Source of the DNA: an uncultured Paracoccaceae bacterium
GTDB taxonomy: Bacteria; Pseudomonadota; Alphaproteobacteria; Rhodobacterales; Rhodobacteraceae
Length of the DNA stretch: 64,000 nt
Direction of reading: 5' to 3'
Assembly: GCA_947502145.1 (NCBI GenBank)
Contig: CANMYO010000002.1
Span: forward strand, 248,001 to 312,000
Under the pieces are notes generated by a model. It was not told the origin of the DNA. It was given only the letters and a program-made list of their open reading frames with translations, and ran no database searches. The translations under genes were made by a program, and so were the position numbers. Within the stretch, counting starts at the first letter, position 1, and the number at the start of each line of letters is the position of its first letter. Below, piece by piece: positions 1-64,000 of the stretch.

Positions 1-760
1 GAAAGACGGTATCGCCATTAATCAGGTGCCGGACCTTGACCAGAACTTCGGCGCGGCCAGCCCCAAGGCGATCTTGGCGCTGATAGACAAACAGGCGGTG
101 ATCGGGGCTGACCACCAGGTCATTGGTGTTATGAAGTGCATCCGCCTTGATCACGATCGGGGCAAATTCTCCAATGGCGCGCAGGGTTGTTTCTCCGATC
201 CAGCGGATTTCCTGCGGACCGTCATCACGGGTCAGCACCCTGTCACCGACCTTGAGGTTTTCGATTGGCACCTGCTGGCCAGAGGCCATTGTGATATGCG
301 TGCCGCGCGTGAAGGAAACGCAGGCGACCTCGGCAAACCGCGTTGTGGCGGCATGGCGATCAAGCCCAACCAAACGATAACCCGTCTTGGCCTGCAATGG
401 CCCGAGCGGCAGCAAGTAAATGGCCTCAACGCCACCCTGTTCAACCTCAACCATGATCAGGATCTCATGCGTCGAACTGTCCGGCGCCATCATCGTTATA
501 CAGCTGTCCATGACGACCTGATTTCCCGCTTTGCCAAGCGGGGAGTTTTCTGCCACCGAAAACCGGCCGTCAGTGGGGTCAATAGCCATCGTCAGATGGC
601 CGCGCGTCGCACCTTCGTCCAGCTGATATATGTCATCCATCACCAGCTCATCCGCGAATGTCAGGCCGTCGCCTGCAGCCACACCGTCGGACACGCGGAA
701 CTGCGCTGAAAGGAAGACAGGAACGGTCTGTTGGCTTGGCGCCTCGGGCGTGTTCGTCAT
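1..760 (-). CDS. Hint domain-containing protein (partial, C-terminus beyond window)
   Basis: These are the first 253 residues of a protein that continues past the left edge. From Cys147 onward it is a Hint (Hedgehog/intein) module. The block IENLKVGDRVLTRDDG lies at about 166-181, and the SPDHR motif with His221 is intact. The first ~145 residues are not recognised. Such proteins are frequent in marine Rhodobacterales, and self-processing or a role in export is presumed from the fold rather than shown. I chose the ATG at 760; an in-frame ATG at 775 would add five residues. A shorter Hint protein lies at 57178-57645. Confidence 0.8.
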   Translation of the reverse strand, partial: MTNTPEAPSQQTVPVFLSAQFRVSDGVAAGDGLTFADELVMDDIYQLDEGATRGHLTMAIDPTDGRFSVAENSPLGKAGNQVVMDSCITMMAPDSSTHEILIMVEVEQGGVEAIYLLPLGPLQAKTGYRLVGLDRHAATTRFAEVACVSFTRGTHITMASGQQVPIENLKVGDRVLTRDDGPQEIRWIGETTLRAIGEFAPIVIKADALHNTNDLVVSPDHRLFVYQRQDRLGAGRAEVLVKVRHLINGDTVF

Positions 761-912
761 CGTGAAACAGCGCATCCGTCTGAGTGAGTGTTGGCCCAAT
801 CTAAGGATAGCGCCATACCGGGTCAACGCATTGAACGGTTTACAGTTCTGCCCTGTTCATACGCTGCGGCTATGCTAGGTTTCCGCGGGACAATGGACAA
901 AGGATGACGGTC

Positions 913-1692
913 ATGGATCTGGGGATAAAAGGCAAGCGGGCGCTGGTTTGTGCAAGCTCTAAAGGTTTGGGCCGGGGATGTGCGGTGGTATTGGCAGAGG
1001 CGGGCGTCGATCTGATTCTGAACGCCCGCGGTGCTGAGGCTCTCGAGGCAACCGCCGCGGAAATTCGCGACCAATACGGTGTCGACGTCGTCACGGTGGC
1101 GGCCGATGTTTCGACCGACGCGGGGCGCGCGGAACTGCTTGCGGTTGCCCAGGGCGTTGATATTCTTGTGAACAATGCTGGGGGGCCGCCTCCGGGTCTG
1201 TGGTCTGAATGGGATCGCACGGATTTCATTGCAGCGCTTGATGCCAATATGTTGGCGCCCATCGCGCTCATGAAAGCATTGTTGCCTGCAATGATGGAAA
1301 AGGGCTGGGGCCGTGTCGTGAACATTACGTCAAGCTCAGTAAAAGCGCCCATTCCGCAATTGGGTTTGTCAAATTCAGCCCGCGCAGGTCTGACGGGGTA
1401 TGTTGCCGGAACCTCCCGCCAGGTTGCGCCCTTTGGCGTCAACATCAACAACCTGTTGCCGGGAATTCACGCGACGGATCGTGCTGCCAGCCTCGACAAG
1501 GGGGTGAGCGAGAGTCAGGGGATCAGCATGGAAGAAGCAAAGGCGCAGCGCAGCGCCACCGTGCCCGCCCGCCGCTATGGCACCGCTGAGGAGTTTGGGG
1601 CGACCTGTGCATTTCTCTGTTCTCAGCATGCAGGGTTTATGGTTGGGCAAAACATTGTCCTTGATGGCGGCTCAATCAACGCAACTATCTGA
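913..1692 (+). CDS. SDR family oxidoreductase with degenerate active site
   Basis: This 259-residue protein has a Rossmann fold of the short-chain dehydrogenase/reductase family. The N-terminal nucleotide site reads CASSKGLGRG (13-22) instead of TGxxxGxG. NNAG is present at 87-90 and a serine-rich ITSSS follows at 138-142. Where YxxxK is expected the sequence is SNSAR (153-157), so both the catalytic Tyr and Lys are missing. This matches a known divergent subgroup resembling beta-ketoacyl-ACP reductases. The substrate is unknown. The ATG at 913 has AAAGGA eight bases upstream; the ATG at 904 directly abuts that site and is less likely. Its stop overlaps the next start (TGATG), so the two are probably coupled. 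Confidence 0.85.
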   Translation: MDLGIKGKRALVCASSKGLGRGCAVVLAEAGVDLILNARGAEALEATAAEIRDQYGVDVVTVAADVSTDAGRAELLAVAQGVDILVNNAGGPPPGLWSEWDRTDFIAALDANMLAPIALMKALLPAMMEKGWGRVVNITSSSVKAPIPQLGLSNSARAGLTGYVAGTSRQVAPFGVNINNLLPGIHATDRAASLDKGVSESQGISMEEAKAQRSATVPARRYGTAEEFGATCAFLCSQHAGFMVGQNIVLDGGSINATI

Positions 1693-2810
1693 TGTCACAA
1701 GGTTTTAGTTTGAAAGACGACCTATTCAACGCTGAAACGGTCGGTCATCTCGCAGGCCTTTTTGACAAGGCCGGCGTGTTCCGTGCCGCACCTTTCGAAA
1801 AAGAGGTGATGGCACTCATGCCGCCGCTCGAACTGAAAGAGCGGATCAACATGATTGCCTCGGTGCTGACCAGGCATCTGCCCACAGACTTTGTCGCCGC
1901 GGCCGATGCGATCCGTTCGGCATTGCCGCCCCCGCTTGATCCGACGCTGTCAGACGATGATTTTGGCAAGTTCATCTATGCGCCGCTCGGCGTCTTTGTC
2001 GAAACACAAGGCATTCAATCTCACGTCGATCTGTCGCTCGATCTGCTTGAGGACATCACGCAACGGTTCTCGATGGAGTTTTCGATCAGGGCATTCCTGA
2101 ATAGCCATCCCGACAGAACGCTCGAACGTCTAGGCGCATGGTGTGATCACGATCACTATCACGTGCGCCGCCTGGTCAGTGAAGGCACGCGGGCCAAACT
2201 GCCGTGGGGCCAAAAGATTGGTATCACCCATAACCAGACCTTGCCGCTGCTTGACCGGTTGCACGGTGATCGCACGCGCTATGTCACACGATCTGTCGCC
2301 AATCATTTAAACGACATCACCAAAACTGATCCCGACTCCGCGTTGAATCGCCTGTCGGACTGGCGCGAGCTAGGCGAACAGAACAGCAAAGAGCTGGACT
2401 GGATGACCCGCCATGCGCTGCGCGGATTGATCAAGGCGGGCTATCCCCCCGCGATGGCGCACCTCGGCTTTGACCCGGGCGTTGCGTTGACGAAAGCAAG
2501 TATAGCGATTTCGCCCAATGTGCTGAGAATTGGTGAATCTGCCGAGATCATCGTCAGCGTGACTCCAAGCGATGACGCCAAGCTGATCGTCGATTATGTC
2601 ATTGATTTTGTGAAATCAAACGGCTCAACCGCGCCGAAGGTGTTCAAGCTGAAAGTGACCGACTGTCAGGCGGGCAAAGCGCTGGTTCTGACCAAGAAAC
2701 ATCTGTTCAAGGCGGGGGCGACGACCTTTACGCATTACCCCGGCGCGCATCGCGTGCAGCTGCAGATCAATGGGCGCAAACTGGCCGCTGCCGACTTCAT
2801 CTTGTCCTAG
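1692..2810 (+). CDS. DNA alkylation repair protein, AlkC-like glycosylase
   Basis: The 372-residue protein resembles AlkC-type DNA glycosylases, which remove alkylated purines such as 3-methyladenine without flipping the base. The first ~230 residues are helical and fit HEAT-like repeats. Residues ~250-372 are beta-rich and include DYVIDFVKSNGSTAPKVFKL, consistent with the Ig-like C-terminal domain that marks AlkC as opposed to AlkD. It starts on the last base of the SDR stop codon, so translation is likely coupled. No adaptive-response regulator (ada) is nearby. The family call rests on recalled motif and domain layout. Confidence 0.75.
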   Translation: MSQGFSLKDDLFNAETVGHLAGLFDKAGVFRAAPFEKEVMALMPPLELKERINMIASVLTRHLPTDFVAAADAIRSALPPPLDPTLSDDDFGKFIYAPLGVFVETQGIQSHVDLSLDLLEDITQRFSMEFSIRAFLNSHPDRTLERLGAWCDHDHYHVRRLVSEGTRAKLPWGQKIGITHNQTLPLLDRLHGDRTRYVTRSVANHLNDITKTDPDSALNRLSDWRELGEQNSKELDWMTRHALRGLIKAGYPPAMAHLGFDPGVALTKASIAISPNVLRIGESAEIIVSVTPSDDAKLIVDYVIDFVKSNGSTAPKVFKLKVTDCQAGKALVLTKKHLFKAGATTFTHYPGAHRVQLQINGRKLAAADFILS

Positions 2811-2865
2811 TGGCCATTCGTTGTTAGGTGAAATCCTGACTGAAACACTCAAGGTCTTGCCCGCC

Positions 2866-3933
2866 ATGTCTATTCCTCGGCTCGAGATTGCACAAATCTC
2901 AAAGACCTATGATGGCCGTCAGATCGTGGACGACGTGGCGTTGCGGGTCATGCCGGGGCAGGTGACCTGCCTCCTTGGTCCTTCGGGCTGTGGCAAGTCG
3001 ACAACCTTGCGGATCATCGCCGGGGTTGAGATGCAGGACAGCGGGTCCATTCACGTGGATGGCAAGCTGGTGTGTGACACGGTCACCCGCGTCCCGCCCG
3101 AGGGGCGCGGCATCGGGTTGATGTTTCAGGATTTCGCGCTGTTTCCCCATTTGACCGTTGCACAGAATGTTGCGTTTGGACTGCGGGGCAGGGATAGCGG
3201 TCCGCGGGTCAAAGAGCTTTTGGCAAAGGTTGGCATGTCCCGGCACATTGACCGCCACCCCCACGAACTGTCGGGTGGTGAACAGCAGCGTGTCGCGCTT
3301 GCCCGCGCGCTTGCGCCGCGTCCGCGTGTGATGCTGATGGACGAACCGTTTTCCGGCCTTGATGACCGTCTGCGCGATGATATTCGCGACGAAACGCTGG
3401 ATGTGCTGAAAGAGGAAAACGCCGCTGTTCTGTTGGTCACGCATGAACCGGCCGAGGCGATGCGCATGGCAGACGAAATTGCCTTGATGCGCAATGGCCA
3501 GATTGTGCAAAGCGGCGCACCCTACAATATCTACAATGCGCCAGTCGATCTGGCAGCCGCAGAGTTCTTTAGCGATATCAATGTTATATCTGGCAAAGTT
3601 GAAGGGGCGTTGACGCAAACACCCTTCGGCCAGTTCTTGGCACCCGGGGTGCCCGACGGGACCGAGGTTGATATCTGCATCCGCCCGCAACATTTGAAGA
3701 TCGAATTTGACCGGGATGGTCGCGGGCCCAGACCAACCGCAAAGGATGGAACGGCGGCGCGTGGCATCGTGCAACGGGCGCGGTTCATGGGGGCAGTCAG
3801 CCTGGTTGAGTTCAAGATGGATCATGACGGGTCGATCATGCGGGCGCAGGTGCCATCTGTGTTCCTGCCCAAGCCGGGCACGCCGCTTTGGATCTTGATT
3901 AGCCGCAATCGCTGCTTCGTCTTTACGCGCTAG
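2866..3933 (+). CDS. ABC transporter ATP-binding protein (FbpC/PotA-like)
   Basis: This is a 355-residue ABC ATPase of the importer type. The Walker A motif is GPSGCGKST, the signature is LSGGEQQR, Walker B is VMLMDEPFSGLD, and the switch histidine sits in LLVTHEP. The last ~110 residues fit a TOBE regulatory domain, as in iron(III), spermidine or sugar importer ATPases. No permease or solute-binding protein is adjacent, so the substrate cannot be inferred. The ATG at 2866 removes a 32-residue extension that would overlap the AlkC-like gene. Its stop codon shares CTAG with the stop of the convergent DUF1289 gene. Confidence 0.88.
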   Translation: MSIPRLEIAQISKTYDGRQIVDDVALRVMPGQVTCLLGPSGCGKSTTLRIIAGVEMQDSGSIHVDGKLVCDTVTRVPPEGRGIGLMFQDFALFPHLTVAQNVAFGLRGRDSGPRVKELLAKVGMSRHIDRHPHELSGGEQQRVALARALAPRPRVMLMDEPFSGLDDRLRDDIRDETLDVLKEENAAVLLVTHEPAEAMRMADEIALMRNGQIVQSGAPYNIYNAPVDLAAAEFFSDINVISGKVEGALTQTPFGQFLAPGVPDGTEVDICIRPQHLKIEFDRDGRGPRPTAKDGTAARGIVQRARFMGAVSLVEFKMDHDGSIMRAQVPSVFLPKPGTPLWILISRNRCFVFTR

Positions 3934-4172
3934 CCCTGGCTGTCCTGACGCTGGCGACCGGCCCGGCCCCCACGCCTACGGCGCAGCTTTCCGCGCCGCT
4001 CTTCCAATGTCGCCATGATCGCTTTGCGTTCTGCCGGGCTCAAACGGGACCACGCACCAATTTCTTCAATAGTTCGCAGACAACCGGTGCAAAGCCGTTC
4101 CTGCGGGTGGATGACGCAGATCTTGACACAGGGACTGTCGATTTCGTCGCGTTGCCAGATTTCATCACTCAT
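3930..4172 (-). CDS. DUF1289 domain-containing protein
   Basis: This small basic protein of 80 residues carries four cysteines in the DUF1289 arrangement (SPCVKIC followed by LCTGCLRT), suggesting a metal site, and then the block WSRLSPAERKAIM. The C-terminus is arginine-rich. The function is unknown. The ATG at 4172 was chosen because it overlaps the ruvX stop by 8 bases and starts at the conserved domain; an upstream in-frame start would intrude on ruvX. It is the last gene of the ccmI-ruvX-DUF1289 run. Confidence 0.85.
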   Translation of the reverse strand: MSDEIWQRDEIDSPCVKICVIHPQERLCTGCLRTIEEIGAWSRLSPAERKAIMATLEERRGKLRRRRGGRAGRQRQDSQG

Positions 4173-4644
4173 GTGGTTGCCCCAGAAAGGCCAGCCGGTC
4201 CAACAAACCTTGCAGAATGAATGCAGCGGCAACGTGATCAATCACTTCTGCGCGCCGTCGGCGCGAGGTGTCAGCCTCCAGCAGCGCACGTTCGGCGGCA
4301 ACTGTAGACAGTCGCTCATCCCAAAAGGTGATGGGCAATGGTGTCAGTTTTTCAAGGTTGCGGGCGAAGGCGCGGGTTGCCTGGCAGCGCGGCCCCTCAG
4401 TTCCATCCATATTCATTGGCAACCCCAGAACAAGCCCAGCGACTTCGCGGTCCTGACAGATTCTGAGCAACGCCGCAGCGTCGACACCGAATTTCTTGCG
4501 TTTGATGGTTTCAAGCGGCGTCGCAACGGTGCGCATCCGATCAGAGGTAGCAACGCCCAGCGTCACAGTGCCAAGATCCAATCCGGCCAGCGCACCAAAT
4601 CCCGGCAATGTGCTGGCAAAGGATTCTGGGGTTTCACAGATCAT
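4165..4644 (-). CDS. ruvX: Holliday junction resolvase-like / pre-16S rRNA nuclease
   Basis: The 159-residue protein belongs to the YqgF/RuvX family with an RNase H-like fold. The first acidic motif is LDLGTVTLGVATSD (about 22-35), followed by LVLGLPMNMDGTEG and FWDERLSTVAAERAL. In E. coli YqgF takes part in 16S rRNA 5' maturation. Its ATG lies inside the ccmI stop (ATGA overlap, 4641-4644), which points to translational coupling. Confidence 0.9.
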   Translation of the reverse strand: MICETPESFASTLPGFGALAGLDLGTVTLGVATSDRMRTVATPLETIKRKKFGVDAAALLRICQDREVAGLVLGLPMNMDGTEGPRCQATRAFARNLEKLTPLPITFWDERLSTVAAERALLEADTSRRRRAEVIDHVAAAFILQGLLDRLAFLGQPHE

Positions 4645-5834
4645 TCCGTCAGCCCGGCGCTTTTTGCAGCCTCGGTCAGCAGGGCCAGCGCCTCAGGGTC
4701 CCTGAAGACGGTTTGTGCCTCTCCCCAGATTGCGCGGGCGGTGTCGGTTTCACCTAACACGCCATAGGCCGTGATCAATCGGGCCCAGTCGTCGACGGGG
4801 CCACCTTCATTGGCCAACCGATCCGCAAGACCGGCCACCATATTGCGGACCATGGCGTCACGGTCCTCGGGGCTCATCTGCTCGGCGTTGGCGATGTCGG
4901 CGGCAGAGGGGCCCGCCGTGAGTGGGATTGTATAGTCAATCCCTGTGCGCGCAGCGGCGCCCTCGATCCGTGCTTTGGCAAGGGCACTGTGATAGCTGTC
5001 GGGGCCGGTTTCGACCAATGGCCGCCAAAGTCGGAACGCGATGTCAGACCGCCCGGTCTGGTCATAAAGGGCGCCCAGATGATAGCGCGCAGCAATATTC
5101 GTTTCGTCGTTCACAAGGATAAGCCGGATCAGCTGTTCCGCCTCGGGTGAGATCTGTCCGTTCGCCGCCAGCGCGTACAGATCCAGCAGGCGCTGCATAT
5201 CCAGCACGGTCGCCTCATCTGCCTTGATGCGCAATACATTGATCTGCGCCTCAGCTGCGGCTGAAAAGTTGCGCAATTCACTCTCGTGATAGGCCAGCAG
5301 TTCCCAGCCTTTCAAGTCGTCCGGCCGTTCAGGCATCAGGGCCCTAAGTTCAGCGACAGAGGCAAGGTGTTCCTCGGTTGCCGTTTCGGGTGGGGGAATG
5401 TCCGGGGCCTGCGCCGCCATTTCCGCCTGTGACGGACGGTTTTCGCGCAGTTCATCGGCCAAGGCAAACCGCTCGGCCAACGGCTGGTCAGGCGTGCCGC
5501 GCGCGCCAATTTGCCAATAGATCGCCCCCGACAGGGTTAACATGATGGCGCCTATCGCCACCGCGAGCGCTGTGCTGTTCCCCGAAATAACGGTGTTGCT
5601 GTCCGCCTTGGACGCTGCCAACAATCGGCGCGCGATTTCGGTGCGCGCGCGTTCGGCTTCTTCGGCGTCCAGAACGTCACGCGCCAAATCGCGATCGACC
5701 TCTGCCAGCTGTGCCTTGTAGATATCCACCTCTGGGGCGTTGCTATTCGCGTTGTCGGATGCGCGCAGCAAGGGACGCGCAACCAAGGTCGCGACGCAGA
5801 TCGTCAATCCTGTGACAATCACCCAAAACAGCAT
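4641..5834 (-). CDS. ccmI: c-type cytochrome biogenesis protein CcmI
   Basis: CcmI, 397 residues, is a membrane chaperone that presents apocytochrome c to the heme ligation complex. Two hydrophobic segments lie at about 1-20 and 90-110, separated by a cytoplasmic loop rich in Ala, Glu and Arg. The periplasmic C-terminal part has TPR-like helices (WELLAYHESEL, RYHLGALYDQTGR). The other ccm genes of the window (ccmABCDG) lie some 27 kb away at 32.8-35.5 kb. It heads a minus-strand run with ruvX and the DUF1289 gene. Confidence 0.9.
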   Translation of the reverse strand: MLFWVIVTGLTICVATLVARPLLRASDNANSNAPEVDIYKAQLAEVDRDLARDVLDAEEAERARTEIARRLLAASKADSNTVISGNSTALAVAIGAIMLTLSGAIYWQIGARGTPDQPLAERFALADELRENRPSQAEMAAQAPDIPPPETATEEHLASVAELRALMPERPDDLKGWELLAYHESELRNFSAAAEAQINVLRIKADEATVLDMQRLLDLYALAANGQISPEAEQLIRLILVNDETNIAARYHLGALYDQTGRSDIAFRLWRPLVETGPDSYHSALAKARIEGAAARTGIDYTIPLTAGPSAADIANAEQMSPEDRDAMVRNMVAGLADRLANEGGPVDDWARLITAYGVLGETDTARAIWGEAQTVFRDPEALALLTEAAKSAGLTE

Positions 5835-6027
5835 TGCATTCCCCTGATGTCCTGCGTTCTACCTAACCACGTCGCGCGATAAGGAAAAGGCCACGCGTGG
5901 TCACAAATGCGCGCCAGTTGATCGCATGTCGCAAAACTTGCCCCGCGTGCCGCTGTGGGTATCATTCGCAAGCGCATGTCAGGCCAATAAGGGCGCTAAG
6001 ACAGGGTGCCTTGCGGGAGATTCGACC

Positions 6028-7272
6028 TTGAAGCGTTATTCAGCCTTTGCCATCGCGCGCGAAGCCTTTCGCCAGCATCAGGGCTGGGAACGGGCATGGC
6101 GTTCACCCGCGCCCAAATCATCGTATGACGTGGTAATTGTCGGTGCCGGTGGCCACGGACTTGCGACAGCGTATTACCTGGGCAAGAACTTTGGAATCAC
6201 CAATGTCGCCATTATCGAAAAGGGCTGGCTTGGCGGCGGCAATACCGGGCGCAATACCACGATCATCAGGTCGAACTATTTGCAGGACCCCTCGGCTGCG
6301 ATCTACGAAAAGGCGCGCAGCCTTTACGAAACGATGAGCCAGGACCTGAATTACAATGTCATGTTCAGCCCGCGCGGCGTGATCATGCTGGCACAGACCG
6401 AACATGAGGTGCGGGGTTATAAGCGCACCGCACATGCCAATAGTCTGCAGGGGGTGTCCACGGAATGGATATCGCCGGCGCGGGTCAAGGAACTGTGCCC
6501 TATCATGAATATCGACGGCCCGCGCTATCCGGTGCTTGGTGGCTTGTGGCAGGCGCGCGGCGGCTCGGCCCGTCACGATGCGGTCGCCTGGGGCTATGCA
6601 AGGGCCTGTTCGGACATGGGAATGGACGTCATCCAGCAGTGCGAAGTGACCGGTGTCATGACGGAAGCGGGCAAGGTCAACGGCGTCAATACAACCAAGG
6701 GTGACATTTCGTGCAACAAACTTGGCATGGTTGTAGCCGGGCACGCCTCGGTTCTTGCATCAAAGGCCGGGTTCCGACTGCCAATTGAATCGGTCGCGCT
6801 TCAGGCGCTGGTCTCAGAGCCGATCAAACCCTGCATGGATGTTGTCGTGATGGCCAACACTGTGCATGGCTATCTGTCGCAATCTGACAAGGGTGAGATG
6901 GTCATCGGCGGCGGGACAGACGGCTACAACAACTACACGCAGCGTGGATCATTCCATCATGTTGAGGAAACCGTACGCTCTTTGATTGAAACCTTCCCGA
7001 TGCTTTCGCGGCTCAAGATGCTGCGTCAATGGGGCGGCATTGTCGATGTGACTGGCGATCGCTCTCCCATCCTGTCCAAGACGCCGATCGAAGGTGTTTT
7101 TGTCAATTGTGGCTGGGGCACCGGCGGGTTCAAGGCGATCCCGGGCTCTGGCTGGGCGATGGCAGAGCTGATCGCAAAGGGGCAATCCCCATTGACCGAT
7201 GAATTCAGTATGTACCGTTTTGGTGAAGGCAAATTCATCGACGAAAGTGTTGCGGCAGGGGTCGCGCACTGA
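6028..7272 (+). CDS. soxB: Sarcosine oxidase subunit beta
   Basis: SoxB is the flavin subunit of heterotetrameric sarcosine oxidase, which demethylates sarcosine to glycine with transfer of the one-carbon unit to tetrahydrofolate. The FAD motif is VVIVGAGGHGLATAYY (35-50). His183 in ARHDAVAW lies where the covalent FMN-binding histidine of known SoxB proteins sits. The C-terminus carries the NCGWGTGGFKA block. I place the start at a TTG at 6028 (GGGAGA upstream), giving 414 residues, the usual family length and N-terminus (MKRYSAF). An upstream ATG at 5926 would add 34 unlikely residues. Confidence 0.92.
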   Translation: MKRYSAFAIAREAFRQHQGWERAWRSPAPKSSYDVVIVGAGGHGLATAYYLGKNFGITNVAIIEKGWLGGGNTGRNTTIIRSNYLQDPSAAIYEKARSLYETMSQDLNYNVMFSPRGVIMLAQTEHEVRGYKRTAHANSLQGVSTEWISPARVKELCPIMNIDGPRYPVLGGLWQARGGSARHDAVAWGYARACSDMGMDVIQQCEVTGVMTEAGKVNGVNTTKGDISCNKLGMVVAGHASVLASKAGFRLPIESVALQALVSEPIKPCMDVVVMANTVHGYLSQSDKGEMVIGGGTDGYNNYTQRGSFHHVEETVRSLIETFPMLSRLKMLRQWGGIVDVTGDRSPILSKTPIEGVFVNCGWGTGGFKAIPGSGWAMAELIAKGQSPLTDEFSMYRFGEGKFIDESVAAGVAH

Positions 7273-7438
7273 TGAGAAGCTTGGCTTTTGAGCGGGATGC
7301 AAGTGCTTCGGCAGGGATTGGCGCAGTGAAACCGGCCCAGTTTGCCAGCCGTCGCCGATTCCGTCCGGGGAATTCCGCTTATCTGGTGTTGGGTCCGCAA
7401 TGCTCTTTGATGTTCCTACCTGAAAAGGAGGATCCAAC

Positions 7439-7636
7439 ATGGTTGATTACACCACCAAAGAAACCGGCGGCAGCGGCGTTGCGCTTTATCTCATTGCAGG
7501 GATCATCGTTCTTGTCTTGCTTTACGCCATATTCGCCGGCGGCGGCGGGACAACGGCAGGCGACCCGGCTTCGCTGCTTGACGAACCTGCGGCAGCGCCG
7601 GTTGCCGACGACGTCGCGCCTGTCGCGACGGAATAA
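7439..7636 (+). CDS. Small single-pass membrane protein inside the sox operon
   Basis: This 65-residue protein has one hydrophobic segment at about 14-33 and an acidic tail rich in Ala, Pro and Asp. I do not recognise the family. A strong Shine-Dalgarno AAGGAGG (7425-7431) sits seven bases before the ATG, which supports translation. It lies between soxB and soxD, where sox operons usually have only a short spacer, and a hairpin follows it. It could be a membrane tether or an unrelated insertion; the sequence does not decide. Confidence 0.65.
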   Translation: MVDYTTKETGGSGVALYLIAGIIVLVLLYAIFAGGGGTTAGDPASLLDEPAAAPVADDVAPVATE

Positions 7637-7661
7637 CTACACGCAACGCTCACGGATCGGA

Positions 7662-7688
7662 GGCGGGCGCAGGGATGCGTCCGCCTTT
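7662..7688 (+). terminator. Hairpin after small membrane-protein gene
   Basis: The arms GGCGGGCGCA (7662-7671) and TGCGTCCGCC (7676-7685) pair over ten bases with one G-U, around a GGGA loop, followed by TTT. It may terminate or attenuate transcription between the small gene and soxD. The short T run makes full termination doubtful. Confidence 0.45.
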
Positions 7689-7765
7689 GGCGTGTTTGCA
7701 AGGTCTGTGCATGGTTTGACGACGCGTTGTGCATCATTTGTGTTCCCAGCTTTTGAGGCCCGCCC

Positions 7766-8095
7766 ATGTTGATCCTGCATTGCCCTTACTGCGGCGTGGA
7801 TGTTGACGAAACTGACCTCCACGCAGGCGGAGAGGCACACCTCCACCGCGAATCGACCGGGTCATCGGACCAGGACTTCGAAAACTACCTGTTCATGCGC
7901 GAGAACCCAAAGGGCGTCCATTTTGAACGCTGGCAGCATGCCTTTGGCTGCGGCAAATGGTTTCTTGCCGCGCGATGTACAACGACGCTTGAAGTGTTCG
8001 GCACCTATTCTGCCCAGACGACTGAGCCGCCGCAAGACATTCAAGACGCAATAACACATAAGCGACAAGGTTGGTCCTGGAGGAATTTCGGATGA
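7766..8095 (+). CDS. soxD: Sarcosine oxidase subunit delta
   Basis: SoxD, 109 residues, is the small zinc-binding subunit of heterotetrameric sarcosine oxidase. The start is typical (MLILHCPYCGV), with Cys6 and Cys9 as zinc ligands and further ligand candidates in HAFGCGKWF. The C-terminus has the GWSWRNFG ending that follows residues contacting the other subunits. The soxA ATG overlaps its stop (ATGA), so the two are coupled. Confidence 0.92.
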   Translation: MLILHCPYCGVDVDETDLHAGGEAHLHRESTGSSDQDFENYLFMRENPKGVHFERWQHAFGCGKWFLAARCTTTLEVFGTYSAQTTEPPQDIQDAITHKRQGWSWRNFG

Positions 8096-11000
8096 GTACC
8101 CGTCTCGCGAAAAGCGGTCGCTTTATCAATAAAAGCAAACAGGTATCGTTCACTTTTAATGGGAAGTCCCTCCAGGGTTTCGAAGGTGATACGCTGGCCT
8201 CGGCCCTGTTGGCCAATGATCAGTTGCTGGTTGGCCGGTCGTTTAAGTACCACCGCCCGCGGGGTGTTATTGCATCCGGCGCGGAAGAACCAAACGGGCT
8301 GGTCAATCTGGGCAAAGGTGCACAGTTCGAACCAAATGCGAGGGTGACAACAACAGAGCTTTTTGACGGGCTCACCGCAGAAAGCCAGAACCACTGGCCT
8401 TCGCTGGAATTTGACGTCGGTGCGATCAATACGCATCTGTCGCGGTTCTTGCCCGCGGGATTCTATTACAAGATGTTCATGTATCCGCGCGCATTCTGGA
8501 AACACGTCTATGAACCCATCATCCGCAAATCGGCGGGTCTTGGGAAAGCGCCCGTCGCGCGGGATGAAGATACCTACGAGTACTTTCATGTCCATGCGGA
8601 TGTCCTTGTTTTTGGTGGGGGAATTGCGGGTCTCGCTGCGGCGCTGGCGGCGGCGAAATCAGGTGCGCGTGTCATCCTCATGGAACAGACGGCCCATTGG
8701 GGCGGGCGGGCGCTGGTTGACCAGCCGACGATTGACGGCATGGCCGCAGAAGACTGGATTACTCAGACGGTCAAAACGCTTGAAGCGATGGATAATGTCA
8801 CACTGCGGACACGGTGTATGGGTGCAGGGGTTTATGACCACGGCTATGCGTTAGGCTATGAACGTCTGCGTGACCATACCCCTGATTCCGACGGTCCGCG
8901 CCATCGCCTTTGGCGCGTCCGGGCAGAGCAGATTGTCACAGCAACAGGCGCTATCGAACGGCCAATATCGTTTTGTTCCAATGATTTGCCCGGCGTCCTT
9001 CTTGCATCTGCTGTGCGGGACTACGTGGCCAATTTCGGCGTGTCCCTTGGTGACCGCACAATCATCGTGACCAACAATGACGATGCCTATCGCACCGCGA
9101 TCACATTGGTTGAGGAGGGGCTGACGGTCCCGGCCATTATCGACACACGCGCAAAGGCAGATGGCGAATTGCCGCAAATGGCTCGTGCAATGGGTATCCG
9201 TGTTGAGCTTGGTAAGGGGATTGCAAAGGCAAAGGGGACAAAGCGGGTCACCGGCGTCGTCCTTTGCGCCCAAGCGGGCGAAGGCGCTCCGCTTGAGGAG
9301 ATTGCCTGCGATTGCGTTGCGATGTCGGGCGGGTGGTCCCCGGTTGTGCATCTGTGGTCCCATTGCGGCGGCAAGCTGAACTGGGATGAAGATCAGGCTA
9401 TGTTCCGTCCTGACAACGAACGCCCGCCAACCGGTGCGGATGGGGCAGGCTTTGTCACCTGTGCCGGAATCGCAAATGGTCATCTCTACACGGCAGAGGG
9501 CGTGGCAGACGGCTTTGCAGCGGGTCGTGCGGCGGCAAAGGCCGCCGGGCACAGCCAGAAGCCGGGTCAGCCTCCGCACGGCGAAGATGTGCAGGAAGGG
9601 CCGATTACACCGGTCTGGATGATGCCGCAGGGCGCAGGCTATGAACTGCGCAGCAAGGCATGGCTTGACTATCAGAACGATGTCAAAGTCACGGATGTGC
9701 AACTCGCCGCCCGCGAAGGGTTTGAAAGTGTCGAACATGCCAAACGCTACACAACGTTGGGCATGGCAACGGATCAGGGAAAAATAAGCAATATCAACGG
9801 GCTTGCGATCCTTGCGGATACATTGGGGGCGGAAATCCCGGATGTTGGCACCACGACATTCCGGCCACCCTATACACCGATCAGTTTGGCCTCGATCGCG
9901 GGTCACGCCAGAAATGAGCTGTTTCAACCCATTCGCAAGACGCCAATTTCGGATTGGCACAGCGCAAACGGCGCCCATTACGAACCCGTCGGCCAGTGGC
10001 GGCGTCCCTATGCCTATCTGCGTGGCGATGAATCGGTACATGATGCGGTCAATCGCGAGGTTATCAATGCGCGCGAAAATCTCGGGCTGCTCGATGCCTC
10101 AACGCTTGGCAAACTTGTCGTCAGCGGGCCGGACGCGGGCAGATTTCTCGATATGATGTATACAAACATGATGTCGACATTGCCGGTTGGCAAATGCCGG
10201 TATGGCCTGATGTGCACTGAAAACGGCTTCCTGATGGACGATGGCGTTGTGGCGCGGATTGATGATCAGACCTGGCTTTGCCACACGACAACAGGCGGCG
10301 CAGAACGGATCCACGGCTGGATGGAAGACTGGCTGCAATGCGAATGGTGGGACTGGAAAGTCTATGTCGCCAACGTGACCGAGCAATATGCGCAAGTCGC
10401 CGTTGTTGGTCCGAATGCCCGGAAAGTGCTTGAAAAATTGGGCGGAATGGACGTTTCAAAAGAGGCGCTGCCATTCATGCAATGGGCAGATGGGCGGATT
10501 GGCGCATTTGACTGCCGCGCGTACCGGATCAGTTTTTCCGGGGAGTTGTCCTATGAAATCGCTGTCCCGGCAAGCCAAGGCGCCGCCTTCTGGAACGCCC
10601 TTCTGGACGCGGGCGCAGAATTTGGCGCAATGCCCTATGGCACTGAGGCGCTGCATATCATGCGGGCCGAAAAGGGCTTTATCATGATTGGTGACGAAAC
10701 CGATGGCACAGTGATTCCGCAGGATCTGAATCTGCAATGGGCACTGTCCAAGAAAAAGGACGACTACCTTGGCAAGCGTGCGCACCTGCGGTCGCATATG
10801 GCCAGCCCTGACCGCTGGAAACTTGTCGGGCTCAAGACGTTGGACGGGTCCGTTCTTGAAGATGGCGCATATGCCATTGCCGACGGGACCAACGCGAACG
10901 GGCAGGGGAATACTCAGGGGCGCGTAACCTCAACCTACTATTCGCCCACATTGAAGCGCGGAATCGCAATGGGGTTGGTGCATAACGGCCCGTCGCGGAT

Positions 11001-11103
11001 GGGCGAGGTGATCTCATTCACCCGGATCGGTGCGGCGCCGGTGCAAGCGCGTATCGTTGATCCGGTGTTCGTCGACAAAGACGGGGAAAAGCAAAATGTC
11101 TGA
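8092..11103 (+). CDS. soxA: Sarcosine oxidase subunit alpha
   Basis: SoxA, 1003 residues, is the large subunit. The N-terminal ~100 residues form the ferredoxin-like region with SFKYHRPRG. An NAD-binding fold starts at DVLVFGGGIAGLAAALAAA. The last ~400 residues are a GcvT-like aminomethyltransferase domain (LGLLDASTLGKLVVSGPDAG) that takes the methylene group to folate. I chose the ATG at 8092, which overlaps the soxD stop; an in-frame start at 8071 would add seven residues. It overlaps soxG at its end by 8 bases. Confidence 0.95.
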   Translation: MSTRLAKSGRFINKSKQVSFTFNGKSLQGFEGDTLASALLANDQLLVGRSFKYHRPRGVIASGAEEPNGLVNLGKGAQFEPNARVTTTELFDGLTAESQNHWPSLEFDVGAINTHLSRFLPAGFYYKMFMYPRAFWKHVYEPIIRKSAGLGKAPVARDEDTYEYFHVHADVLVFGGGIAGLAAALAAAKSGARVILMEQTAHWGGRALVDQPTIDGMAAEDWITQTVKTLEAMDNVTLRTRCMGAGVYDHGYALGYERLRDHTPDSDGPRHRLWRVRAEQIVTATGAIERPISFCSNDLPGVLLASAVRDYVANFGVSLGDRTIIVTNNDDAYRTAITLVEEGLTVPAIIDTRAKADGELPQMARAMGIRVELGKGIAKAKGTKRVTGVVLCAQAGEGAPLEEIACDCVAMSGGWSPVVHLWSHCGGKLNWDEDQAMFRPDNERPPTGADGAGFVTCAGIANGHLYTAEGVADGFAAGRAAAKAAGHSQKPGQPPHGEDVQEGPITPVWMMPQGAGYELRSKAWLDYQNDVKVTDVQLAAREGFESVEHAKRYTTLGMATDQGKISNINGLAILADTLGAEIPDVGTTTFRPPYTPISLASIAGHARNELFQPIRKTPISDWHSANGAHYEPVGQWRRPYAYLRGDESVHDAVNREVINARENLGLLDASTLGKLVVSGPDAGRFLDMMYTNMMSTLPVGKCRYGLMCTENGFLMDDGVVARIDDQTWLCHTTTGGAERIHGWMEDWLQCEWWDWKVYVANVTEQYAQVAVVGPNARKVLEKLGGMDVSKEALPFMQWADGRIGAFDCRAYRISFSGELSYEIAVPASQGAAFWNALLDAGAEFGAMPYGTEALHIMRAEKGFIMIGDETDGTVIPQDLNLQWALSKKKDDYLGKRAHLRSHMASPDRWKLVGLKTLDGSVLEDGAYAIADGTNANGQGNTQGRVTSTYYSPTLKRGIAMGLVHNGPSRMGEVISFTRIGAAPVQARIVDPVFVDKDGEKQNV

Positions 11104-11671
11104 TGTGGTAAGCGCCCTGAACGGGAAATCTATGCCCGGCGATGTCACCATAACCGAAGCCGGCCTGCGCGGTATGATTACTTTGCGGGGTGATCTGGGC
11201 AACAGCCGGGTAAGGTCGGTTTGCACCGGTTTGACCGGCGTTGATTTTCCGCTGCAGGGGCAGGCAAACTGCGTCGGAGAGCAGGGTCTTGCCTGGATGT
11301 CACCTGATGAGGTGTTGGTGCTTGTCCGTCATGATGCCGTTGACGCAGCACTGGCCAAGATTGCGAACAGTTTGAAAAATCAACATCACCTTGCGGTCAA
11401 CGTCTCTGATGCGCGCGCTGTGATTATGGTTGAAGGCGCGTTTGCCCGCGATGTCATCGCACGACTGGCACCGGCTGATCTGCATCCTCAAAGCTTTGCG
11501 ACGGGCACAATCCGGCGCACGCGGCTTGGGCAAATTGCCGCGGCCTTCTGGATGCGCGACGAGACAACATTCGAAGTCATTTGTTTTCGGTCAGTGGCCC
11601 AATATGCCTTTGATATGCTTGCCAATGCCGCCGCTGCGGGGCCAGTCGGACACTTTCCGGCAGCGCAATAA
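11096..11671 (+). CDS. soxG: Sarcosine oxidase subunit gamma
   Basis: SoxG, 191 residues, is the fourth subunit of heterotetrameric sarcosine oxidase and resembles part of the GcvT fold. It carries the typical GLRGMITLRGDL and CVGEQGLAWMSPDE blocks and the FEVICFRSVAQY ending. The ATG at 11096 overlaps the soxA stop by 8 bases. It closes the soxB-(small gene)-soxD-soxA-soxG operon; no folate enzyme gene such as glyA or purU follows within the window. Confidence 0.9.
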   Translation: MSDVVSALNGKSMPGDVTITEAGLRGMITLRGDLGNSRVRSVCTGLTGVDFPLQGQANCVGEQGLAWMSPDEVLVLVRHDAVDAALAKIANSLKNQHHLAVNVSDARAVIMVEGAFARDVIARLAPADLHPQSFATGTIRRTRLGQIAAAFWMRDETTFEVICFRSVAQYAFDMLANAAAAGPVGHFPAAQ

Positions 11672-11750
11672 CCGCAATTCGGGGTTGACCCCGCAGGCAA
11701 TCACGCTTTGTTAAGCGGCAACGCAAAACCAATTGAACAGGGGGCTGATT

Positions 11751-12350
11751 ATGGCTTTTGAACTTCCCGACCTTCCCTATGCACATGATGCGCTGGCGTC
11801 CAAAGGCATGTCCGCCGAAACGCTGGAATACCACCATGACCTGCACCACAACGCTTATGTCACCAATGGCAATGCAGCGATTGCTGGCACCGAGTGGGAG
11901 GGGAAATCCCTCGAAGAGATCATCACCGGCACCTATGACAGCACATCCGTTGCGCAGAACGGTATCTTCAACAACATCAGCCAGTTGTGGAACCACAATC
12001 AGTTCTGGGAAATGATGGGGCCGGGCGACAACGGCATGCCCGGTGAACTGGAAAAAGCGTTGACTGAAAACTTTGGCTCGGTCGATGAGTTCAAGAAACA
12101 GTTCAGCGCTGCTGGTGCCGGGCAATTCGGATCGGGCTGGTGCTGGCTGGTCAAAAAAGCGGATGGGGCGTTGGCTGTTACCAAGACAGAGAACGGCGTG
12201 AACCCGCTGTGCTTTGGTCAGACAGCGCTGCTTGGATGTGATGTGTGGGAGCATTCCTATTACATCGACTATCGCAACAAGCGCCCGGCCTATCTGACGA
12301 ACTTCCTCGACAATCTGGTCAACTGGGAAAACGTCGCTTCACGTATGTAG
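11751..12350 (+). CDS. sodB: Superoxide dismutase, Fe type
   Basis: This 199-residue protein is an iron/manganese superoxide dismutase. The metal ligands are His28 (YHHDLHH), His82 (WNHNQFW), Asp164 and His168 (CDVWEHSYY). Gln78 just before WNH is the position used by iron enzymes, so the Fe type is favoured. The ATG at 11751 gives the family N-terminus MAFELPDLPY. A clear intrinsic terminator follows. Confidence 0.95.
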   Translation: MAFELPDLPYAHDALASKGMSAETLEYHHDLHHNAYVTNGNAAIAGTEWEGKSLEEIITGTYDSTSVAQNGIFNNISQLWNHNQFWEMMGPGDNGMPGELEKALTENFGSVDEFKKQFSAAGAGQFGSGWCWLVKKADGALAVTKTENGVNPLCFGQTALLGCDVWEHSYYIDYRNKRPAYLTNFLDNLVNWENVASRM

Positions 12351-12370
12351 GCAGACCTAATATGGTTGAA

Positions 12371-12398
12371 AAGGGCGCGGGGCATTCCGCGCCTTTTT
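12371..12398 (+). terminator. Intrinsic terminator of sodB
   Basis: GGCGCGG (12374-12380) pairs perfectly with CCGCGCC (12387-12393) around a six-base loop, followed by TTTTT. It lies 24 bases past the sodB stop. Confidence 0.85.
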
Positions 12399-12422
12399 GC
12401 TGTCTCACAGCCCCGATAGCCG

Positions 12423-12983
12423 TTACGCCGTCCCTGTCGCCGCAAGCAGGTCAATCACCGCCGCGGGGCTGGCAACCACGTCAATGAAGTCAACGATCTC
12501 CTGATTGGCAAAGCCCTCAGCGACAACATGATCAAGCAGCGCCATCAACTTGTCCCAATAACCGTTGATGTTCAGCAGGATGATCGGCTTGTCATGCAGG
12601 CCTAGCTGGCGCCAGGTCAGCACCTCAAACAGTTCATCCAGTGATCCCGCACCGCCGGGCATCACAACAACCGCATCGCAGTTCATGAACATGACTTTTT
12701 TGCGCTCGTGCATGGTTTCGGTCACGATAAAACTTGTCAGGTCTTCCTTTCCGACCTCCCAGGCGCGCAGATGTGCAGGTATGACCCCAAAGGTTTCGCC
12801 GCCTTCGCTTTGTGCCGCCCGCGCAACCGTGCCCATCAGGCCGACGTCCCCTGCGCCATAAACCAGCCGCCAACCGGCTTTGGCAATGCCGCTGCCCAAG
12901 GTGGCAGCGTCGCGCTTGTACCGTGGATCGCGCCCATCACGAGAGCCGCAATAGACGCAGACGGACAATTTCTTTTTGGACAT
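12423..12983 (-). CDS. LOG family protein, nucleotide 5'-monophosphate phosphoribohydrolase
   Basis: The 186-residue protein is of the LOG/TIGR00730 family. Members cleave cytokinin riboside 5'-monophosphates or related nucleotides. The catalytic and nucleotide motifs are visible: YCGSRDG near the start, MHERKKVM (91-98), and MPGGAGSLDELFE (108-120). In bacteria the physiological substrate is usually uncertain. It converges on sodB across the terminator at 12371. Confidence 0.9.
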   Translation of the reverse strand: MSKKKLSVCVYCGSRDGRDPRYKRDAATLGSGIAKAGWRLVYGAGDVGLMGTVARAAQSEGGETFGVIPAHLRAWEVGKEDLTSFIVTETMHERKKVMFMNCDAVVVMPGGAGSLDELFEVLTWRQLGLHDKPIILLNINGYWDKLMALLDHVVAEGFANQEIVDFIDVVASPAAVIDLLAATGTA

Positions 12984-13102
12984 AACGTGCTCTCAATGCT
13001 GTGTGAGGACCCTTTGACCCGTGATAGCCCCGTTGCTATGCTCTCTCAACCAAAGAGCGTTCAGCGGTTTTTGGGTCTGGGGCGAACAATATCGGGACGA
13101 GT

Positions 13103-14557
13103 ATGATGGCATCGAATGCGAGCCAGTTGGCACTGGGCGCCGTGGCTGCGGCGGCAGTTGGATTGGCGGTTATCGCGCTTGTGCCGGGGCCAGAGAAACG
13201 CGCCCAAACTGCGGTTGAAGAAGTCACCGCGGATCTGGTCTCAGACTCCGCGGCTGCGGTGCAGGATGATGCGACAATTGAAGGGGGTACCGCCCCAGCC
13301 GCGGATCAGACAACAGCGGAAACCGAAACCGCCACAGCAATGGCCGATCGTGGAGCCTCAGCAAACGCGGTGCCGCCACGGCTCGATTCATTCTTTATGG
13401 AAAAGGACGGTGTGGCGACAATTGCGGGCCGCGCTGAAGCGGGCCAAATGGTGCAGATCATGCTTGCGGGGGTGAAGGTGGCCGAGGTTGTCGCGGATGC
13501 CGGTGGCAGTTTTGCGACCGTTGTTGTGCTTGATGCCTCCGCTGATCCGCGCAGACTGACCTTGCTTGGAGATGTTAACGGCGAAAAAATTGCATCGGAT
13601 CAATCTTTTATGGTCGCGCCGACAACCGGACTTGTGACCGACCCGGATGAAGACAAGGGTGCTGTCGTCGTGGGGGCTGTGACCTCCGTCGAAGACCCAC
13701 CTGCTGATACCGTGCCAGAACAAGCGACCGCGCTTGCCGAACCTGTGCTGATAGACGGTGACAACGCTACTCCCCCTGAACCAGATGATGAAGTTGCCGT
13801 GGCCAGCCTGGATACCGGATCTGACACAGCCGAACCGCCCTCCACCGCGACCGCCATAACAGAGCCCCAGGTCGCAGACACAGCGGACGCACCGGCTGTT
13901 GCGTCAGACGCCCCACAAGCGACCGAACCCACCGTTGCGACATCTGACGTGCCGCAATCCGCGCGCGAGAACACGGGTGCTGACGCAACCGCGGATGAGA
14001 CGCCATCGACTCCAACAGTGATTGTCGCAGATGACACAGGCGTGCGTGTTGTTCAAAACGGTGGGGCCCCCAGCGTCATGTCTGCAATTGCGCTGGACAC
14101 GATCACCTATGACCCTGACGGCGAGGTGATCCTTGCCGGTCGTGCCATGGGTAACGGCTTTGTACGGGTCTATATCGACAACCGACCCGTCACGACGTCG
14201 CGCATTGCAGCAGGCGGCTGGCAGACCGACCTGCCAGAAGTGGATACCGGTGTTTATACGTTGCGGATTGACGAGGTTGACGCCGACGGTGCGGTCGTCA
14301 GCAGGATCGAAACGCCATTCAAACGCGAAGAACCTGAAGCGGTCGCCGCGGTTATGGCCGATGACACGGCCGCCGATGGTTTTGATGTCGCTGTGCGCAC
14401 TGTTCAACCCGGCGCCACGCTTTGGGCAATCGCGAAGGAAGAGCTTGGCGACGGAATCCTTTACGTCGCGGTTTACGACGCAAACCGTGACCTCATCCGC
14501 GACCCCGACCTGATCTATCCCGGCCAGGTGTTTCGGATCCCCCAGGCCAACGAATAG
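13103..14557 (+). CDS. LysM peptidoglycan-binding protein with Ala/Thr/Glu-rich linker
   Basis: This 484-residue envelope protein starts with a hydrophobic segment (about 7-28). A long low-complexity stretch rich in Ala, Thr, Asp and Pro follows, then a beta-rich Ig-like region around VILAGRAMGNGFVRVYIDN. It ends in a LysM domain (VQPGATLWAIAKEELGDG to IYPGQVFRIPQ). It is expected to be anchored in the inner membrane and to touch peptidoglycan. Two adjacent ATGs at 13103 and 13106 are both possible starts. Such proteins recur in Rhodobacterales without an assigned function. Confidence 0.8.
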   Translation: MMASNASQLALGAVAAAAVGLAVIALVPGPEKRAQTAVEEVTADLVSDSAAAVQDDATIEGGTAPAADQTTAETETATAMADRGASANAVPPRLDSFFMEKDGVATIAGRAEAGQMVQIMLAGVKVAEVVADAGGSFATVVVLDASADPRRLTLLGDVNGEKIASDQSFMVAPTTGLVTDPDEDKGAVVVGAVTSVEDPPADTVPEQATALAEPVLIDGDNATPPEPDDEVAVASLDTGSDTAEPPSTATAITEPQVADTADAPAVASDAPQATEPTVATSDVPQSARENTGADATADETPSTPTVIVADDTGVRVVQNGGAPSVMSAIALDTITYDPDGEVILAGRAMGNGFVRVYIDNRPVTTSRIAAGGWQTDLPEVDTGVYTLRIDEVDADGAVVSRIETPFKREEPEAVAAVMADDTAADGFDVAVRTVQPGATLWAIAKEELGDGILYVAVYDANRDLIRDPDLIYPGQVFRIPQANE

Positions 14558-14619
14558 CATTGCAGGTCTGGTCCTCATCCACAGAACCCTCTACCTAGGG
14601 TCTCTGACCGGAGAGACCT

Positions 14620-16443
14620 ATGCGCCGACTTCCCAAAACCAAAGCCAATATCCAGAATACCGCCCGCATTCAGGGCTGGTCTGTGATCCGCCGGGTTGTA
14701 CCCTATCTCTGGCCGCAAAATGCGACCACGATCCGGGTGCGGGTGATCGCGGCGCTGATCGTGCTCTTGTTGTCCAAGGTTATCGCCGTCACAACGCCGG
14801 TGTTCTACAAGCAGGCTGTTGATGCGCTTGCCCCCGATGGCGGTGACCCGGCAACGTTTCTGGCGCTTGGCGCAGTGGGGCTGACAATCGCATATGGCAT
14901 TGCCCGCCTGATGACGGTTGGGTTTCAACAGCTAAGAGATGTAATCTTTACCCGCGTTGGCCAGCGCGCCCTGCGCAAACTGGCGTTGGAAACCTTCACA
15001 CATATTCACCGTCTTTCGATGCGATATCATATCACCCGCAAGACTGGCGGTCTTAGCCGGGTGATCGAACGCGGTGTGAAGGGGGTGGATTTCCTGCTGC
15101 GGTTCCTGCTTTTCAGCATGGGTCCGCTGGTGCTGGAACTGCTGATGATCTCGGCCATATTGTTTTTCCTGTTCGACGTTTGGTATCTCGCTGTGGTGGT
15201 CCTGACCATCGCGCTATACGTCTGGTTTACATTCAAGGTCACGGAATGGCGGGTCAAAATCCGCAAAGAGATGAACGATCAGGACACGGATGCCAACCAA
15301 AAGGCGATCGACAGTCTTCTGAACTTTGAAACGGTCAAATACTTCGGCGCAGAGCGATGGGAAGCGGATCGCTACGACAGCGCTATGCGCAACTATGAAA
15401 CAGCGGCGATCAAGACGAACTATTCGCTCGCCTTCCTGAACTTTGGTCAGTCCCTGCTGATCACATCAGGACTGGTGGCGGTCATGGTGATGGCCGCAAT
15501 GGGCGTGCAGAATGGCACGCTATCGGTCGGCGATTTTGTGATGGTGAACGCCTACATGATCCAGATCACGATGCCATTGAACTTCCTCGGTACGGTCTAT
15601 CGCGAAATTCGCCAGGCGCTGATTGATATGGGCGACATGTTCGACCTGCTGGAACAACCGGCAGAGGTGCAAGACAAACCGGGGGCCAAGCCGCTGAACG
15701 TGCAGGGCGGGGCTGTCCGGCTTGAGAATGTGGCCTTTGGTTACGATCCCGAACGTATGATCCTGAAGGGCATCACCATCGACGTTGAACCGGGGCAGAC
15801 TGTGGCGATTGTCGGCTCTTCCGGGTCAGGCAAGTCCACAATTGGGCGCCTTCTGTTTCGGTTCTACGACGTGGGCGCTGGGGCGTTGACGATTGATGGT
15901 CAGGATGTGCGCGACGTCACGCAGGAAAGTCTGCATGCAGAGATCGGTGTCGTGCCGCAGGATACCGTGTTGTTTAACGACACCGTGCATTACAACATCG
16001 CCTACGGCCGTCCTGGCGCGACAGAGGCAGAAATACGCGATGCAGCCCGGGCTGCCAAGATTCACGACTTCATCATGTCCCTGCCAGAAGGTTATGACAC
16101 CACAGTGGGTGAACGGGGACTCAAGCTTTCTGGCGGTGAAAAGCAACGTGTCGGTATTGCCCGGACCTTGCTGAAAAATCCGCCAATCCTGCTCTTGGAC
16201 GAGGCGACCTCAGCGCTTGATACGGAAACCGAAATGGAAATTCAGGCAGAGCTGAAAGCCATGGGCGAAGGGCGGACCGTGATTACGATTGCGCATCGCC
16301 TGTCGACGATCGCAGACGCGGACCGTATCGTTGTTCTCGAAGATGGCGTGATCGTCGAAGAGGGCACGCATGACATGTTGCTGTCCCGCGATGGACGTTA
16401 TGCCCACCTGTGGAACCGGCAGGAAAGCGAAGAGGCAGCCTAG
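14620..16443 (+). CDS. ABC transporter permease/ATP-binding protein, Atm1/ABCB7 type
   Basis: This half-transporter of 607 residues fuses a six-helix exporter domain to an ATPase. The Walker A motif is GSSGSGKST, the signature LSGGEKQR and Walker B ILLLDEATSALD. The N-terminus (IRRVVPYLWP) and the block SLLNFETVKYFGAE are typical of Atm1-like exporters, which export glutathione conjugates or iron-sulfur precursors and in bacteria give heavy-metal tolerance. A good site GGAGAG precedes the ATG. It should act as a homodimer in the inner membrane. Confidence 0.9.
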   Translation: MRRLPKTKANIQNTARIQGWSVIRRVVPYLWPQNATTIRVRVIAALIVLLLSKVIAVTTPVFYKQAVDALAPDGGDPATFLALGAVGLTIAYGIARLMTVGFQQLRDVIFTRVGQRALRKLALETFTHIHRLSMRYHITRKTGGLSRVIERGVKGVDFLLRFLLFSMGPLVLELLMISAILFFLFDVWYLAVVVLTIALYVWFTFKVTEWRVKIRKEMNDQDTDANQKAIDSLLNFETVKYFGAERWEADRYDSAMRNYETAAIKTNYSLAFLNFGQSLLITSGLVAVMVMAAMGVQNGTLSVGDFVMVNAYMIQITMPLNFLGTVYREIRQALIDMGDMFDLLEQPAEVQDKPGAKPLNVQGGAVRLENVAFGYDPERMILKGITIDVEPGQTVAIVGSSGSGKSTIGRLLFRFYDVGAGALTIDGQDVRDVTQESLHAEIGVVPQDTVLFNDTVHYNIAYGRPGATEAEIRDAARAAKIHDFIMSLPEGYDTTVGERGLKLSGGEKQRVGIARTLLKNPPILLLDEATSALDTETEMEIQAELKAMGEGRTVITIAHRLSTIADADRIVVLEDGVIVEEGTHDMLLSRDGRYAHLWNRQESEEAA

Positions 16444-16614
16444 CCGATCAACCAGACAATTTATGGCGCAACGTGCTGATCCGGTGGTGCTATTCCGCTG
16501 AAGAGGTGCCGCGCATATTCTCGGATCAGGCGTTTGCCGCGGCGCAATCGCCGGTTGCAGTGTGGACCGTAGCGGCATAGCGTCTGTCCGATCCACCCAT
16601 TGAAGGCGAATCCC

Positions 16615-17811
16615 ATGACCCTGTTCCGTGCAGCACTTGTACTGGGCCTGCTATCTGCTGTTGGCCCCTTCGCGATCGACATGTATCTCCCGGCGATGCC
16701 TGCCATTGCCACGGCGCTGGATGCGGATGTGGCCGCGGTGCAATGGACGTTGACCGCGTATTTTGTCGCCTTTGGCCTGTCGCAACTGGTCTATGGGCCT
16801 TGGGCAGATCAGGTTGGCCGCAAGACGCCGCTTTATGTTGGCATCACGATTTTTATCGCCGGGTCAATCGGTTGTGCGCTCGCGCCCTCAATTGTGGCCT
16901 TGGCCGCGTTTCGGTTTTTGCAGGGTTTGGGCGGTGCTGTGCTGATGGTGGTGCCGCGGGCCGTAATTCGTGACATGCACACAGGGACGCAGGCCACGAA
17001 GTTGATGGCAATGGTCATGCTGGTGATTTCCGTGTCGCCGATGCTTGCGCCGCTTGCGGGCAGCGGAATGATTGCCTTTGGCAGCTGGCGGCTGATCTTC
17101 TGGGCGCTTGCCGCGGCGGCGATCCTTAGCCTGTTTATCACGGCCAAGGCCCTGCCAGAGACACTGGCTCCTGAAAACCGTGTGCCAGTCAACGTGCGAT
17201 CGCTGTTGCGGGGCGGGCGGGTTCTTTTGACGGACCCGATCTTCATGGGGCTGACGTTCATCGGCGGCTTTGGCTTTGCCAGTTTCATGGTCTTCATCGC
17301 CAGCGCTGCCTTTGTTTATACCGACCAGTTCGGCCTGACCCCGCTTGGTTTTTCCATCGCATTTGCAATCAATGCAGTTGGTTTTTTCGGCGCATCACAG
17401 GCAGCAGGCCCACTGGGTGAGAAATATGGCATACTGCCGGTCATGCGTTGGGCCGTGATCGGGTTCGCAACATTTACCATTGGGTTGTTCGCTTTGATCC
17501 AATTGGGATATGTCAGCCTCCCCCTGGTCGTGATGGGGCTGTTTTTGGCCAATGCCTGCCTTGGGCTGATCATTCCCACCACCATGGTCATGGCACTGGA
17601 CAATCACGGCGACATTGCCGGGCTCGCTTCATCTCTGGGGGGCACGTTGCAGATGCTAACCGGCGGCGTAATGGTTGTCTTTACCGGCATGTTCTTTGAC
17701 GGAACAGCCGCGCCGATGGTGGGTGCGATCGCGGCCTGCGCGGTTCTCGCGCTCGTGTTGGCGCTTCGCACCTTTGTGCAGATGGGCCGCACCCCCGCGG
17801 GGACGGCCTGA
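16615..17811 (+). CDS. Bcr/CflA family drug exporter (MFS)
   Basis: This 398-residue major facilitator protein has about twelve hydrophobic segments. The family marks are FAIDMYLPAMPAI in the first loop and GPWADQVGRKT after helix 2. Bcr/CflA proteins export drugs such as bicyclomycin or small metabolites in exchange for protons. The ATG at 16615 is preferred over a TTG at 16600. The gene converges on the RND permease with only six bases between. Confidence 0.88.
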   Translation: MTLFRAALVLGLLSAVGPFAIDMYLPAMPAIATALDADVAAVQWTLTAYFVAFGLSQLVYGPWADQVGRKTPLYVGITIFIAGSIGCALAPSIVALAAFRFLQGLGGAVLMVVPRAVIRDMHTGTQATKLMAMVMLVISVSPMLAPLAGSGMIAFGSWRLIFWALAAAAILSLFITAKALPETLAPENRVPVNVRSLLRGGRVLLTDPIFMGLTFIGGFGFASFMVFIASAAFVYTDQFGLTPLGFSIAFAINAVGFFGASQAAGPLGEKYGILPVMRWAVIGFATFTIGLFALIQLGYVSLPLVVMGLFLANACLGLIIPTTMVMALDNHGDIAGLASSLGGTLQMLTGGVMVVFTGMFFDGTAAPMVGAIAACAVLALVLALRTFVQMGRTPAGTA

Positions 17812-17817
17812 GCGTTG

Positions 17818-20800
17818 CTATTCTGCCGCCCGCAAGGTGGTCGCCACCGGTTCGGGCGTCGTCGGAAACGGGTCTTCAGTCCAGATGAATTCCGGTGCGC
17901 GCACGCGCTTGGCCTGGCGGCGCAGCGCCCAGTCCCGCGCGGCATGGCTTGACCGGCCCATGGACATCCGGGCGAGCAACCGCGCAAACCAAAGCAGATA
18001 GGTCGTGAACCAGACCCGAACCGCCAGCATGGCCGGGGTAAAGACCAGCGTGAGCATCGTCGCGATACCAAGGCCAAAAACCACCGCCGTTGCCAGCTGC
18101 TTCCACCAAAGCGCGGTTGGGCTATCAATGGAATAACCACCAACAAAGAAATCAAGGCTTAGCCCGAACATCATCGGGGCAAGACCTGCCATCGTGGTGA
18201 TCGTGGTCAGCAAGACCGGACGGATCCGATCCTCGGCGGTGCGCGAAATCGCTTCTGTCCGGGGCATGTACTGGCTGTACTCCTGATAGGTATCAATCAG
18301 GATGATATTGTTGTTCACCACAATCCCCGCCAAGGCAACGATACCCGTACCGGTCATGATGATCGAAAAGGTCTGATCCATCACCAACATGCCGATCAGT
18401 ACGCCCGTGGTCGACAAGACCACCGCCATCAGCACCAGCACCGCGTTGTAAATACTATTGAACTGGGCCAACAAGATGATGAACATCAGCCCCAGTGCAC
18501 CAGCAAATGCGGTCTGCAGGAAGGCCTGGCTTTCTGCCTGATCCTCCTGGTCGCCAGTCCATTCCCATTCGACCGATGCCGGAAGGGGTCTCGTGTCGAG
18601 CCATTCGGTCAAGAGCGCGATGCGCTCGTTAGGATTGACCACGGCCATTTCAAGCGTGCCATCCGTGACCTTGGCCTGCAAATCACTGTCCGCATCATAG
18701 TCAGACTGTGACAGCACTGTCCGTGTGCCATTTGCAGGGTCGGTAATGGCGACCAGATCGGAATCCACGTCTGCCTTCACGTCGAAATATCGCTTCTGGT
18801 CAATCCGATCAATTTGCGCCAGCTTCTTGACCGGGGTGCGGGTGATGAAATTGGACAGCGGAATCAAACCTTCGCTGGTGCGGACCTTCAGGCTGTCCAA
18901 TGTTGACAAAACGCGGTCCTGCTCGGGCAGGCGGGCGCGAATTTCAATTTCTTCGTCGCCACCTTCGGGTGTATATGTGTCCAGCAAGATGCCCCGCGTG
19001 ACCAGTTGTACCATGCCACCAACCGTCGCCACATCTGCGCCGTAGCGGCCCGCTTCTTCGACATCAACATCAATTTGCCAGTCAATGCCGGGCAGGGGCA
19101 GCGTATCTTCAGTCTGGATCAGACCGGGCGTGTTCTTGAATTGCGCCCGCACAATGTTTGTCGCCGCCACCAACTCATCGCGGTTGTCGCCACTCAGCCG
19201 CAGGTGCACCGGCTTGCCAGATGCGGGCCCACGGGCTTGGGCAAGAATTTCAACTTCAATTCCTGGAATCCGGCTAAGTTCTGCCTGCAATTCGTCCAGA
19301 ACAATATCACCGTCAAGGTCAGGGCGATCAGACCGGTCATCCCAGGGGATCGTTTCCAACTGAACCTGACCGATTGTGTCACGCGGTGTGCCCGCGCCGG
19401 ATGCATCCGTGTTCAAGCCGCCGTCGCCCGCAAACGAAAAGGCATTCAGGATGCCTGGGTGGGCAAGAACGATATCCTCGGCCTGTTTTACCAGATTATC
19501 TTTTTCAGTCAGGCTGAGGTTGCCGCGCGCGCGGACAAAGACGATGGCCTGTTCAGGTTCGGATTCAACAAAGAATTCTACACCCTTGTTGTTGGCGCCA
19601 AAGTAAGAGAACACGTTGACGACAAAGAACAGCACGGCACCAATTGTGACAACAGGCATGATCGGGTTGCCTGTCAGCGCATGGATGAACCAACCAAACG
19701 GAGACCGGCGATATCCGGCCCTGATCTTTTTCTGTTTGCGGGTGATTGACGCAGCGGACACCGTAATCGACGTCAATACGGCGCCAGCGAAGAAAAGCAG
19801 GATGCCGGGAAGCGAGTCTGACATGCCACTGGTCTGCACCGCCTCGCCCGAAAAATATCCGGGGTTCAGCGTCAACATTGCACCAGAGAAGACGACAAGA
19901 ATGGCAACAGGCACCAGGATCGCCCGGATCACCCAAGGCAGACGCGCGCGCAGCTTGTCAGCCGTATTGCCGAACAGCCGGCCAATCCGTCCGGTGACGC
20001 CGCCCATCACCGGCAGATAGATCAGGGCCACAACAAGCGAGGCAGACAGAACAAAGATCAATGTGACTGGCAACATCCCCATGAATTGCCCTGGGACGCC
20101 GGGCCAGAACAGCATTGGCAGGAATGCACAAAGCGTCGTTGCCGTAGACGAGATGATTGGCCAGAACATGCGCTTCGCCGCCTCGACATAGGCGTGCATT
20201 GGTCCCACGCCATCGCGAATCCGTTTGTCGGCGTACTCCACCACCACAATCGCGCCATCGACCAGCATGCCCACGGCTAGGATCAGGCCGAACATCACAA
20301 TATTGGAAATCGTGATGTCCATTACCGCAAGCAACGCAAAGCAAAGCAGGAATGACGTCGGAATGGCAAAACCGACCAAAAGGGCAGGGCGGGTCCCAAG
20401 GGCTGCCAGCACCACGATCATCACCAGCGCCACAGCGGTCAGAACTGACCCTTCCAGCTGGCTGACCATTGAGGCAACGTTGCGGGACTGATCGTTGGAT
20501 GTCCCCACTTCTATTGCCGCCTGAAGTTCGGGCGGCCAGGTCTGGCGCTCGGCCGCGACCGTTTCGGCGACCAGTGCGGCCGTGTCGATCAGGTTAAAGC
20601 CCTTGCGCTTGACCACCTGCAAGGCAACCGTATTCACACCGTTAAAGCGGGCGGTGCCTGCGCGGTCCTCGAACGTCAGGCGAATGGTCGCAATATCGCC
20701 AAGGGTCACAACGCGATCACCGTTGCGCTTGACGGGAAGCTCATAGACATCCTGCGGACTATCAAATGACGACGGGATTTTGACCGCAAATGTCCCCTGG

Positions 20801-21462
20801 GCGGATTCGATTTCACCTGCCGCAATCAGCAGATTGTTGTTTGTGACAACACCAATCAATTCACCTGCAGTGACGTTGTAGGCCTCCAGCTTCAGCGGGT
20901 CGATGACAACTTCCAGCATTTCGTCGCGCTGACCGGCAAGCCCCGCCTCAAGCACCGCGTCCAAACTTTCGATGCGGTCCTGCAAATCCTTCGCGACAGC
21001 AACCAAAGTCCGTTCAGGAAGCTCTCCGGTGAGGTTGACAATGACAATCGGAAACTCTGAAAAGTTGATCTCGTTGATCGAATATTGATCAGCCCCCGCG
21101 GGAAATTTTGCCTCTGCGGCGTTCATCGCGTCGCGGATGTCAGCCAGAACTTTGGTCTTGTCCCAGCCAAATTCGAATCCAAGCGCCACGCCAGCGTAGT
21201 TCTCTGAGGCTGTCGCCGTCATGGATTTCAGACCATCGAGGTCGGACAGTTCCGCTTCCATAGGCTTGACCAACAGCGTTTCACTGTCTGACGCAGAGAT
21301 GCCGGGAAAGGGGACGGACACAAAGATCGTCGGAATTTCAATGTCCGGTTCGCCCTCTTTTGGCAGCCCGGTATAGGCAAGCCCCCCCGCCAGAAGTGAC
21401 AGGACGATAAAGGCCAGAACCATGCGGGCGCGTGAGGCGGCCCAGTCTACAATGCCAGTCAT
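17818..21462 (-). CDS. Efflux RND transporter permease subunit
   Basis: The 1214-residue protein is a resistance-nodulation-division permease with two copies of the six-helix core and two large periplasmic loops. In the fourth helix region it reads AVGMLVDGAIVVVEY (396-410), so only one of the two acidic residues of AcrB (Asp407/Asp408) is present, Asp402 with Gly403. This is common outside the AcrB clade. It is longer than AcrB by about 165 residues, with an extra loop near 520-600. Its ATG overlaps the adaptor stop. No outer membrane channel gene is adjacent. Confidence 0.92.
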   Translation of the reverse strand: MTGIVDWAASRARMVLAFIVLSLLAGGLAYTGLPKEGEPDIEIPTIFVSVPFPGISASDSETLLVKPMEAELSDLDGLKSMTATASENYAGVALGFEFGWDKTKVLADIRDAMNAAEAKFPAGADQYSINEINFSEFPIVIVNLTGELPERTLVAVAKDLQDRIESLDAVLEAGLAGQRDEMLEVVIDPLKLEAYNVTAGELIGVVTNNNLLIAAGEIESAQGTFAVKIPSSFDSPQDVYELPVKRNGDRVVTLGDIATIRLTFEDRAGTARFNGVNTVALQVVKRKGFNLIDTAALVAETVAAERQTWPPELQAAIEVGTSNDQSRNVASMVSQLEGSVLTAVALVMIVVLAALGTRPALLVGFAIPTSFLLCFALLAVMDITISNIVMFGLILAVGMLVDGAIVVVEYADKRIRDGVGPMHAYVEAAKRMFWPIISSTATTLCAFLPMLFWPGVPGQFMGMLPVTLIFVLSASLVVALIYLPVMGGVTGRIGRLFGNTADKLRARLPWVIRAILVPVAILVVFSGAMLTLNPGYFSGEAVQTSGMSDSLPGILLFFAGAVLTSITVSAASITRKQKKIRAGYRRSPFGWFIHALTGNPIMPVVTIGAVLFFVVNVFSYFGANNKGVEFFVESEPEQAIVFVRARGNLSLTEKDNLVKQAEDIVLAHPGILNAFSFAGDGGLNTDASGAGTPRDTIGQVQLETIPWDDRSDRPDLDGDIVLDELQAELSRIPGIEVEILAQARGPASGKPVHLRLSGDNRDELVAATNIVRAQFKNTPGLIQTEDTLPLPGIDWQIDVDVEEAGRYGADVATVGGMVQLVTRGILLDTYTPEGGDEEIEIRARLPEQDRVLSTLDSLKVRTSEGLIPLSNFITRTPVKKLAQIDRIDQKRYFDVKADVDSDLVAITDPANGTRTVLSQSDYDADSDLQAKVTDGTLEMAVVNPNERIALLTEWLDTRPLPASVEWEWTGDQEDQAESQAFLQTAFAGALGLMFIILLAQFNSIYNAVLVLMAVVLSTTGVLIGMLVMDQTFSIIMTGTGIVALAGIVVNNNIILIDTYQEYSQYMPRTEAISRTAEDRIRPVLLTTITTMAGLAPMMFGLSLDFFVGGYSIDSPTALWWKQLATAVVFGLGIATMLTLVFTPAMLAVRVWFTTYLLWFARLLARMSMGRSSHAARDWALRRQAKRVRAPEFIWTEDPFPTTPEPVATTLRAAE

Positions 21463-22712
21463 CCTTCGGCCTCGTTGTAGGTTGCGGACACAGCGACCCC
21501 GTCAACGACGAATTCCTGCCCCACAGTAATGATATTTACGGTATCAGGCAGATCGGTGACCCAGACCCCCTCGGCCGTGTCTCGCAACATGGTGACAGGC
21601 ATGAATACGACGGTGTTCTCGCTTGAAACCGTGCGCACGCCAAGACGCCCCTCGCCATCAAGGGTCAGCGCGCTTTGCGGGATCAGATGCGCGGTGCGAC
21701 CATCTGCTGAGATTGCAACTTCCACGGTTTGGCCATCCCGGATGGCGCGGTCGCCATTTTCGACTTCGATCTCAACGCGGAACGTCCGGGTGACATCATC
21801 GGCTGATCGCGACAGAAAGGTGACCCGTCCTGTTGCCTCCGCCCCGGTAGTCAACCTTGCCTGCGCCATCGCGCCCAGCTCAACCTTGTCGACGTTGGCC
21901 TCGGGAACAAAGCCAACCAGCTTGATCGGATCCAGTTGAATGATCGTCGCGCAGGGGCTGCCCGGTTGCATCAGCGTGCCAAGCTCTGCGGTGTCGGTCT
22001 CAAGCAGTCCGGCAAACGGGGCGGTGATCAGCAACCGTTCGATCTCCCGCTCTGCACTGGCGACGGCTGCTGCTGCGGCCTCGATCCCGGCCTGCGCTGA
22101 GGCAAGCGACGAATTGGCGCGCTGGATGCCAGCCTGCGCGGCTTCGCTTGTCGCCTCGGCACTGACCAGACGTGTTTCTGAGGCAAAGCCACCCTCGCTA
22201 AGCTGGCGCGCCGCATTCACATTGATTTCGGCCTCGCGCACCCGCGCATTCGCTTCTGCCAATGCGGCTTCGGCCTCTGGTACGCGACCCTGCGCTTCGG
22301 TCAGTCGCGCGCGCGCCTCTGCCAGATTTGCTTCGCGGGTGCCCGGATCAAGCTGGCAAAGCGCGTCGCCGGTATTGACAAAGGCCCCTTTTCGCATGGG
22401 TTCTGACACCACCTGACCAGAGGTTTCTGACGCAACCGTGACCTGCCGCGCGGCTTCGGTGCGGCCCCGTAAAATGACGGCGCTTTCAATGACCCGCGCT
22501 TCCGAGGCCAGCGCCACCACGCGCACCACACCACTATCACTGTCGGTTGCCGGAATCTCTGCTGCGTCGGGCTCAGCCATTGCAGCGACGTCTGTGGCCT
22601 CTTGGGCAAGCGGCGTGTCCTGCGCAAATTGCATCAGGCGATCCCGCTCAAACACCAGGAAATATAGGGCCGCGGATACCAATATGGCTGTGATGAGTGA
22701 CACGATCTTCAT
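21459..22712 (-). CDS. Efflux RND transporter periplasmic adaptor subunit
   Basis: This 417-residue membrane-fusion protein starts with an N-terminal anchor (MKIVSLITAILVSAALYFLV). A lipoyl-like half motif, a long alanine-rich coiled-coil hairpin (about 130-220) and a beta-barrel domain follow. It should link the RND permease to an outer membrane channel. The ATG at 22712 was chosen because it begins the membrane anchor; longer in-frame starts add a charged stretch without a signal. It overlaps the permease gene by four bases. Confidence 0.9.
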   Translation of the reverse strand: MKIVSLITAILVSAALYFLVFERDRLMQFAQDTPLAQEATDVAAMAEPDAAEIPATDSDSGVVRVVALASEARVIESAVILRGRTEAARQVTVASETSGQVVSEPMRKGAFVNTGDALCQLDPGTREANLAEARARLTEAQGRVPEAEAALAEANARVREAEINVNAARQLSEGGFASETRLVSAEATSEAAQAGIQRANSSLASAQAGIEAAAAAVASAEREIERLLITAPFAGLLETDTAELGTLMQPGSPCATIIQLDPIKLVGFVPEANVDKVELGAMAQARLTTGAEATGRVTFLSRSADDVTRTFRVEIEVENGDRAIRDGQTVEVAISADGRTAHLIPQSALTLDGEGRLGVRTVSSENTVVFMPVTMLRDTAEGVWVTDLPDTVNIITVGQEFVVDGVAVSATYNEAEG

Positions 22713-22810
22713 ATTAGCGCCCTTGTTGTCGCGTTGCGCCGCAGGGTTTGCGGGCTGTTTTGTCCTGTTTCTACGGTTGATTAGCGGCGGGTGGATCAAT
22801 CATCCCCACG

Positions 22811-22833
22811 CTAAACCAACCAGTTCAGTTTAG
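22811..22833. promoter_or_regulatory. Inverted repeat upstream of RND operon (candidate operator)
   Basis: CTAAAC (22811-22816) and GTTTAG (22828-22833) form a dyad spaced by 11 bases, in the 274-base gap between the divergent RND adaptor and yfgM-like genes. Size and place fit a TetR-type operator, but no regulator gene is adjacent. The rest of the gap shows no gene. Confidence 0.3.
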
Positions 22834-22986
22834 TTATTGGCACGATCCGCCGCAAGGGTCAATTTCTGCGCGGCAGCAAGACCGAATGCCGCGCCATTTG
22901 GTTGCAACCCTTGGCAATTGTGTCGGCTTCGCGATAAGAACGGGAAAACGAATTGTGCAGGGATGCTGCACAGCGGAGGATCAGGC

Positions 22987-23643
22987 GTGAGCGACACCGA
23001 CAGTTTCATCAATGAGGTGACCGAAGAGGTCCGCCGCGATCAGCTTTACCGCTACTTGCGTCGCTATGGCTGGATTGCCGTCGTTGTGGTTGTCGGTCTG
23101 GTCGGTGGGGCCGCCTGGAATGAATATAATAAGGCGCAGGAAACGTCTCGGGCGCAGCAAACGGGCGATGCATTGCTGGCGGCTCTGGGCGAAAACGACC
23201 CTGCTGCGCGGGCCGCTGAAATTGCGGGTGTAGACGCGGAAGGTGCCTCCGTCGCGGTGACCGCGCTGATCAGCGCGTCAATGCAACTGGACGCTGGCGA
23301 TTCTGCCGCCGCGTTTGAGACATTGCAGGGATTGGCGTCCAACAACGATGTGCCGGACATCTACAACGCGCTGGCGGCATTCAAGGCGGCCATGCTTGAT
23401 GCAGACAAGGACCGGCGTGCGACCACTTTGGCTGGCCTCGCACAGCCCGGAGCGCCGTTTTCGCTCCTCGCACAAGAACAGCTTGCGCTGCATGAACTGG
23501 AGGCCGGCAATACCGACGCCGCAATCATACAGTTGACCGCGATATTCCAAGACGCCGGGGTAACCCCGGGGATGCGCGTGCGGGCACAGAGCCTGCTGGT
23601 TGCACTGGGGGCAGAGCTGCCCCCAGGAACAATACAAGAGTAA
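22987..23643 (+). CDS. YfgM-like tetratricopeptide membrane protein
   Basis: The 218-residue protein has a short cytoplasmic N-terminus, one membrane segment at about 28-44 and a periplasmic helical part with TPR-like repeats, the layout of the YfgM/TPR_21 family. In E. coli YfgM associates with the SecYEG translocon and PpiD. The GTG start has GGAGG upstream and removes a poorly supported 50-residue extension. The order yfgM-bamB-der is the same as in E. coli, which supports the name. Confidence 0.82.
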   Translation: MSDTDSFINEVTEEVRRDQLYRYLRRYGWIAVVVVVGLVGGAAWNEYNKAQETSRAQQTGDALLAALGENDPAARAAEIAGVDAEGASVAVTALISASMQLDAGDSAAAFETLQGLASNNDVPDIYNALAAFKAAMLDADKDRRATTLAGLAQPGAPFSLLAQEQLALHELEAGNTDAAIIQLTAIFQDAGVTPGMRVRAQSLLVALGAELPPGTIQE

Positions 23644-23663
23644 CCCTCTGAAAGGGCTTGAGA

Positions 23664-24956
23664 GTGACAGCGAAGACAGTATTCGGCCTCGGTTTGGCCC
23701 TTGCCCTGCTAACCGCCTGCGGAGAGCCTGACCTTATTCTTGAAGGTCCGCGACAGGACATACGGGCCAGCGCAGCCCCTGATCAGGCGCTTCCGATTTC
23801 GTTGCCCGCGCCACGGGTCAATGTAAGTTGGACCCATCGAAATGGCGATTCCGATCACCGTATCGTGCATCCGGCGCTGAACGGGCTCTCGCAGGTCTTT
23901 GCCGTCAATATCGGCGAAGGCGATAGCCGCCGCGCGCGGATTACGGCCGATCCCGTTGTTGCTAACGGTGTCATCTATACGCTGGATTCCCGCGCCCGTG
24001 TCACCGCCACCGCGACCTCTGGTGCGACAGTTTGGGTTGCTGACGTTGCACCGATCAATGACAACCGAACGGACGCCTCGGGCGGCGGTCTGGCCGTCAG
24101 CAATGGTCGCGTTTACGTCGCCACCGGGTTTGGCGAGATCACAGCACTGGATGCGCGAAGCGGCGGCGAGATCTGGACGCAGGATTTGGATGCGCCGGGC
24201 GCGTCTGCGCCAACGGTTTCAGGCGGACTTGTCTATATCGTGGGGCGCGACAGCACCGCCTGGGCACTTGAAACATCAAACGGTAGGGTGCGCTGGCAAG
24301 CCAATGGAACACCGTCTGTCTCAGCCTTTGCCGGAGGGGCAGGGGCCGCGGTCTCTGGTGACCTTGTTGTCTTGCCATTTGACTCCGGCGAAGTCATCGG
24401 GGCCTTTCCCAAGGCAGGGTTGCGCCGTTGGTCAACCTCTGTGTCTGGCAGTCGCGTGGGCAGCGCAACGGCATTTGTATCTGATATTGCCGGCGACCCG
24501 GTCATTGATGGCAATCGCGTTTATGTGGGCAACCTTGCAGGGCGGACAGCCGCAATCGAAACCTTCACCGGCGATCGCATCTGGACAGCCACAGAAGGCG
24601 CAGTCAGTCCGGTCTGGCCAACTGGCAATTCCGTCTTCCTTGTCAATGATCGTGGTGAGCTTGTCCGCCTGAATGCAGCAGACGGCACAGCGGTCTGGCG
24701 CACGGCGTTGCCAAGTCACGTTGACTCAGGGCTCTTTGGTCGCACCCGCACGTATTATGCCCATTACGGGCCTGTTCTGGCCGGTGGCCGACTAATTGTT
24801 GCTTCATCCGACGGGGCGATACGGGCATTCGACCCCGTGTCCGGGGCGCTTGTGGCCAGTGCTGCGCTGCCCGGTGGCGCGGCTTCGCACCCGGCGATTG
24901 CGGGTGGAACGCTTTATGTTGTCACCAAAGCAGGCCAACTGGTGGCTTTCCGTTAA
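23664..24956 (+). CDS. bamB: Outer membrane protein assembly lipoprotein BamB
   Basis: BamB is a lipoprotein of the BAM complex that inserts beta-barrel proteins into the outer membrane. The N-terminus has a lipobox LTAC with Cys19. The rest consists of PQQ-like propeller repeats, for example GEIWTQDLD, GRVRWQANG and GTAVWRTALP. I take the GTG at 23664, seven bases after GAAAGGG; a TTG at 23658 lies too close to that site. It sits between yfgM and der. Confidence 0.88.
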   Translation: MTAKTVFGLGLALALLTACGEPDLILEGPRQDIRASAAPDQALPISLPAPRVNVSWTHRNGDSDHRIVHPALNGLSQVFAVNIGEGDSRRARITADPVVANGVIYTLDSRARVTATATSGATVWVADVAPINDNRTDASGGGLAVSNGRVYVATGFGEITALDARSGGEIWTQDLDAPGASAPTVSGGLVYIVGRDSTAWALETSNGRVRWQANGTPSVSAFAGGAGAAVSGDLVVLPFDSGEVIGAFPKAGLRRWSTSVSGSRVGSATAFVSDIAGDPVIDGNRVYVGNLAGRTAAIETFTGDRIWTATEGAVSPVWPTGNSVFLVNDRGELVRLNAADGTAVWRTALPSHVDSGLFGRTRTYYAHYGPVLAGGRLIVASSDGAIRAFDPVSGALVASAALPGGAASHPAIAGGTLYVVTKAGQLVAFR

Positions 24957-25004
24957 GCGCGGAATGGTGTACCTGCGCGGCTCTGACCAATCGGAGTCGC
25001 GGAT

Positions 25005-26456
25005 ATGACCTTTACCCTTGCCATTGTGGGCCGCCCAAATGTGGGCAAATCCACCCTGTTCAACAGGCTGGTCGGCAAGAAACTTGCTCTGGTTGACGAC
25101 CAGCCTGGCGTCACGCGCGACTTGCGCGAAGGCGACGCGCGGCTGGGTGATCTGCGGTTTACGGTGATTGATTCTGCCGGGTTGGAGGACGCAACCGACG
25201 ACAGCTTGCAGGGTCGAATGCGGCGGTTAACCGAACGCGCCGTTGAAATGGCAGATGTCTGCCTGTTCATGATCGACGCTCGCGCAGGGGTATTGCCCGC
25301 CGACGAAATGTTCGCCGACATTTTGCGTAAGAAGAACGCCCATGTCATCCTCGCCGCCAACAAGGCAGAGGGCAAAGCGGGCGAGGCGGGCTTTCTTGAA
25401 GCCTACGGCCTTGGCCTGACAGAGCCGATCAGGCTTTCTGCCGAACACGGTGAGGGGCTGGACGAACTTTATCACATGCTCTTGCCGCTTGCGGATCAGT
25501 TCGCTGAACGCGCAAAGGCAGACGCCCCGGAAACGGATGTTGATGTGGGCGAGGATGATGAGGATGCACCGCGGATCCCGACGCAGGACAAACCGCTGCA
25601 AATTGCCGTTGTCGGTCGCCCCAATGCAGGCAAGTCCACCCTGATCAACAAGATCATCGGGGAAGAACGTCTTTTGACTGGTCCTGAGGCCGGCATCACC
25701 CGCGATGCAATATCGGTTCAAAAGGACTGGGGCGGTGTGCCGATGCGGATCTTTGATACCGCAGGCATGCGCAAGAAGGCGAAGGTGCAGGAAAAGCTTG
25801 AGAAACTTTCGGTCTCAGACGGGCTGCGGGCCGTCAAATTTGCCGAAGTTGTCGTGGTCCTGCTTGATGTTGAAATTCCGTTCGAACAACAGGATTTGCG
25901 CATCGCAGATCTTGCAGAGCGCGAGGGCCGCGCCGTTGTCGTTGCCGTCAACAAATGGGACGTCGAAGAGGCCAAGCAGGACAAACTGCGCGAGCTGAAG
26001 GAAGAGTTCGCACGGTTGCTGCCACAGCTCAAGGGCGCACCGCTGATCACAGTCTCCGCCAAAACCGGAAAGGGACTGGATCGTTTGCAACAGGCGATCA
26101 TGCGGGCGCATGACGTCTGGAACCGGCGCGTTACAACGGCGCAGCTGAATCGCTGGTTGACGGGCATGCTCGAACAGCATCCACCGCCCGCACCGGGCGG
26201 CAAAAGAATCAAGATGCGCTATGCAACTCAGGTTAAAACCCGTCCTCCGGGATTTGTGGTTATGACCTCGTTTCCCGATGCGGTGCCAGCGTCCTACACT
26301 CGCTATCTTGTCAACGGACTACGTGAAGACTTCGACATGCCGGGCACGCCGATCCGGCTGGTCTTGCGAGATCAGGGTGAAAAGAACCCTTACAAGGACA
26401 AGAAAAAGTCCCAACCGTCGCGGCTATCAAAGCACCTCAAAAAGCCCGGGACCTAG
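25005..26456 (+). CDS. der: Ribosome biogenesis GTPase Der
   Basis: Der (EngA) is a GTPase with two tandem G domains, needed for 50S subunit assembly. The two P-loops are [12 protein letters not shown] near the start and [12 protein letters not shown] near residue 204. An acidic linker ([11 protein letters not shown]) separates the domains, and the C-terminal KH-like domain ends with a lysine-rich tail. The length of 483 residues is normal. Confidence 0.96.
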
Positions 26457-26460
26457 GCGG

Positions 26461-27162
26461 TCACCTCGCACGGATCACGGCGAGCCCAAGCAGCACCGCA
26501 CTCCCAGCCAGCGCCAGCAAGGTGACGCCCCATAGGTCACTGCCGTTGGCCACTGCAATCCCAACCAGCGCCCAAATCACCGGCCCAAGGTACTCGGGCG
26601 CGGAGGGGCGTTGCCGGAACACAAGGATGGCAAGGATCAGCCCCAGCGTGATGCCGATCACCGCCCATCCGGTGCTGCCCGTCAGGATGCCATAGCCCGC
26701 CAGCGTGCTTCCCAGCGACACACAGGACGCTGCCGTCAGCCAGCCTGCATAAAGCGCGACCGGCGCCTGAAACCACCAACGATCCTGCGCGGGCGCGCGT
26801 AAGGTGGCGGCGATGGCTCCTATGGCCATGAGGATAATGCAGAACGTGGCCCAGATCGCGCTGGCGTTTGCAATGGCAAGCCAGGGGACCCCAATTGCCA
26901 GGCTTGCGATCAACGGTAGCCTTGCCCGATGCCAACCATCGTCGGCCCGGCGCTTGAGGACGCCGAAGACGGCTGAGACAATCAGCCAGGCGTAAAGCAG
27001 CCCCCAAATCGCAAAGGCATAGCCTGCCGGCTGGATCGGCGGATCAACCTGCGGCACCGGCAACTGATCTGACTCGAACCCGCTAAACGGATCGGTGAAC
27101 AAGGGACTCAGTGCAAAAAGCACTGAGAGAACGAGGGTGGCTAGGGCTGAAATCTGTCTCAT
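26461..27162 (-). CDS. TspO/MBR-related membrane protein
   Basis: This 233-residue protein is almost entirely hydrophobic with roughly seven membrane segments and many tryptophans. The block GYAFAIWGLLYAWL near residue 48 resembles the TspO/MBR family, but the protein is longer than the five-helix TspO. Similar proteins are often labelled tryptophan-rich sensory protein. No ligand or function can be inferred from the context, between der and serS. The family assignment is moderate. Confidence 0.55.
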   Translation of the reverse strand: MRQISALATLVLSVLFALSPLFTDPFSGFESDQLPVPQVDPPIQPAGYAFAIWGLLYAWLIVSAVFGVLKRRADDGWHRARLPLIASLAIGVPWLAIANASAIWATFCIILMAIGAIAATLRAPAQDRWWFQAPVALYAGWLTAASCVSLGSTLAGYGILTGSTGWAVIGITLGLILAILVFRQRPSAPEYLGPVIWALVGIAVANGSDLWGVTLLALAGSAVLLGLAVIRAR

Positions 27163-27192
27163 ACATAAAGGTCTAGAACGGTCGGCGCAGCC

Positions 27193-27218
27193 GTCAACCG
27201 CGCCGGCGCCGGGTTGAC
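27193..27218. other. Hairpin between serS and the TspO-like gene
   Basis: GTCAACC (27193-27199) pairs with GGTTGAC (27212-27218) around a GC-rich centre. There is no T run on either side, so it may be a weak terminator or a processing site downstream of serS. Confidence 0.3.
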
Positions 27219-27229
27219 CCGCCGTCAGG

Positions 27230-28522
27230 TCAGACCAACGCCCCCTCGGCGGTGATTCCGGTCTTGCCCCTCAGGTAGGGATGTAGGGCCTCGGGCAGAG
27301 TGACCGATCCGTCCTCTTCCTGATAATTCTCAAGCACCGCAATCAGCGCCCGTCCGACGGCAAGGCCAGAGCCGTTAAGCGTATGAACAAACTCGGGCTT
27401 TCCGCCTGACTTGGGCTTGTAGCGGGCGTTCATCCGGCGGGCCTGATAGTCCCCGGCGACCGAGACCGAACTGATCTCGCGGTACGTGTTCTGCCCAGGC
27501 AGCCAGACCTCGATGTCGTGGGTCTTGCGCATACCAGCCCCCAAATCGCCGGTGCAAAGCACCACGGTCCGGTAGGCGAGCCCCAGTTTTTCAAGGATTG
27601 TCTCGGCGCATTTGGTCATGCGCTGATGTTCGGCCTCCGAGTCCTCGGGCCGGGTGATGCTGACCATTTCGACCTTCTCGAACTGGTGCTGGCGCAACAT
27701 GCCCGCCGTGTCCCGCCCGGCGCTCCCAGCCTCGGACCTGAAGCACTGCGTATGGGCCACATAGCGGCGCGGCAGGTAGTCTTCGTCTATGGTCAACCCA
27801 TTGACAATATTTGTCAAAGTAACCTCCGCCGTGGGGATCAGCCACCAACCGTTTGTTGTCTGGTAGCTATCTTCGCCAAACTTGGGCAATTGGCCGGTGC
27901 CATACATCATCTCTTCGCGGACGAGGACGGGGGTGGAGGTTTCCGTTAACCCATGTTCCTCGGTGTGCACGTCAAGCATGAATTGCGCCAGCGCCCGGTG
28001 CAGGCGGGCGACGGAGCCCGACAACAGAACAAAGCGGCTGCCAGAGAGTTTCGCGGCCGTCTCAAAGTCCATCCCGTCCTTCACAGCGGGAATCTCGTAG
28101 TGCTCCAGCGGGTTAAAGCTGAAATTGCGCGGGCTGCCCGCGCGGTGGATCTCGACATTATCGTCTTCGTCCTCACCGTTGGGAACGTCATCATAAGGCA
28201 GGTTGGGCAGACCCATGAGAAGGTCGGTTAACGCCTGATCATGGGCTTTTGCGGCCTCATTCATCGCCGCGATTTCGCCTTTCTTTTCAGCGACCAAAGC
28301 CCGCAGGCGCTCAAATTCCGCCTCATCGCCACGGCCCTTGGCGGCACCAACTTCCTTGGCCGCCTTATTTGCCTCGGACTGTGCGCCCTCGGCCTTCTGG
28401 ATCGCGGCCCGGCGGGCGGTGTCGATCTTGAGAATTTCTGACGAAACAGGGGCCAGACCACGGCGTGAGAGGGCCGCGTCAAAGGCGGTGGGGTTGTCAC
28501 GGATCGTTTTGATATCGTGCAT
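27230..28522 (-). CDS. serS: Serine--tRNA ligase
   Basis: SerRS, 430 residues, charges tRNA-Ser. The N-terminal ~110 residues form the long antiparallel coiled-coil arm. Class II motif 2 is [20 protein letters not shown] and motif 3 is [17 protein letters not shown]. The gene is whole with normal length. Confidence 0.96.
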
Positions 28523-28653
28523 GGGTCTGGTCCTTTAATGGTCGGTGCGCGACATATGCCCGATCCCGCCTGCCGGGAAAAGGGGGATGCACATTGCAGG
28601 CGCAATTCGGGTGACATGGGGCAACAACCCGTGCACATGTTGTCGCCACGCGC

Positions 28654-29352
28654 CTATCGGAGCTGGTCTTGCAGCCAGTCCCCGACCCGGGCGGCATAGG
28701 CTCCGCCAGCCCCGCGGCTGGAAACCACCGCCACCACCGCCAGCCCTTCAGGGCCGTCAACGAGCACCGGTGCGCCAGAATTGCCGGAAATCACCGCACA
28801 GGTCAGGAACAACAGCCCCTCGATTGGTGAAATCGGAACGCAACCCTCGCTGATCGCAGCTGTGTTCATGCGCCCATTTGCATAGGCAACCAGCGAAACG
28901 GTCTGATCCGGTGGAACCTCTGCCAACAGGGGCAGCGGGGGCACGTCTTCAATCGGGTGGACCAGCTCGATCAGGGCAATGTCATGGGGGATCGTGCGCA
29001 GGTTCAATTCGCCGGGCTGATGTTCAGGCGGATAAATGACTCGCGCCGCCGTACTTGTCCCCGCAAACGCACCGTTGTTCCACCCCGCGGTAAAGGACAA
29101 TGTGGCAAGTTTGCTGGGGCTGGCTTCATCAAATCCGACCGCGCAATGGGCTGCTGTCACGACCAGATCGGGCGCGATCAATGTGCCCGTGCAGCCCCGG
29201 TCTGCGGTGATCCGGCCCAGCGTCACGCGCCCAATTGCATTCCAGCGGGCCTGTTCGTCGGGGCTGATCACCCGGTCCTGCGCCAAGGCGCCCACCGCGG
29301 TCAGAAACAGTGGTGTGGCTGAAATCGCAATCAATTGTAGTGCGCGTTTCAT
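28654..29352 (-). CDS. Secreted trypsin-like serine protease
   Basis: The 232-residue protein has a signal peptide (about 1-24, ending GALA-Q) and a chymotrypsin fold. The triad is visible: His69 in TAAHC, Asp124 in HDIALIEL, and Ser192 in SGNSGAP. It is short for the family and has no PDZ domain, so it is not a DegP type. The ATG at 29352 starts the signal peptide directly and trims 24 residues from the longest frame. It is divergent from yajC. Confidence 0.85.
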   Translation of the reverse strand: MKRALQLIAISATPLFLTAVGALAQDRVISPDEQARWNAIGRVTLGRITADRGCTGTLIAPDLVVTAAHCAVGFDEASPSKLATLSFTAGWNNGAFAGTSTAARVIYPPEHQPGELNLRTIPHDIALIELVHPIEDVPPLPLLAEVPPDQTVSLVAYANGRMNTAAISEGCVPISPIEGLLFLTCAVISGNSGAPVLVDGPEGLAVVAVVSSRGAGGAYAARVGDWLQDQLR

Positions 29353-29532
29353 ATTCCCTACCAATAACACTGGTGTTCCCGTGTGGCCTTCATATATGGG
29401 CCTAAGCGACATGGCTATCGCCAAGCATATGCGACGTTAACGGTGGTTGCCAAACCGGGGCGTGGGACATAGTGTGCCGCGACTTTTGGGGCCTTGGCCT
29501 CGTGCAATAACGAAACAAAGCAAGGGGCAACC

Positions 29533-29814
29533 ATGCAGGAATTTGGTTCCATCATTCCGCTGTTTTTGATCTTCGGGATCATGTATTTTCTGCTGATCCG
29601 TCCGCAGCAAAAAAAGCTTAAAGAACATCAGGCGATGGTCGCGGCGTTGCGCCGGGGTGATCAGGTGATCACGCAGGGCGGAATCGTCGGCAAGGTGGTC
29701 AAGGTCAAAGACGACGACAGCCAGATCGAGGTTGAAATCGCCTCTGGTGTGACGGTCAAGGTCGTACGGTCAACAATCGCAACCGTGATGAACAAGACCG
29801 AGCCCGCAAAATAA
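29533..29814 (+). CDS. yajC: Preprotein translocase subunit YajC
   Basis: YajC, 93 residues, is a single-pass inner membrane protein that forms part of the SecDF-YajC complex. The hydrophobic segment FGSIIPLFLIFGIMYFLLI is followed by RPQQKKLKEHQ and GDQVITQGGIVGKV, all family marks. The start at 29533 drops a 13-residue extension. It heads a plus-strand run through ccmG. Confidence 0.94.
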   Translation: MQEFGSIIPLFLIFGIMYFLLIRPQQKKLKEHQAMVAALRRGDQVITQGGIVGKVVKVKDDDSQIEVEIASGVTVKVVRSTIATVMNKTEPAK

Positions 29815-29832
29815 GCCTGAAGGGCTGATCTG

Positions 29833-31464
29833 ATGCTGAATATCTCTCCGTTTCGGATGGTGATGATCTGGCTGACCGTTGTGGTCGGCCTGACTTTTGC
29901 GCTTCCCAATGCGTTTTATACGCGGGTGGAAGGGCATAATGACACGCTTGCCGCAGGCGGAGAAAGCACCGCCTGGCCCAGCTTTCTGCCCTCTGGTCTT
30001 GTGAACCTTGGGCTTGATCTGCGAGGTGGGGCGCATCTGCTGGCCGAAGTGCAGGTCGAAGATGTCTATGCATCTGTGATGGAGGCAACCTGGCCCGAGG
30101 TGCGTGATGCGCTTGCCGCAGAGCGTGATACTGTGGGTTTTGTGACCCGCGAGGATGGCCCGGAAGATCAACTGCGGGTGCGGATTTCCGAACCTGCTGG
30201 CATTGATCGTGCGCTTGAAATCGCGCGCGGGCTTGCCCGGCCGATCCAATCGCTGACCGGGGTCGGGTCCACCGACATCGTTGTCACAGCCGACGGTCCG
30301 GTCCTGACGATCGAATTGTCAGAGGCTGAAAAAGCAGCCGTTGACGAACGCACACTGCAACAGTCGCTTGAGATCATCCGCCGCCGGATTGACGAAGTCG
30401 GCACAAGAGAGCCGACCATCCAGCGTCAGGGGACAGACCGCATTCTGGTGCAGGTTCCGGGTGTTGGATCGGCGCAAGAGGTCAAGGACATCATCGGCAC
30501 AACCGCACAGCTGACGTTTCAGCCGGTTGTGAACCGGGCCAGCAGCGCCGATGCACCCGCCGGGTCCGGCAATGAGGTGCTGCCATCGCTGGATGAAGAA
30601 GGTGTCTTCTATATTCTGGAACGCGCGCCCGTTGTCACCGGTGAAGAACTGGTTGATGCCCAGCCGGCATTTGATCAGAATGGTCGCCCGGCCGTAAATT
30701 TCCGCTTTAATGTATCCGGTGCGCGCAAGTTCGGCGATTACACGCTGGAAAACATCGGTGCGCCATTTGCGATTGTCCTTGATGACGAAGTGATCAGCGC
30801 ACCGGTTATTCAAAGTCACATTGCCGGTGGCTCCGGTATCATCACCGGCACTTTTACGGTCGAAGAATCAACCAACCTTGCAGTGCTTTTGCGGGCAGGG
30901 GCCTTGCCGGCGGAACTGATCTTTCTGGAAGAACGCACCATCGGACCAGAGCTGGGACAAGACAGCATTGATGCGGGCAAGATCGCCTGTATCGTCGCGG
31001 GGATCGCGGTGTTGATCTACATGTTCCTCAGCTATGGATTGTTCGGCGTTTTTGCCAATGTCGCGCTTGTCGTGAACGTGGGGCTCATCTTTGGGCTATT
31101 GTCGATCATTGGTGCCACACTGACCCTGCCGGGTATTGCGGGGATTGTTCTGACCATCGGGATGGCCGTGGATGCAAACGTGATCGTGTTCGAGCGGATT
31201 CGCGAAGAGTTGAAAACCGCCAAAGGTCCGGCCCGCGCGATCGAGCTTGGCTACGAAAAGGCGCTGTCATCAATCATTGACGCGAACATCACAACATTCA
31301 TGACGGCGACAATCCTGTTCGTGATGGGCTCTGGGCCGGTCCGGGGTTTTGCGATTACACTGGGCCTGGGCATTCTGACGTCGGTGTTTACAGCCATTTT
31401 TGTCACCCGATCGCTGATTTCGATCTGGTTTGCACGCCGCCGTCCCAAAACGATAGAGGTTTAA
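29833..31464 (+). CDS. secD: Protein translocase subunit SecD
   Basis: SecD, 543 residues, uses the proton gradient to help pull proteins through SecYEG. An N-terminal helix is followed by LGLDLRGGAHLLAEV, the large periplasmic P1 domain, and the C-terminal RND-type helices with MAVDANVIVFERIREEL. Eighteen bases separate it from yajC; secF starts two bases after its stop. Confidence 0.96.
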   Translation: MLNISPFRMVMIWLTVVVGLTFALPNAFYTRVEGHNDTLAAGGESTAWPSFLPSGLVNLGLDLRGGAHLLAEVQVEDVYASVMEATWPEVRDALAAERDTVGFVTREDGPEDQLRVRISEPAGIDRALEIARGLARPIQSLTGVGSTDIVVTADGPVLTIELSEAEKAAVDERTLQQSLEIIRRRIDEVGTREPTIQRQGTDRILVQVPGVGSAQEVKDIIGTTAQLTFQPVVNRASSADAPAGSGNEVLPSLDEEGVFYILERAPVVTGEELVDAQPAFDQNGRPAVNFRFNVSGARKFGDYTLENIGAPFAIVLDDEVISAPVIQSHIAGGSGIITGTFTVEESTNLAVLLRAGALPAELIFLEERTIGPELGQDSIDAGKIACIVAGIAVLIYMFLSYGLFGVFANVALVVNVGLIFGLLSIIGATLTLPGIAGIVLTIGMAVDANVIVFERIREELKTAKGPARAIELGYEKALSSIIDANITTFMTATILFVMGSGPVRGFAITLGLGILTSVFTAIFVTRSLISIWFARRRPKTIEV

Positions 31465-31465
31465 G

Positions 31466-32434
31466 ATGCGTCTGAGACTTGTCAAAGAGACCACATCGTT
31501 CGATTTCTTCAACCGCGCGCGGTTGTGGCTGGGCATATCGCTGGTCCTGATCCTCGTCGCCATTGGCTCTTATGCGATACAGGGGTTGAATTTTGGCATC
31601 GACTTTCAGGGCGGGACCTCGATCCGCACCGACGGTGAGGCGGCGATCGAAGTGGCTGACTATCGTGCCGCACTTGTGCCGCTTGATCTGGGTGATGTGT
31701 CCATTACCGAGGTTTTCGATCCTTCCTTTGATGCCGACCAGAACGTCGCCATGATCCGTATTCAGGCCCAGGAAGGGGCTGAGTCGGTCACAAGCGACAC
31801 GATCAGCGCAATCAAGACCGCCCTGCAAGGCGTCGACATCACACTTGACTTTACTTCAGTGGAATCGGTGGGGCCCAAGGTGTCGGGCGAATTGATCAAA
31901 ACGGCCTTCAAGGCGGTGGCCTTGGCCGTTGTGGCGATCCTGTTCTATATTTGGTTGCGGTTTGAATGGCAGTTTGCGGTCGGTGCGGTCCTCGCGCTGG
32001 TTCATGACGTGGCCCTGACGGTCGGCATCTTCTCAGAATTTCAGATCAGATTTGACCTGGCCATCGTCGCGGCCCTTTTGACCATCGTCGGGTATTCCAT
32101 CAACGATACGGTGATCGTGTTTGACAGGGTCCGTGAGAACCTGCGCAAATACAAGAAACGCGACCTCAAAGAGGTGTTGAACCTGTCGATCAATGAAACG
32201 TTGAGCCGCACGCTGATGACGTCGGGCACGACCCTGCTTGCGCTGATTGCCCTGTTTGTGCTGGGCGGTGATGTGATCCGTGGATTTGTCTTTGCGATGA
32301 TGTGGGGCGTGATCATCGGCACCTATTCGTCAGTATTCGTGGCCACAGCGATCCTGCTTGTACTGGGCGTCAAGCGTGACTGGACCAAGACCAACGTGGA
32401 CAAGGGCAACCGCTATGCCCATATCGACGCCTGA
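31466..32434 (+). CDS. secF: Protein translocase subunit SecF
   Basis: SecF, 322 residues, pairs with SecD. The periplasmic loop begins after GLNFGIDFQGGTSI, and the helices carry VGYSINDTVIVFDRVRENLR and the LSRTLMTSGTTLLAL block. Its stop overlaps the next start (TGATG at 32432-32436). Confidence 0.96.
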   Translation: MRLRLVKETTSFDFFNRARLWLGISLVLILVAIGSYAIQGLNFGIDFQGGTSIRTDGEAAIEVADYRAALVPLDLGDVSITEVFDPSFDADQNVAMIRIQAQEGAESVTSDTISAIKTALQGVDITLDFTSVESVGPKVSGELIKTAFKAVALAVVAILFYIWLRFEWQFAVGAVLALVHDVALTVGIFSEFQIRFDLAIVAALLTIVGYSINDTVIVFDRVRENLRKYKKRDLKEVLNLSINETLSRTLMTSGTTLLALIALFVLGGDVIRGFVFAMMWGVIIGTYSSVFVATAILLVLGVKRDWTKTNVDKGNRYAHIDA

Positions 32435-32787
32435 TGCGCCTGAACGAGGTCACATATACTGACGCCAAGCCGGTGGATGGATATGGGCCGGGCTTCTTTC
32501 GTATCGGGGGTGTGGTTTTTGAAGGTTCGGTTGCGGTCTTCCCTGATGGCGTGATCGGGTGGGGCGGCTACGACGACCTTGCAACTTTGCGTGACCGCGC
32601 CGATGACGTTGACGTCGTCTTTGTCGGCACGGGGGCCGATGTCGCCCATGTGCCCGCCGCATTTCGCAGTTCATTGGAAGAGGCCGATCTGGGGGTCGAG
32701 GCGATGGCCTCACCGGCGGCCTGTCGCACCTACAACGTGCTGCTGTCAGAGGGCCGCCGCGTCGCGCTGGCCCTGATTCCGGTATAG
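32434..32787 (+). CDS. Mth938-like domain-containing protein
   Basis: The 117-residue soluble protein fits the Mth938/DUF498 family, related to the mitochondrial complex I assembly factor NDUFAF3. Typical blocks are GYGPGFFRIGG, VVFVGTGAD and MASPAACRTYNVLLSEGRRV. Its molecular role in bacteria is unknown. It is coupled to secF and lies five bases before ccmA, and this neighbourhood recurs in Rhodobacterales. Confidence 0.85.
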   Translation: MRLNEVTYTDAKPVDGYGPGFFRIGGVVFEGSVAVFPDGVIGWGGYDDLATLRDRADDVDVVFVGTGADVAHVPAAFRSSLEEADLGVEAMASPAACRTYNVLLSEGRRVALALIPV

Positions 32788-32792
32788 GCGCG

Positions 32793-33404
32793 ATGTTGCA
32801 GGTCACTGGCCTGCGTTGCGCCCGCGGTGGCGTGCCGGTTCTCGAGAATGTCTCATTCCAGGTCGCGGCAGGCACGGTGCTTGTTCTGCGGGGGCCAAAT
32901 GGCGTTGGAAAAACCACATTGCTGCGCACACTTGCCGGCTTGCAACCGGCGCTGGCCGGTCAGGTGACCTGCACCGGAGAGAGCGCATACGCCAGCCATG
33001 CGGACGGCGTGAAAACTGCGCTTAGTGTGACTGAAAACCTGGCCTTCTGGGCGGATGTGCACGCAGAGACACTACCGGATGATCTGTTTGCGGCTTTTGA
33101 ACTCGACGAATTGCGCGACAGGCTTGCGGGAACATTGAGTGCGGGGCAGAAACGGCGGCTTGGGTTGGCCCGCCTTGGGGTGATCAACCGTCAGGTGCTT
33201 TTTCTGGACGAACCGACGGTTTCGCTGGACGGCAACAGTGTCAGGATGTTTGCAAATTGGATCCGCGATGTTCATTTGGCGCGGGGCGGATGCGCCGTTA
33301 TTGCCACCCATATTGATCTTGGTCTCTCTGCGCTGACGTTGGAACTATCCCCCTATGTTGCGGCCCCCGATGCGGGTGGCGGTATGGATGAGGCATTCTT
33401 GTGA
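32793..33404 (+). CDS. ccmA: Heme exporter ATP-binding protein CcmA
   Basis: CcmA, 203 residues, is the ATPase of the CcmABCD complex that releases holo-CcmE during cytochrome c maturation. It has Walker A GPNGVGKTTLL, a signature variant LSAGQKRR and Walker B VLFLDEPTVSLD. The GTG of ccmB lies within its stop (GTGA), so both are coupled. Confidence 0.94.
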   Translation: MLQVTGLRCARGGVPVLENVSFQVAAGTVLVLRGPNGVGKTTLLRTLAGLQPALAGQVTCTGESAYASHADGVKTALSVTENLAFWADVHAETLPDDLFAAFELDELRDRLAGTLSAGQKRRLGLARLGVINRQVLFLDEPTVSLDGNSVRMFANWIRDVHLARGGCAVIATHIDLGLSALTLELSPYVAAPDAGGGMDEAFL

Positions 33405-34057
33405 TTGCGCTGCTGATCCGTGATTTGCGTCTGGCAGTGCGGGCGGGCGGCGGCTTTGGGCTTGGGCTTGCGTTCTTCCTGATTGTTGTCGTGCTTGTTC
33501 CCTTTGGTGTCGGCCCCGAACAGATGGTGCTGGCGCGGATTGCGCCGGGTATCCTTTGGGTCGCGGCACTGCTTGCTGCGCTCTTGTCGCTGGATCGGAT
33601 CTTTGCGCTGGATTTCGAGGATGGATCACTTGCGCTTCTGGCAACGGCACCGCTCCCGCTTGAGGGGGTCGCCCTTGCAAAGGCTTGCGCGCATTGGATC
33701 ACAACTGGCCTGCCGCTGACACTGGCGGCCCCCACGCTTGGGTTTCTGCTGCATCTGGACGGGGCGGCCTACGCCTTCTTGCTGCTGACACTGTTGATGG
33801 GCACGCCGGCCCTGTCGATGATCGGGACATTTGGGGCGGCCCTGACGGTGGGGCTGCGGCGTGGCGGGCTGTTGATGTCGCTGCTGGTGCTGCCGCTCTA
33901 TGTCCCAACCCTGATTTTCGGGGCCGAGGCAGTGCGCCGCGGGGCCGAAGGGTTGCCCACGGCAGCGCCTCTCATGTTGCTGGCTGTCATTACCGCCGGA
34001 TCAATCGCATTCTTGCCGTTCGCGACCGCAGCTGTGCTGCGCATCAACCTGCGGTGA
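33401..34057 (+). CDS. ccmB: Heme exporter protein CcmB
   Basis: CcmB, 218 residues, is the six-helix membrane partner of CcmA. It starts at GTG 33401 with MIALLIRDLRLAVRAGGG. The domain includes LDRIFALDFEDGSLALL, typical of the family. It overlaps ccmA by four bases and precedes ccmC by 42. Confidence 0.94.
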   Translation: MIALLIRDLRLAVRAGGGFGLGLAFFLIVVVLVPFGVGPEQMVLARIAPGILWVAALLAALLSLDRIFALDFEDGSLALLATAPLPLEGVALAKACAHWITTGLPLTLAAPTLGFLLHLDGAAYAFLLLTLLMGTPALSMIGTFGAALTVGLRRGGLLMSLLVLPLYVPTLIFGAEAVRRGAEGLPTAAPLMLLAVITAGSIAFLPFATAAVLRINLR

Positions 34058-34099
34058 GGGGGGATTGTCGGTGCCGGAACAGCGGGATAGGTAGGGCAC

Positions 34100-34828
34100 A
34101 TGTCGTTGTGGGAATATGCAAATCCAAAGAAATTCATGGGCTGGACAGCCCCGGTTCTGCCATGGGCCTTTAGCGGCGCGGCGGCCTGTCTTGTCATTGG
34201 ACTGGTCTGGGGATTTTTTCTGACACCTGACGATTTTCGGCAGGGATCAACGGTCAAGATCATCTATCTGCACGTGCCCTCTGCCATGATGGCAATCAAT
34301 GCCTGGGGCATGATGTTACTGGCCTCGCTGATCTGGCTGATCCGGCGCCATCACGTCAGTGCCTTGGCGGCGCGGGCCGCGGCGCCGGTCGGCTTGGTGA
34401 TGACGCTGATGGCGCTGTTCACCGGTGCAATCTGGGGGTCGCCGATGTGGGGCACCTATTGGGCCTGGGACCCGCGGCTGACATCTTTTCTAATCCTGTT
34501 CCTGTTCTATCTGGGCTACATCGCCCTTTGGGCCGCAATCGAAGACCCCGATACGGCGGCTGATCTGACCAGCGTGCTGTGCCTTGTAGGATCGGTCTTT
34601 GCGATCCTGTCCCGGTATGCGGTGAATTTCTGGAACCAGGGCCTGCATCAGGGCGCGTCCTTGTCCCTCGATAAAGAGGAAAACATCTCAGATGTGTTCT
34701 GGCTTCCTCTGCTTGTCTGCATCGCAGGCTTTGTGTTGTTGTTTATCGCACTTGTGCTGCTGCGGACCCGAACCGAAATCCGGGCACGGCGGGCAAGAGC
34801 CCTGATGGCGAGGGCGGTCCGTGCCTGA
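34100..34828 (+). CDS. ccmC: Heme transporter CcmC
   Basis: CcmC, 242 residues, loads heme on CcmE. It has six membrane helices and the tryptophan-rich WWD signature WGTYWAWDPRLTSFLILF between helices 3 and 4, with flanking histidines in LHVPSAMMA and NFWNQGLHQG. The stop overlaps the ccmD start. Confidence 0.95.
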   Translation: MSLWEYANPKKFMGWTAPVLPWAFSGAAACLVIGLVWGFFLTPDDFRQGSTVKIIYLHVPSAMMAINAWGMMLLASLIWLIRRHHVSALAARAAAPVGLVMTLMALFTGAIWGSPMWGTYWAWDPRLTSFLILFLFYLGYIALWAAIEDPDTAADLTSVLCLVGSVFAILSRYAVNFWNQGLHQGASLSLDKEENISDVFWLPLLVCIAGFVLLFIALVLLRTRTEIRARRARALMARAVRA

Positions 34829-34961
34829 TCTTGGAACCTATGCAACAGAGGTCCTCAGCGCCTACGCGGTGTCTCTGGCGCTGTTGATTGGCCTCGTCTG
34901 GGCCAGTTTTGCACGGGCACGGCGAGTCAGGTCCGCGCTTGAGAAAATCGAAAATGGCTAA
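34821..34961 (+). CDS. ccmD: Heme exporter protein CcmD
   Basis: CcmD is a 46-residue single-pass protein that holds CcmC and CcmE to CcmAB. Reading from GTG 34821 it begins MPDLGTYATEVLSAYAVSLA, with one helix (about 14-30) and a basic tail ARARRVRSAL, as expected. It overlaps ccmC by eight bases and ccmG by eight bases. The tight overlaps, position and layout support it despite its size. Confidence 0.88.
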   Translation: MPDLGTYATEVLSAYAVSLALLIGLVWASFARARRVRSALEKIENG

Positions 34962-35493
34962 ACCTTCGCCCTTGATGCTGATCCCGCTGGTCGTAACGTC
35001 CGGATTCTTGATCCTTGCGGCGATCGGGTTGACCCGCGCCAACCCGGGCGAGCTGCCATCGGCCTTTGTCGGGCAGCAGGCACCGCCCGTTCCCACACAG
35101 TCGCTTGATGGGACATCGCAGCTGACTGACGCCTCCCTGCGCAGCGGCGAGATCACGATTGTCAATTTCTGGGCCTCCTGGTGCCCGCCTTGCCGGGTCG
35201 AACATCCCACGTTGCAGGCCCTCGCTGATGATGGCTTTCGTGTTGCAGGAATCAATTTTGGAGACACAATGGATCAGGCCACTGCCTATCTGGCAGACGA
35301 AGGCGATCCGTTTTTCGCAACAGGATATGATCCGGCGCGGCGCGACGCGCTGAACTGGGGGGTGAGCGCCCCACCAGAGACGTTCATCGTTGACGGTGAC
35401 GGAACCGTGCTGTTCCGGTTTACCGGCCCGCTGATCGCATCAGACTATGAACAGCGTTTCTTGCCAGCGTTGGCGGCCGCGACTGCGAACTGA
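34954..35493 (+). CDS. ccmG: Thiol:disulfide interchange protein CcmG/DsbE
   Basis: CcmG, 179 residues, is a membrane-anchored periplasmic thioredoxin that reduces apocytochrome c cysteines. It has an N-terminal anchor (about 8-26) and the active site WCPPC (Cys77, Cys80). The family acidic glutamate is in VEHP just after. It is the last gene of the yajC-to-ccmG run. Confidence 0.93.
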   Translation: MAKPSPLMLIPLVVTSGFLILAAIGLTRANPGELPSAFVGQQAPPVPTQSLDGTSQLTDASLRSGEITIVNFWASWCPPCRVEHPTLQALADDGFRVAGINFGDTMDQATAYLADEGDPFFATGYDPARRDALNWGVSAPPETFIVDGDGTVLFRFTGPLIASDYEQRFLPALAAATAN

Positions 35494-35534
35494 CTATCCA
35501 TCTTTTGGCGGATAGCGCCGCTTGGCGACCCCGG

Positions 35535-35915
35535 TTAGGGTTGGCGGCGATGAAGATGCGCGACAACCTCTGCACGGCCTTTCAGCCCCAGCCGATCCAG
35601 AATGGCATGCACGTGGTCCTTGACCGTGGCCGGGCTAATCCCAAGGATCGCGGCAATCGCCTTGTTGGACAAACCTTGCGCGATCAGCTTGCAAACTTCG
35701 GCCTGTCGTGGCGTCAGTTCCGCGGGCGGGGCTATTCGCCTGTTCGCGATAATCACCGGCGCGCCCAAGGTCGCCTGTGTGGAAAAGTCGATCGAAATGT
35801 CGGTCCCGGCCTGTGCCAGTTGCGCCAGCGGGGCAATCCCCTGCCAGGGCCCATCCTCCTGCTTCAACCCTTCAAACGCGCTTTCCAGCCGTTGCTTTTC
35901 TTGATCCGTCAACAT
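35535..35915 (-). CDS. LuxR-type helix-turn-helix protein
   Basis: The 126-residue protein ends in a GerE/LuxR-type DNA-binding domain (about 67-122; LTPRQAEVCKLIAQGLSNKA and ISPATVKDHVHAILDRLG). The first ~65 residues are neither a receiver nor an autoinducer-binding domain that I recognise. It starts 14 bases from the divergent NTF2-like gene at 35930, which is a plausible target. Confidence 0.8.
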   Translation of the reverse strand: MLTDQEKQRLESAFEGLKQEDGPWQGIAPLAQLAQAGTDISIDFSTQATLGAPVIIANRRIAPPAELTPRQAEVCKLIAQGLSNKAIAAILGISPATVKDHVHAILDRLGLKGRAEVVAHLHRRQP

Positions 35916-35929
35916 GAGGACACCCTAAG

Positions 35930-36292
35930 ATGATACCAACCCAGATTGCGAATTTCTTTCTGGCCATGCAAGCTGGCAAAGCCGGGGCAGAGGCATTGGC
36001 AGCGCATTTTGCCGATGACGCGATCTATCAGGAACCCTTTACCGGGGATATGCGCAAGCATCAGGGTCGTGACGCTGTGATGAAGGCAATGGCTCTGGGA
36101 TGGGAAAACCCGATGCCGGATATGCGGATCCATGTCGACAAGGTTGAAACTGCGGGCGATGTGATCGACCTTGACTGGACTTGCTATTCTCCGGCGATTC
36201 CAGGGGGGCAGGGACGCGGGCATAATCGCTATGTCATGCGCGGCGAACTGATTGCAGAACTCGTGACAACTTTGGAGACTCCGACCCCATGA
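35930..36292 (+). CDS. NTF2/SnoaL-like protein
   Basis: The 120-residue protein fits the SnoaL-like nuclear transport factor 2 fold: FFLAMQAGKAGAEALAAHFADDAIYQEPF at the start, and the end (NRYVMRGELIAELVTTLE) also agrees. Such proteins are small enzymes or ligand binders of unknown role. Its stop overlaps the DUF1801 start (ATGA). Confidence 0.75.
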   Translation: MIPTQIANFFLAMQAGKAGAEALAAHFADDAIYQEPFTGDMRKHQGRDAVMKAMALGWENPMPDMRIHVDKVETAGDVIDLDWTCYSPAIPGGQGRGHNRYVMRGELIAELVTTLETPTP

Positions 36293-36651
36293 AGAAATCT
36301 GATGACGTCACCGCCTGGCTTGAGATCTACGACAATCCGCAAAAGGACCTGGTTGCTGCCATCCGCGAAGTGATCCTGTCAGCGGATCCGCGCGTGGGTG
36401 AGTGCATCAAATGGCAGGCCCCGACCTTTACCTACAAGGGCAATATCGCCAGCTTCTTTCCCAAATCGAAAAAGCACGCCTCACTGATGTTTCACAAGGG
36501 GGCGACGATCCCCGGCTCATGGTCCGCGCTGGAAGGGGATGCCGCCGAGGGGCGCACGATGAAGTTCAAGGACGCGGATGATCTGGCCGCCAAACGCGAC
36601 CAGCTTGTCGGGGTGGTCAAGGCGTGGTGCGATCAGCAGGATCAGGCCTAG
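36289..36651 (+). CDS. DUF1801 domain-containing protein
   Basis: The 120-residue protein matches the YdhG/DUF1801 family: VREVILSADPRVGECIKWQ-like text is present as REVILSADPRVGECIKWQAP, followed by TFTYKGNIASFFP and SLMFHKGA. The function is unknown; related proteins resemble the frataxin-like Fra fold. It is coupled to the NTF2-like gene. Confidence 0.82.
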   Translation: MKKSDDVTAWLEIYDNPQKDLVAAIREVILSADPRVGECIKWQAPTFTYKGNIASFFPKSKKHASLMFHKGATIPGSWSALEGDAAEGRTMKFKDADDLAAKRDQLVGVVKAWCDQQDQA

Positions 36652-36660
36652 GCGTGACGC

Positions 36661-36837
36661 TCACGTCTTGTCACGTGCGGCCTTTTCTTCCTTGCTCAGC
36701 TTGTTGTTCCAGGTGTTGTTGCTCAGTCCCAGCTCTGCCGGGGCAGGCTTGGTCTTGCCAATGCTGACTTTTCCACCCTTGTTCAGGTATTCCTGAATAA
36801 GCGCATCATCGGTGGTTTCTTTGGGCACATGTTTCAT
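36661..36837 (-). CDS. Small conserved basic protein (58 aa)
   Basis: A 58-residue, highly charged soluble protein reads from ATG 36837: MKHVPKETTDDALIQEYLNK, then a middle KPAPAELGLSNNTWNNKLS and a lysine-rich end. I recall similar short proteins in other Alphaproteobacteria but know no function. It is convergent with the DUF1801 gene, nine bases away, and co-directional with the SRPBCC gene. Confidence 0.7.
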   Translation of the reverse strand: MKHVPKETTDDALIQEYLNKGGKVSIGKTKPAPAELGLSNNTWNNKLSKEEKAARDKT

Positions 36838-36874
36838 GACGGCAGGCTAGCTGCCCTGGCGGGGCGCTGCAACG

Positions 36875-37267
36875 TTAACCTGCGAGGTGCGCTTTCAGAC
36901 CCGCGATATAACTGTCCCATCCGCTGTCATGCATGTCATGGCTTTTCTGATGTCTGAAGCCGCTATGTGTCAGGTCGATCCGGGTGCCAGACCCTTCGGC
37001 GGTAAATGTGACATCAATCGTCGTGACCTCGCCGTCGCCATACCATTCCCAATCGTAAACAACCCGGTGTTCCGGCTGGAAAATCGAAAAGGTCCCGGCA
37101 TTGCTGGGCGTGGAATCTTCGGCATTCATGAAAAGATGGTAGGCGCCGCCGATACGCGGCTCCACGTACATCTTGGCTGCTGGGGCGATGACCGTGTCAG
37201 ACGAAACCCAGGCCGCAAAGACGGTGCGAACGTCATTGGGCAGGTGATAGATTTTGTGAATATCCAT
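36875..37267 (-). CDS. SRPBCC (AHSA1-like) domain protein
   Basis: The 130-residue protein fits the Aha1/START-related SRPBCC fold: VRTVFAAWVSSDTVIAPAAK, GGAYHLFM, and the end LTHSGFRHQKSHDMHDSGW with GLKAHL. These are ligand-binding proteins with varied roles. The ATG at 37267 starts at the domain; an in-frame start at 37315 would run toward the aconitase terminator. Confidence 0.8.
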   Translation of the reverse strand: MDIHKIYHLPNDVRTVFAAWVSSDTVIAPAAKMYVEPRIGGAYHLFMNAEDSTPSNAGTFSIFQPEHRVVYDWEWYGDGEVTTIDVTFTAEGSGTRIDLTHSGFRHQKSHDMHDSGWDSYIAGLKAHLAG

Positions 37268-37320
37268 GCGCCATTCTAGCACAGAAAGCGTCAAGTTGCC
37301 CGCATGTGTCAGCAAAGCGA

Positions 37321-37352
37321 AAAAGGCCCGCCACTCAGGGCGGACCTTTTTT
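37321..37352 (-). terminator. Intrinsic terminator of acnA (bidirectional shape)
   Basis: Arms at 37323-37332 and 37339-37348 pair over ten bases with one G-U on the minus strand, around a six-base loop, followed by five T. On the plus strand a T run also follows, so it can work both ways. Confidence 0.8.
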
Positions 37353-37368
37353 CTTCGATTGCAGGTGT

Positions 37369-40137
<2,769 letters not shown>

Positions 40138-40216
40138 GGCTTTCCCTTTCGATGCTGAAAATACGAGGCTTTGGGGGGCTTTTGCCTCATGCGGCTTCTG
40201 CATTCAAGAGGTTTCG

Positions 40217-40236
40217 GCATACAATTGCATACAATT
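40217..40236. repeat. Tandem 10-bp repeat upstream of acnA
   Basis: GCATACAATT occurs twice back to back (40217-40226, 40227-40236), 80-100 bases upstream of the acnA start. Read across the junction it also forms ATTGCATACAAT-like dyads. A regulator site is possible; I cannot name the regulator. Confidence 0.4.
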
Positions 40237-40279
40237 TGGCAATTGGCTTGAAACACTTCTCACCAATACGTCGCGATTG

Positions 40280-40302
40280 GTTGATTGGTCATTACAATCA
40301 AC
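40280..40302. promoter_or_regulatory. 23-bp inverted repeat upstream of DUF1223 gene
   Basis: GTTGATTG (40280-40287) and CAATCAAC (40295-40302) are perfect eight-base arms spaced by seven. The site is 42 bases before the DUF1223 start, within the 206-base divergent gap shared with acnA, so it is a candidate operator. Confidence 0.4.
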
Positions 40303-40343
40303 ACCTATTAAGTCGGACATACAGAATAACGATTGGAGCCCGC

Positions 40344-41036
40344 ATGCGCCGCATACTGACTGCCCTTGCCCTCAGCACAACATTGACCGCCGGTGTCGCC
40401 GCGGCACAAACCACTGTGGTCGAGCTTTATACCAGTCAGGGTTGCTCCAGTTGTCCGCCCGCTGATGAAATGCTGACAGAGCTTGCCGCGCGTAATGACG
40501 TGATCGCGCTGTCATTGCACGTGGATTATTGGGATTACCTTGGTTGGGTCGATGATCTTGCTGACCCGTCCTATACGGCCCGGCAACAGGCCTTTGCGGC
40601 CGCTGCCGGCTCTGCAACAGTTTACACGCCGCAGATGGTGATTGGCGGTCAGGATCATGTCATCGGCTCACGACCGATGCAGGTGATGGATCAGGTGCTG
40701 GCACATGGGGCAAGACCCGACCCCGTCGCCGTGTCCCTGAACCGTTCGGGCAATACCTTGCAGATCAAGGCGCACGCCAATGGCAATTTGCGCAAGGATA
40801 CTGTGGTGCAAATCGTCCGCTATACGCCGCGGGTTGTGCGTAACATCAGGCGCGGCGAAAATGCAGGGAAATCAATTCTCTACACCAACGTGGTGAACAA
40901 TTGGAGCGCTGCATCGCGTTGGAACACGGCCAGCCCGCTTGCGATCAACGCAACGGTGTCTGGCAATGATCCTGTTGTCGTGATCGTGCAAGAGGGCACC
41001 AACGGTCCCATTCTGGGTGCGGCACAACTGCGCTAG
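40344..41036 (+). CDS. DUF1223 domain-containing secreted protein
   Basis: The 230-residue protein has a signal peptide (about 1-21) and a thioredoxin-like DUF1223 domain. The site TSQGCSSCPPADEML carries Cys34 and Cys37. Also typical are HVDYWDYLGW and YTPQMVIGG. A periplasmic redox role is suggested by the fold, not shown. Its stop codon shares CTAG with the convergent lpxL-like gene. Confidence 0.87.
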   Translation: MRRILTALALSTTLTAGVAAAQTTVVELYTSQGCSSCPPADEMLTELAARNDVIALSLHVDYWDYLGWVDDLADPSYTARQQAFAAAAGSATVYTPQMVIGGQDHVIGSRPMQVMDQVLAHGARPDPVAVSLNRSGNTLQIKAHANGNLRKDTVVQIVRYTPRVVRNIRRGENAGKSILYTNVVNNWSAASRWNTASPLAINATVSGNDPVVVIVQEGTNGPILGAAQLR

Positions 41037-41905
41037 ATCGTGCCGCGCTTGTTCTTCCAGCGGCGGTGAACCCAGAACCATTGTTCGGGGTGTTGCGTGA
41101 CCCAATGGCCAAGCCGGGCATTCATCTCCGCCATCATCGTTGCTTGATCCGTGCGGGCAATTGGCGCCTCAATAACCACGTCAAAGCTGATCCCGTCAGC
41201 TTGGCGGATGGCAAAATAGGGGATCACCACCGCGTCAAATTTGTGCGCCAGATCGGCGGCAGAGGTTGCCGTCATCGCCGGACGCCCCAGAAAATCCACC
41301 GGGATGCCATTGTCATTGTTGACGTCAAACAGAAGCGTGCCCATGCCGCCAGCCTTCAGATGCCGGGCAAACCCGATGGTGCCCGCACGCCCCTGGGCAA
41401 AAACCGGGCCACCCCAGGACGTCATGGTTTTCGCGTAGCGAGCGTCAAAATACGCGTTTGCCATCGGCCGGTACAACCCGCCAACCGTCAGGCCCATTCC
41501 GGTCAGGACATGGCGCGGGGCCTCGTGGTTGCCAAAGTGGCCGGTGACAAAGATGACCGGGCGTTTGGCCTCGGCAGCTGCCCTGACGTGTTCAAGCCCG
41601 CCACCGCTGGGCTGTGTCCTGACCAGCCGATGATGCAGCTCCGCGTGCGAAAAATTCTCGATCAGCGTGCGACCGAAGTTGTCACAAACCCCATCCGCGA
41701 TGCGCCGGCGTGTCTTGGCACCCATATCTGGATAAATCGTCGCCAGATTGGTCTCGGCCCGTTTGCGATAGCCCGCCAGCGGACCGACGGCCCACCGCAT
41801 CGCAGCCCCCATGAACGCCACGCGCTTTTCATAGGGCAGCCGCATGGCGCCTCCAATGACCGCGTGCAGGACGCGATCGACCAACCAGTCGCCGCGATTG
41901 TTCAT
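41033..41905 (-). CDS. LpxL/HtrB-like acyltransferase
   Basis: The 290-residue protein is of the lysophospholipid acyltransferase family that adds secondary acyl chains to lipid A. The catalytic H(x4)E motif is GHFGNHE with His123 and Glu128, and WFWVHRRWK near the end is typical. The substrate could differ, since it stands alone here. Its ATG overlaps the nitrile hydratase alpha stop (41902-41905), an unexpected coupling. Confidence 0.85.
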   Translation of the reverse strand: MNNRGDWLVDRVLHAVIGGAMRLPYEKRVAFMGAAMRWAVGPLAGYRKRAETNLATIYPDMGAKTRRRIADGVCDNFGRTLIENFSHAELHHRLVRTQPSGGGLEHVRAAAEAKRPVIFVTGHFGNHEAPRHVLTGMGLTVGGLYRPMANAYFDARYAKTMTSWGGPVFAQGRAGTIGFARHLKAGGMGTLLFDVNNDNGIPVDFLGRPAMTATSAADLAHKFDAVVIPYFAIRQADGISFDVVIEAPIARTDQATMMAEMNARLGHWVTQHPEQWFWVHRRWKNKRGTI

Positions 41906-42537
41906 GGGTGTGCGGGCAGTCCGGTGCCGATCATGCTGTCCCGGGTCACAAGGCCCGCCAACCGGTCAGCCTGCCAGCTATCCGTCCCCACTGGACGGTT
42001 TGGAATGACGATGTAACGCATGTCAGCGGTGCTATCATGGACGCGAATTTCAACTTCTTTTGAAGTCGTTACGCCGAACTCTTCAAGTGTTTTGCGCGGT
42101 TCTTTCACCGTGCGGGACCGATAGGCACGTGACTTGTACCAATCCGGTGGCAACCCGAGCAGGTTGCGCGGATAGCACGAACATAGGGTGCATACGACCA
42201 TGTCGTGCAGCATCGGTGTGTTGGGCAGCGCAATCAGTTTCATCGGACCGATGTCAAACCCCATCTGACGTGTTGCGGCGCTGGCATCTTCCAGCAGGGC
42301 AGCCGCGAAGTCGGGGTCCGTCCAGTACCGTGCGACCACGCTTGCACCCATCGCCGGGTTGCGGGCATCCATCGCATCGACCTGACGGGCAATTTCGGAC
42401 GCGGTTGTGACGCCCTTTTCAATCAGGAGTTCGCGAATCGCGATTTCCATCGTTTGCCAATAGGTCAGCGGTTCATCGTTATCCTTGCGGAACGGGTGTC
42501 CCGAGGGCGACAGGTGATCGTGATGGTCATGTGGCAT
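41902..42537 (-). CDS. Nitrile hydratase alpha subunit, cobalt type
   Basis: The 211-residue protein is a nitrile hydratase alpha or thiocyanate hydrolase gamma homologue. The metal-binding claw is VCTLCSCYPR, with Cys116, Cys119 and Cys121. Thr117 rather than Ser marks the cobalt type in known enzymes. The N-terminus is His-rich. Nitrile hydratases turn nitriles into amides, while related enzymes hydrolyse thiocyanate; the substrate is not evident. The ATG at 42537 overlaps the preceding gene by 11 bases. No amidase or cobalt activator gene is adjacent. Confidence 0.9.
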   Translation of the reverse strand: MPHDHHDHLSPSGHPFRKDNDEPLTYWQTMEIAIRELLIEKGVTTASEIARQVDAMDARNPAMGASVVARYWTDPDFAAALLEDASAATRQMGFDIGPMKLIALPNTPMLHDMVVCTLCSCYPRNLLGLPPDWYKSRAYRSRTVKEPRKTLEEFGVTTSKEVEIRVHDSTADMRYIVIPNRPVGTDSWQADRLAGLVTRDSMIGTGLPAHP

Positions 42538-42796
42538 CTGCGGGCTCCAGCCAATGCGCGTAGATTTCAGCCTCAAGCGTGTCATCTGGCCGTTCCGCCG
42601 CAGGCCCCCAGATTTCCGACATGGTGAACCGGACGCGATGCAGGGGCAGGGGATCGCCGGTATGCCCGTAGGCGCGCACTTCCGGGTTCGGGAATGGGCC
42701 AAGCGTGCGTTCGATCGTGCCTGTCTTGCCACGCAGGTATGCGGGCGTGCGCACGTGACCCGGGGGCATGTAATCGCGGACCCTAACCCGGTGCAT
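42527..42796 (-). CDS. Nitrile hydratase beta subunit, C-terminal half as a separate gene
   Basis: The 89-residue product corresponds to the SH3-like C-terminal domain of nitrile hydratase beta: HVRTPAYLRGKTGTIERTLG, then HRVRFTMSEIWG and the end AEIYAHWLEPA. The ATG at 42796 overlaps the stop of the N-terminal half gene by 14 bases, in another frame. A separate C-half is known for thiocyanate hydrolase and toyocamycin nitrile hydratase. A frameshift in a single beta gene is the alternative. Confidence 0.82.
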   Translation of the reverse strand: MHRVRVRDYMPPGHVRTPAYLRGKTGTIERTLGPFPNPEVRAYGHTGDPLPLHRVRFTMSEIWGPAAERPDDTLEAEIYAHWLEPADAT

Positions 42797-43136
42797 CTGT
42801 GGCCTCGCCATAGGTTGCGCCGCGAGCTTCCACCTGCGCCATTTTCGTGGCGAGCGCGGCGGTAGAATATACCCCGGCCTCAATCAGATTCTGGTTCACG
42901 GCTGCGATCCAGCGCTCGCAATATGTCATGGTTTCAAAGGCGTCTTCGCCCATGTCCTCAAGCACACGCCGCAGGCCATCAACGGTAAAATGGCCCTTGT
43001 TTGATGCGATGGTCATCAGGGCATCAACGCGTTTCTCCCAAATCGCAAAGTCGTGCTGATCATCGGGAATAGGTCCGGCCAGCTCACCGCCCATGTCGTG
43101 CCAGCGGCGGCCATCGAATGAAGGGCTCTTTGTCAT
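42783..43136 (-). CDS. Nitrile hydratase beta subunit, N-terminal half as a separate gene
   Basis: This 117-residue protein matches the helical N-terminal half of nitrile hydratase beta. It has the HDMGG motif near residue 13, WEKRVDAL, and YCERWIAAV with Arg75 where a conserved active-site arginine is expected. It ends with its own TAG. Order N-half, C-half, alpha is continuous with overlapping ends, which argues for one complex of three subunits. Confidence 0.82.
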   Translation of the reverse strand: MTKSPSFDGRRWHDMGGELAGPIPDDQHDFAIWEKRVDALMTIASNKGHFTVDGLRRVLEDMGEDAFETMTYCERWIAAVNQNLIEAGVYSTAALATKMAQVEARGATYGEATDAPG

Positions 43137-43176
43137 GGGGCAAGGCTATGCGTTTGCCGCGGTGTGGTCCAGTGGA

Positions 43177-44238
43177 TTAGGCCGCCTCTGCCTGATCCTC
43201 TTCGGGGGAAATCAGGGAAATGGTGCCTTCGTCAGCAAGGCCACGTATCGCCGCAGTGACCTTGTTCATCGCGGCCTCGCCGGCGGCTGTTGCCACCTTG
43301 CCCTTTTCATCCGCCTCTTCACGCATCTGACCCGCCATCCGCTGTGAGATATTGGCAAGTATATGCTCGGCACTTGTGCCCAACTCACCCCCTTCGCCCA
43401 AGGCATAGGCCAGCGCAACTGACAGATCCTCGGCATCAACGACCCGCAGGGCTGCCGGAATATCGACCGGCTTCATCCGGGATGGAATGTCAGCAAAGGT
43501 GAAAATCGCCTTGCGGACGTTCTTGGCCAACTCCTGATCGGATCCTTCAAGTCCGGTCAAAAGATCGTCGCGGGTGCTGGCCGGGCTGGAATTCAGGATT
43601 GCTCCGATCCGGTCGACGGGCGGTTTTTCAAATGCGGTAACCTGCGTCTGGCAATAATCCTCAACCAGTGCATGTCCGATCCGGTCAATGGCGGCAGGGC
43701 TGGTTTTTTCGGTCTGACTGACCGCGAATGTGATGCGGCGGGCCTGTTCGCCGGGCAGTTTGCCAAGCACCTCAGCGGCATTTTCGACGGTCAGTTTCGA
43801 AAGAATGATGGCCCCGACCTCGACGCTTTCAGCTGCGAAAATGGCAGTGATCTTGTCGAGGTCGAGCGCCAGAACGCGTTGCCAGGGGTCAGACCCCTGC
43901 TCTGCATCCAGATTTGCCTGCAGCTGCCGGGCCAGCGCGGGGGAAATATGATCCGCGAGCGTTGCAAGCGCCGCCTTTGCACCACCAGGTGCAGAGAGGC
44001 CGATGGATTCCAGAATTTCGGCAAATTCTGTCGCAACCGCGTCAACGGTCGCCCGATCCACCAATCGGATTTCACCAAGTTCCCGTGCAAGATCGGCCTG
44101 TAGACTTTCGGGCAAAGACGACAGGGCGAGCTTGTTTCCGTCACTGATCAACAGTTGGACAATCATCGCGGCCTTGCGACGGCGCGACATCTGCGACAGT
44201 GGCGCAGGTGAGGAGGGAGAGACGGGAGCAGATGACAT
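43177..44238 (-). CDS. FliG-like protein
   Basis: The 353-residue protein resembles the flagellar rotor protein FliG: a helical N-terminal part, a middle region with ILSKLTVENAAEVLGKLP, and a C-terminal VRKAIFTFADIPSRM followed by ALRVVDAEDLSVAL. The EHPQ motif of the middle domain is replaced by ESVE. No other flagellar gene is in the window, so it may be a divergent FliG paralogue. It follows the HTH-less LuxR gene by 50 bases on the same strand. Confidence 0.72.
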   Translation of the reverse strand: MSSAPVSPSSPAPLSQMSRRRKAAMIVQLLISDGNKLALSSLPESLQADLARELGEIRLVDRATVDAVATEFAEILESIGLSAPGGAKAALATLADHISPALARQLQANLDAEQGSDPWQRVLALDLDKITAIFAAESVEVGAIILSKLTVENAAEVLGKLPGEQARRITFAVSQTEKTSPAAIDRIGHALVEDYCQTQVTAFEKPPVDRIGAILNSSPASTRDDLLTGLEGSDQELAKNVRKAIFTFADIPSRMKPVDIPAALRVVDAEDLSVALAYALGEGGELGTSAEHILANISQRMAGQMREEADEKGKVATAAGEAAMNKVTAAIRGLADEGTISLISPEEDQAEAA

Positions 44239-44288
44239 GCGCCGTTCTTAGCGCAGATTCGGATAACGAAGCGTTAGCGCGCAGAGGG

Positions 44289-44768
44289 TTAGCCGACATT
44301 CACTGACAGTTTTTGCAGCTCTTTTTTCAGTTCCGGTGACAGCGCAGAGATTTCTGCCGTCGCAACGTGCAAACGTGACACCTGCGCCTGAAGGTCGGTG
44401 ACTTCAGCATCGGTGAATTCACGATCAGCGCGTGCAAAACTCGCCAGACTACGACTGCCATCAATTTCCATGGCATGGGTGACGCCATGTTTCAGACCAT
44501 AATCCGCGGCCAAAGCCATGACGCCGTCGGGGTCATTCTTTGCCAGATCCGACCAGCGTCGCGTCCCTTCGTTCTCAAATCCCCAGGCGACGGTGGGATC
44601 ACGCATCACCAGACCATTTTGAGAATAGTAATCCGCCCAGGCCTTCGGGTAGGTTTGGAAAAGGAATGACGGCGTTGTAAAACGCACATGGAATGCCAGC
44701 GCATAGCCAGCTGGCGCTGCTTCCTTGAGCGCGGCCAGCGTCTGGCGAATATCATTTGTGGTAGTCAT
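44289..44768 (-). CDS. Autoinducer-binding domain protein without DNA-binding domain
   Basis: The 159-residue protein is an autoinducer-binding domain like that of LuxR regulators. Conserved Trp44, Tyr48, Asp57, Pro58, Trp72 and Gly95 are spaced as in the LuxR next door (Trp40, Tyr44, Asp53, Pro54, Trp68, Gly91), and both share APAGY, YGL-HGVT and the FAR-DR-F-D block. It stops before any helix-turn-helix, and the 50 bases to the FliG-like gene hold no remnant. Known truncated LuxR homologues such as TrlR block their full-length partner. It is divergent from luxR. Confidence 0.85.
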   Translation of the reverse strand: MTTTNDIRQTLAALKEAAPAGYALAFHVRFTTPSFLFQTYPKAWADYYSQNGLVMRDPTVAWGFENEGTRRWSDLAKNDPDGVMALAADYGLKHGVTHAMEIDGSRSLASFARADREFTDAEVTDLQAQVSRLHVATAEISALSPELKKELQKLSVNVG

Positions 44769-44904
44769 GGATTGCTGCTACTCGCTTTGAGGTTGCCAAA
44801 CTATCGCTGCTAGAAATACTCTTTAAACGGTTCGTGACTATGTGATGATACCGGGAACCTCGCCAATGCGATACCCATTTACGCGCCAGAACTAAGGGGC
44901 ATTT

Positions 44905-45513
44905 ATGTCGTCTTTGCTCAGCCTCGATGACGTGGGTCAACTTGCTCCGGCAGGGTATTTCATCGCGCTACGAATTGGGTTTGCCTTCCCAGTTGAAGAA
45001 ATCAACGCTCTGCCCCCGGAATGGGTCGAGCATTACACGCGCAATCGCTACATGCTTTTTGATCCTGTCATCCGCTGGGCCTATGCCCATACAGGGATTA
45101 TGGTCTGGCGTGATCTTGTTGGGGATGACCCCAAGGGCATTTTGGCGAAGGCTGAAGAATATGGCCTATGCCACGGGGTCACGATCTCCGTTTTTGACGG
45201 CAACGCGGAAGGTCAGCGATCATTCGGGTCCTTTGCCCGTAGTGACCGGGCCTTCAGCGATCTCGAAATCAAAGTGCTTGAGGCGTTTGTCAAACGCCGG
45301 CACCGTGAAATGGCCCCACCGACGAACCTAACGCAGGCAGAACTGCAGGCGCTCGGAATGGTCAAGGACGGGCTGCGTCTCAAGCAGATCGCCTTTGAAC
45401 TTGACGTGACCGAAGGGGCGGTGAAACAGCGGCTTAAGAACGCCAAAGACAAGCTTGGTGCGAACACAAGTACGCAGGCCGCAGCCATCGCTGCACAACA
45501 TGGCCTGATCTAG
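44905..45513 (+). CDS. LuxR-type quorum-sensing regulator
   Basis: The 202-residue protein has an autoinducer-binding domain (about 10-135; Trp40, Tyr44, Asp53, Pro54, Trp68) and a GerE-type helix-turn-helix (about 142-202; LTQAELQALGMVKDG, IAFELDVTEGAVKQRLKNA). It should bind the signal made by the LuxI homologue downstream. It is short for the family, mainly in the N-terminus. A terminator separates it from luxI, and its promoter faces that of the truncated paralogue. Confidence 0.92.
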   Translation: MSSLLSLDDVGQLAPAGYFIALRIGFAFPVEEINALPPEWVEHYTRNRYMLFDPVIRWAYAHTGIMVWRDLVGDDPKGILAKAEEYGLCHGVTISVFDGNAEGQRSFGSFARSDRAFSDLEIKVLEAFVKRRHREMAPPTNLTQAELQALGMVKDGLRLKQIAFELDVTEGAVKQRLKNAKDKLGANTSTQAAAIAAQHGLI

Positions 45514-45543
45514 AATCGGCACAACAGAATCGCCCGCTTTCGC

Positions 45544-45570
45544 AATTCCCCATTTTTGGGGGGTTTTTTT
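45544..45570 (+). terminator. Terminator between luxR and luxI
   Basis: CCCCA (45548-45552) pairs with TGGGG (45557-45561), extendable by two G-U and two A-T pairs, and is followed by a run of T to 45570. It suggests that luxI is transcribed from its own promoter. Confidence 0.7.
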
Positions 45571-45611
45571 ACGAGGTCTTGTGACAACTTTAGGTTGAAA
45601 TGCTATTGATG

Positions 45612-45629
45612 ACTCCTCGACAGAGGAGT
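45612..45629 (+). promoter_or_regulatory. Hairpin enclosing the luxI ribosome binding site
   Basis: ACTCCTC (45612-45618) pairs perfectly with GAGGAGT (45623-45629) around GACA. The right arm contains GAGGAG, the only good Shine-Dalgarno site, eight bases before the luxI ATG. In mRNA this would mask the site. It may also be an 18-bp protein-binding palindrome; it lacks the CTG-N10-CAG core of lux boxes. Confidence 0.65.
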
Positions 45630-45636
45630 TACGAAT

Positions 45637-46287
45637 ATGGAAAATGTCACCTTCAATCTAGCGCAAGCTCATGTTTTCGGGAGCGCTTTTTACGACTTTC
45701 TTGCCCTGAGAAAGCGATTCTTTGTGGATACTTTGGGCTGGGACATACCGCATGACGATCAGGTTGAGATGGACCAATACGACAATCCCAAAGCCTGGTA
45801 CTCGCTCGTTTTGCAAGACGGAGAGGTCATTGGCGGCGCAAGAGCGATGGCAACAACAACACAATGGGGCAGTCATAGCTACATGCTGCGAGATGCCTTG
45901 CGCGGCAAGCTGATTGATATTCCAAAGTCGGTTATGGTCGCCGATGTTGCAACGCCGGATGTCTGGGAATGTACCCGGCTGGTGATCTCGGACGACGTAA
46001 AGACCCACGCGGCGCGCAGCACTTGCCTGTCAATGATCGTGCAGGGGCTGATTGATGTCGCGGCGGACGCCGGGGCGACACAGCTGATGTCGCTGTCACC
46101 GCTGGCCCTGATGCGGGCTTTGCGTCAGTTGGGATTTGGGGCAGAGCGGATTGGCGAACCCTATCTTAATGAGGGTGACGGGCGACGTTACGCCGTCCTG
46201 TCGATGCCAGCGGAAAAATCCGTGCCTTTTGCGCCGCGCGCCACGCATCGTCCTCAGCCAACGCCAGTGCATGCGCCATCCGTTTGA
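45637..46287 (+). CDS. Acyl-homoserine-lactone synthase (LuxI family)
   Basis: The 216-residue protein has all key LuxI residues in register: Arg25, Phe29, Trp35, Glu44, Asp46, Asp49, Arg69 in GGARAM, and Glu111 with Arg114 in ECTR. Such enzymes make N-acyl-homoserine lactones from acyl-ACP and S-adenosylmethionine. Chain length cannot be read from the sequence. The C-terminus has a proline-rich tail (~25 residues). Translation is likely controlled by the hairpin over its ribosome binding site. Confidence 0.92.
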   Translation: MENVTFNLAQAHVFGSAFYDFLALRKRFFVDTLGWDIPHDDQVEMDQYDNPKAWYSLVLQDGEVIGGARAMATTTQWGSHSYMLRDALRGKLIDIPKSVMVADVATPDVWECTRLVISDDVKTHAARSTCLSMIVQGLIDVAADAGATQLMSLSPLALMRALRQLGFGAERIGEPYLNEGDGRRYAVLSMPAEKSVPFAPRATHRPQPTPVHAPSV

Positions 46288-46301
46288 CGGGAAATGGGGT
46301 A

Positions 46302-46322
46302 GGGTGGGCGTGTCGCCCACCC
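46302..46322. terminator. Hairpin between luxI and convergent small gene
   Basis: GGGTGGGCG (46302-46310) and CGCCCACCC (46314-46322) are perfect nine-base arms around TGT. No T run follows on either strand, so it may be a blocking hairpin or a weak two-way terminator. Confidence 0.45.
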
Positions 46323-46333
46323 CCAATGCGGAC

Positions 46334-46504
46334 CTAGCCCGTTGTCAGGGGCACGCAAGTGCCGCTATCCGGGTCAAGCATTGTACCTTCTGCGCAAGAG
46401 ATTGCGGCAGATTTCGCGTGGTCGCCGCCCTGGCAACCCATCGCGGCTGCAAGTCCTGGTGACATCACCAGGATCAATGCAACAAACGTGGTCTTGATCG
46501 TCAT
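46334..46504 (-). CDS. Small secreted cysteine-containing protein
   Basis: This 56-residue protein has a signal peptide (about 1-20, LILVMSPGLAAA) and a mature part of ~36 residues with three cysteines (MGCQGG, ISCAEG, GTCVPL). Similar short proteins occur in Rhodobacterales without a known function. The ATG at 46504 gives the signal directly; the longer frame would overlap the decarboxylase gene. Confidence 0.65.
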   Translation of the reverse strand: MTIKTTFVALILVMSPGLAAAMGCQGGDHAKSAAISCAEGTMLDPDSGTCVPLTTG

Positions 46505-46574
46505 CTTGGCCTCCGTTTGATGTGGTGGGCAAAGCCTATCACAAATCCCGCAAAAGTCATGCGTCACAATCTTG

Positions 46575-47975
46575 TCAGCGCTGCGCCTCTTGCCATGCGG
46601 TCGTGATCGCGGCAATCAGCTCAGCAATATCCGCGTCTGTGGTGGCGTAGGATGTCACTGAAACCCGGATGATTTCCCCCCCACGCCATTCCCCATGTGA
46701 AGGATGAACCCGCCCCGCCGCATGAATGGCGGCCAGCGTGGCCAGTGTGGCATCGCTTCGGGTCTCGTCATCACCACAATAGAACGCAACCTGATTGCAC
46801 ATCACCTCATTCAGCACGGTAATACCGGGGATCTCGCGCAGTGCATCCGCAACCTGTTCCGCCAATCTGCAATGGCGTGCGATCATCTCGCGGACACCGG
46901 TCTTGCCCATGGCGCGCAGGATCGCATAGCTGGGCACGCCCCGTGCGCGGCGGGAAAGTTCTGGCGTTGAATCATTGGGGTCCCAGACCTCGCCCAACTG
47001 CGGCAGATAGGCACCTTTTGCCGACATGGCAGCGACAAGCGGGCCGCGGTCGCGGGTGATGACCATCCCGGCGTCATAGGGCGCGTTCAGCCACTTGTGC
47101 AGGTCAACGGCCCAGCTGTCAGCTTCGGCGACGCCGGCAAGCCTGTGGGCCAGCTCCGGCACGGCATGGACCCAAAGGCCAAAGGCCCCGTCCACATGCA
47201 CCCAGGACTCCTTGGCCTTCGCCAGGGGGATCAGCGCGTCAAAGTCATCAAATGCGCCAGAGTTGATGTGACCGGCCTGCAGGATCGTCAGGATCGGGCC
47301 GCTCAGGTCCTGGATGGCGGCGCGGTAGGCCGCAACCTGCATCCGTCCCTGGTCATCGGTCGGGATCCGATGCACCCGGTTTGCACCCATCCCGGCATAG
47401 CGCAGGGCGGCGGCCGTTGCCGAATGTGCCTCGGCCCCGATCAGAACATGAATTTTCGGTGCGTCAAACAGCCCCTGCGCCTCAACATCCCAATTGTGGC
47501 GCTTTAACAGGGCATTACGGGCCGTCATGACGGCAGCGGTATTGCCCATGGTCGCACCGGTCACAAGACCCGCACCGCAGGTCTTGGGCAGGCCAAGCAG
47601 ATCAATAATCCAGGCGCAGGTGATATTTTCAATCGCCGCCGTTGTCGGGGTGGTCTGGGCATAGCCGCTGACCTGGCCCCATCCGCTGCTCAGGATGTCG
47701 GCCGCAACGCCCGCCGGGTGTGATGCCCCAACGACATAACCAAAGAAGCGCGAAGACACGATCTGCATCAGACCCGCATCACCCTTGTCGACCAGTTCTG
47801 CGATCACCTCGCTTGCAGGAACACCGCTGTCAGGCAGGTCACCGGCAAAACGCAACGTCGCCTCCGCGGGGTCGATCCGGGGCGGAACGTCGCGGTCAAC
47901 TGTTGATTGACGATAGGCAATCGCATGTTCCGTCGCCGCCCGCATTGCAGCAACTTCGTCGTCTGAGATATGCAT
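46575..47975 (-). CDS. PLP-dependent group II decarboxylase family protein
   Basis: The 466-residue protein is of the aromatic amino acid/glutamate decarboxylase family. PLP contacts are His184 (AEAHSA), Asp262 (HVDGAFG) and the Schiff-base lysine Lys294 (DLHKWLN). The substrate is uncertain; aromatic L-amino acids or aspartate-like acids are possible. It is followed by the small secreted gene and preceded by purB on the same strand. Confidence 0.88.
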   Translation of the reverse strand: MHISDDEVAAMRAATEHAIAYRQSTVDRDVPPRIDPAEATLRFAGDLPDSGVPASEVIAELVDKGDAGLMQIVSSRFFGYVVGASHPAGVAADILSSGWGQVSGYAQTTPTTAAIENITCAWIIDLLGLPKTCGAGLVTGATMGNTAAVMTARNALLKRHNWDVEAQGLFDAPKIHVLIGAEAHSATAAALRYAGMGANRVHRIPTDDQGRMQVAAYRAAIQDLSGPILTILQAGHINSGAFDDFDALIPLAKAKESWVHVDGAFGLWVHAVPELAHRLAGVAEADSWAVDLHKWLNAPYDAGMVITRDRGPLVAAMSAKGAYLPQLGEVWDPNDSTPELSRRARGVPSYAILRAMGKTGVREMIARHCRLAEQVADALREIPGITVLNEVMCNQVAFYCGDDETRSDATLATLAAIHAAGRVHPSHGEWRGGEIIRVSVTSYATTDADIAELIAAITTAWQEAQR

Positions 47976-48024
47976 TCACGTGGCCCCTTTATCAGTATTG
48001 GGGTCACGCTATCACGGTGTCTGA

Positions 48025-49329
48025 TCAGTTGCCAAACACCCGCTTAAAGATCGTATCAACGTGCTTGGTGTGATAGCCAAGATCGAATTTTTCCTTGATC
48101 TCATCAACGCTTAGCGCGGCCGTCACCTCGGGGTCGGCCAGCAATTCAGTCTGAAAATCAGCACCCTGTTCCCAGACTTTCATCGCGTTGCGCTGCACCA
48201 GCTTGTAGCTGTCTTCACGGCTGACCCCGGCCTGGGTCAAGGCCAAAAGCACCCGCTGGGACATCACGAGACCGCGGAACTTGTTCATGTTGGCCAGCAT
48301 GTTGTCAGGATAGATCACCAGCTTTTCAATGACGCCCGCAAGGCGGTTCAATGCAAAATCAAGATGCACGGTCGTATCCGGTCCGATTGCCCGTTCGACA
48401 GAGGAATGCGAAATATCACGCTCATGCCACAGGGTGACGTTTTCCATCGCCGGGGTGACGGCCATCCGGACCAGACGGGCGAGGCCGGTCAGGTTCTCGG
48501 TCAACACCGGGTTGCGCTTGTGGGGCATCGCCGAAGACCCCTTTTGACCCTTTGAAAAGAACTCTTCCGCCTCAAGCACTTCGGTGCGTTGCATATGGCG
48601 GATCTCGGTTGCGATATTCTCGATCGAGCTGGCAATAACACCCAGCGTCGCAAAGAACATCGCGTGGCGGTCACGGGGGATGACCTGTGTGCTGATCGGC
48701 TCTGGTGAAAGGCCCAGCTTGGCGCAGACATGTTCTTCGACCGCGGGGTCGATATTGGCAAACGTGCCCACCGCGCCAGAAATCGCGCCGGTGGCAATCT
48801 CGGCCCGGGCATTGATCAGACGGCTGCGGCCGCGATCCATTTCGGCATAAAAGCGGGCAAAGGTCAGCCCCATCGTCGTGGGCTCTGCATGAATGCCGTG
48901 GCTGCGCCCGATCCGCACCGTATCCTTATGTTCCATAGCGCGGGACTTCAGCGCCGCAAGCACCCGGTCCATGTCTGCAATCAGGATGTCCGCCGCGCGG
49001 ACAAGCTGCACATTGACGGTGGTATCCAGCACATCAGAGGACGTCATGCCCTGATGCACAAATCGCGCGTCCTCTGCGCCGATATGCTCGGCCAGATGGG
49101 TGAGAAAGGCGATGACGTCGTGTTTGGTGACCGCTTCGATTTCGTCGATCCGGGCCACGTCGAATTCGACGTCCTTGGCTTTCCAGACCGCCTGCGCGTT
49201 TTCGCGCGGGATCACACCCAGATCGGCCATGGCGTCGCAGGCATGGGCCTCGATCTCGTACCAGATCTTGTATTTTGTGGCGGGCTCCCAGATGGCGGTC
49301 ATTTCGGGGCGGGCATAACGCGGGATCAT
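48025..49329 (-). CDS. purB: Adenylosuccinate lyase
   Basis: PurB, 434 residues, acts twice in purine synthesis, on SAICAR and on adenylosuccinate. The fumarase/aspartase signature is GSSAMPHKRNPVLTENL. Catalytic histidine context SHGIHAEPTT and MTSSDVLDT are present. It begins MIPRYARPEM, the usual start. Confidence 0.96.
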   Translation of the reverse strand: MIPRYARPEMTAIWEPATKYKIWYEIEAHACDAMADLGVIPRENAQAVWKAKDVEFDVARIDEIEAVTKHDVIAFLTHLAEHIGAEDARFVHQGMTSSDVLDTTVNVQLVRAADILIADMDRVLAALKSRAMEHKDTVRIGRSHGIHAEPTTMGLTFARFYAEMDRGRSRLINARAEIATGAISGAVGTFANIDPAVEEHVCAKLGLSPEPISTQVIPRDRHAMFFATLGVIASSIENIATEIRHMQRTEVLEAEEFFSKGQKGSSAMPHKRNPVLTENLTGLARLVRMAVTPAMENVTLWHERDISHSSVERAIGPDTTVHLDFALNRLAGVIEKLVIYPDNMLANMNKFRGLVMSQRVLLALTQAGVSREDSYKLVQRNAMKVWEQGADFQTELLADPEVTAALSVDEIKEKFDLGYHTKHVDTIFKRVFGN

Positions 49330-49413
49330 CGGATGGCCTTTTTGTGAGTGGCAGTGCAGATGGGGGCGTCATAAGATGTGAGGGCAGGGGTCACAAGGGC
49401 CGGGAGGGGCGAT

Positions 49414-49746
49414 ATGCGGATGATTCTGGGAATGTTGGCACTCTGGCCCGGGCTGGCGCTGGCAGAGGGTTGGGCTTTGCAGGATGATGCGGGCATTCGC
49501 GCCGCGCTGGCGGACCGGACGGTACGTTATGATGCCCATACGATGCAGCATTTTGACGCAGACGGACACACTGATTTCATCACCGAACGGGTTGCCAGCG
49601 GCCGCTGGGTGGCGCGGGATGGTCAGTATTGCAGCCTCTGGCCCCCGTCGGGACGCTGGGCTTGTTATGATCTGGAAACCAATGGCGATCAGGTCCGCTT
49701 TGTCGGGGCCGACGGCAGCATCAGCACCGGCACCTATACGCAATGA
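49414..49746 (+). CDS. Hypothetical periplasmic protein
   Basis: The 110-residue protein begins with a signal peptide (about 1-17, LALWPGLALA). The rest has WVARDGQYCSLWPPSGRWACYDLE with two cysteines, a pattern I know only from uncharacterised Rhodobacterales proteins. ATG 49414 is taken as start, with ATG 49420 also possible. The DUF6314 gene overlaps its stop (ATGA). Confidence 0.65.
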   Translation: MRMILGMLALWPGLALAEGWALQDDAGIRAALADRTVRYDAHTMQHFDADGHTDFITERVASGRWVARDGQYCSLWPPSGRWACYDLETNGDQVRFVGADGSISTGTYTQ

Positions 49747-50162
49747 CGCTTGGACCGGCGGATTTTGCGGGCCTTTGGCAGCTGCGGCGGCAGATCATGG
49801 ATCACCGGGCCGGGCAGCAGGGGGCATTGCAAGGTCAGGTACAATTTGGCGCAGAGGCCAAGGCGTCCATCTTGCGCTATGACGAGGTTGGGCAGCTGCA
49901 GATAGCCGATAGCCCAAAGCTGGAGGCGCGCCGGACCTATTTCTGGCATTTTGAAGCGGCGCAGGTGCGTGTCACCTTTGCGGATGGCGGCGCATTCCAC
50001 AGCTTTGCGCCCAGGGGCCAGGCGGCGGGCACAGATCACCCCTGCGGCGATGACTATTACCAGGTGCAGTATGACTTCACCCACTGGCCACGCTGGCAGT
50101 CGGTCTGGAACGTGCGCGGTCCGCGCAAAGACTACCGTATGGTCTCTGACTACCAGCGCTGA
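49743..50162 (+). CDS. DUF6314 family protein
   Basis: The 139-residue soluble protein fits DUF6314: DFAGLWQLRRQIMD at the start, FAPRG and the end HWPRWQSVWNVRGPRKDYRM. It probably adopts a lipocalin-like beta barrel from its pattern. Its function is unknown. It is coupled to the preceding secreted protein gene by a 4-base overlap. Confidence 0.75.
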   Translation: MTLGPADFAGLWQLRRQIMDHRAGQQGALQGQVQFGAEAKASILRYDEVGQLQIADSPKLEARRTYFWHFEAAQVRVTFADGGAFHSFAPRGQAAGTDHPCGDDYYQVQYDFTHWPRWQSVWNVRGPRKDYRMVSDYQR

Positions 50163-50240
50163 CCCAAAGGGAGGGCTGCGCCCTGCAGCATTTCTGGCGT
50201 CTTTGGCATAGGCGAGCCCGCCATGCGCAACGATTATCGG

Positions 50241-51446
50241 TCAGGCCAATGTTGTCTGCACCTCTGATGTGCGTTCCAGGGTGCGGTGCACCGGGCATTT
50301 GTCTGCAATCTCGAGCAACCTTTGCCGCTGGTCCTGATCGAGATCACCGGTCAAGGTGATGCTGCGGCTAAAGTGGTCAATCTTGTCTGGGCGGGCAGTG
50401 TCAGCATCCACCGCATGCGCCTTGTTGTGGCTGATATCGACGCTGACGTGGGTCAGCGGCCATTTCTTGCGCCGTGCATACATCCGGATTGTCATCGCGG
50501 TGCAGGCACCCAGCCCGGCAGACACCAGACCATAGGGGGTCAGGCCCCGGTTGGTGCCGCCAAACGCCTTTGGCTCATCTGCAAGGATGTGGTGCGGACC
50601 GGACTGGATATCCTGCAGGAACCCCTTTGGGTCAGCCTCCGAGACGCGCAGGATACCCTCAGGCGGGCCGTCAACCTCTGGTTCCTGCAGGTCGATATAG
50701 CGCCGCGCCCATGTGGCGATGGTATCCGCGGCGTATTCGGCATCCGCGGGTTTGCTGACCAGGTGGTCGGCGTCATCCAAAGTCACAAAGCTCTTGGGGT
50801 GCCTGGCGCCCAGAAAGATCTGGCTGGCGTTCTCGATGCCGACCGTGGCGTCGCGCGGCGCATGCATCACCAACAACGCCGCCTTCAGCGATTTCAGCGC
50901 CGCACTCAGGTTCGCCTCACTGACGTCATCGACAAAATCCTTGCCGATGGTGAAGGGGCGTCCGCCAAGCGTGACCTCTGCTTGACCGTCCCGCTGAATT
51001 GCGGGGATCGCATCGGCAAAGTTGTGGGTCACATGGCCGGGATCAGCGGGCGCGCCAATGGTCACCACCGCCTTGACGCTGTCCATGTCAGGGGCCGCAC
51101 GCAGCACCGCCGCCCCGCCAAGCGAATGGCCTATCAGCAATCCTGGCGGCATGCCCCGATCAGACAGTGCCTGATGGGCGGCGTGCAGGTCCTGAACGTT
51201 TGTAGTGAAACTTGTATTCGCAAATTCGCCCTGCGAATGGCCAAGCCCGGTAAAGTCAAACCGCAGCACAGCAATCCCCATCGCCGCAAGGCGGGCCGCA
51301 ATCCGCCGCGCCGCCGTGATGTCCTTGGAGCAGGTAAAGCAATGCGCAAACAGCGCCGTGGCCAGATGCGGACCATCAGGCATATCAAGACGGGCGGCAA
51401 GATCATGGCCCGCATGGCCGGGAAAGGTGAAGCGTTCAGTTGGCAT
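50241..51446 (-). CDS. Alpha/beta hydrolase-OsmC fusion protein
   Basis: The 401-residue protein joins two domains. Residues ~1-255 form an alpha/beta hydrolase with nucleophile Ser108 in GHSLGG and His228 in DADHLV. Residues ~265-400 form an OsmC-type peroxidase with Cys315 (GACTAMT) and Cys384 (CPVHRTL). OsmC proteins reduce organic peroxides. The fusion occurs in other bacteria, and the joint substrate is not known. ATG 51446 begins at the domain. Confidence 0.88.
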   Translation of the reverse strand: MPTERFTFPGHAGHDLAARLDMPDGPHLATALFAHCFTCSKDITAARRIAARLAAMGIAVLRFDFTGLGHSQGEFANTSFTTNVQDLHAAHQALSDRGMPPGLLIGHSLGGAAVLRAAPDMDSVKAVVTIGAPADPGHVTHNFADAIPAIQRDGQAEVTLGGRPFTIGKDFVDDVSEANLSAALKSLKAALLVMHAPRDATVGIENASQIFLGARHPKSFVTLDDADHLVSKPADAEYAADTIATWARRYIDLQEPEVDGPPEGILRVSEADPKGFLQDIQSGPHHILADEPKAFGGTNRGLTPYGLVSAGLGACTAMTIRMYARRKKWPLTHVSVDISHNKAHAVDADTARPDKIDHFSRSITLTGDLDQDQRQRLLEIADKCPVHRTLERTSEVQTTLA

Positions 51447-51532
51447 GGCGCATCCTTTGTTGCTGCGCCCAAGGTGGGCCGGGGCGGCCTGCCGCACAAG
51501 GTTTCTGTCATTGCGTCACGCGGAGGTGAGGA

Positions 51533-52873
51533 TCAGTAACCTGCCAATGCTCGGTCAAATGGGTATCTGGTCAGGTTTTCATAGCCGTCCTCGGTGATCA
51601 GAACCTGATCTTCCAGCTTGATCGAGAAATCGCCACCCTCGGGCGAAATCAATGCCTCAACACATAGGGTCATGCCGGGCCTGATCACATGATCAAACGC
51701 GCCGGGCACTTCCTGATCGGGATAGGCGACAAGGGGCCATTCGTCACACAGTCCAACCCCATGCATCATGCAGCCATATTTCAGCTTCTGGTATTTGGCG
51801 GGGAGGCGGTGACTTTGGGCCACGATCTCGGGGATGGTAATTCCGGGCCGCAGCAGATCCATGTTGAAGCGAATGTGCTCAATGCCGATTTTCATCGCTT
51901 CGATCATGTCATTCCGCGGCGCCGCATCGCCAATCCACCATGTCCGGCTGATGTCGGTGCAGATGCCATAGCACCCGACAAGATCGGTATCAAAGGCGAC
52001 TATTTCATTGTTTTGCACGATGCGCGGACCGCATTCCTGAAACCACGGGTTTGTGCGCGGACCCGAGGCCAGCAGTCGGGTTTCAATCCATTCACCCCCC
52101 CGAATGATGTTTTCCGCGTGCAGCACCGCCCAGATGTCGTCCTCGCTGATCTGTCCGCCGGGCACTTGCGCGCGGGCAAAGGTTTCCATCGCGTGACAGG
52201 CCACCTCGCAGGCATGGCTGGCGCAGCGCATCGCAAGAATTTCGTCCGGCCCCTTGATTGCGCGCGCCCGCTCGGTCAGCTCTTCACCCTCTTCAACCTG
52301 CAATCCCGTGGCCTCGATGGCGCGCAGCCCGGCAACCATGATCTTGTCCACACCCAACCGGCGATGACCGGGGGCATGTTCGCGCATGACCGCGTGCAGC
52401 TGATTGGCAAAGCTTTCTGCCGCATCATCCGTCCGATCACCGGTCGAAAAATAGAACATGGAGGCACCAGAGCGGACCTCGTTCACCAGCGGGTTAAAAT
52501 CAGACAGGAACGGTGCATTCTTGTAATCCCACAGCACCATGTGACCATCGGCACAGACCAGACAGGCCCGAAACGGATTATGCGCATTCCAAAGCTGCAT
52601 ATTCGTGCTGTCGGTCGCGTAACGGATATTCAGCGGATCAAACATCAACAGGCCGCCCCAATCCCGCGCGATCAAACCGTCGACCAGCTGCTTATGGCGA
52701 TAGGCGCGCATCGCCGGCAGATCGGGCAGGGCCAGCCCGGCCTTGTCCCACTCTGCAAAGGCCAAATGGGTTGGTCCAATTTCGACCCGGTCCTGATCAT
52801 TAGGCGTGCCATCGGCCAGCGTGGCACCTCTGCCCGGGTTGATCTTGCGTATGTCGCGATATTGTTGGGTCAT
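51533..52873 (-). CDS. dddP: DMSP lyase DddP
   Basis: DddP is an M24-peptidase-fold enzyme that cleaves dimethylsulfoniopropionate to dimethyl sulfide and acrylate. From ATG 52873 the length is 446 residues. The metal ligands fall at Asp295, Asp297, Asp307, His371, Glu406 and Glu421, and the proposed catalytic Asp is at 377, matching the numbering I recall for Ruegeria DddP. The N-terminus with DGTPNDQDRVEIGPT is also typical. No acrylate-use genes are adjacent. Confidence 0.92.
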   Translation of the reverse strand: MTQQYRDIRKINPGRGATLADGTPNDQDRVEIGPTHLAFAEWDKAGLALPDLPAMRAYRHKQLVDGLIARDWGGLLMFDPLNIRYATDSTNMQLWNAHNPFRACLVCADGHMVLWDYKNAPFLSDFNPLVNEVRSGASMFYFSTGDRTDDAAESFANQLHAVMREHAPGHRRLGVDKIMVAGLRAIEATGLQVEEGEELTERARAIKGPDEILAMRCASHACEVACHAMETFARAQVPGGQISEDDIWAVLHAENIIRGGEWIETRLLASGPRTNPWFQECGPRIVQNNEIVAFDTDLVGCYGICTDISRTWWIGDAAPRNDMIEAMKIGIEHIRFNMDLLRPGITIPEIVAQSHRLPAKYQKLKYGCMMHGVGLCDEWPLVAYPDQEVPGAFDHVIRPGMTLCVEALISPEGGDFSIKLEDQVLITEDGYENLTRYPFDRALAGY

Positions 52874-53059
52874 GGGGTATCCTTGCCGCAGATACCGCCA
52901 GCTTTGCCCAGACTGGGCGCAAAATGCGGTCCGACTCCGACATTTTTCGGCGTCAGAGTGTCCCAAAACCGGCGCATGTTGACCTGAAAGGAAGTGGGTT
53001 TGCATCTGTGTCTGGTCGCCCTTGGCAACAACGACACGCAGGTTCCTTAGCTGCGCGGC

Positions 53060-53392
53060 CTACAGGTTTCTGGCAGCAACCAGGCCGATCACGATCAGAA
53101 CGATCATGACCCGCAGGACCCGGTTGCGGGATTTTGGAGCATGGGGTGCGGCAGCGGGCGTATGGGGTGACATCGCCTGGCGTGGCGGTTCTGGTGGTGT
53201 GACAGCGCCCGCGTCACGCTTGCCTCGGCCCCAGGGTCCGGCTGCGACAACTTGGGTGTCACGCGGCCGCTCTGGCTCTTCATGTCGCAGGCGTTTCCGG
53301 GTGGACCCACTGCGCGCGCTTTGGCGGGCAGACCCGGTATAGGCTGTGGACGGCCCCTTATAGCGGACATCAAGAGGGTGATATTTGCTCAT
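53060..53392 (-). CDS. Hypothetical protein with C-terminal membrane helix
   Basis: The 110-residue protein begins MSKYHPLDVRY, a start shared with uncharacterised Rhodobacterales proteins. It continues with a Pro- and Arg-rich middle and ends in a single hydrophobic segment (about 91-107) before ARNL, i.e. a tail-anchored layout. Its function is unknown. Confidence 0.6.
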   Translation of the reverse strand: MSKYHPLDVRYKGPSTAYTGSARQSARSGSTRKRLRHEEPERPRDTQVVAAGPWGRGKRDAGAVTPPEPPRQAMSPHTPAAAPHAPKSRNRVLRVMIVLIVIGLVAARNL

Positions 53393-53456
53393 GCTGTCTT
53401 GGAGCAGATCAATTTGGCGTCACGATGGCAAGACAGAAGCAGGATGCGGAATATGA

Positions 53457-53482
53457 AAAAGGCGCCCCGTCGGGCGCCTTTT
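53457..53482 (-). terminator. Intrinsic terminator of glnA
   Basis: GGCGCCC (53461-53467) and GGGCGCC (53472-53478) pair perfectly, flanked by A and T runs that lengthen the stem. It lies 21 bases past the glnA stop and can work on both strands. Confidence 0.85.
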
Positions 53483-53502
53483 GATCGCGTTTTCTTGATG
53501 GA

Positions 53503-54909
53503 TCAGCAGCTGTAGTACAGCTTGTATTCCATTGGGTGTGGGGTGTGCTCGTAGGCGTAAACCTCCTCCCACTTCAGCTCCATGTAGCCTTCCAGCTGGT
53601 CCTTGGTGAACACGTCACCGGCCAGCAGGAACTCATGATCCTTTTCCAGCTCTTCCAGTGCTTCGCGCAAGGATCCACAAACGGTTGGGATCGCGGCCAG
53701 CTCTTCAGGTGGCAGATCATAAAGATCCTTGTCAGACGAGGGGCCCGGGTCGATCTTGTTCTTGATCCCGTCAAGGCCCGCCATCAACAGGGCCGCAAAG
53801 CACAGGTATGGGTTGGCGGCCGGATCTGGGAAACGGGCTTCGACGCGTTTGGCCTTGGGGCTTTCGGCCCAGGGAATACGCACACAACCAGACCGGTTGC
53901 GGGCCGAATAGGCGCGCAGCACGGGGGCCTCAAAGCCCGGGATCAGGCGCTTGTAGCTGTTGGTTGACGGGTTGGTGATCGCGTTCAGCGCTTTGGCGTG
54001 CTTGAGGATGCCGCCAATGAAGTACAGCGCTTCCTGTGACAGATCGGCGTATTTGTCGCCGGCAAACAATGGCTTGCCATCTTTCCAGACCGACATGTTC
54101 ACGTGCATGCCAGTGCCGTTATCACCGGCAATCGGCTTAGGCATGAAGGTTGCGGACTTGCCATAGGCCTGCGCGACGTTGTGGATCACATACTTGTATT
54201 TCTGGATCTCGTCAGCCTGGTGTGTCAGCGATCCAAAGATCAGGCCCAGCTCGTGCTGGCACGAGGCAACCTCGTGGTGGTGTTTGTCCACTTTCATGCC
54301 CATGCGCTTCATCGTGGACAGCATTTCACCGCGCATGTCCTGCGCGTCATCCACCGGGTTTACCGGGAAATAGCCGCCCTTGATGCCGGGACGGTGGCCG
54401 GTGTTGCCCATTTCATACTCGGTGTCGCTGTTCCATGCACCGTCGATTGCATCAACTTCAAAGGACACCTTGTTCATGGAGACCTGGAAACGCACGTCGT
54501 CAAAGACAAAGAACTCAGCCTCAGGGCCAAAGTAGGCCGCATCACCGATGCCAGAGGATTTCAGGTATTGCTCTGCCTTGACTGCGGTGCCGCGCGGATC
54601 ACGGTCATAGGCTTCCATCGTGTCCGGTTCGACAATGTTACAATGGATGCAAAGCGTCTTTTCCGCATAGAACGGGTCAAGATAGGCACTATCGGTCTGC
54701 GGGATCAGTTTCATGTCTGACTGATCAATGGATTTCCAGCCCGCGATGGACGAGCCATCAAACATGAAGCCTTCTTCAAGGAAATCTTCGTCGACCAGAT
54801 CTGCGACAATTGTCACGTGCTGCAGCTTGCCGCGCGGGTCGGTAAAGCGGATGTCGACGTATTCGACTTCCTCGTCCTTCATCAGTTTCAGAACGTCTTT
54901 GTTGCTCAT
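53503..54909 (-). CDS. glnA: Glutamine synthetase type I
   Basis: GlnA, 468 residues, condenses glutamate and ammonia into glutamine. Tyr397 in LYDLPPEE is the adenylylation site, so GlnE-type control is expected. Also typical are [10 protein letters not shown]-like [24 protein letters not shown] and NRSGCVRIP. It follows glnB by 36 bases in the same direction; together they form the glnBA unit. Confidence 0.96.
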
Positions 54910-54945
54910 CGGAGTGATCCTTTGTTGGCGTAACTTGGAATGGGA

Positions 54946-55329
<384 letters not shown>

Positions 55330-55380
55330 TCACTTGTAAGGGTCCATCCGTCGGGCAAGTTGAAGCAGATGTTGCGCCGT

Positions 55381-55441
55381 GATTCAAATCAGTATGCCTA
55401 AAAATTAGGCGTTTGGATTGAAAACTGCGCAGTTTTGAATC
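55381..55441. promoter_or_regulatory. Nested palindromes between glnB and nnrE
   Basis: Three dyads crowd this stretch: GCCTAAAAATTAGGC (55396-55410), AAAACTGCGCAGTTTT (55421-55436), and an outer pair GATTCAAA (55381-55388) with TTTGAATC (55434-55441). They lie about 110-160 bases upstream of glnB. The first resembles an NtrC-type site in shape; that identity is inference. Confidence 0.5.
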
Positions 55442-55456
55442 GAGGGGTGCAATTCA

Positions 55457-56209
55457 TTGGCTGATCTGCTGCGCGCCGCGCAAATGCGCGAGATTGAACA
55501 GACCGCAATCGCCTCCGGTGCGGTGACAGGATTAACCTTGATGGAACGGGCCGGGCAGGGCGTGGTCGATGCGATCCTGACAACATGGCCCGCGCTTGCC
55601 AAACCGGGCCAGCGCGCCGTGGTCCTTTGCGGGCCAGGCAACAACGGCGGCGACGGGTTTGTCATCGCTCGCCTGTTGAAATCCGCAGGCTGGTCGGTCG
55701 CCGTGTTCCTATTTGGCGTGCCCGCAAAACTCCCACCCGACGCGCGCAGCAACCATGACCGTTGGTCTGCCATGGGAACAGTTGTGGCGCTGGGCTTTCC
55801 GGCCGCATCCCCTGACGCGGTTGCCGCTTTTTGTGATGCCGCGTCACTTAGGCCGGACCGTGACGCGCCCCCTGTCGCAAATCCGCCTGCCGCATGCGTT
55901 GTCATCGACGCGCTTTTTGGCACCGGGCTGACCCGCCCGATCTCCGGCCTTGATCCGCTTTGCGCGCATTGGGGTCGCCTGGCAAGTTCCCGTGATCCCG
56001 ATACTTGTTATCTGGTCTCAGTCGACATCCCCAGCGGCCTGTCAAGCGACACGGGTGAAATACTTTACCCCGCTGATTCAGATGACGATTGCTGCGCCGT
56101 GCTTTTTGCAGATCTGACTGTGACCTTTCATCGCATGAAGCACGGCCACGTGAGGGGCGCTGGCCCAACCCATTGCGGCAAGGTGGTGGTTGCCGACATC
56201 GGGCTTTAG
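55457..56209 (+). CDS. NAD(P)H-hydrate epimerase (YjeF N-domain)
   Basis: The 250-residue protein is the epimerase part of NAD(P)HX repair, which interconverts R and S hydrates. Family blocks are LTLMERAG, CGPGNNGGDGFVIARLL and VDIPSGLSSDTG. It starts at TTG 55457 after GAGGGG. It ends in a single TAG, three codons before the ATG of the dehydratase gene in the same frame, whereas most bacteria have both in one chain. Confidence 0.85.
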   Translation: MADLLRAAQMREIEQTAIASGAVTGLTLMERAGQGVVDAILTTWPALAKPGQRAVVLCGPGNNGGDGFVIARLLKSAGWSVAVFLFGVPAKLPPDARSNHDRWSAMGTVVALGFPAASPDAVAAFCDAASLRPDRDAPPVANPPAACVVIDALFGTGLTRPISGLDPLCAHWGRLASSRDPDTCYLVSVDIPSGLSSDTGEILYPADSDDDCCAVLFADLTVTFHRMKHGHVRGAGPTHCGKVVVADIGL

Positions 56210-56218
56210 GATGCCCCC

Positions 56219-57091
56219 ATGACAACGCATCAGCATATCACGGCCGACAACCTGCCCTTGGCACAACTGTCGAAATCCATCGACAGCCACAAGTTCATGC
56301 ATGGCCATGTGCTGGTGCTGTCAGGCGGTGTGGGGCGCGGCGGTGCGGCCCGGCTTGCCGCACGTGGCGCCTTGCGCATCGGGGCCGGGGTGGTGACGCT
56401 CGGCTGCCCACCGGCGGCCCTGTTGGAAAACGCAATCGCACTTGATGCGGTGATGACCCGCAGCATAAAAGATGCCGAGGCCCTGCAGGCCTGCCTTGCC
56501 GACCCCCGGCTCAACGCAGTTTGCATTGGCCCGGCCTTTGGTACTGGCCCGCGCGAGGCGGCGCTGCTTGCAGCGGCCTTGCAAGACCGTGCCATGGTGC
56601 TTGACGCGGATGCGCTCACCCTGCTGGCGGCTGACCCGGATCTTATGTCGGGGCTGCATGACACCTGCATCCTCACGCCACACGCGGGCGAGTTTGCCCG
56701 CCTGTTTCCCGACATTGCAGCGCGCCGCGCAGCCGTCGCAGGCGAGGGTGATGCGCTGGCCAAGGCGGCCGCCGCGCGGGCCGCTGCGGAACGGGCTGGC
56801 GCGGTGGTGCTGTTGAAAGGTGCTGACACCGTGATCGCCACGCCAGATGGGCAGGTTGCCATTCATGCCGCTGCGGGTGCAATGGCGGCCCCCTGGCTTG
56901 CCACGGCTGGTGCAGGCGATGTGCTATCAGGTTTTATCGCAGGCTTGTTGGGGCGGGGATTGGCGCCCTTTGCAGCGGCCAAGGCCGGCGCATGGCTCCA
57001 TGCGGAATGTGCCCGCCAGTTTGGTCCCGGTCTGATTGCGGAGGATTTGCCGGACATGCTGCCGCGCGTCCTGCGTGGTCTTGGGCTTTGA
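56219..57091 (+). CDS. ADP/ATP-dependent NAD(P)H-hydrate dehydratase (YjeF C-domain)
   Basis: The 290-residue protein is a ribokinase-like dehydratase that repairs S-NAD(P)HX. Typical blocks are HKFMHGHVLVLSGG near the start, LDADALTLLA, LTPHAGEFARLFP and the C-terminal TAGAGDVLSGFIAGLL. A weak site AGGA overlaps the previous stop, seven bases before the ATG. The frame is the same as that of the epimerase. Confidence 0.87.
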   Translation: MTTHQHITADNLPLAQLSKSIDSHKFMHGHVLVLSGGVGRGGAARLAARGALRIGAGVVTLGCPPAALLENAIALDAVMTRSIKDAEALQACLADPRLNAVCIGPAFGTGPREAALLAAALQDRAMVLDADALTLLAADPDLMSGLHDTCILTPHAGEFARLFPDIAARRAAVAGEGDALAKAAAARAAAERAGAVVLLKGADTVIATPDGQVAIHAAAGAMAAPWLATAGAGDVLSGFIAGLLGRGLAPFAAAKAGAWLHAECARQFGPGLIAEDLPDMLPRVLRGLGL

Positions 57092-57177
57092 GCGAATCAA
57101 AAGAGGCGCGCATTGCCGCACACCCCTTCTGGCTGACGAGAGCGTTCGTGTAGCGAGGGCCCTCGGTGCTGATAAGA

Positions 57178-57645
57178 TTAGACCGCGGCGGAGGCGATCT
57201 CCATGCCGTCAGCATAAAGGATGTGCTGGCGATCGAAGGTCAGCGTAAAGATTTTCATCTCGCGCATGTCCTGTTCCGCAAGGTATTCACCGTCGACCAG
57301 GCGTGCTGCCTCAACCAGTGCGGCAGGGGCCCCGAACAGGGCCTCGGCGCGCCAGTCGCGAATATGTAATTGCGTGGCCGGCGTGACCATCATGTCGCGA
57401 TCGGGGCGGGTGTGACCCAGTGACCCGGCCTTGATGCGAATAGGGTGAATTTTCAGTGTTTCCACAGTGATTTCGCGCAGAATGGCCATGCCACTGTCGC
57501 GGGTGATAACCCGGTCGCCGACCGTCAGATGCTCAACTGGCATTTCTCCGTCAAGGGTCATGATGGATGTCCCGGCACAGAGGCCGGCAGGTGTCGTTGA
57601 TACCGTCGGCGCAGCGGTGCTGCGCTCTTTCATTCCCAGTTGCAT
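57178..57645 (-). CDS. Short Hint domain-containing protein
   Basis: The 155-residue protein is nearly a bare Hint module: Cys23 in GLCAGTSIMTLDG, then VEHLTVGDRVITRDSG (37-52) and an end TLTFDRQHILYADG. Where other Hint proteins have SPQHR it reads TPATQ (88-92), so the usual His is missing and self-cleavage may be lost. It is nearly without extra domains. ATG 57633 is an alternative start. Confidence 0.8.
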   Translation of the reverse strand: MQLGMKERSTAAPTVSTTPAGLCAGTSIMTLDGEMPVEHLTVGDRVITRDSGMAILREITVETLKIHPIRIKAGSLGHTRPDRDMMVTPATQLHIRDWRAEALFGAPAALVEAARLVDGEYLAEQDMREMKIFTLTFDRQHILYADGMEIASAAV

Positions 57646-57787
57646 GGCGTGTTTCCCGCTCTTGCTGATTTCTGCCTCGATTTATTAAGAAAAGATTATG
57701 GCAGAAAGTGGCCGATGTCTTGCTTATTCTAAGATGCTTTTTGCACTCGCATCCGACTGTGACCTTTGTTAGACAGCGCACCAAACC

Positions 57788-57813
57788 GGGGGCAGGGATT
57801 CACTGCCCCCTTT
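57788..57813 (+). terminator. Hairpin just upstream of tRNA-Leu
   Basis: GGGGGCAG (57788-57795) and CTGCCCCC (57803-57810) pair perfectly around a seven-base loop, followed by TTT. It lies five bases before the tRNA. No plus-strand gene ends nearby, so an attenuator or a leader structure is as likely as a terminator. Confidence 0.45.
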
Positions 57814-57818
57814 CATAT

Positions 57819-57903
57819 GCGGGTGTGGCGGAATTGGTAGACGCACCAGATTTAGGTTCTGGCGCCGCAAGGCGTGGGGGTTCAAGTCCCTTCACCCGCA
57901 CCA
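57819..57903 (+). tRNA. tRNA-Leu (anticodon UAG)
   Basis: The acceptor stem pairs GCGGGTG with CACCCGC, followed by discriminator A and an encoded CCA. The anticodon arm CCAGA-TTTAGGT-TCTGG carries TAG. A long variable arm and TTCAAGTCC in the T loop fit a class II leucine tRNA of 85 bases. tig follows 25 bases later. Confidence 0.95.
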
Positions 57904-57928
57904 GAGTTTGTAAGAAGAAGGACTTCTC

Positions 57929-59260
57929 ATGCAGGTCAAAGAGACCCTGAACGACGGCCTGAAGCGTGGCTATGAAATCACCGTCACGGCGGCTGAACTG
58001 GATGCAACCGTCGAAGGCAAGCTGAAAGAGGCGCAGCCCGAGGTCGAGATGAAGGGCTTTCGCAAGGGCAAGGTCCCGATGGCATTGCTGCGCAAGCAGT
58101 TCGGCCAGCGCCTGATGGGCGAAGCGATGCAGGAAAGCATTGATGGCGCGATGAACGAACATCTTCAGTCGTCCGGCGACCGTCCAGCGGCGCAGCCCGA
58201 AATGAAAATGTCCAACGAAGACTGGAAAGAGGGCGACGACGTTGTTGTGGATGTCACCTACGAACGTCTTCCCGAAGTTCCCGAAACGGATTTCAGCAAG
58301 ATCAAGCTTGAGCGTCTGGTCGTCAAAGCGGACGACGCGGCTGTGGAAGAGGCGCTCAAGAACCTGGCCGAAAGCCCGCAGGCTGTGGCCTATGAGCCCA
58401 AGAAGACCCAGGCCAAGAAAGACGATCAGGTCCTGATCGACTTTGTCGGCAAGATTGATGGTGAAGCCTTCGACGGCGGCACCGCCGAAGATTATCCGCT
58501 GGTGCTGGGCTCGAACTCTTTCATCCCCGGGTTCGAAGACGGCCTGCTGAAGGTCAAGGCCGGAGAAGAGAAAGACGTCGAAGTGTCCTTCCCCGATGAT
58601 TATCAGGCGGAACACCTGGCCGGCAAAAAGGCCGTGTTCAGCGTTACAGTCAAAGAAGTCCGCGCCCCCAAGGCGCCAGAGATGGATGACGAGCTGGCCA
58701 AGAAGTTTGGCGCCGAAGGCCTCGACGATCTCAAGGGCCAGATCCGTGAGCGGCTGGAAGCGGAATACACCGGCGCGTCACGTGCGATCACCAAGCGGTC
58801 TCTGCTGGACGCGCTGGACAAGGCCGTGTCCTTTGACTTGCCTGCATCCCTTGTCGAGGCTGAGGCGAACCAGATCGCCCACCAGCTGTGGCACGAAGAC
58901 AACCCGGACGTACAGGGCCACGACCACCCCGAGATCGAAGCCACTGACGAACACAAGTCGCTGGCGGAACGCCGGGTCAAACTTGGCCTTCTTCTGGCCG
59001 ACATTGGCGAAAAAGCCGAAGTCAAAGTGTCTGACGCGGAAATGACGCAGGCCATCATGAACCAGGCGCGCCAGTACCCCGGTCAGGAAAAGGAATTCTT
59101 TGAATTCGTGCAGCAGAACGCACAGTTCCGCCAGCAGCTGCAGGCCCCGATGTTCGAAGACAAGGTTGTTGACCACATCTTTGAACAGGCTGCCGTCAAA
59201 GAAAAAGACGTCAGCAAGGAGGAACTCCAGAAGGCTGTCGAGGCGCTGGAAGACGAATAG
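57929..59260 (+). CDS. tig: Trigger factor
   Basis: Trigger factor, 443 residues, is the ribosome-bound chaperone. The ribosome-binding loop is [17 protein letters not shown]. The PPIase domain contains [19 protein letters not shown] (about 165-185), and the helical C-terminal arms follow. It ends in a terminator at 59285. Confidence 0.96.
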
Positions 59261-59284
59261 ACCTACATCGGTCCAGATGTATTG

Positions 59285-59311
59285 AAGGGCGCCCGTTGCG
59301 GCGCCCTTTTT
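59285..59311 (+). terminator. Intrinsic terminator of tig
   Basis: AAGGGCGCC (59285-59293) and GGCGCCCTT (59300-59308) pair perfectly around a six-base loop, with a T run to 59311. Confidence 0.88.
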
Positions 59312-59409
59312 CATCATTACCCCGCTTTTTGGCAAAAGGGCCGCTTTTTCGTTTCTTTTTGACCCAAGTCGCCGCCTAGACTTGGCTTGCAAAAAGGAAG
59401 GAAGAAGTT

Positions 59410-59880
59410 GTGTTCAAGATATTTGTTATGGCAGCCATCGCAACCGTTGGCTTTTCAGGCGCGGCGGTCGCATGCCCGGATTTCACCCTAAGTGGGCCGG
59501 GCGCAGACCTCTCTGGGTCGCAAATGCGCGGCGGAGTCTCTTATCGTGTTCAGGCAGGCGGCGACTCTTATGTCTGGGATTGCCCCAATGTGCAGCCCGG
59601 CACCGATCGCGGTGCGGGCTATTTCACCTCTCGGCCGGATTTCACATTCTCGCTCAGCGGCATGGGCGGGCGACGGCTTGCCGTCAGCGTTGTCAGCCAA
59701 TGTGACGCGGCATTGTTGATCAATACCGCTTCGGCGAACTGGTATTACGATGACGATGACAATGGCAACTATGATCCCAAGATCACGCTGACGCGCCCCG
59801 CGGACGGTTATCTTGATGTCTGGATCGGCACCTATGACGGTGCGGTCTGTGATGCGGTGCTGACGCTACAGACCTACTGA
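59410..59880 (+). CDS. Hypothetical secreted protein
   Basis: The 156-residue protein has a signal peptide (about 1-21) and starts at GTG 59410 after a GAAGGAAG site. The mature part has several glycines and four cysteines, with YYDDDDNGNYDP and WIGTYDGAVCDAVLTL, a beta-rich pattern. I do not know its function; related unnamed proteins occur in marine Rhodobacterales. It converges on the cyclic phosphodiesterase gene. Confidence 0.68.
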   Translation: MFKIFVMAAIATVGFSGAAVACPDFTLSGPGADLSGSQMRGGVSYRVQAGGDSYVWDCPNVQPGTDRGAGYFTSRPDFTFSLSGMGGRRLAVSVVSQCDAALLINTASANWYYDDDDNGNYDPKITLTRPADGYLDVWIGTYDGAVCDAVLTLQTY

Positions 59881-59887
59881 TCTGAAA

Positions 59888-59913
59888 AGGGCCGCGCGCT
59901 ACGGCGCGGCCCT
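59888..59913. terminator. Bidirectional terminator
   Basis: AGGGCCGCGC (59888-59897) and GCGCGGCCCT (59904-59913) pair perfectly. On the minus strand four T follow, so it best serves the phosphodiesterase gene; on the plus strand the T run is poor. Confidence 0.75.
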
Positions 59914-59919
59914 GTTCCG

Positions 59920-61878
59920 TCACCACGCCATGCGGAACTGCGCGAAACCAGCGTCATTGGTGCCTGCCGGTTCCATCTTTACCCCGTCGACGCTATCGGC
60001 ATAGGCCTCCGCCGCCGGACCGGTTTCAAACATGACCGTGGTGTCCTGCAACGGGACAAACGACCAGTTGCTGTCGGCTTTCGGGCTCACCGTGCCCTGA
60101 TCCACGATATAGCGCACGATCACGTCGCGATTGGTGTCCGGACCTTCAAAGATGATCGTTGAACCGTCAGCACCGGGGAAACTGCCGCCGCCAGAGGCGC
60201 GATAGTTATTGGTGGCGATGATGAACTCCTGCTCAGGATCAATCGGTTCGCCGTCAAAGCGCAGATCAACAATCCGGTTGGTGTCCGCATTGATCACTTC
60301 ACCGTCGCGATTGTACTTCATCGGCTGGGTCAGATCGATCTGATAGGTCACCCCGTCAATCACATCAAAGTTGTAGCTGGGGAAGTCGGGGTTCAACAGC
60401 ACGGCGTCGTTGGCGCCGGCATCAACCTGATTGAACATTCCCGCCGACCGTTCCAGCCAATCCTTGACCTCTGCGCCGGTGACTTTCACCGCGCGCACGG
60501 TGTTGGGATAGAGGTAAAGATCGGCCACGTTCTTGATCGCCACATCCCCGGCAGGCACGTCGGTAAAGTACTCAGGCCCGCCGCGACCACCAGCCTTGAA
60601 CGGGGCCGCCGCCGACAGGATCGGCAGCCCTTCATATTCGGTGCCCACCATCTGTTCGCGGATATACCAGGTCTGCGCGTTTGACACGATCTGCACAGAA
60701 GGATCATCCGCAACCAGTGCAAAATAGCTGTGCAGCGCTGCATCGGTCTTGCCAACAGCGGTGCGGACATAGGTCAGGGTAGCATCATGCACATCCTGCA
60801 CTGAATCGAGCACTGGCTGATAGCTTTCCACCAGGGGCGTGATGCTACGATCTTCGTTGCGTTTGGAAATGGGTCGCGCCTCTGCGGTATGGCTCAACAC
60901 GCGCCAGCCATTTCCGTCCCGCTCCAGCAGCAGATCGACCAGCCCCATGTGGCTGCCCCAGAATCCGCCCATGACGCCCGGCTTGCCGCCGATTGTGCCC
61001 GCGGCGGTGTCGACACCGGCCCAGTCGTCATAGTTGGACGACGGAAAGACAAGGTGGCTGTGACCGGTCAGGATGGCGTCAATACCATCAACGCCCGCCA
61101 ATGGGATGGCGGCATTTTCCATGCCGTCCTCTTCTGCAGCGGCCCCGATTCCGGAGTGGCACAGCGCCACGATCAGATCGGCACCCTGTTCCTTGATCTG
61201 CGGCACATAGGCGCGGGCGGTGGCGACAATATCGCGGGCCTGCACATTGCCTTCCAGGTGCTTGCGATCCCAGTTCATGATCTGCGGCGGCACAAAACCG
61301 ATCAACCCGATCTTGATCGGATGTGTATCGCCATTGCCGTCCGTCAGCTCACGCTCAAGAATGGCATAGGGCGGTACAAGGGTCGTATCCTCGGTCGGCG
61401 TGGCGCCCATTTCCTTGACTACGTTGGCAGACACCACGGGGAAGGCGGCACCGGAGACCGACTTCATCAGGAAGGAAACCCCATAGTTGAATTCGTGATT
61501 GCCCAAGGTTGATGCATCAAAGCCAAGCGCGTTCATCGCGGTGATGACGGGGTGCATGTCACCCTCTTTCATGCCGCGCTCATAGGCGATGTAATCCCCC
61601 ATCGGATTGCCTTGCAAGAAATCACCATTGTCCAGCAGCAATGAATTTGTGGATTCCGCGCGGACCTCTTGGATAATGGATGCCGTCCTGGCCAGACCAA
61701 CCGTATCAACCGGTTTGTCAGCGTAATAATCGTAAGGAAAAACATGGACATGCAGGTCCGTGGTTTCCATCAGGCGCAAATGCGCCTGGTTGCCCGCTGC
61801 AGAGGCTGAAAATGGATGCAGCGCAATAAGACCGGCAGAGCCGGCAATGAAATGGCGGCGGTTAATGCGAAGCGTCAT
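59920..61878 (-). CDS. cpdB: 2',3'-cyclic-nucleotide 2'-phosphodiesterase/3'-nucleotidase
   Basis: The 652-residue periplasmic enzyme breaks down 2',3'-cyclic nucleotides and 3'-nucleotides to recover nucleosides and phosphate. A Tat signal NRRHFIAG (6-13) leads it. Metallophosphatase motifs are [28 protein letters not shown] and GHSHLVFP; the 5'-nucleotidase C-terminal domain follows. Confidence 0.92.
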
Positions 61879-62038
61879 GGAAAATCCCCCTGGGTCTGAT
61901 GGCTGGTGATGGTCTGGCGGAACATTGTAACAGTTCGATCACGGCAACATGCCAGACAGAGAAAGGCTAACGCCAGTCAATCACGCTGTCGACTCTCGAT
62001 CAGGCCCGCGCGGGGGGCCACGTAACGTAAAGTCAGGG

Positions 62039-62488
62039 TCAGACCTGTGTCGGGGGTGGTACAGTCTTGAACGCGCGGGTGACTGCCTGCGTCGCCGACA
62101 TTGCGCCATTGGCGGCGTCAAACCGGCGCAGGGCCGCATTGTGCAGCCGGCGAATGTAAACGGTGTCAGCCGTGCGCAACCCGGGGATCATCGCCTCAAG
62201 CGCGTCGCGCACCGCATTGGAGCGGGCAATCTGGCGACAGATATCCGTTTCGAGTGGGTGACCAGAGGGGCGCATCGGCAGATAGGCGGCCAGGGCATTG
62301 TAAATGCTCAAAAGGTCATGATCCGCGCCCAACTGCCTGCGACCGCGCATGATCCAGTCGCGCAACACGTCATGCTGTTTTTCGGGATCGCCCGAGGCGT
62401 CCAGATAGGCGGTCAAGGTGTTGCGCGTCATGGCTGCAACTGCAACGCAATCCTGATCCGGAACGGGGGTGTTTCTGTCGTGAAGCAT
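62039..62488 (-). CDS. Hypothetical helical protein
   Basis: The 149-residue protein is soluble and helical, with TLTAYLDASGDPEKQHDVLRD-like text in its first third and RRLHNAALRRFDAANGAM near the end. No family is recognised, and no signal or membrane segment is seen. A terminator of the ribosomal protein operon lies just upstream. Confidence rests on its length, codon usage like its neighbours and lack of a better frame. Confidence 0.55.
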   Translation of the reverse strand: MLHDRNTPVPDQDCVAVAAMTRNTLTAYLDASGDPEKQHDVLRDWIMRGRRQLGADHDLLSIYNALAAYLPMRPSGHPLETDICRQIARSNAVRDALEAMIPGLRTADTVYIRRLHNAALRRFDAANGAMSATQAVTRAFKTVPPPTQV

Positions 62489-62545
62489 GGCAGTCCTGCA
62501 AGTCTTGGGCTGCCCATTGCCTAAGTGCCCATCTGGGCAAGAAAA

Positions 62546-62572
62546 TGGCCGCGTCCTGACAGAACGCGGCCA
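62546..62572 (-). terminator. Intrinsic terminator of rpsF-rpsR-rplI
   Basis: TGGCCGCGT (62546-62554) and ACGCGGCCA (62564-62572) pair perfectly around a nine-base loop. On the minus strand TTTT follows. It lies 24 bases past the rplI stop. Confidence 0.85.
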
Positions 62573-62596
62573 CTTTTAGATACATTGTTGAAGAGT

Positions 62597-63226
62597 TTAC
62601 TCTTCTTCGCTGGTCTCTGTGGCAACCTCTTCACCGGCCGGGGCGACATCAAGACCGTCCTCGTCCAGCTGCGCAGCGCCGATGTCGTCAAAGAGCTCCT
62701 GAATTTCGAATTCAGCAGCGGCTTCTTCTTCAGCGGCGAGTTCCTGAATGGATTTGCCTGCGGCCTGCAATTCGGCCTCTTCGGCAGAACGCGCGACGTT
62801 CAGCGAGATGCTGACCGTCACTTCAGGATGCAGGTTGACCTCAAGCTGATGCAGACCAAGTTCCTTGATCGGGCCAGTCAGAATGATCTGACCTTTGTCG
62901 ACGGTGAAACCTTCGGCAGTTGCCGCCTCGGCTGCATCACGCGGCGTGACAGAACCGTAAAGCGACCCTGCATCCGACGCAGAGCGAATCACAATGAACT
63001 GCTGACCGTCCAGCTTTTCACCAAGGCTCTCTGCCTCTTTGCGGGTTTCAAGATTGCGCGCTTCAAGCTGTGCTTTCTCTGCTTCGAAACGGGCCATGTT
63101 GGCTTCGTTTACGCGCAGGGCCTTGCCCTGTGGCAGCAGGAAGTTACGTGCGTAGCCTTCTTTGACAGAAACGACTTCGCCCATCTGACCCAGCTTGGCC
63201 ACACGTTCCAGAAGGATGATATCCAT
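62597..63226 (-). CDS. rplI: 50S ribosomal protein L9
   Basis: L9, 209 residues, binds 23S rRNA near the L1 stalk. The N-domain is typical ([20 protein letters not shown], then [13 protein letters not shown]). A long acidic tail after ~150 (EEEAAAEFE to the end) makes it longer than the E. coli protein, as is usual for Alphaproteobacteria. Confidence 0.96.
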
Positions 63227-63238
63227 GGGGTTTGCTCC

Positions 63239-63466
63239 TTACTTCACAGCGTAGGGCAGCAGGGCAAGGAACCGGGCACGCTTGATCGCCTGGGCGAGCT
63301 TGCGCTGGTTCTTGGCACCAACAGCGGTGATACGGGCTGGGACAATCTTGCCGCGCTCAGAGATGTAGCGCTGCAGCAGACGTGTGTCCTTGTAGTCGAT
63401 CGTCGGGGCGTTGTCGCCCTCAAACGGATCGGACTTACGACGGCGGAAAAATGGTTTAGTAGCCAT
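63239..63466 (-). CDS. rpsR: 30S ribosomal protein S18
   Basis: S18, 75 residues, pairs with S6 on the small subunit platform. Typical blocks are [26 protein letters not shown] and [19 protein letters not shown]. It lies between rpsF and rplI in the usual order. Confidence 0.97.
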
Positions 63467-63492
63467 GACTTATGGTCCTTTCCTGATCTAAC

Positions 63493-63846
63493 TTAGCGAC
63501 GCTCGCGACGGCTGTCGCGTTCGTCACGTTTCTGCATCTGGATGCTGGGGCCTTCGTCATGTGCGTCGACCTTGATGGTCAGAATACGCATCACGTCATC
63601 ATGCAGGCGCATCAGGCGTTCCATTTCCTGAACCGCAGGTGCAGGTGCATCGGACCGCAAATAGGCATAGTGGCCCTTGCGGTTCTTGTTGATCTTGTAG
63701 GCCATCGTCTTGACACCCCAGTACTCGTTGTCAACGACCTTACCGCCGTTGTCCGCGAGGACGGTTGAGAAGTGTTCGATGAGGCTTTCAGCTTGCGTGT
63801 TGGACAGGTCCTGACGCGCAATCATAACATGCTCATAAAGCGGCAT
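63493..63846 (-). CDS. rpsF: 30S ribosomal protein S6
   Basis: S6, 117 residues, begins MPLYEHVMIARQDLS and carries EYWGVKTMAYKINKNRKGHY and a charged C-terminal tail. It leads the rpsF-rpsR-rplI operon. The 154 bases to the right edge hold no gene that I can support. Confidence 0.97.
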   Translation of the reverse strand: MPLYEHVMIARQDLSNTQAESLIEHFSTVLADNGGKVVDNEYWGVKTMAYKINKNRKGHYAYLRSDAPAPAVQEMERLMRLHDDVMRILTIKVDAHDEGPSIQMQKRDERDSRRERR

Positions 63847-64000
63847 GTGCGTTCCTTTTCATATCTCAGCGCATTTCATAGGGCAGGGCGATTATCCTTC
63901 CGCACCATACCCACGAGAGACTGCGCAGTTCATAGCTGTCGCGGAAGGTTGCGCGCTTATACAGCCATCTGCCTGTAACGCAAGGCCCGGATCGCTGCTC

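Follow-up and report, generated by a model that had tools for sequence, protein, structure and literature searches.

Introduction

Why should a quorum-sensing locus encode, opposite its LuxR-type regulator, a second receptor that has an autoinducer-binding domain (ABD) and no DNA-binding domain? The question is raised by a stretch of 64,000 nucleotides (the window) from an uncultured Paracoccaceae bacterium (GCA_947502145.1, contig CANMYO010000002.1, positions 248,001–312,000 of the forward strand), to which all coordinates refer. What is already known is the CerN/CerM pair of Cereibacter sphaeroides, CerN being the only studied member of this family: a receptor homologue without a helix-turn-helix (HTH), encoded two genes from cerR-cerI (PMC11655674, 2024). 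In the open-licence literature, this was the one paper found on an HTH-less receptor of the family. We assume with a probability of about two in three that the window genes form a CerN-CerM-LuxI module, in which the short protein together with an acyl-homoserine lactone (AHL) would take the CerM-type LuxR off its targets.

The three-gene locus

The short gene (44289–44768, minus strand) encodes 159 aa and the LuxR-type regulator (44905–45513, plus strand) 202 aa. Downstream of luxR lies the gene for a LuxI-type AHL synthase of 216 aa (45637–46287, plus strand). The initial annotation had placed all three genes exactly and had described the short gene as facing luxR across one gap; the two are indeed divergent, with 136 bp (44769–44904) between them. 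The Pfam scan that it proposed finds PF03472 in the short protein (E = 1.4e-15, 57.5 bits) and in LuxR (65.3 bits; cut-off 23 bits), GerE in LuxR only (33.1 bits; cut-off 23.5 bits), and PF00765 in LuxI (56.4 bits). The short protein, 37% identical to the divergent LuxR over 150 aa in the pairwise alignment, is thus a receptor paralogue devoid of the DNA-binding domain, as had been suggested.

On its other side, the short gene is followed by fliG (43177–44238, minus strand), the sole FliG_C match of its genome, which starts 50 bp beyond the short-gene stop. The neighbours of fliG at 41902–43136 were viewed by eye, and we take them to be nitrile hydratase-like subunits. Between luxR and luxI there is a weak terminator-like hairpin with a T run (45544–45572, plus strand); terminator-like sites in this region number four, against 4.2 expected from shuffles, hence without excess. 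A further luxR-luxI pair in this genome, on another contig, is of the gtaR type (L113).

Pocket, tail and fold of the short protein

The six pocket residues W-Y-D-P-W-G are identical in the short protein and the LuxR of the window. The pairwise alignment of the two is ungapped between the pocket residues up to W72 and HG 93–94, which bears out, over that range, the proposed equal spacing of the autoinducer-binding residues. Across 57 short proteins, W57, Y61, D70, P71 and W85 are present in 57/57 and G113 in 55/57. The AlphaFold2 model was computed from 53 aligned sequences, taken from the window and the fetched loci. Its domain fold is confident, with a mean pLDDT of 89.3 (60–67 in the tail) and a pTM of 0.84; its best matches in the PDB are RhlR and SdiA, with E of about 1e-8. 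The only pair of short genes that is not saturated, L041/L043, has dN of 0.027 and dS of 0.78, and as judged from this pair the short gene is under purifying selection.

The statement that the protein ends before any HTH holds insofar as a GerE domain is absent. The tail, on the other hand, still aligns with the first helix of GerE in an alignment of 53 short plus full-length proteins, L151 being invariant and L143 nearly so. The distance of only 50 bp to fliG leaves no room there for the second half, and a profile search of the 420 nt downstream of 57 short genes detected no HTH remnant, the best E being 1.4. The intergenic space was therefore correctly described as free of a remnant.

Distribution and pairing in the family

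Searches with the short protein covered 394 genomes of its family, chosen at close to one for each genus, as well as genome contigs, and yielded 80 loci. A further 40 stretches were added from other genomes, and profiles from the window proteins were run over 121 sources, the window included. Removal of identical domain sequences left 182 domain rows: 57 short (with the window protein), 58 CerM-type, 59 gtaR-type, and 4 + 4 from four Amylibacter-type loci. The Pfam scan covered 55 short proteins out of 57 (the other two have over-long reading frames); PF03472 was found in 55/55 and GerE, at E up to 0.01, in 0/55.

A profile of 55 short proteins matches in 153 of the 394 family genomes at E up to 1e-42, gtaR-type proteins among them. 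The best 55 rows, at 185.7 bits or more, are clearly of the short type and come from 55 of the 394 genomes, a lower bound since weaker rows hold more short-type proteins. The search of 385 genomes drawn from the class gave three matches: the window genome, another genome of the same family, and elsewhere a partial match that is weak (46 bits). The initial annotation had recommended examining conservation in relatives, and the outcome is positive, as all 55 of the strongest short-type matches have the same LuxR partner no more than 2.5 kb away. Conversely, 89 rows from 84 genomes were obtained with a profile of the CerM type, or 84 places once five rows coinciding with gtaR-type matches had been dropped. 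There is a divergent short-type match within 400 bp at 71 of these places and a nearby match on the same strand at 3; the other 10 were fetched, and 4 turned out to have a short gene and 6 to be without one. In all, 78/84 places are paired; both profiles derive from loci belonging to the genomes searched. None of the fetched stretches of the six unpaired genes (L169, L170 and L175–L178) has a luxI, and one of these stretches ends at a contig end. Two of the six are near fliG.

The gene next after the short gene is fliG in 29 of 54 divergent loci examined. This adjacency fits the control of motility by CerM/CerN described for C. sphaeroides (PMC11655674) and proves nothing.

Trees and the origin of the truncation

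In a FastTree analysis of the 182 rows, the short, CerM-type and gtaR-type groups are separate. IQ-TREE with 93 of the 182 rows sets the CerM-type proteins on one side of a branch with 100/95 and supports the gtaR-type clade with 96/86 and a short clade including the Amylibacter proteins with 94/97, from an alignment that is short in columns and a bootstrap that is not fully settled.

At four Amylibacter-type loci (L054, L059, L063 and L066, three titled Amylibacter and one an uncultured Rhodobacteraceae), the gene in the short-gene position encodes 201–215 aa with an HTH-like C-terminus. The GerE scores of the four proteins are 16.1, 17.2 and 19.0 bits and none, all under the cut-off of 23.5, and we do not claim the HTH-like end to be intact. 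In FastTree the four branch off basally in the short clade, and IQ-TREE groups them with one short protein, L129 (97/83). These sequences are most simply explained by an originally full-length gene whose DNA-binding domain was lost long ago, once or more; the HTH-like C-terminus of the Amylibacter-type relatives suggests that the loss is old. It was also considered whether Amylibacter had regained its HTH as a copy of that of the neighbouring CerM; this is not supported, because the HTH ends form a long-branched group of their own (100/96) on the gtaR-type side.

Relatives with a DNA-binding domain had been named as a sign of recent decay. Such relatives do occur, in 4 of 61 clade members, and the recent decay they were to indicate does not follow from them, since 57/61 are without the domain, the pocket residues are conserved, and the partner gene is missing from the neighbourhood only rarely. 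Recent decay of a LuxR copy was accordingly rejected, given the conserved pocket, the lack of a downstream remnant and GerE in 0/55.

Proposed mechanism and alternatives

According to the sections of PMC11655674 that concern this pair, CerM of C. sphaeroides binds DNA without AHL, and its contact with CerN is AHL-dependent in a pull-down (section 3.4). CerN with AHL weakens the DNA binding of CerM in vitro, and the binding is relieved in an E. coli reporter; AHL alone causes a slight weakening in vitro. Mutants in cerN and cerI lose swimming, the loss of cerM restores it, and the two proteins govern flagellar motility through CtrA. In the window, the 202-aa CerM-type LuxR would likewise be the DNA-binding subunit and the 159-aa CerN-type protein a stable signal-binding domain without DNA-binding helices. 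AHL from LuxI or another synthase would build up and be bound by the short protein, which would then join CerM through the receptor domain and bring it off its targets. The pair may thus be seen as a split receptor in which the short subunit accounts for most of the signal response. What was seen here is the domain content, the conservation and pairing, the position in the trees and the intact pockets; we infer that the window pair does as the Cereibacter pair, AHL-dependent contact and the loss of DNA binding by CerM being reported for C. sphaeroides only.

The same paper proposes that F57 in CerM lowers its affinity for AHL. W57 is kept in 56/58 CerM-type proteins and F57 occurs only in the two Cereibacter proteins, so F57 cannot be the general explanation of why CerM needs CerN. 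As the CerM-type protein of the window keeps W57 and the full pocket, it may itself bind AHL, and its logic may differ from that in Cereibacter. For a LuxR with a full pocket, the direction of control in the window is something that we infer from the studied pair.

The initial annotation had offered a different wiring, in which the short protein forms inactive dimers with LuxR, as TrlR does with TraR, and serves as a feedback brake. The locus agrees with CerN/CerM in gene order, tree and domain scores, so the heterodimer is supported by orthology, through the AHL-dependent pull-down of the Cereibacter orthologue (PMC11655674); the TrlR-like brake is not. The brake probably has the wrong sign, since CerM acts without the signal, CerN with AHL removes it from DNA, and the loss of cerN abolishes the motility output with no enhancement (PMC11655674). 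The architecture is alike in outline, TrlR is a precedent (PMC11655674, PMC13043044), and a LuxR with all six pocket residues, in a clade that nearly always keeps W57, could be a normal AHL-dependent activator whose circuit is damped by inactive heterodimers. Against this, the partner of the studied orthologue is active in the apo form, and TrlR, 88% identical to TraR in PMC11655674, is a recent copy, whereas the window clade is old and its short protein only 37% identical to the partner. We regard such a brake as unlikely; the short protein of the window is more likely a signal-dependent releaser.

Were the short protein to titrate AHL merely as a sponge and contact no partner, a pocket conserved across the clade would be expected, and it is found. 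A sponge would hardly have to be the near-obligate neighbour of one LuxR clade, even where the fetched stretch has no luxI (e.g., L171 and L182), and the finding in C. sphaeroides that CerN contacts CerM in an AHL-dependent way (PMC11655674) speaks against it as well, which makes this explanation improbable. Lower still is the probability of a decaying duplicate without function: the C-terminal truncation and the four relatives with an HTH-like C-terminus could be read in this way, but there are 57 distinct intact short proteins with conserved pocket and tail, and dN/dS is low in the usable pair. Release of the CerM-type LuxR by the AHL-bound short protein therefore appears to be the best reading.

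The element before the short gene and the luxI leader

A putative element of 17 bp, ACTCGCTTTnAGGTTGC (44780–44796, plus strand), adjoins the short-gene start. It is defined by conservation in the divergent gaps, 29/59 of which exceed the 99% null (27/59 in leave-one-out), and in 28 of those 29 its spacing to the short gene is fixed. The window copy is the only perfect match in its own genome. No genome-wide enrichment was detected, with 42 matches at up to two mismatches vs. 39 for the reversed control; the one-mismatch match sits in L160, a locus without visible link. An operator common to the short gene and luxI was not supported (within-genome agreement 101 vs. 101.9 permuted, fraction 0.69), and a sigma-54 promoter reading of the element was weighed by eye and dropped.

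The luxI gene of the window is preceded by a 9-pair hairpin that contains its Shine-Dalgarno sequence (45610–45631, plus strand) and a GANTC site (GACTC, 45611–45615). Folding of 48 window-type luxI leaders gave a mean z of −2.69, with z below −1.5 in 34 and the Shine-Dalgarno sequence paired in 39; for 48 gtaI-type leaders the values were +0.23, 1 and 22. The leader set omits three Cereibacter/Thioclava-type leaders, three loci without a Shine-Dalgarno-bearing start, and duplicate loci. An uninterrupted stem of at least six pairs is present in 19/51 window-type luxI leaders, 2/49 gtaI-type leaders (one being a duplicate of a CerN locus) and 7/120 other genes. Covariation in the leaders is above all 500 shuffles (0.232 vs. 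0.152), a result that related rows can give without structure, and RNAalifold found no consensus in the same 48-leader alignment. The hairpin model R1 does not recognise the window's own leader. When it was run on eight genomes picked from among its own members, its sole match (E up to 0.1) was the luxI leader in 6/8; the leader was missed in 2/8. The leader of a same-genus relative (L114) folds weakly (−1.9 kcal/mol) with the Shine-Dalgarno sequence unpaired, and in L045, L116 and L130 (3/48) this sequence is in or near a loop. Rfam gave no useful match, only three below threshold and none at the luxI leader.

GANTC is present in 27/48 window-type leaders, compared with 6.8 in shuffles and 4/48 gtaI-type leaders; 23 of the 27 sites lie 22–26 nt before the luxI start, N being C, T, A or G. 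TTAACA is found in 22/48 window-type vs. 1/48 gtaI-type leaders, 20 of them at 53–55 nt. In many relatives, a TTAACA box is followed by GANTC and the Shine-Dalgarno hairpin, a combination rare at gtaI-type genes; the window leader has GANTC and the hairpin and is devoid of TTAACA. The leader repeat is a candidate RNA, DNA operator or methylation site. CtrA sites are predicted at luxI2/R2 of Dinoroseobacter shibae, with CcrM discussed, in the relevant part of PMC6473078, and GANTC sites are described as few at ctrA promoters of this order (Rhodobacterales) in that of PMC8116508. Nothing on such a luxI leader was found in the open-licence literature.

A wider scheme would be an ancient, family-wide split-receptor quorum system with a two-receptor AHL logic, the HTH-less subunit responding to the signal on behalf of a DNA-binding partner that keeps its own pocket, and the synthase gated separately by the GANTC and Shine-Dalgarno-hairpin leader. 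We hold this scheme to be speculative and, taken as a whole, doubtful. If it is true, GANTC, a CcrM-type site, and the hairpin leader would link the making of the signal both to the cell cycle and to control at the level of translation.

Novelty and significance

The available sections of PMC11655674 present CerN/CerM as a feature of one species and give synteny for gtaR alone, and a 2026 review (PMC13043044), in its available text, names TrlR and not CerN. New here are the breadth of CerN-type genes in the family, their near-obligate pairing with a CerM-type LuxR, the Amylibacter-type relatives, the conservation of W57, and a luxI leader that combines GANTC with the hairpin and is seldom seen before gtaI-type genes. 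Strong short-gene matches in at least 55/394 family genomes, with the same partner adjacent in all 55, make truncated receptors testable as general signal-dependent switches in many species; the Amylibacter-type proteins offer a natural comparison, being the same gene with an HTH-like end. If the wider scheme above is correct, the system would be ancient and family-wide and no peculiarity of Cereibacter.

Comparison with known systems

The closest system is CerN/CerM. Two fetched loci provide the comparison through sister species of C. sphaeroides: L102, recorded under the title Luteovulum azotoformans, and L090, from Cereibacter ovatus. In both, cerN is divergent from cerM, followed by cerR and cerI, which is the order given for C. 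sphaeroides in PMC11655674. The Pfam scores of L102 (cerM 47.5, cerR 126.5, cerN 60.7) are close to those of that paper (47.5, 128.1 and 66.1), CerM and CerN are 29.5% identical in the Cereibacter loci (31% in PMC11655674), and both CerM proteins have F57, in agreement with it. The short proteins of L090 and L102 fall inside the same clade as that of the window, which is 36% identical to CerN of L102 over 158 aa; the LuxR is 38% identical to CerM of L102 over 203 aa. In both systems an ABD protein without HTH is encoded divergently from a LuxR that belongs to the same clade, near a synthase locus, and the pocket and the tree clades are the same. With PF03472, no GerE domain or remnant, a divergent CerM-type LuxR, a place in the clade of Cereibacter CerN and the six pocket residues, the window protein looks like a member of an old, conserved CerN-type family. 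The differences are that luxI of the window directly follows the cerM-type gene without cerR between them, that its CerM-type protein has W57 in place of F57, that fliG adjoins its short gene, and that identity is just 36–38%. Since cerR stands between cerM and the synthase gene in Cereibacter, and the leader of the latter is of a different type, luxI is not equated with cerI as an orthologue.

GtaR/GtaI of R. capsulatus and LuxR1/LuxI1 of D. shibae have a related ABD, and the window genome contains one pair of this type (L113). Their regulator differs in being a full-length LuxR with a weak GerE match in a separate clade, and no short partner was seen beside L113. TrlR of Agrobacterium tumefaciens, known here from its description, resembles the window protein in that a LuxR-type protein without a DNA-binding domain pairs with a full one, TraR (PMC11655674, PMC13043044). 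TraR, unlike CerM, requires AHL for DNA binding (PMC11655674), and while TrlR is 88% identical to TraR, the window protein, at 37% identity to the adjacent LuxR, is no near-identical recent copy of its target.
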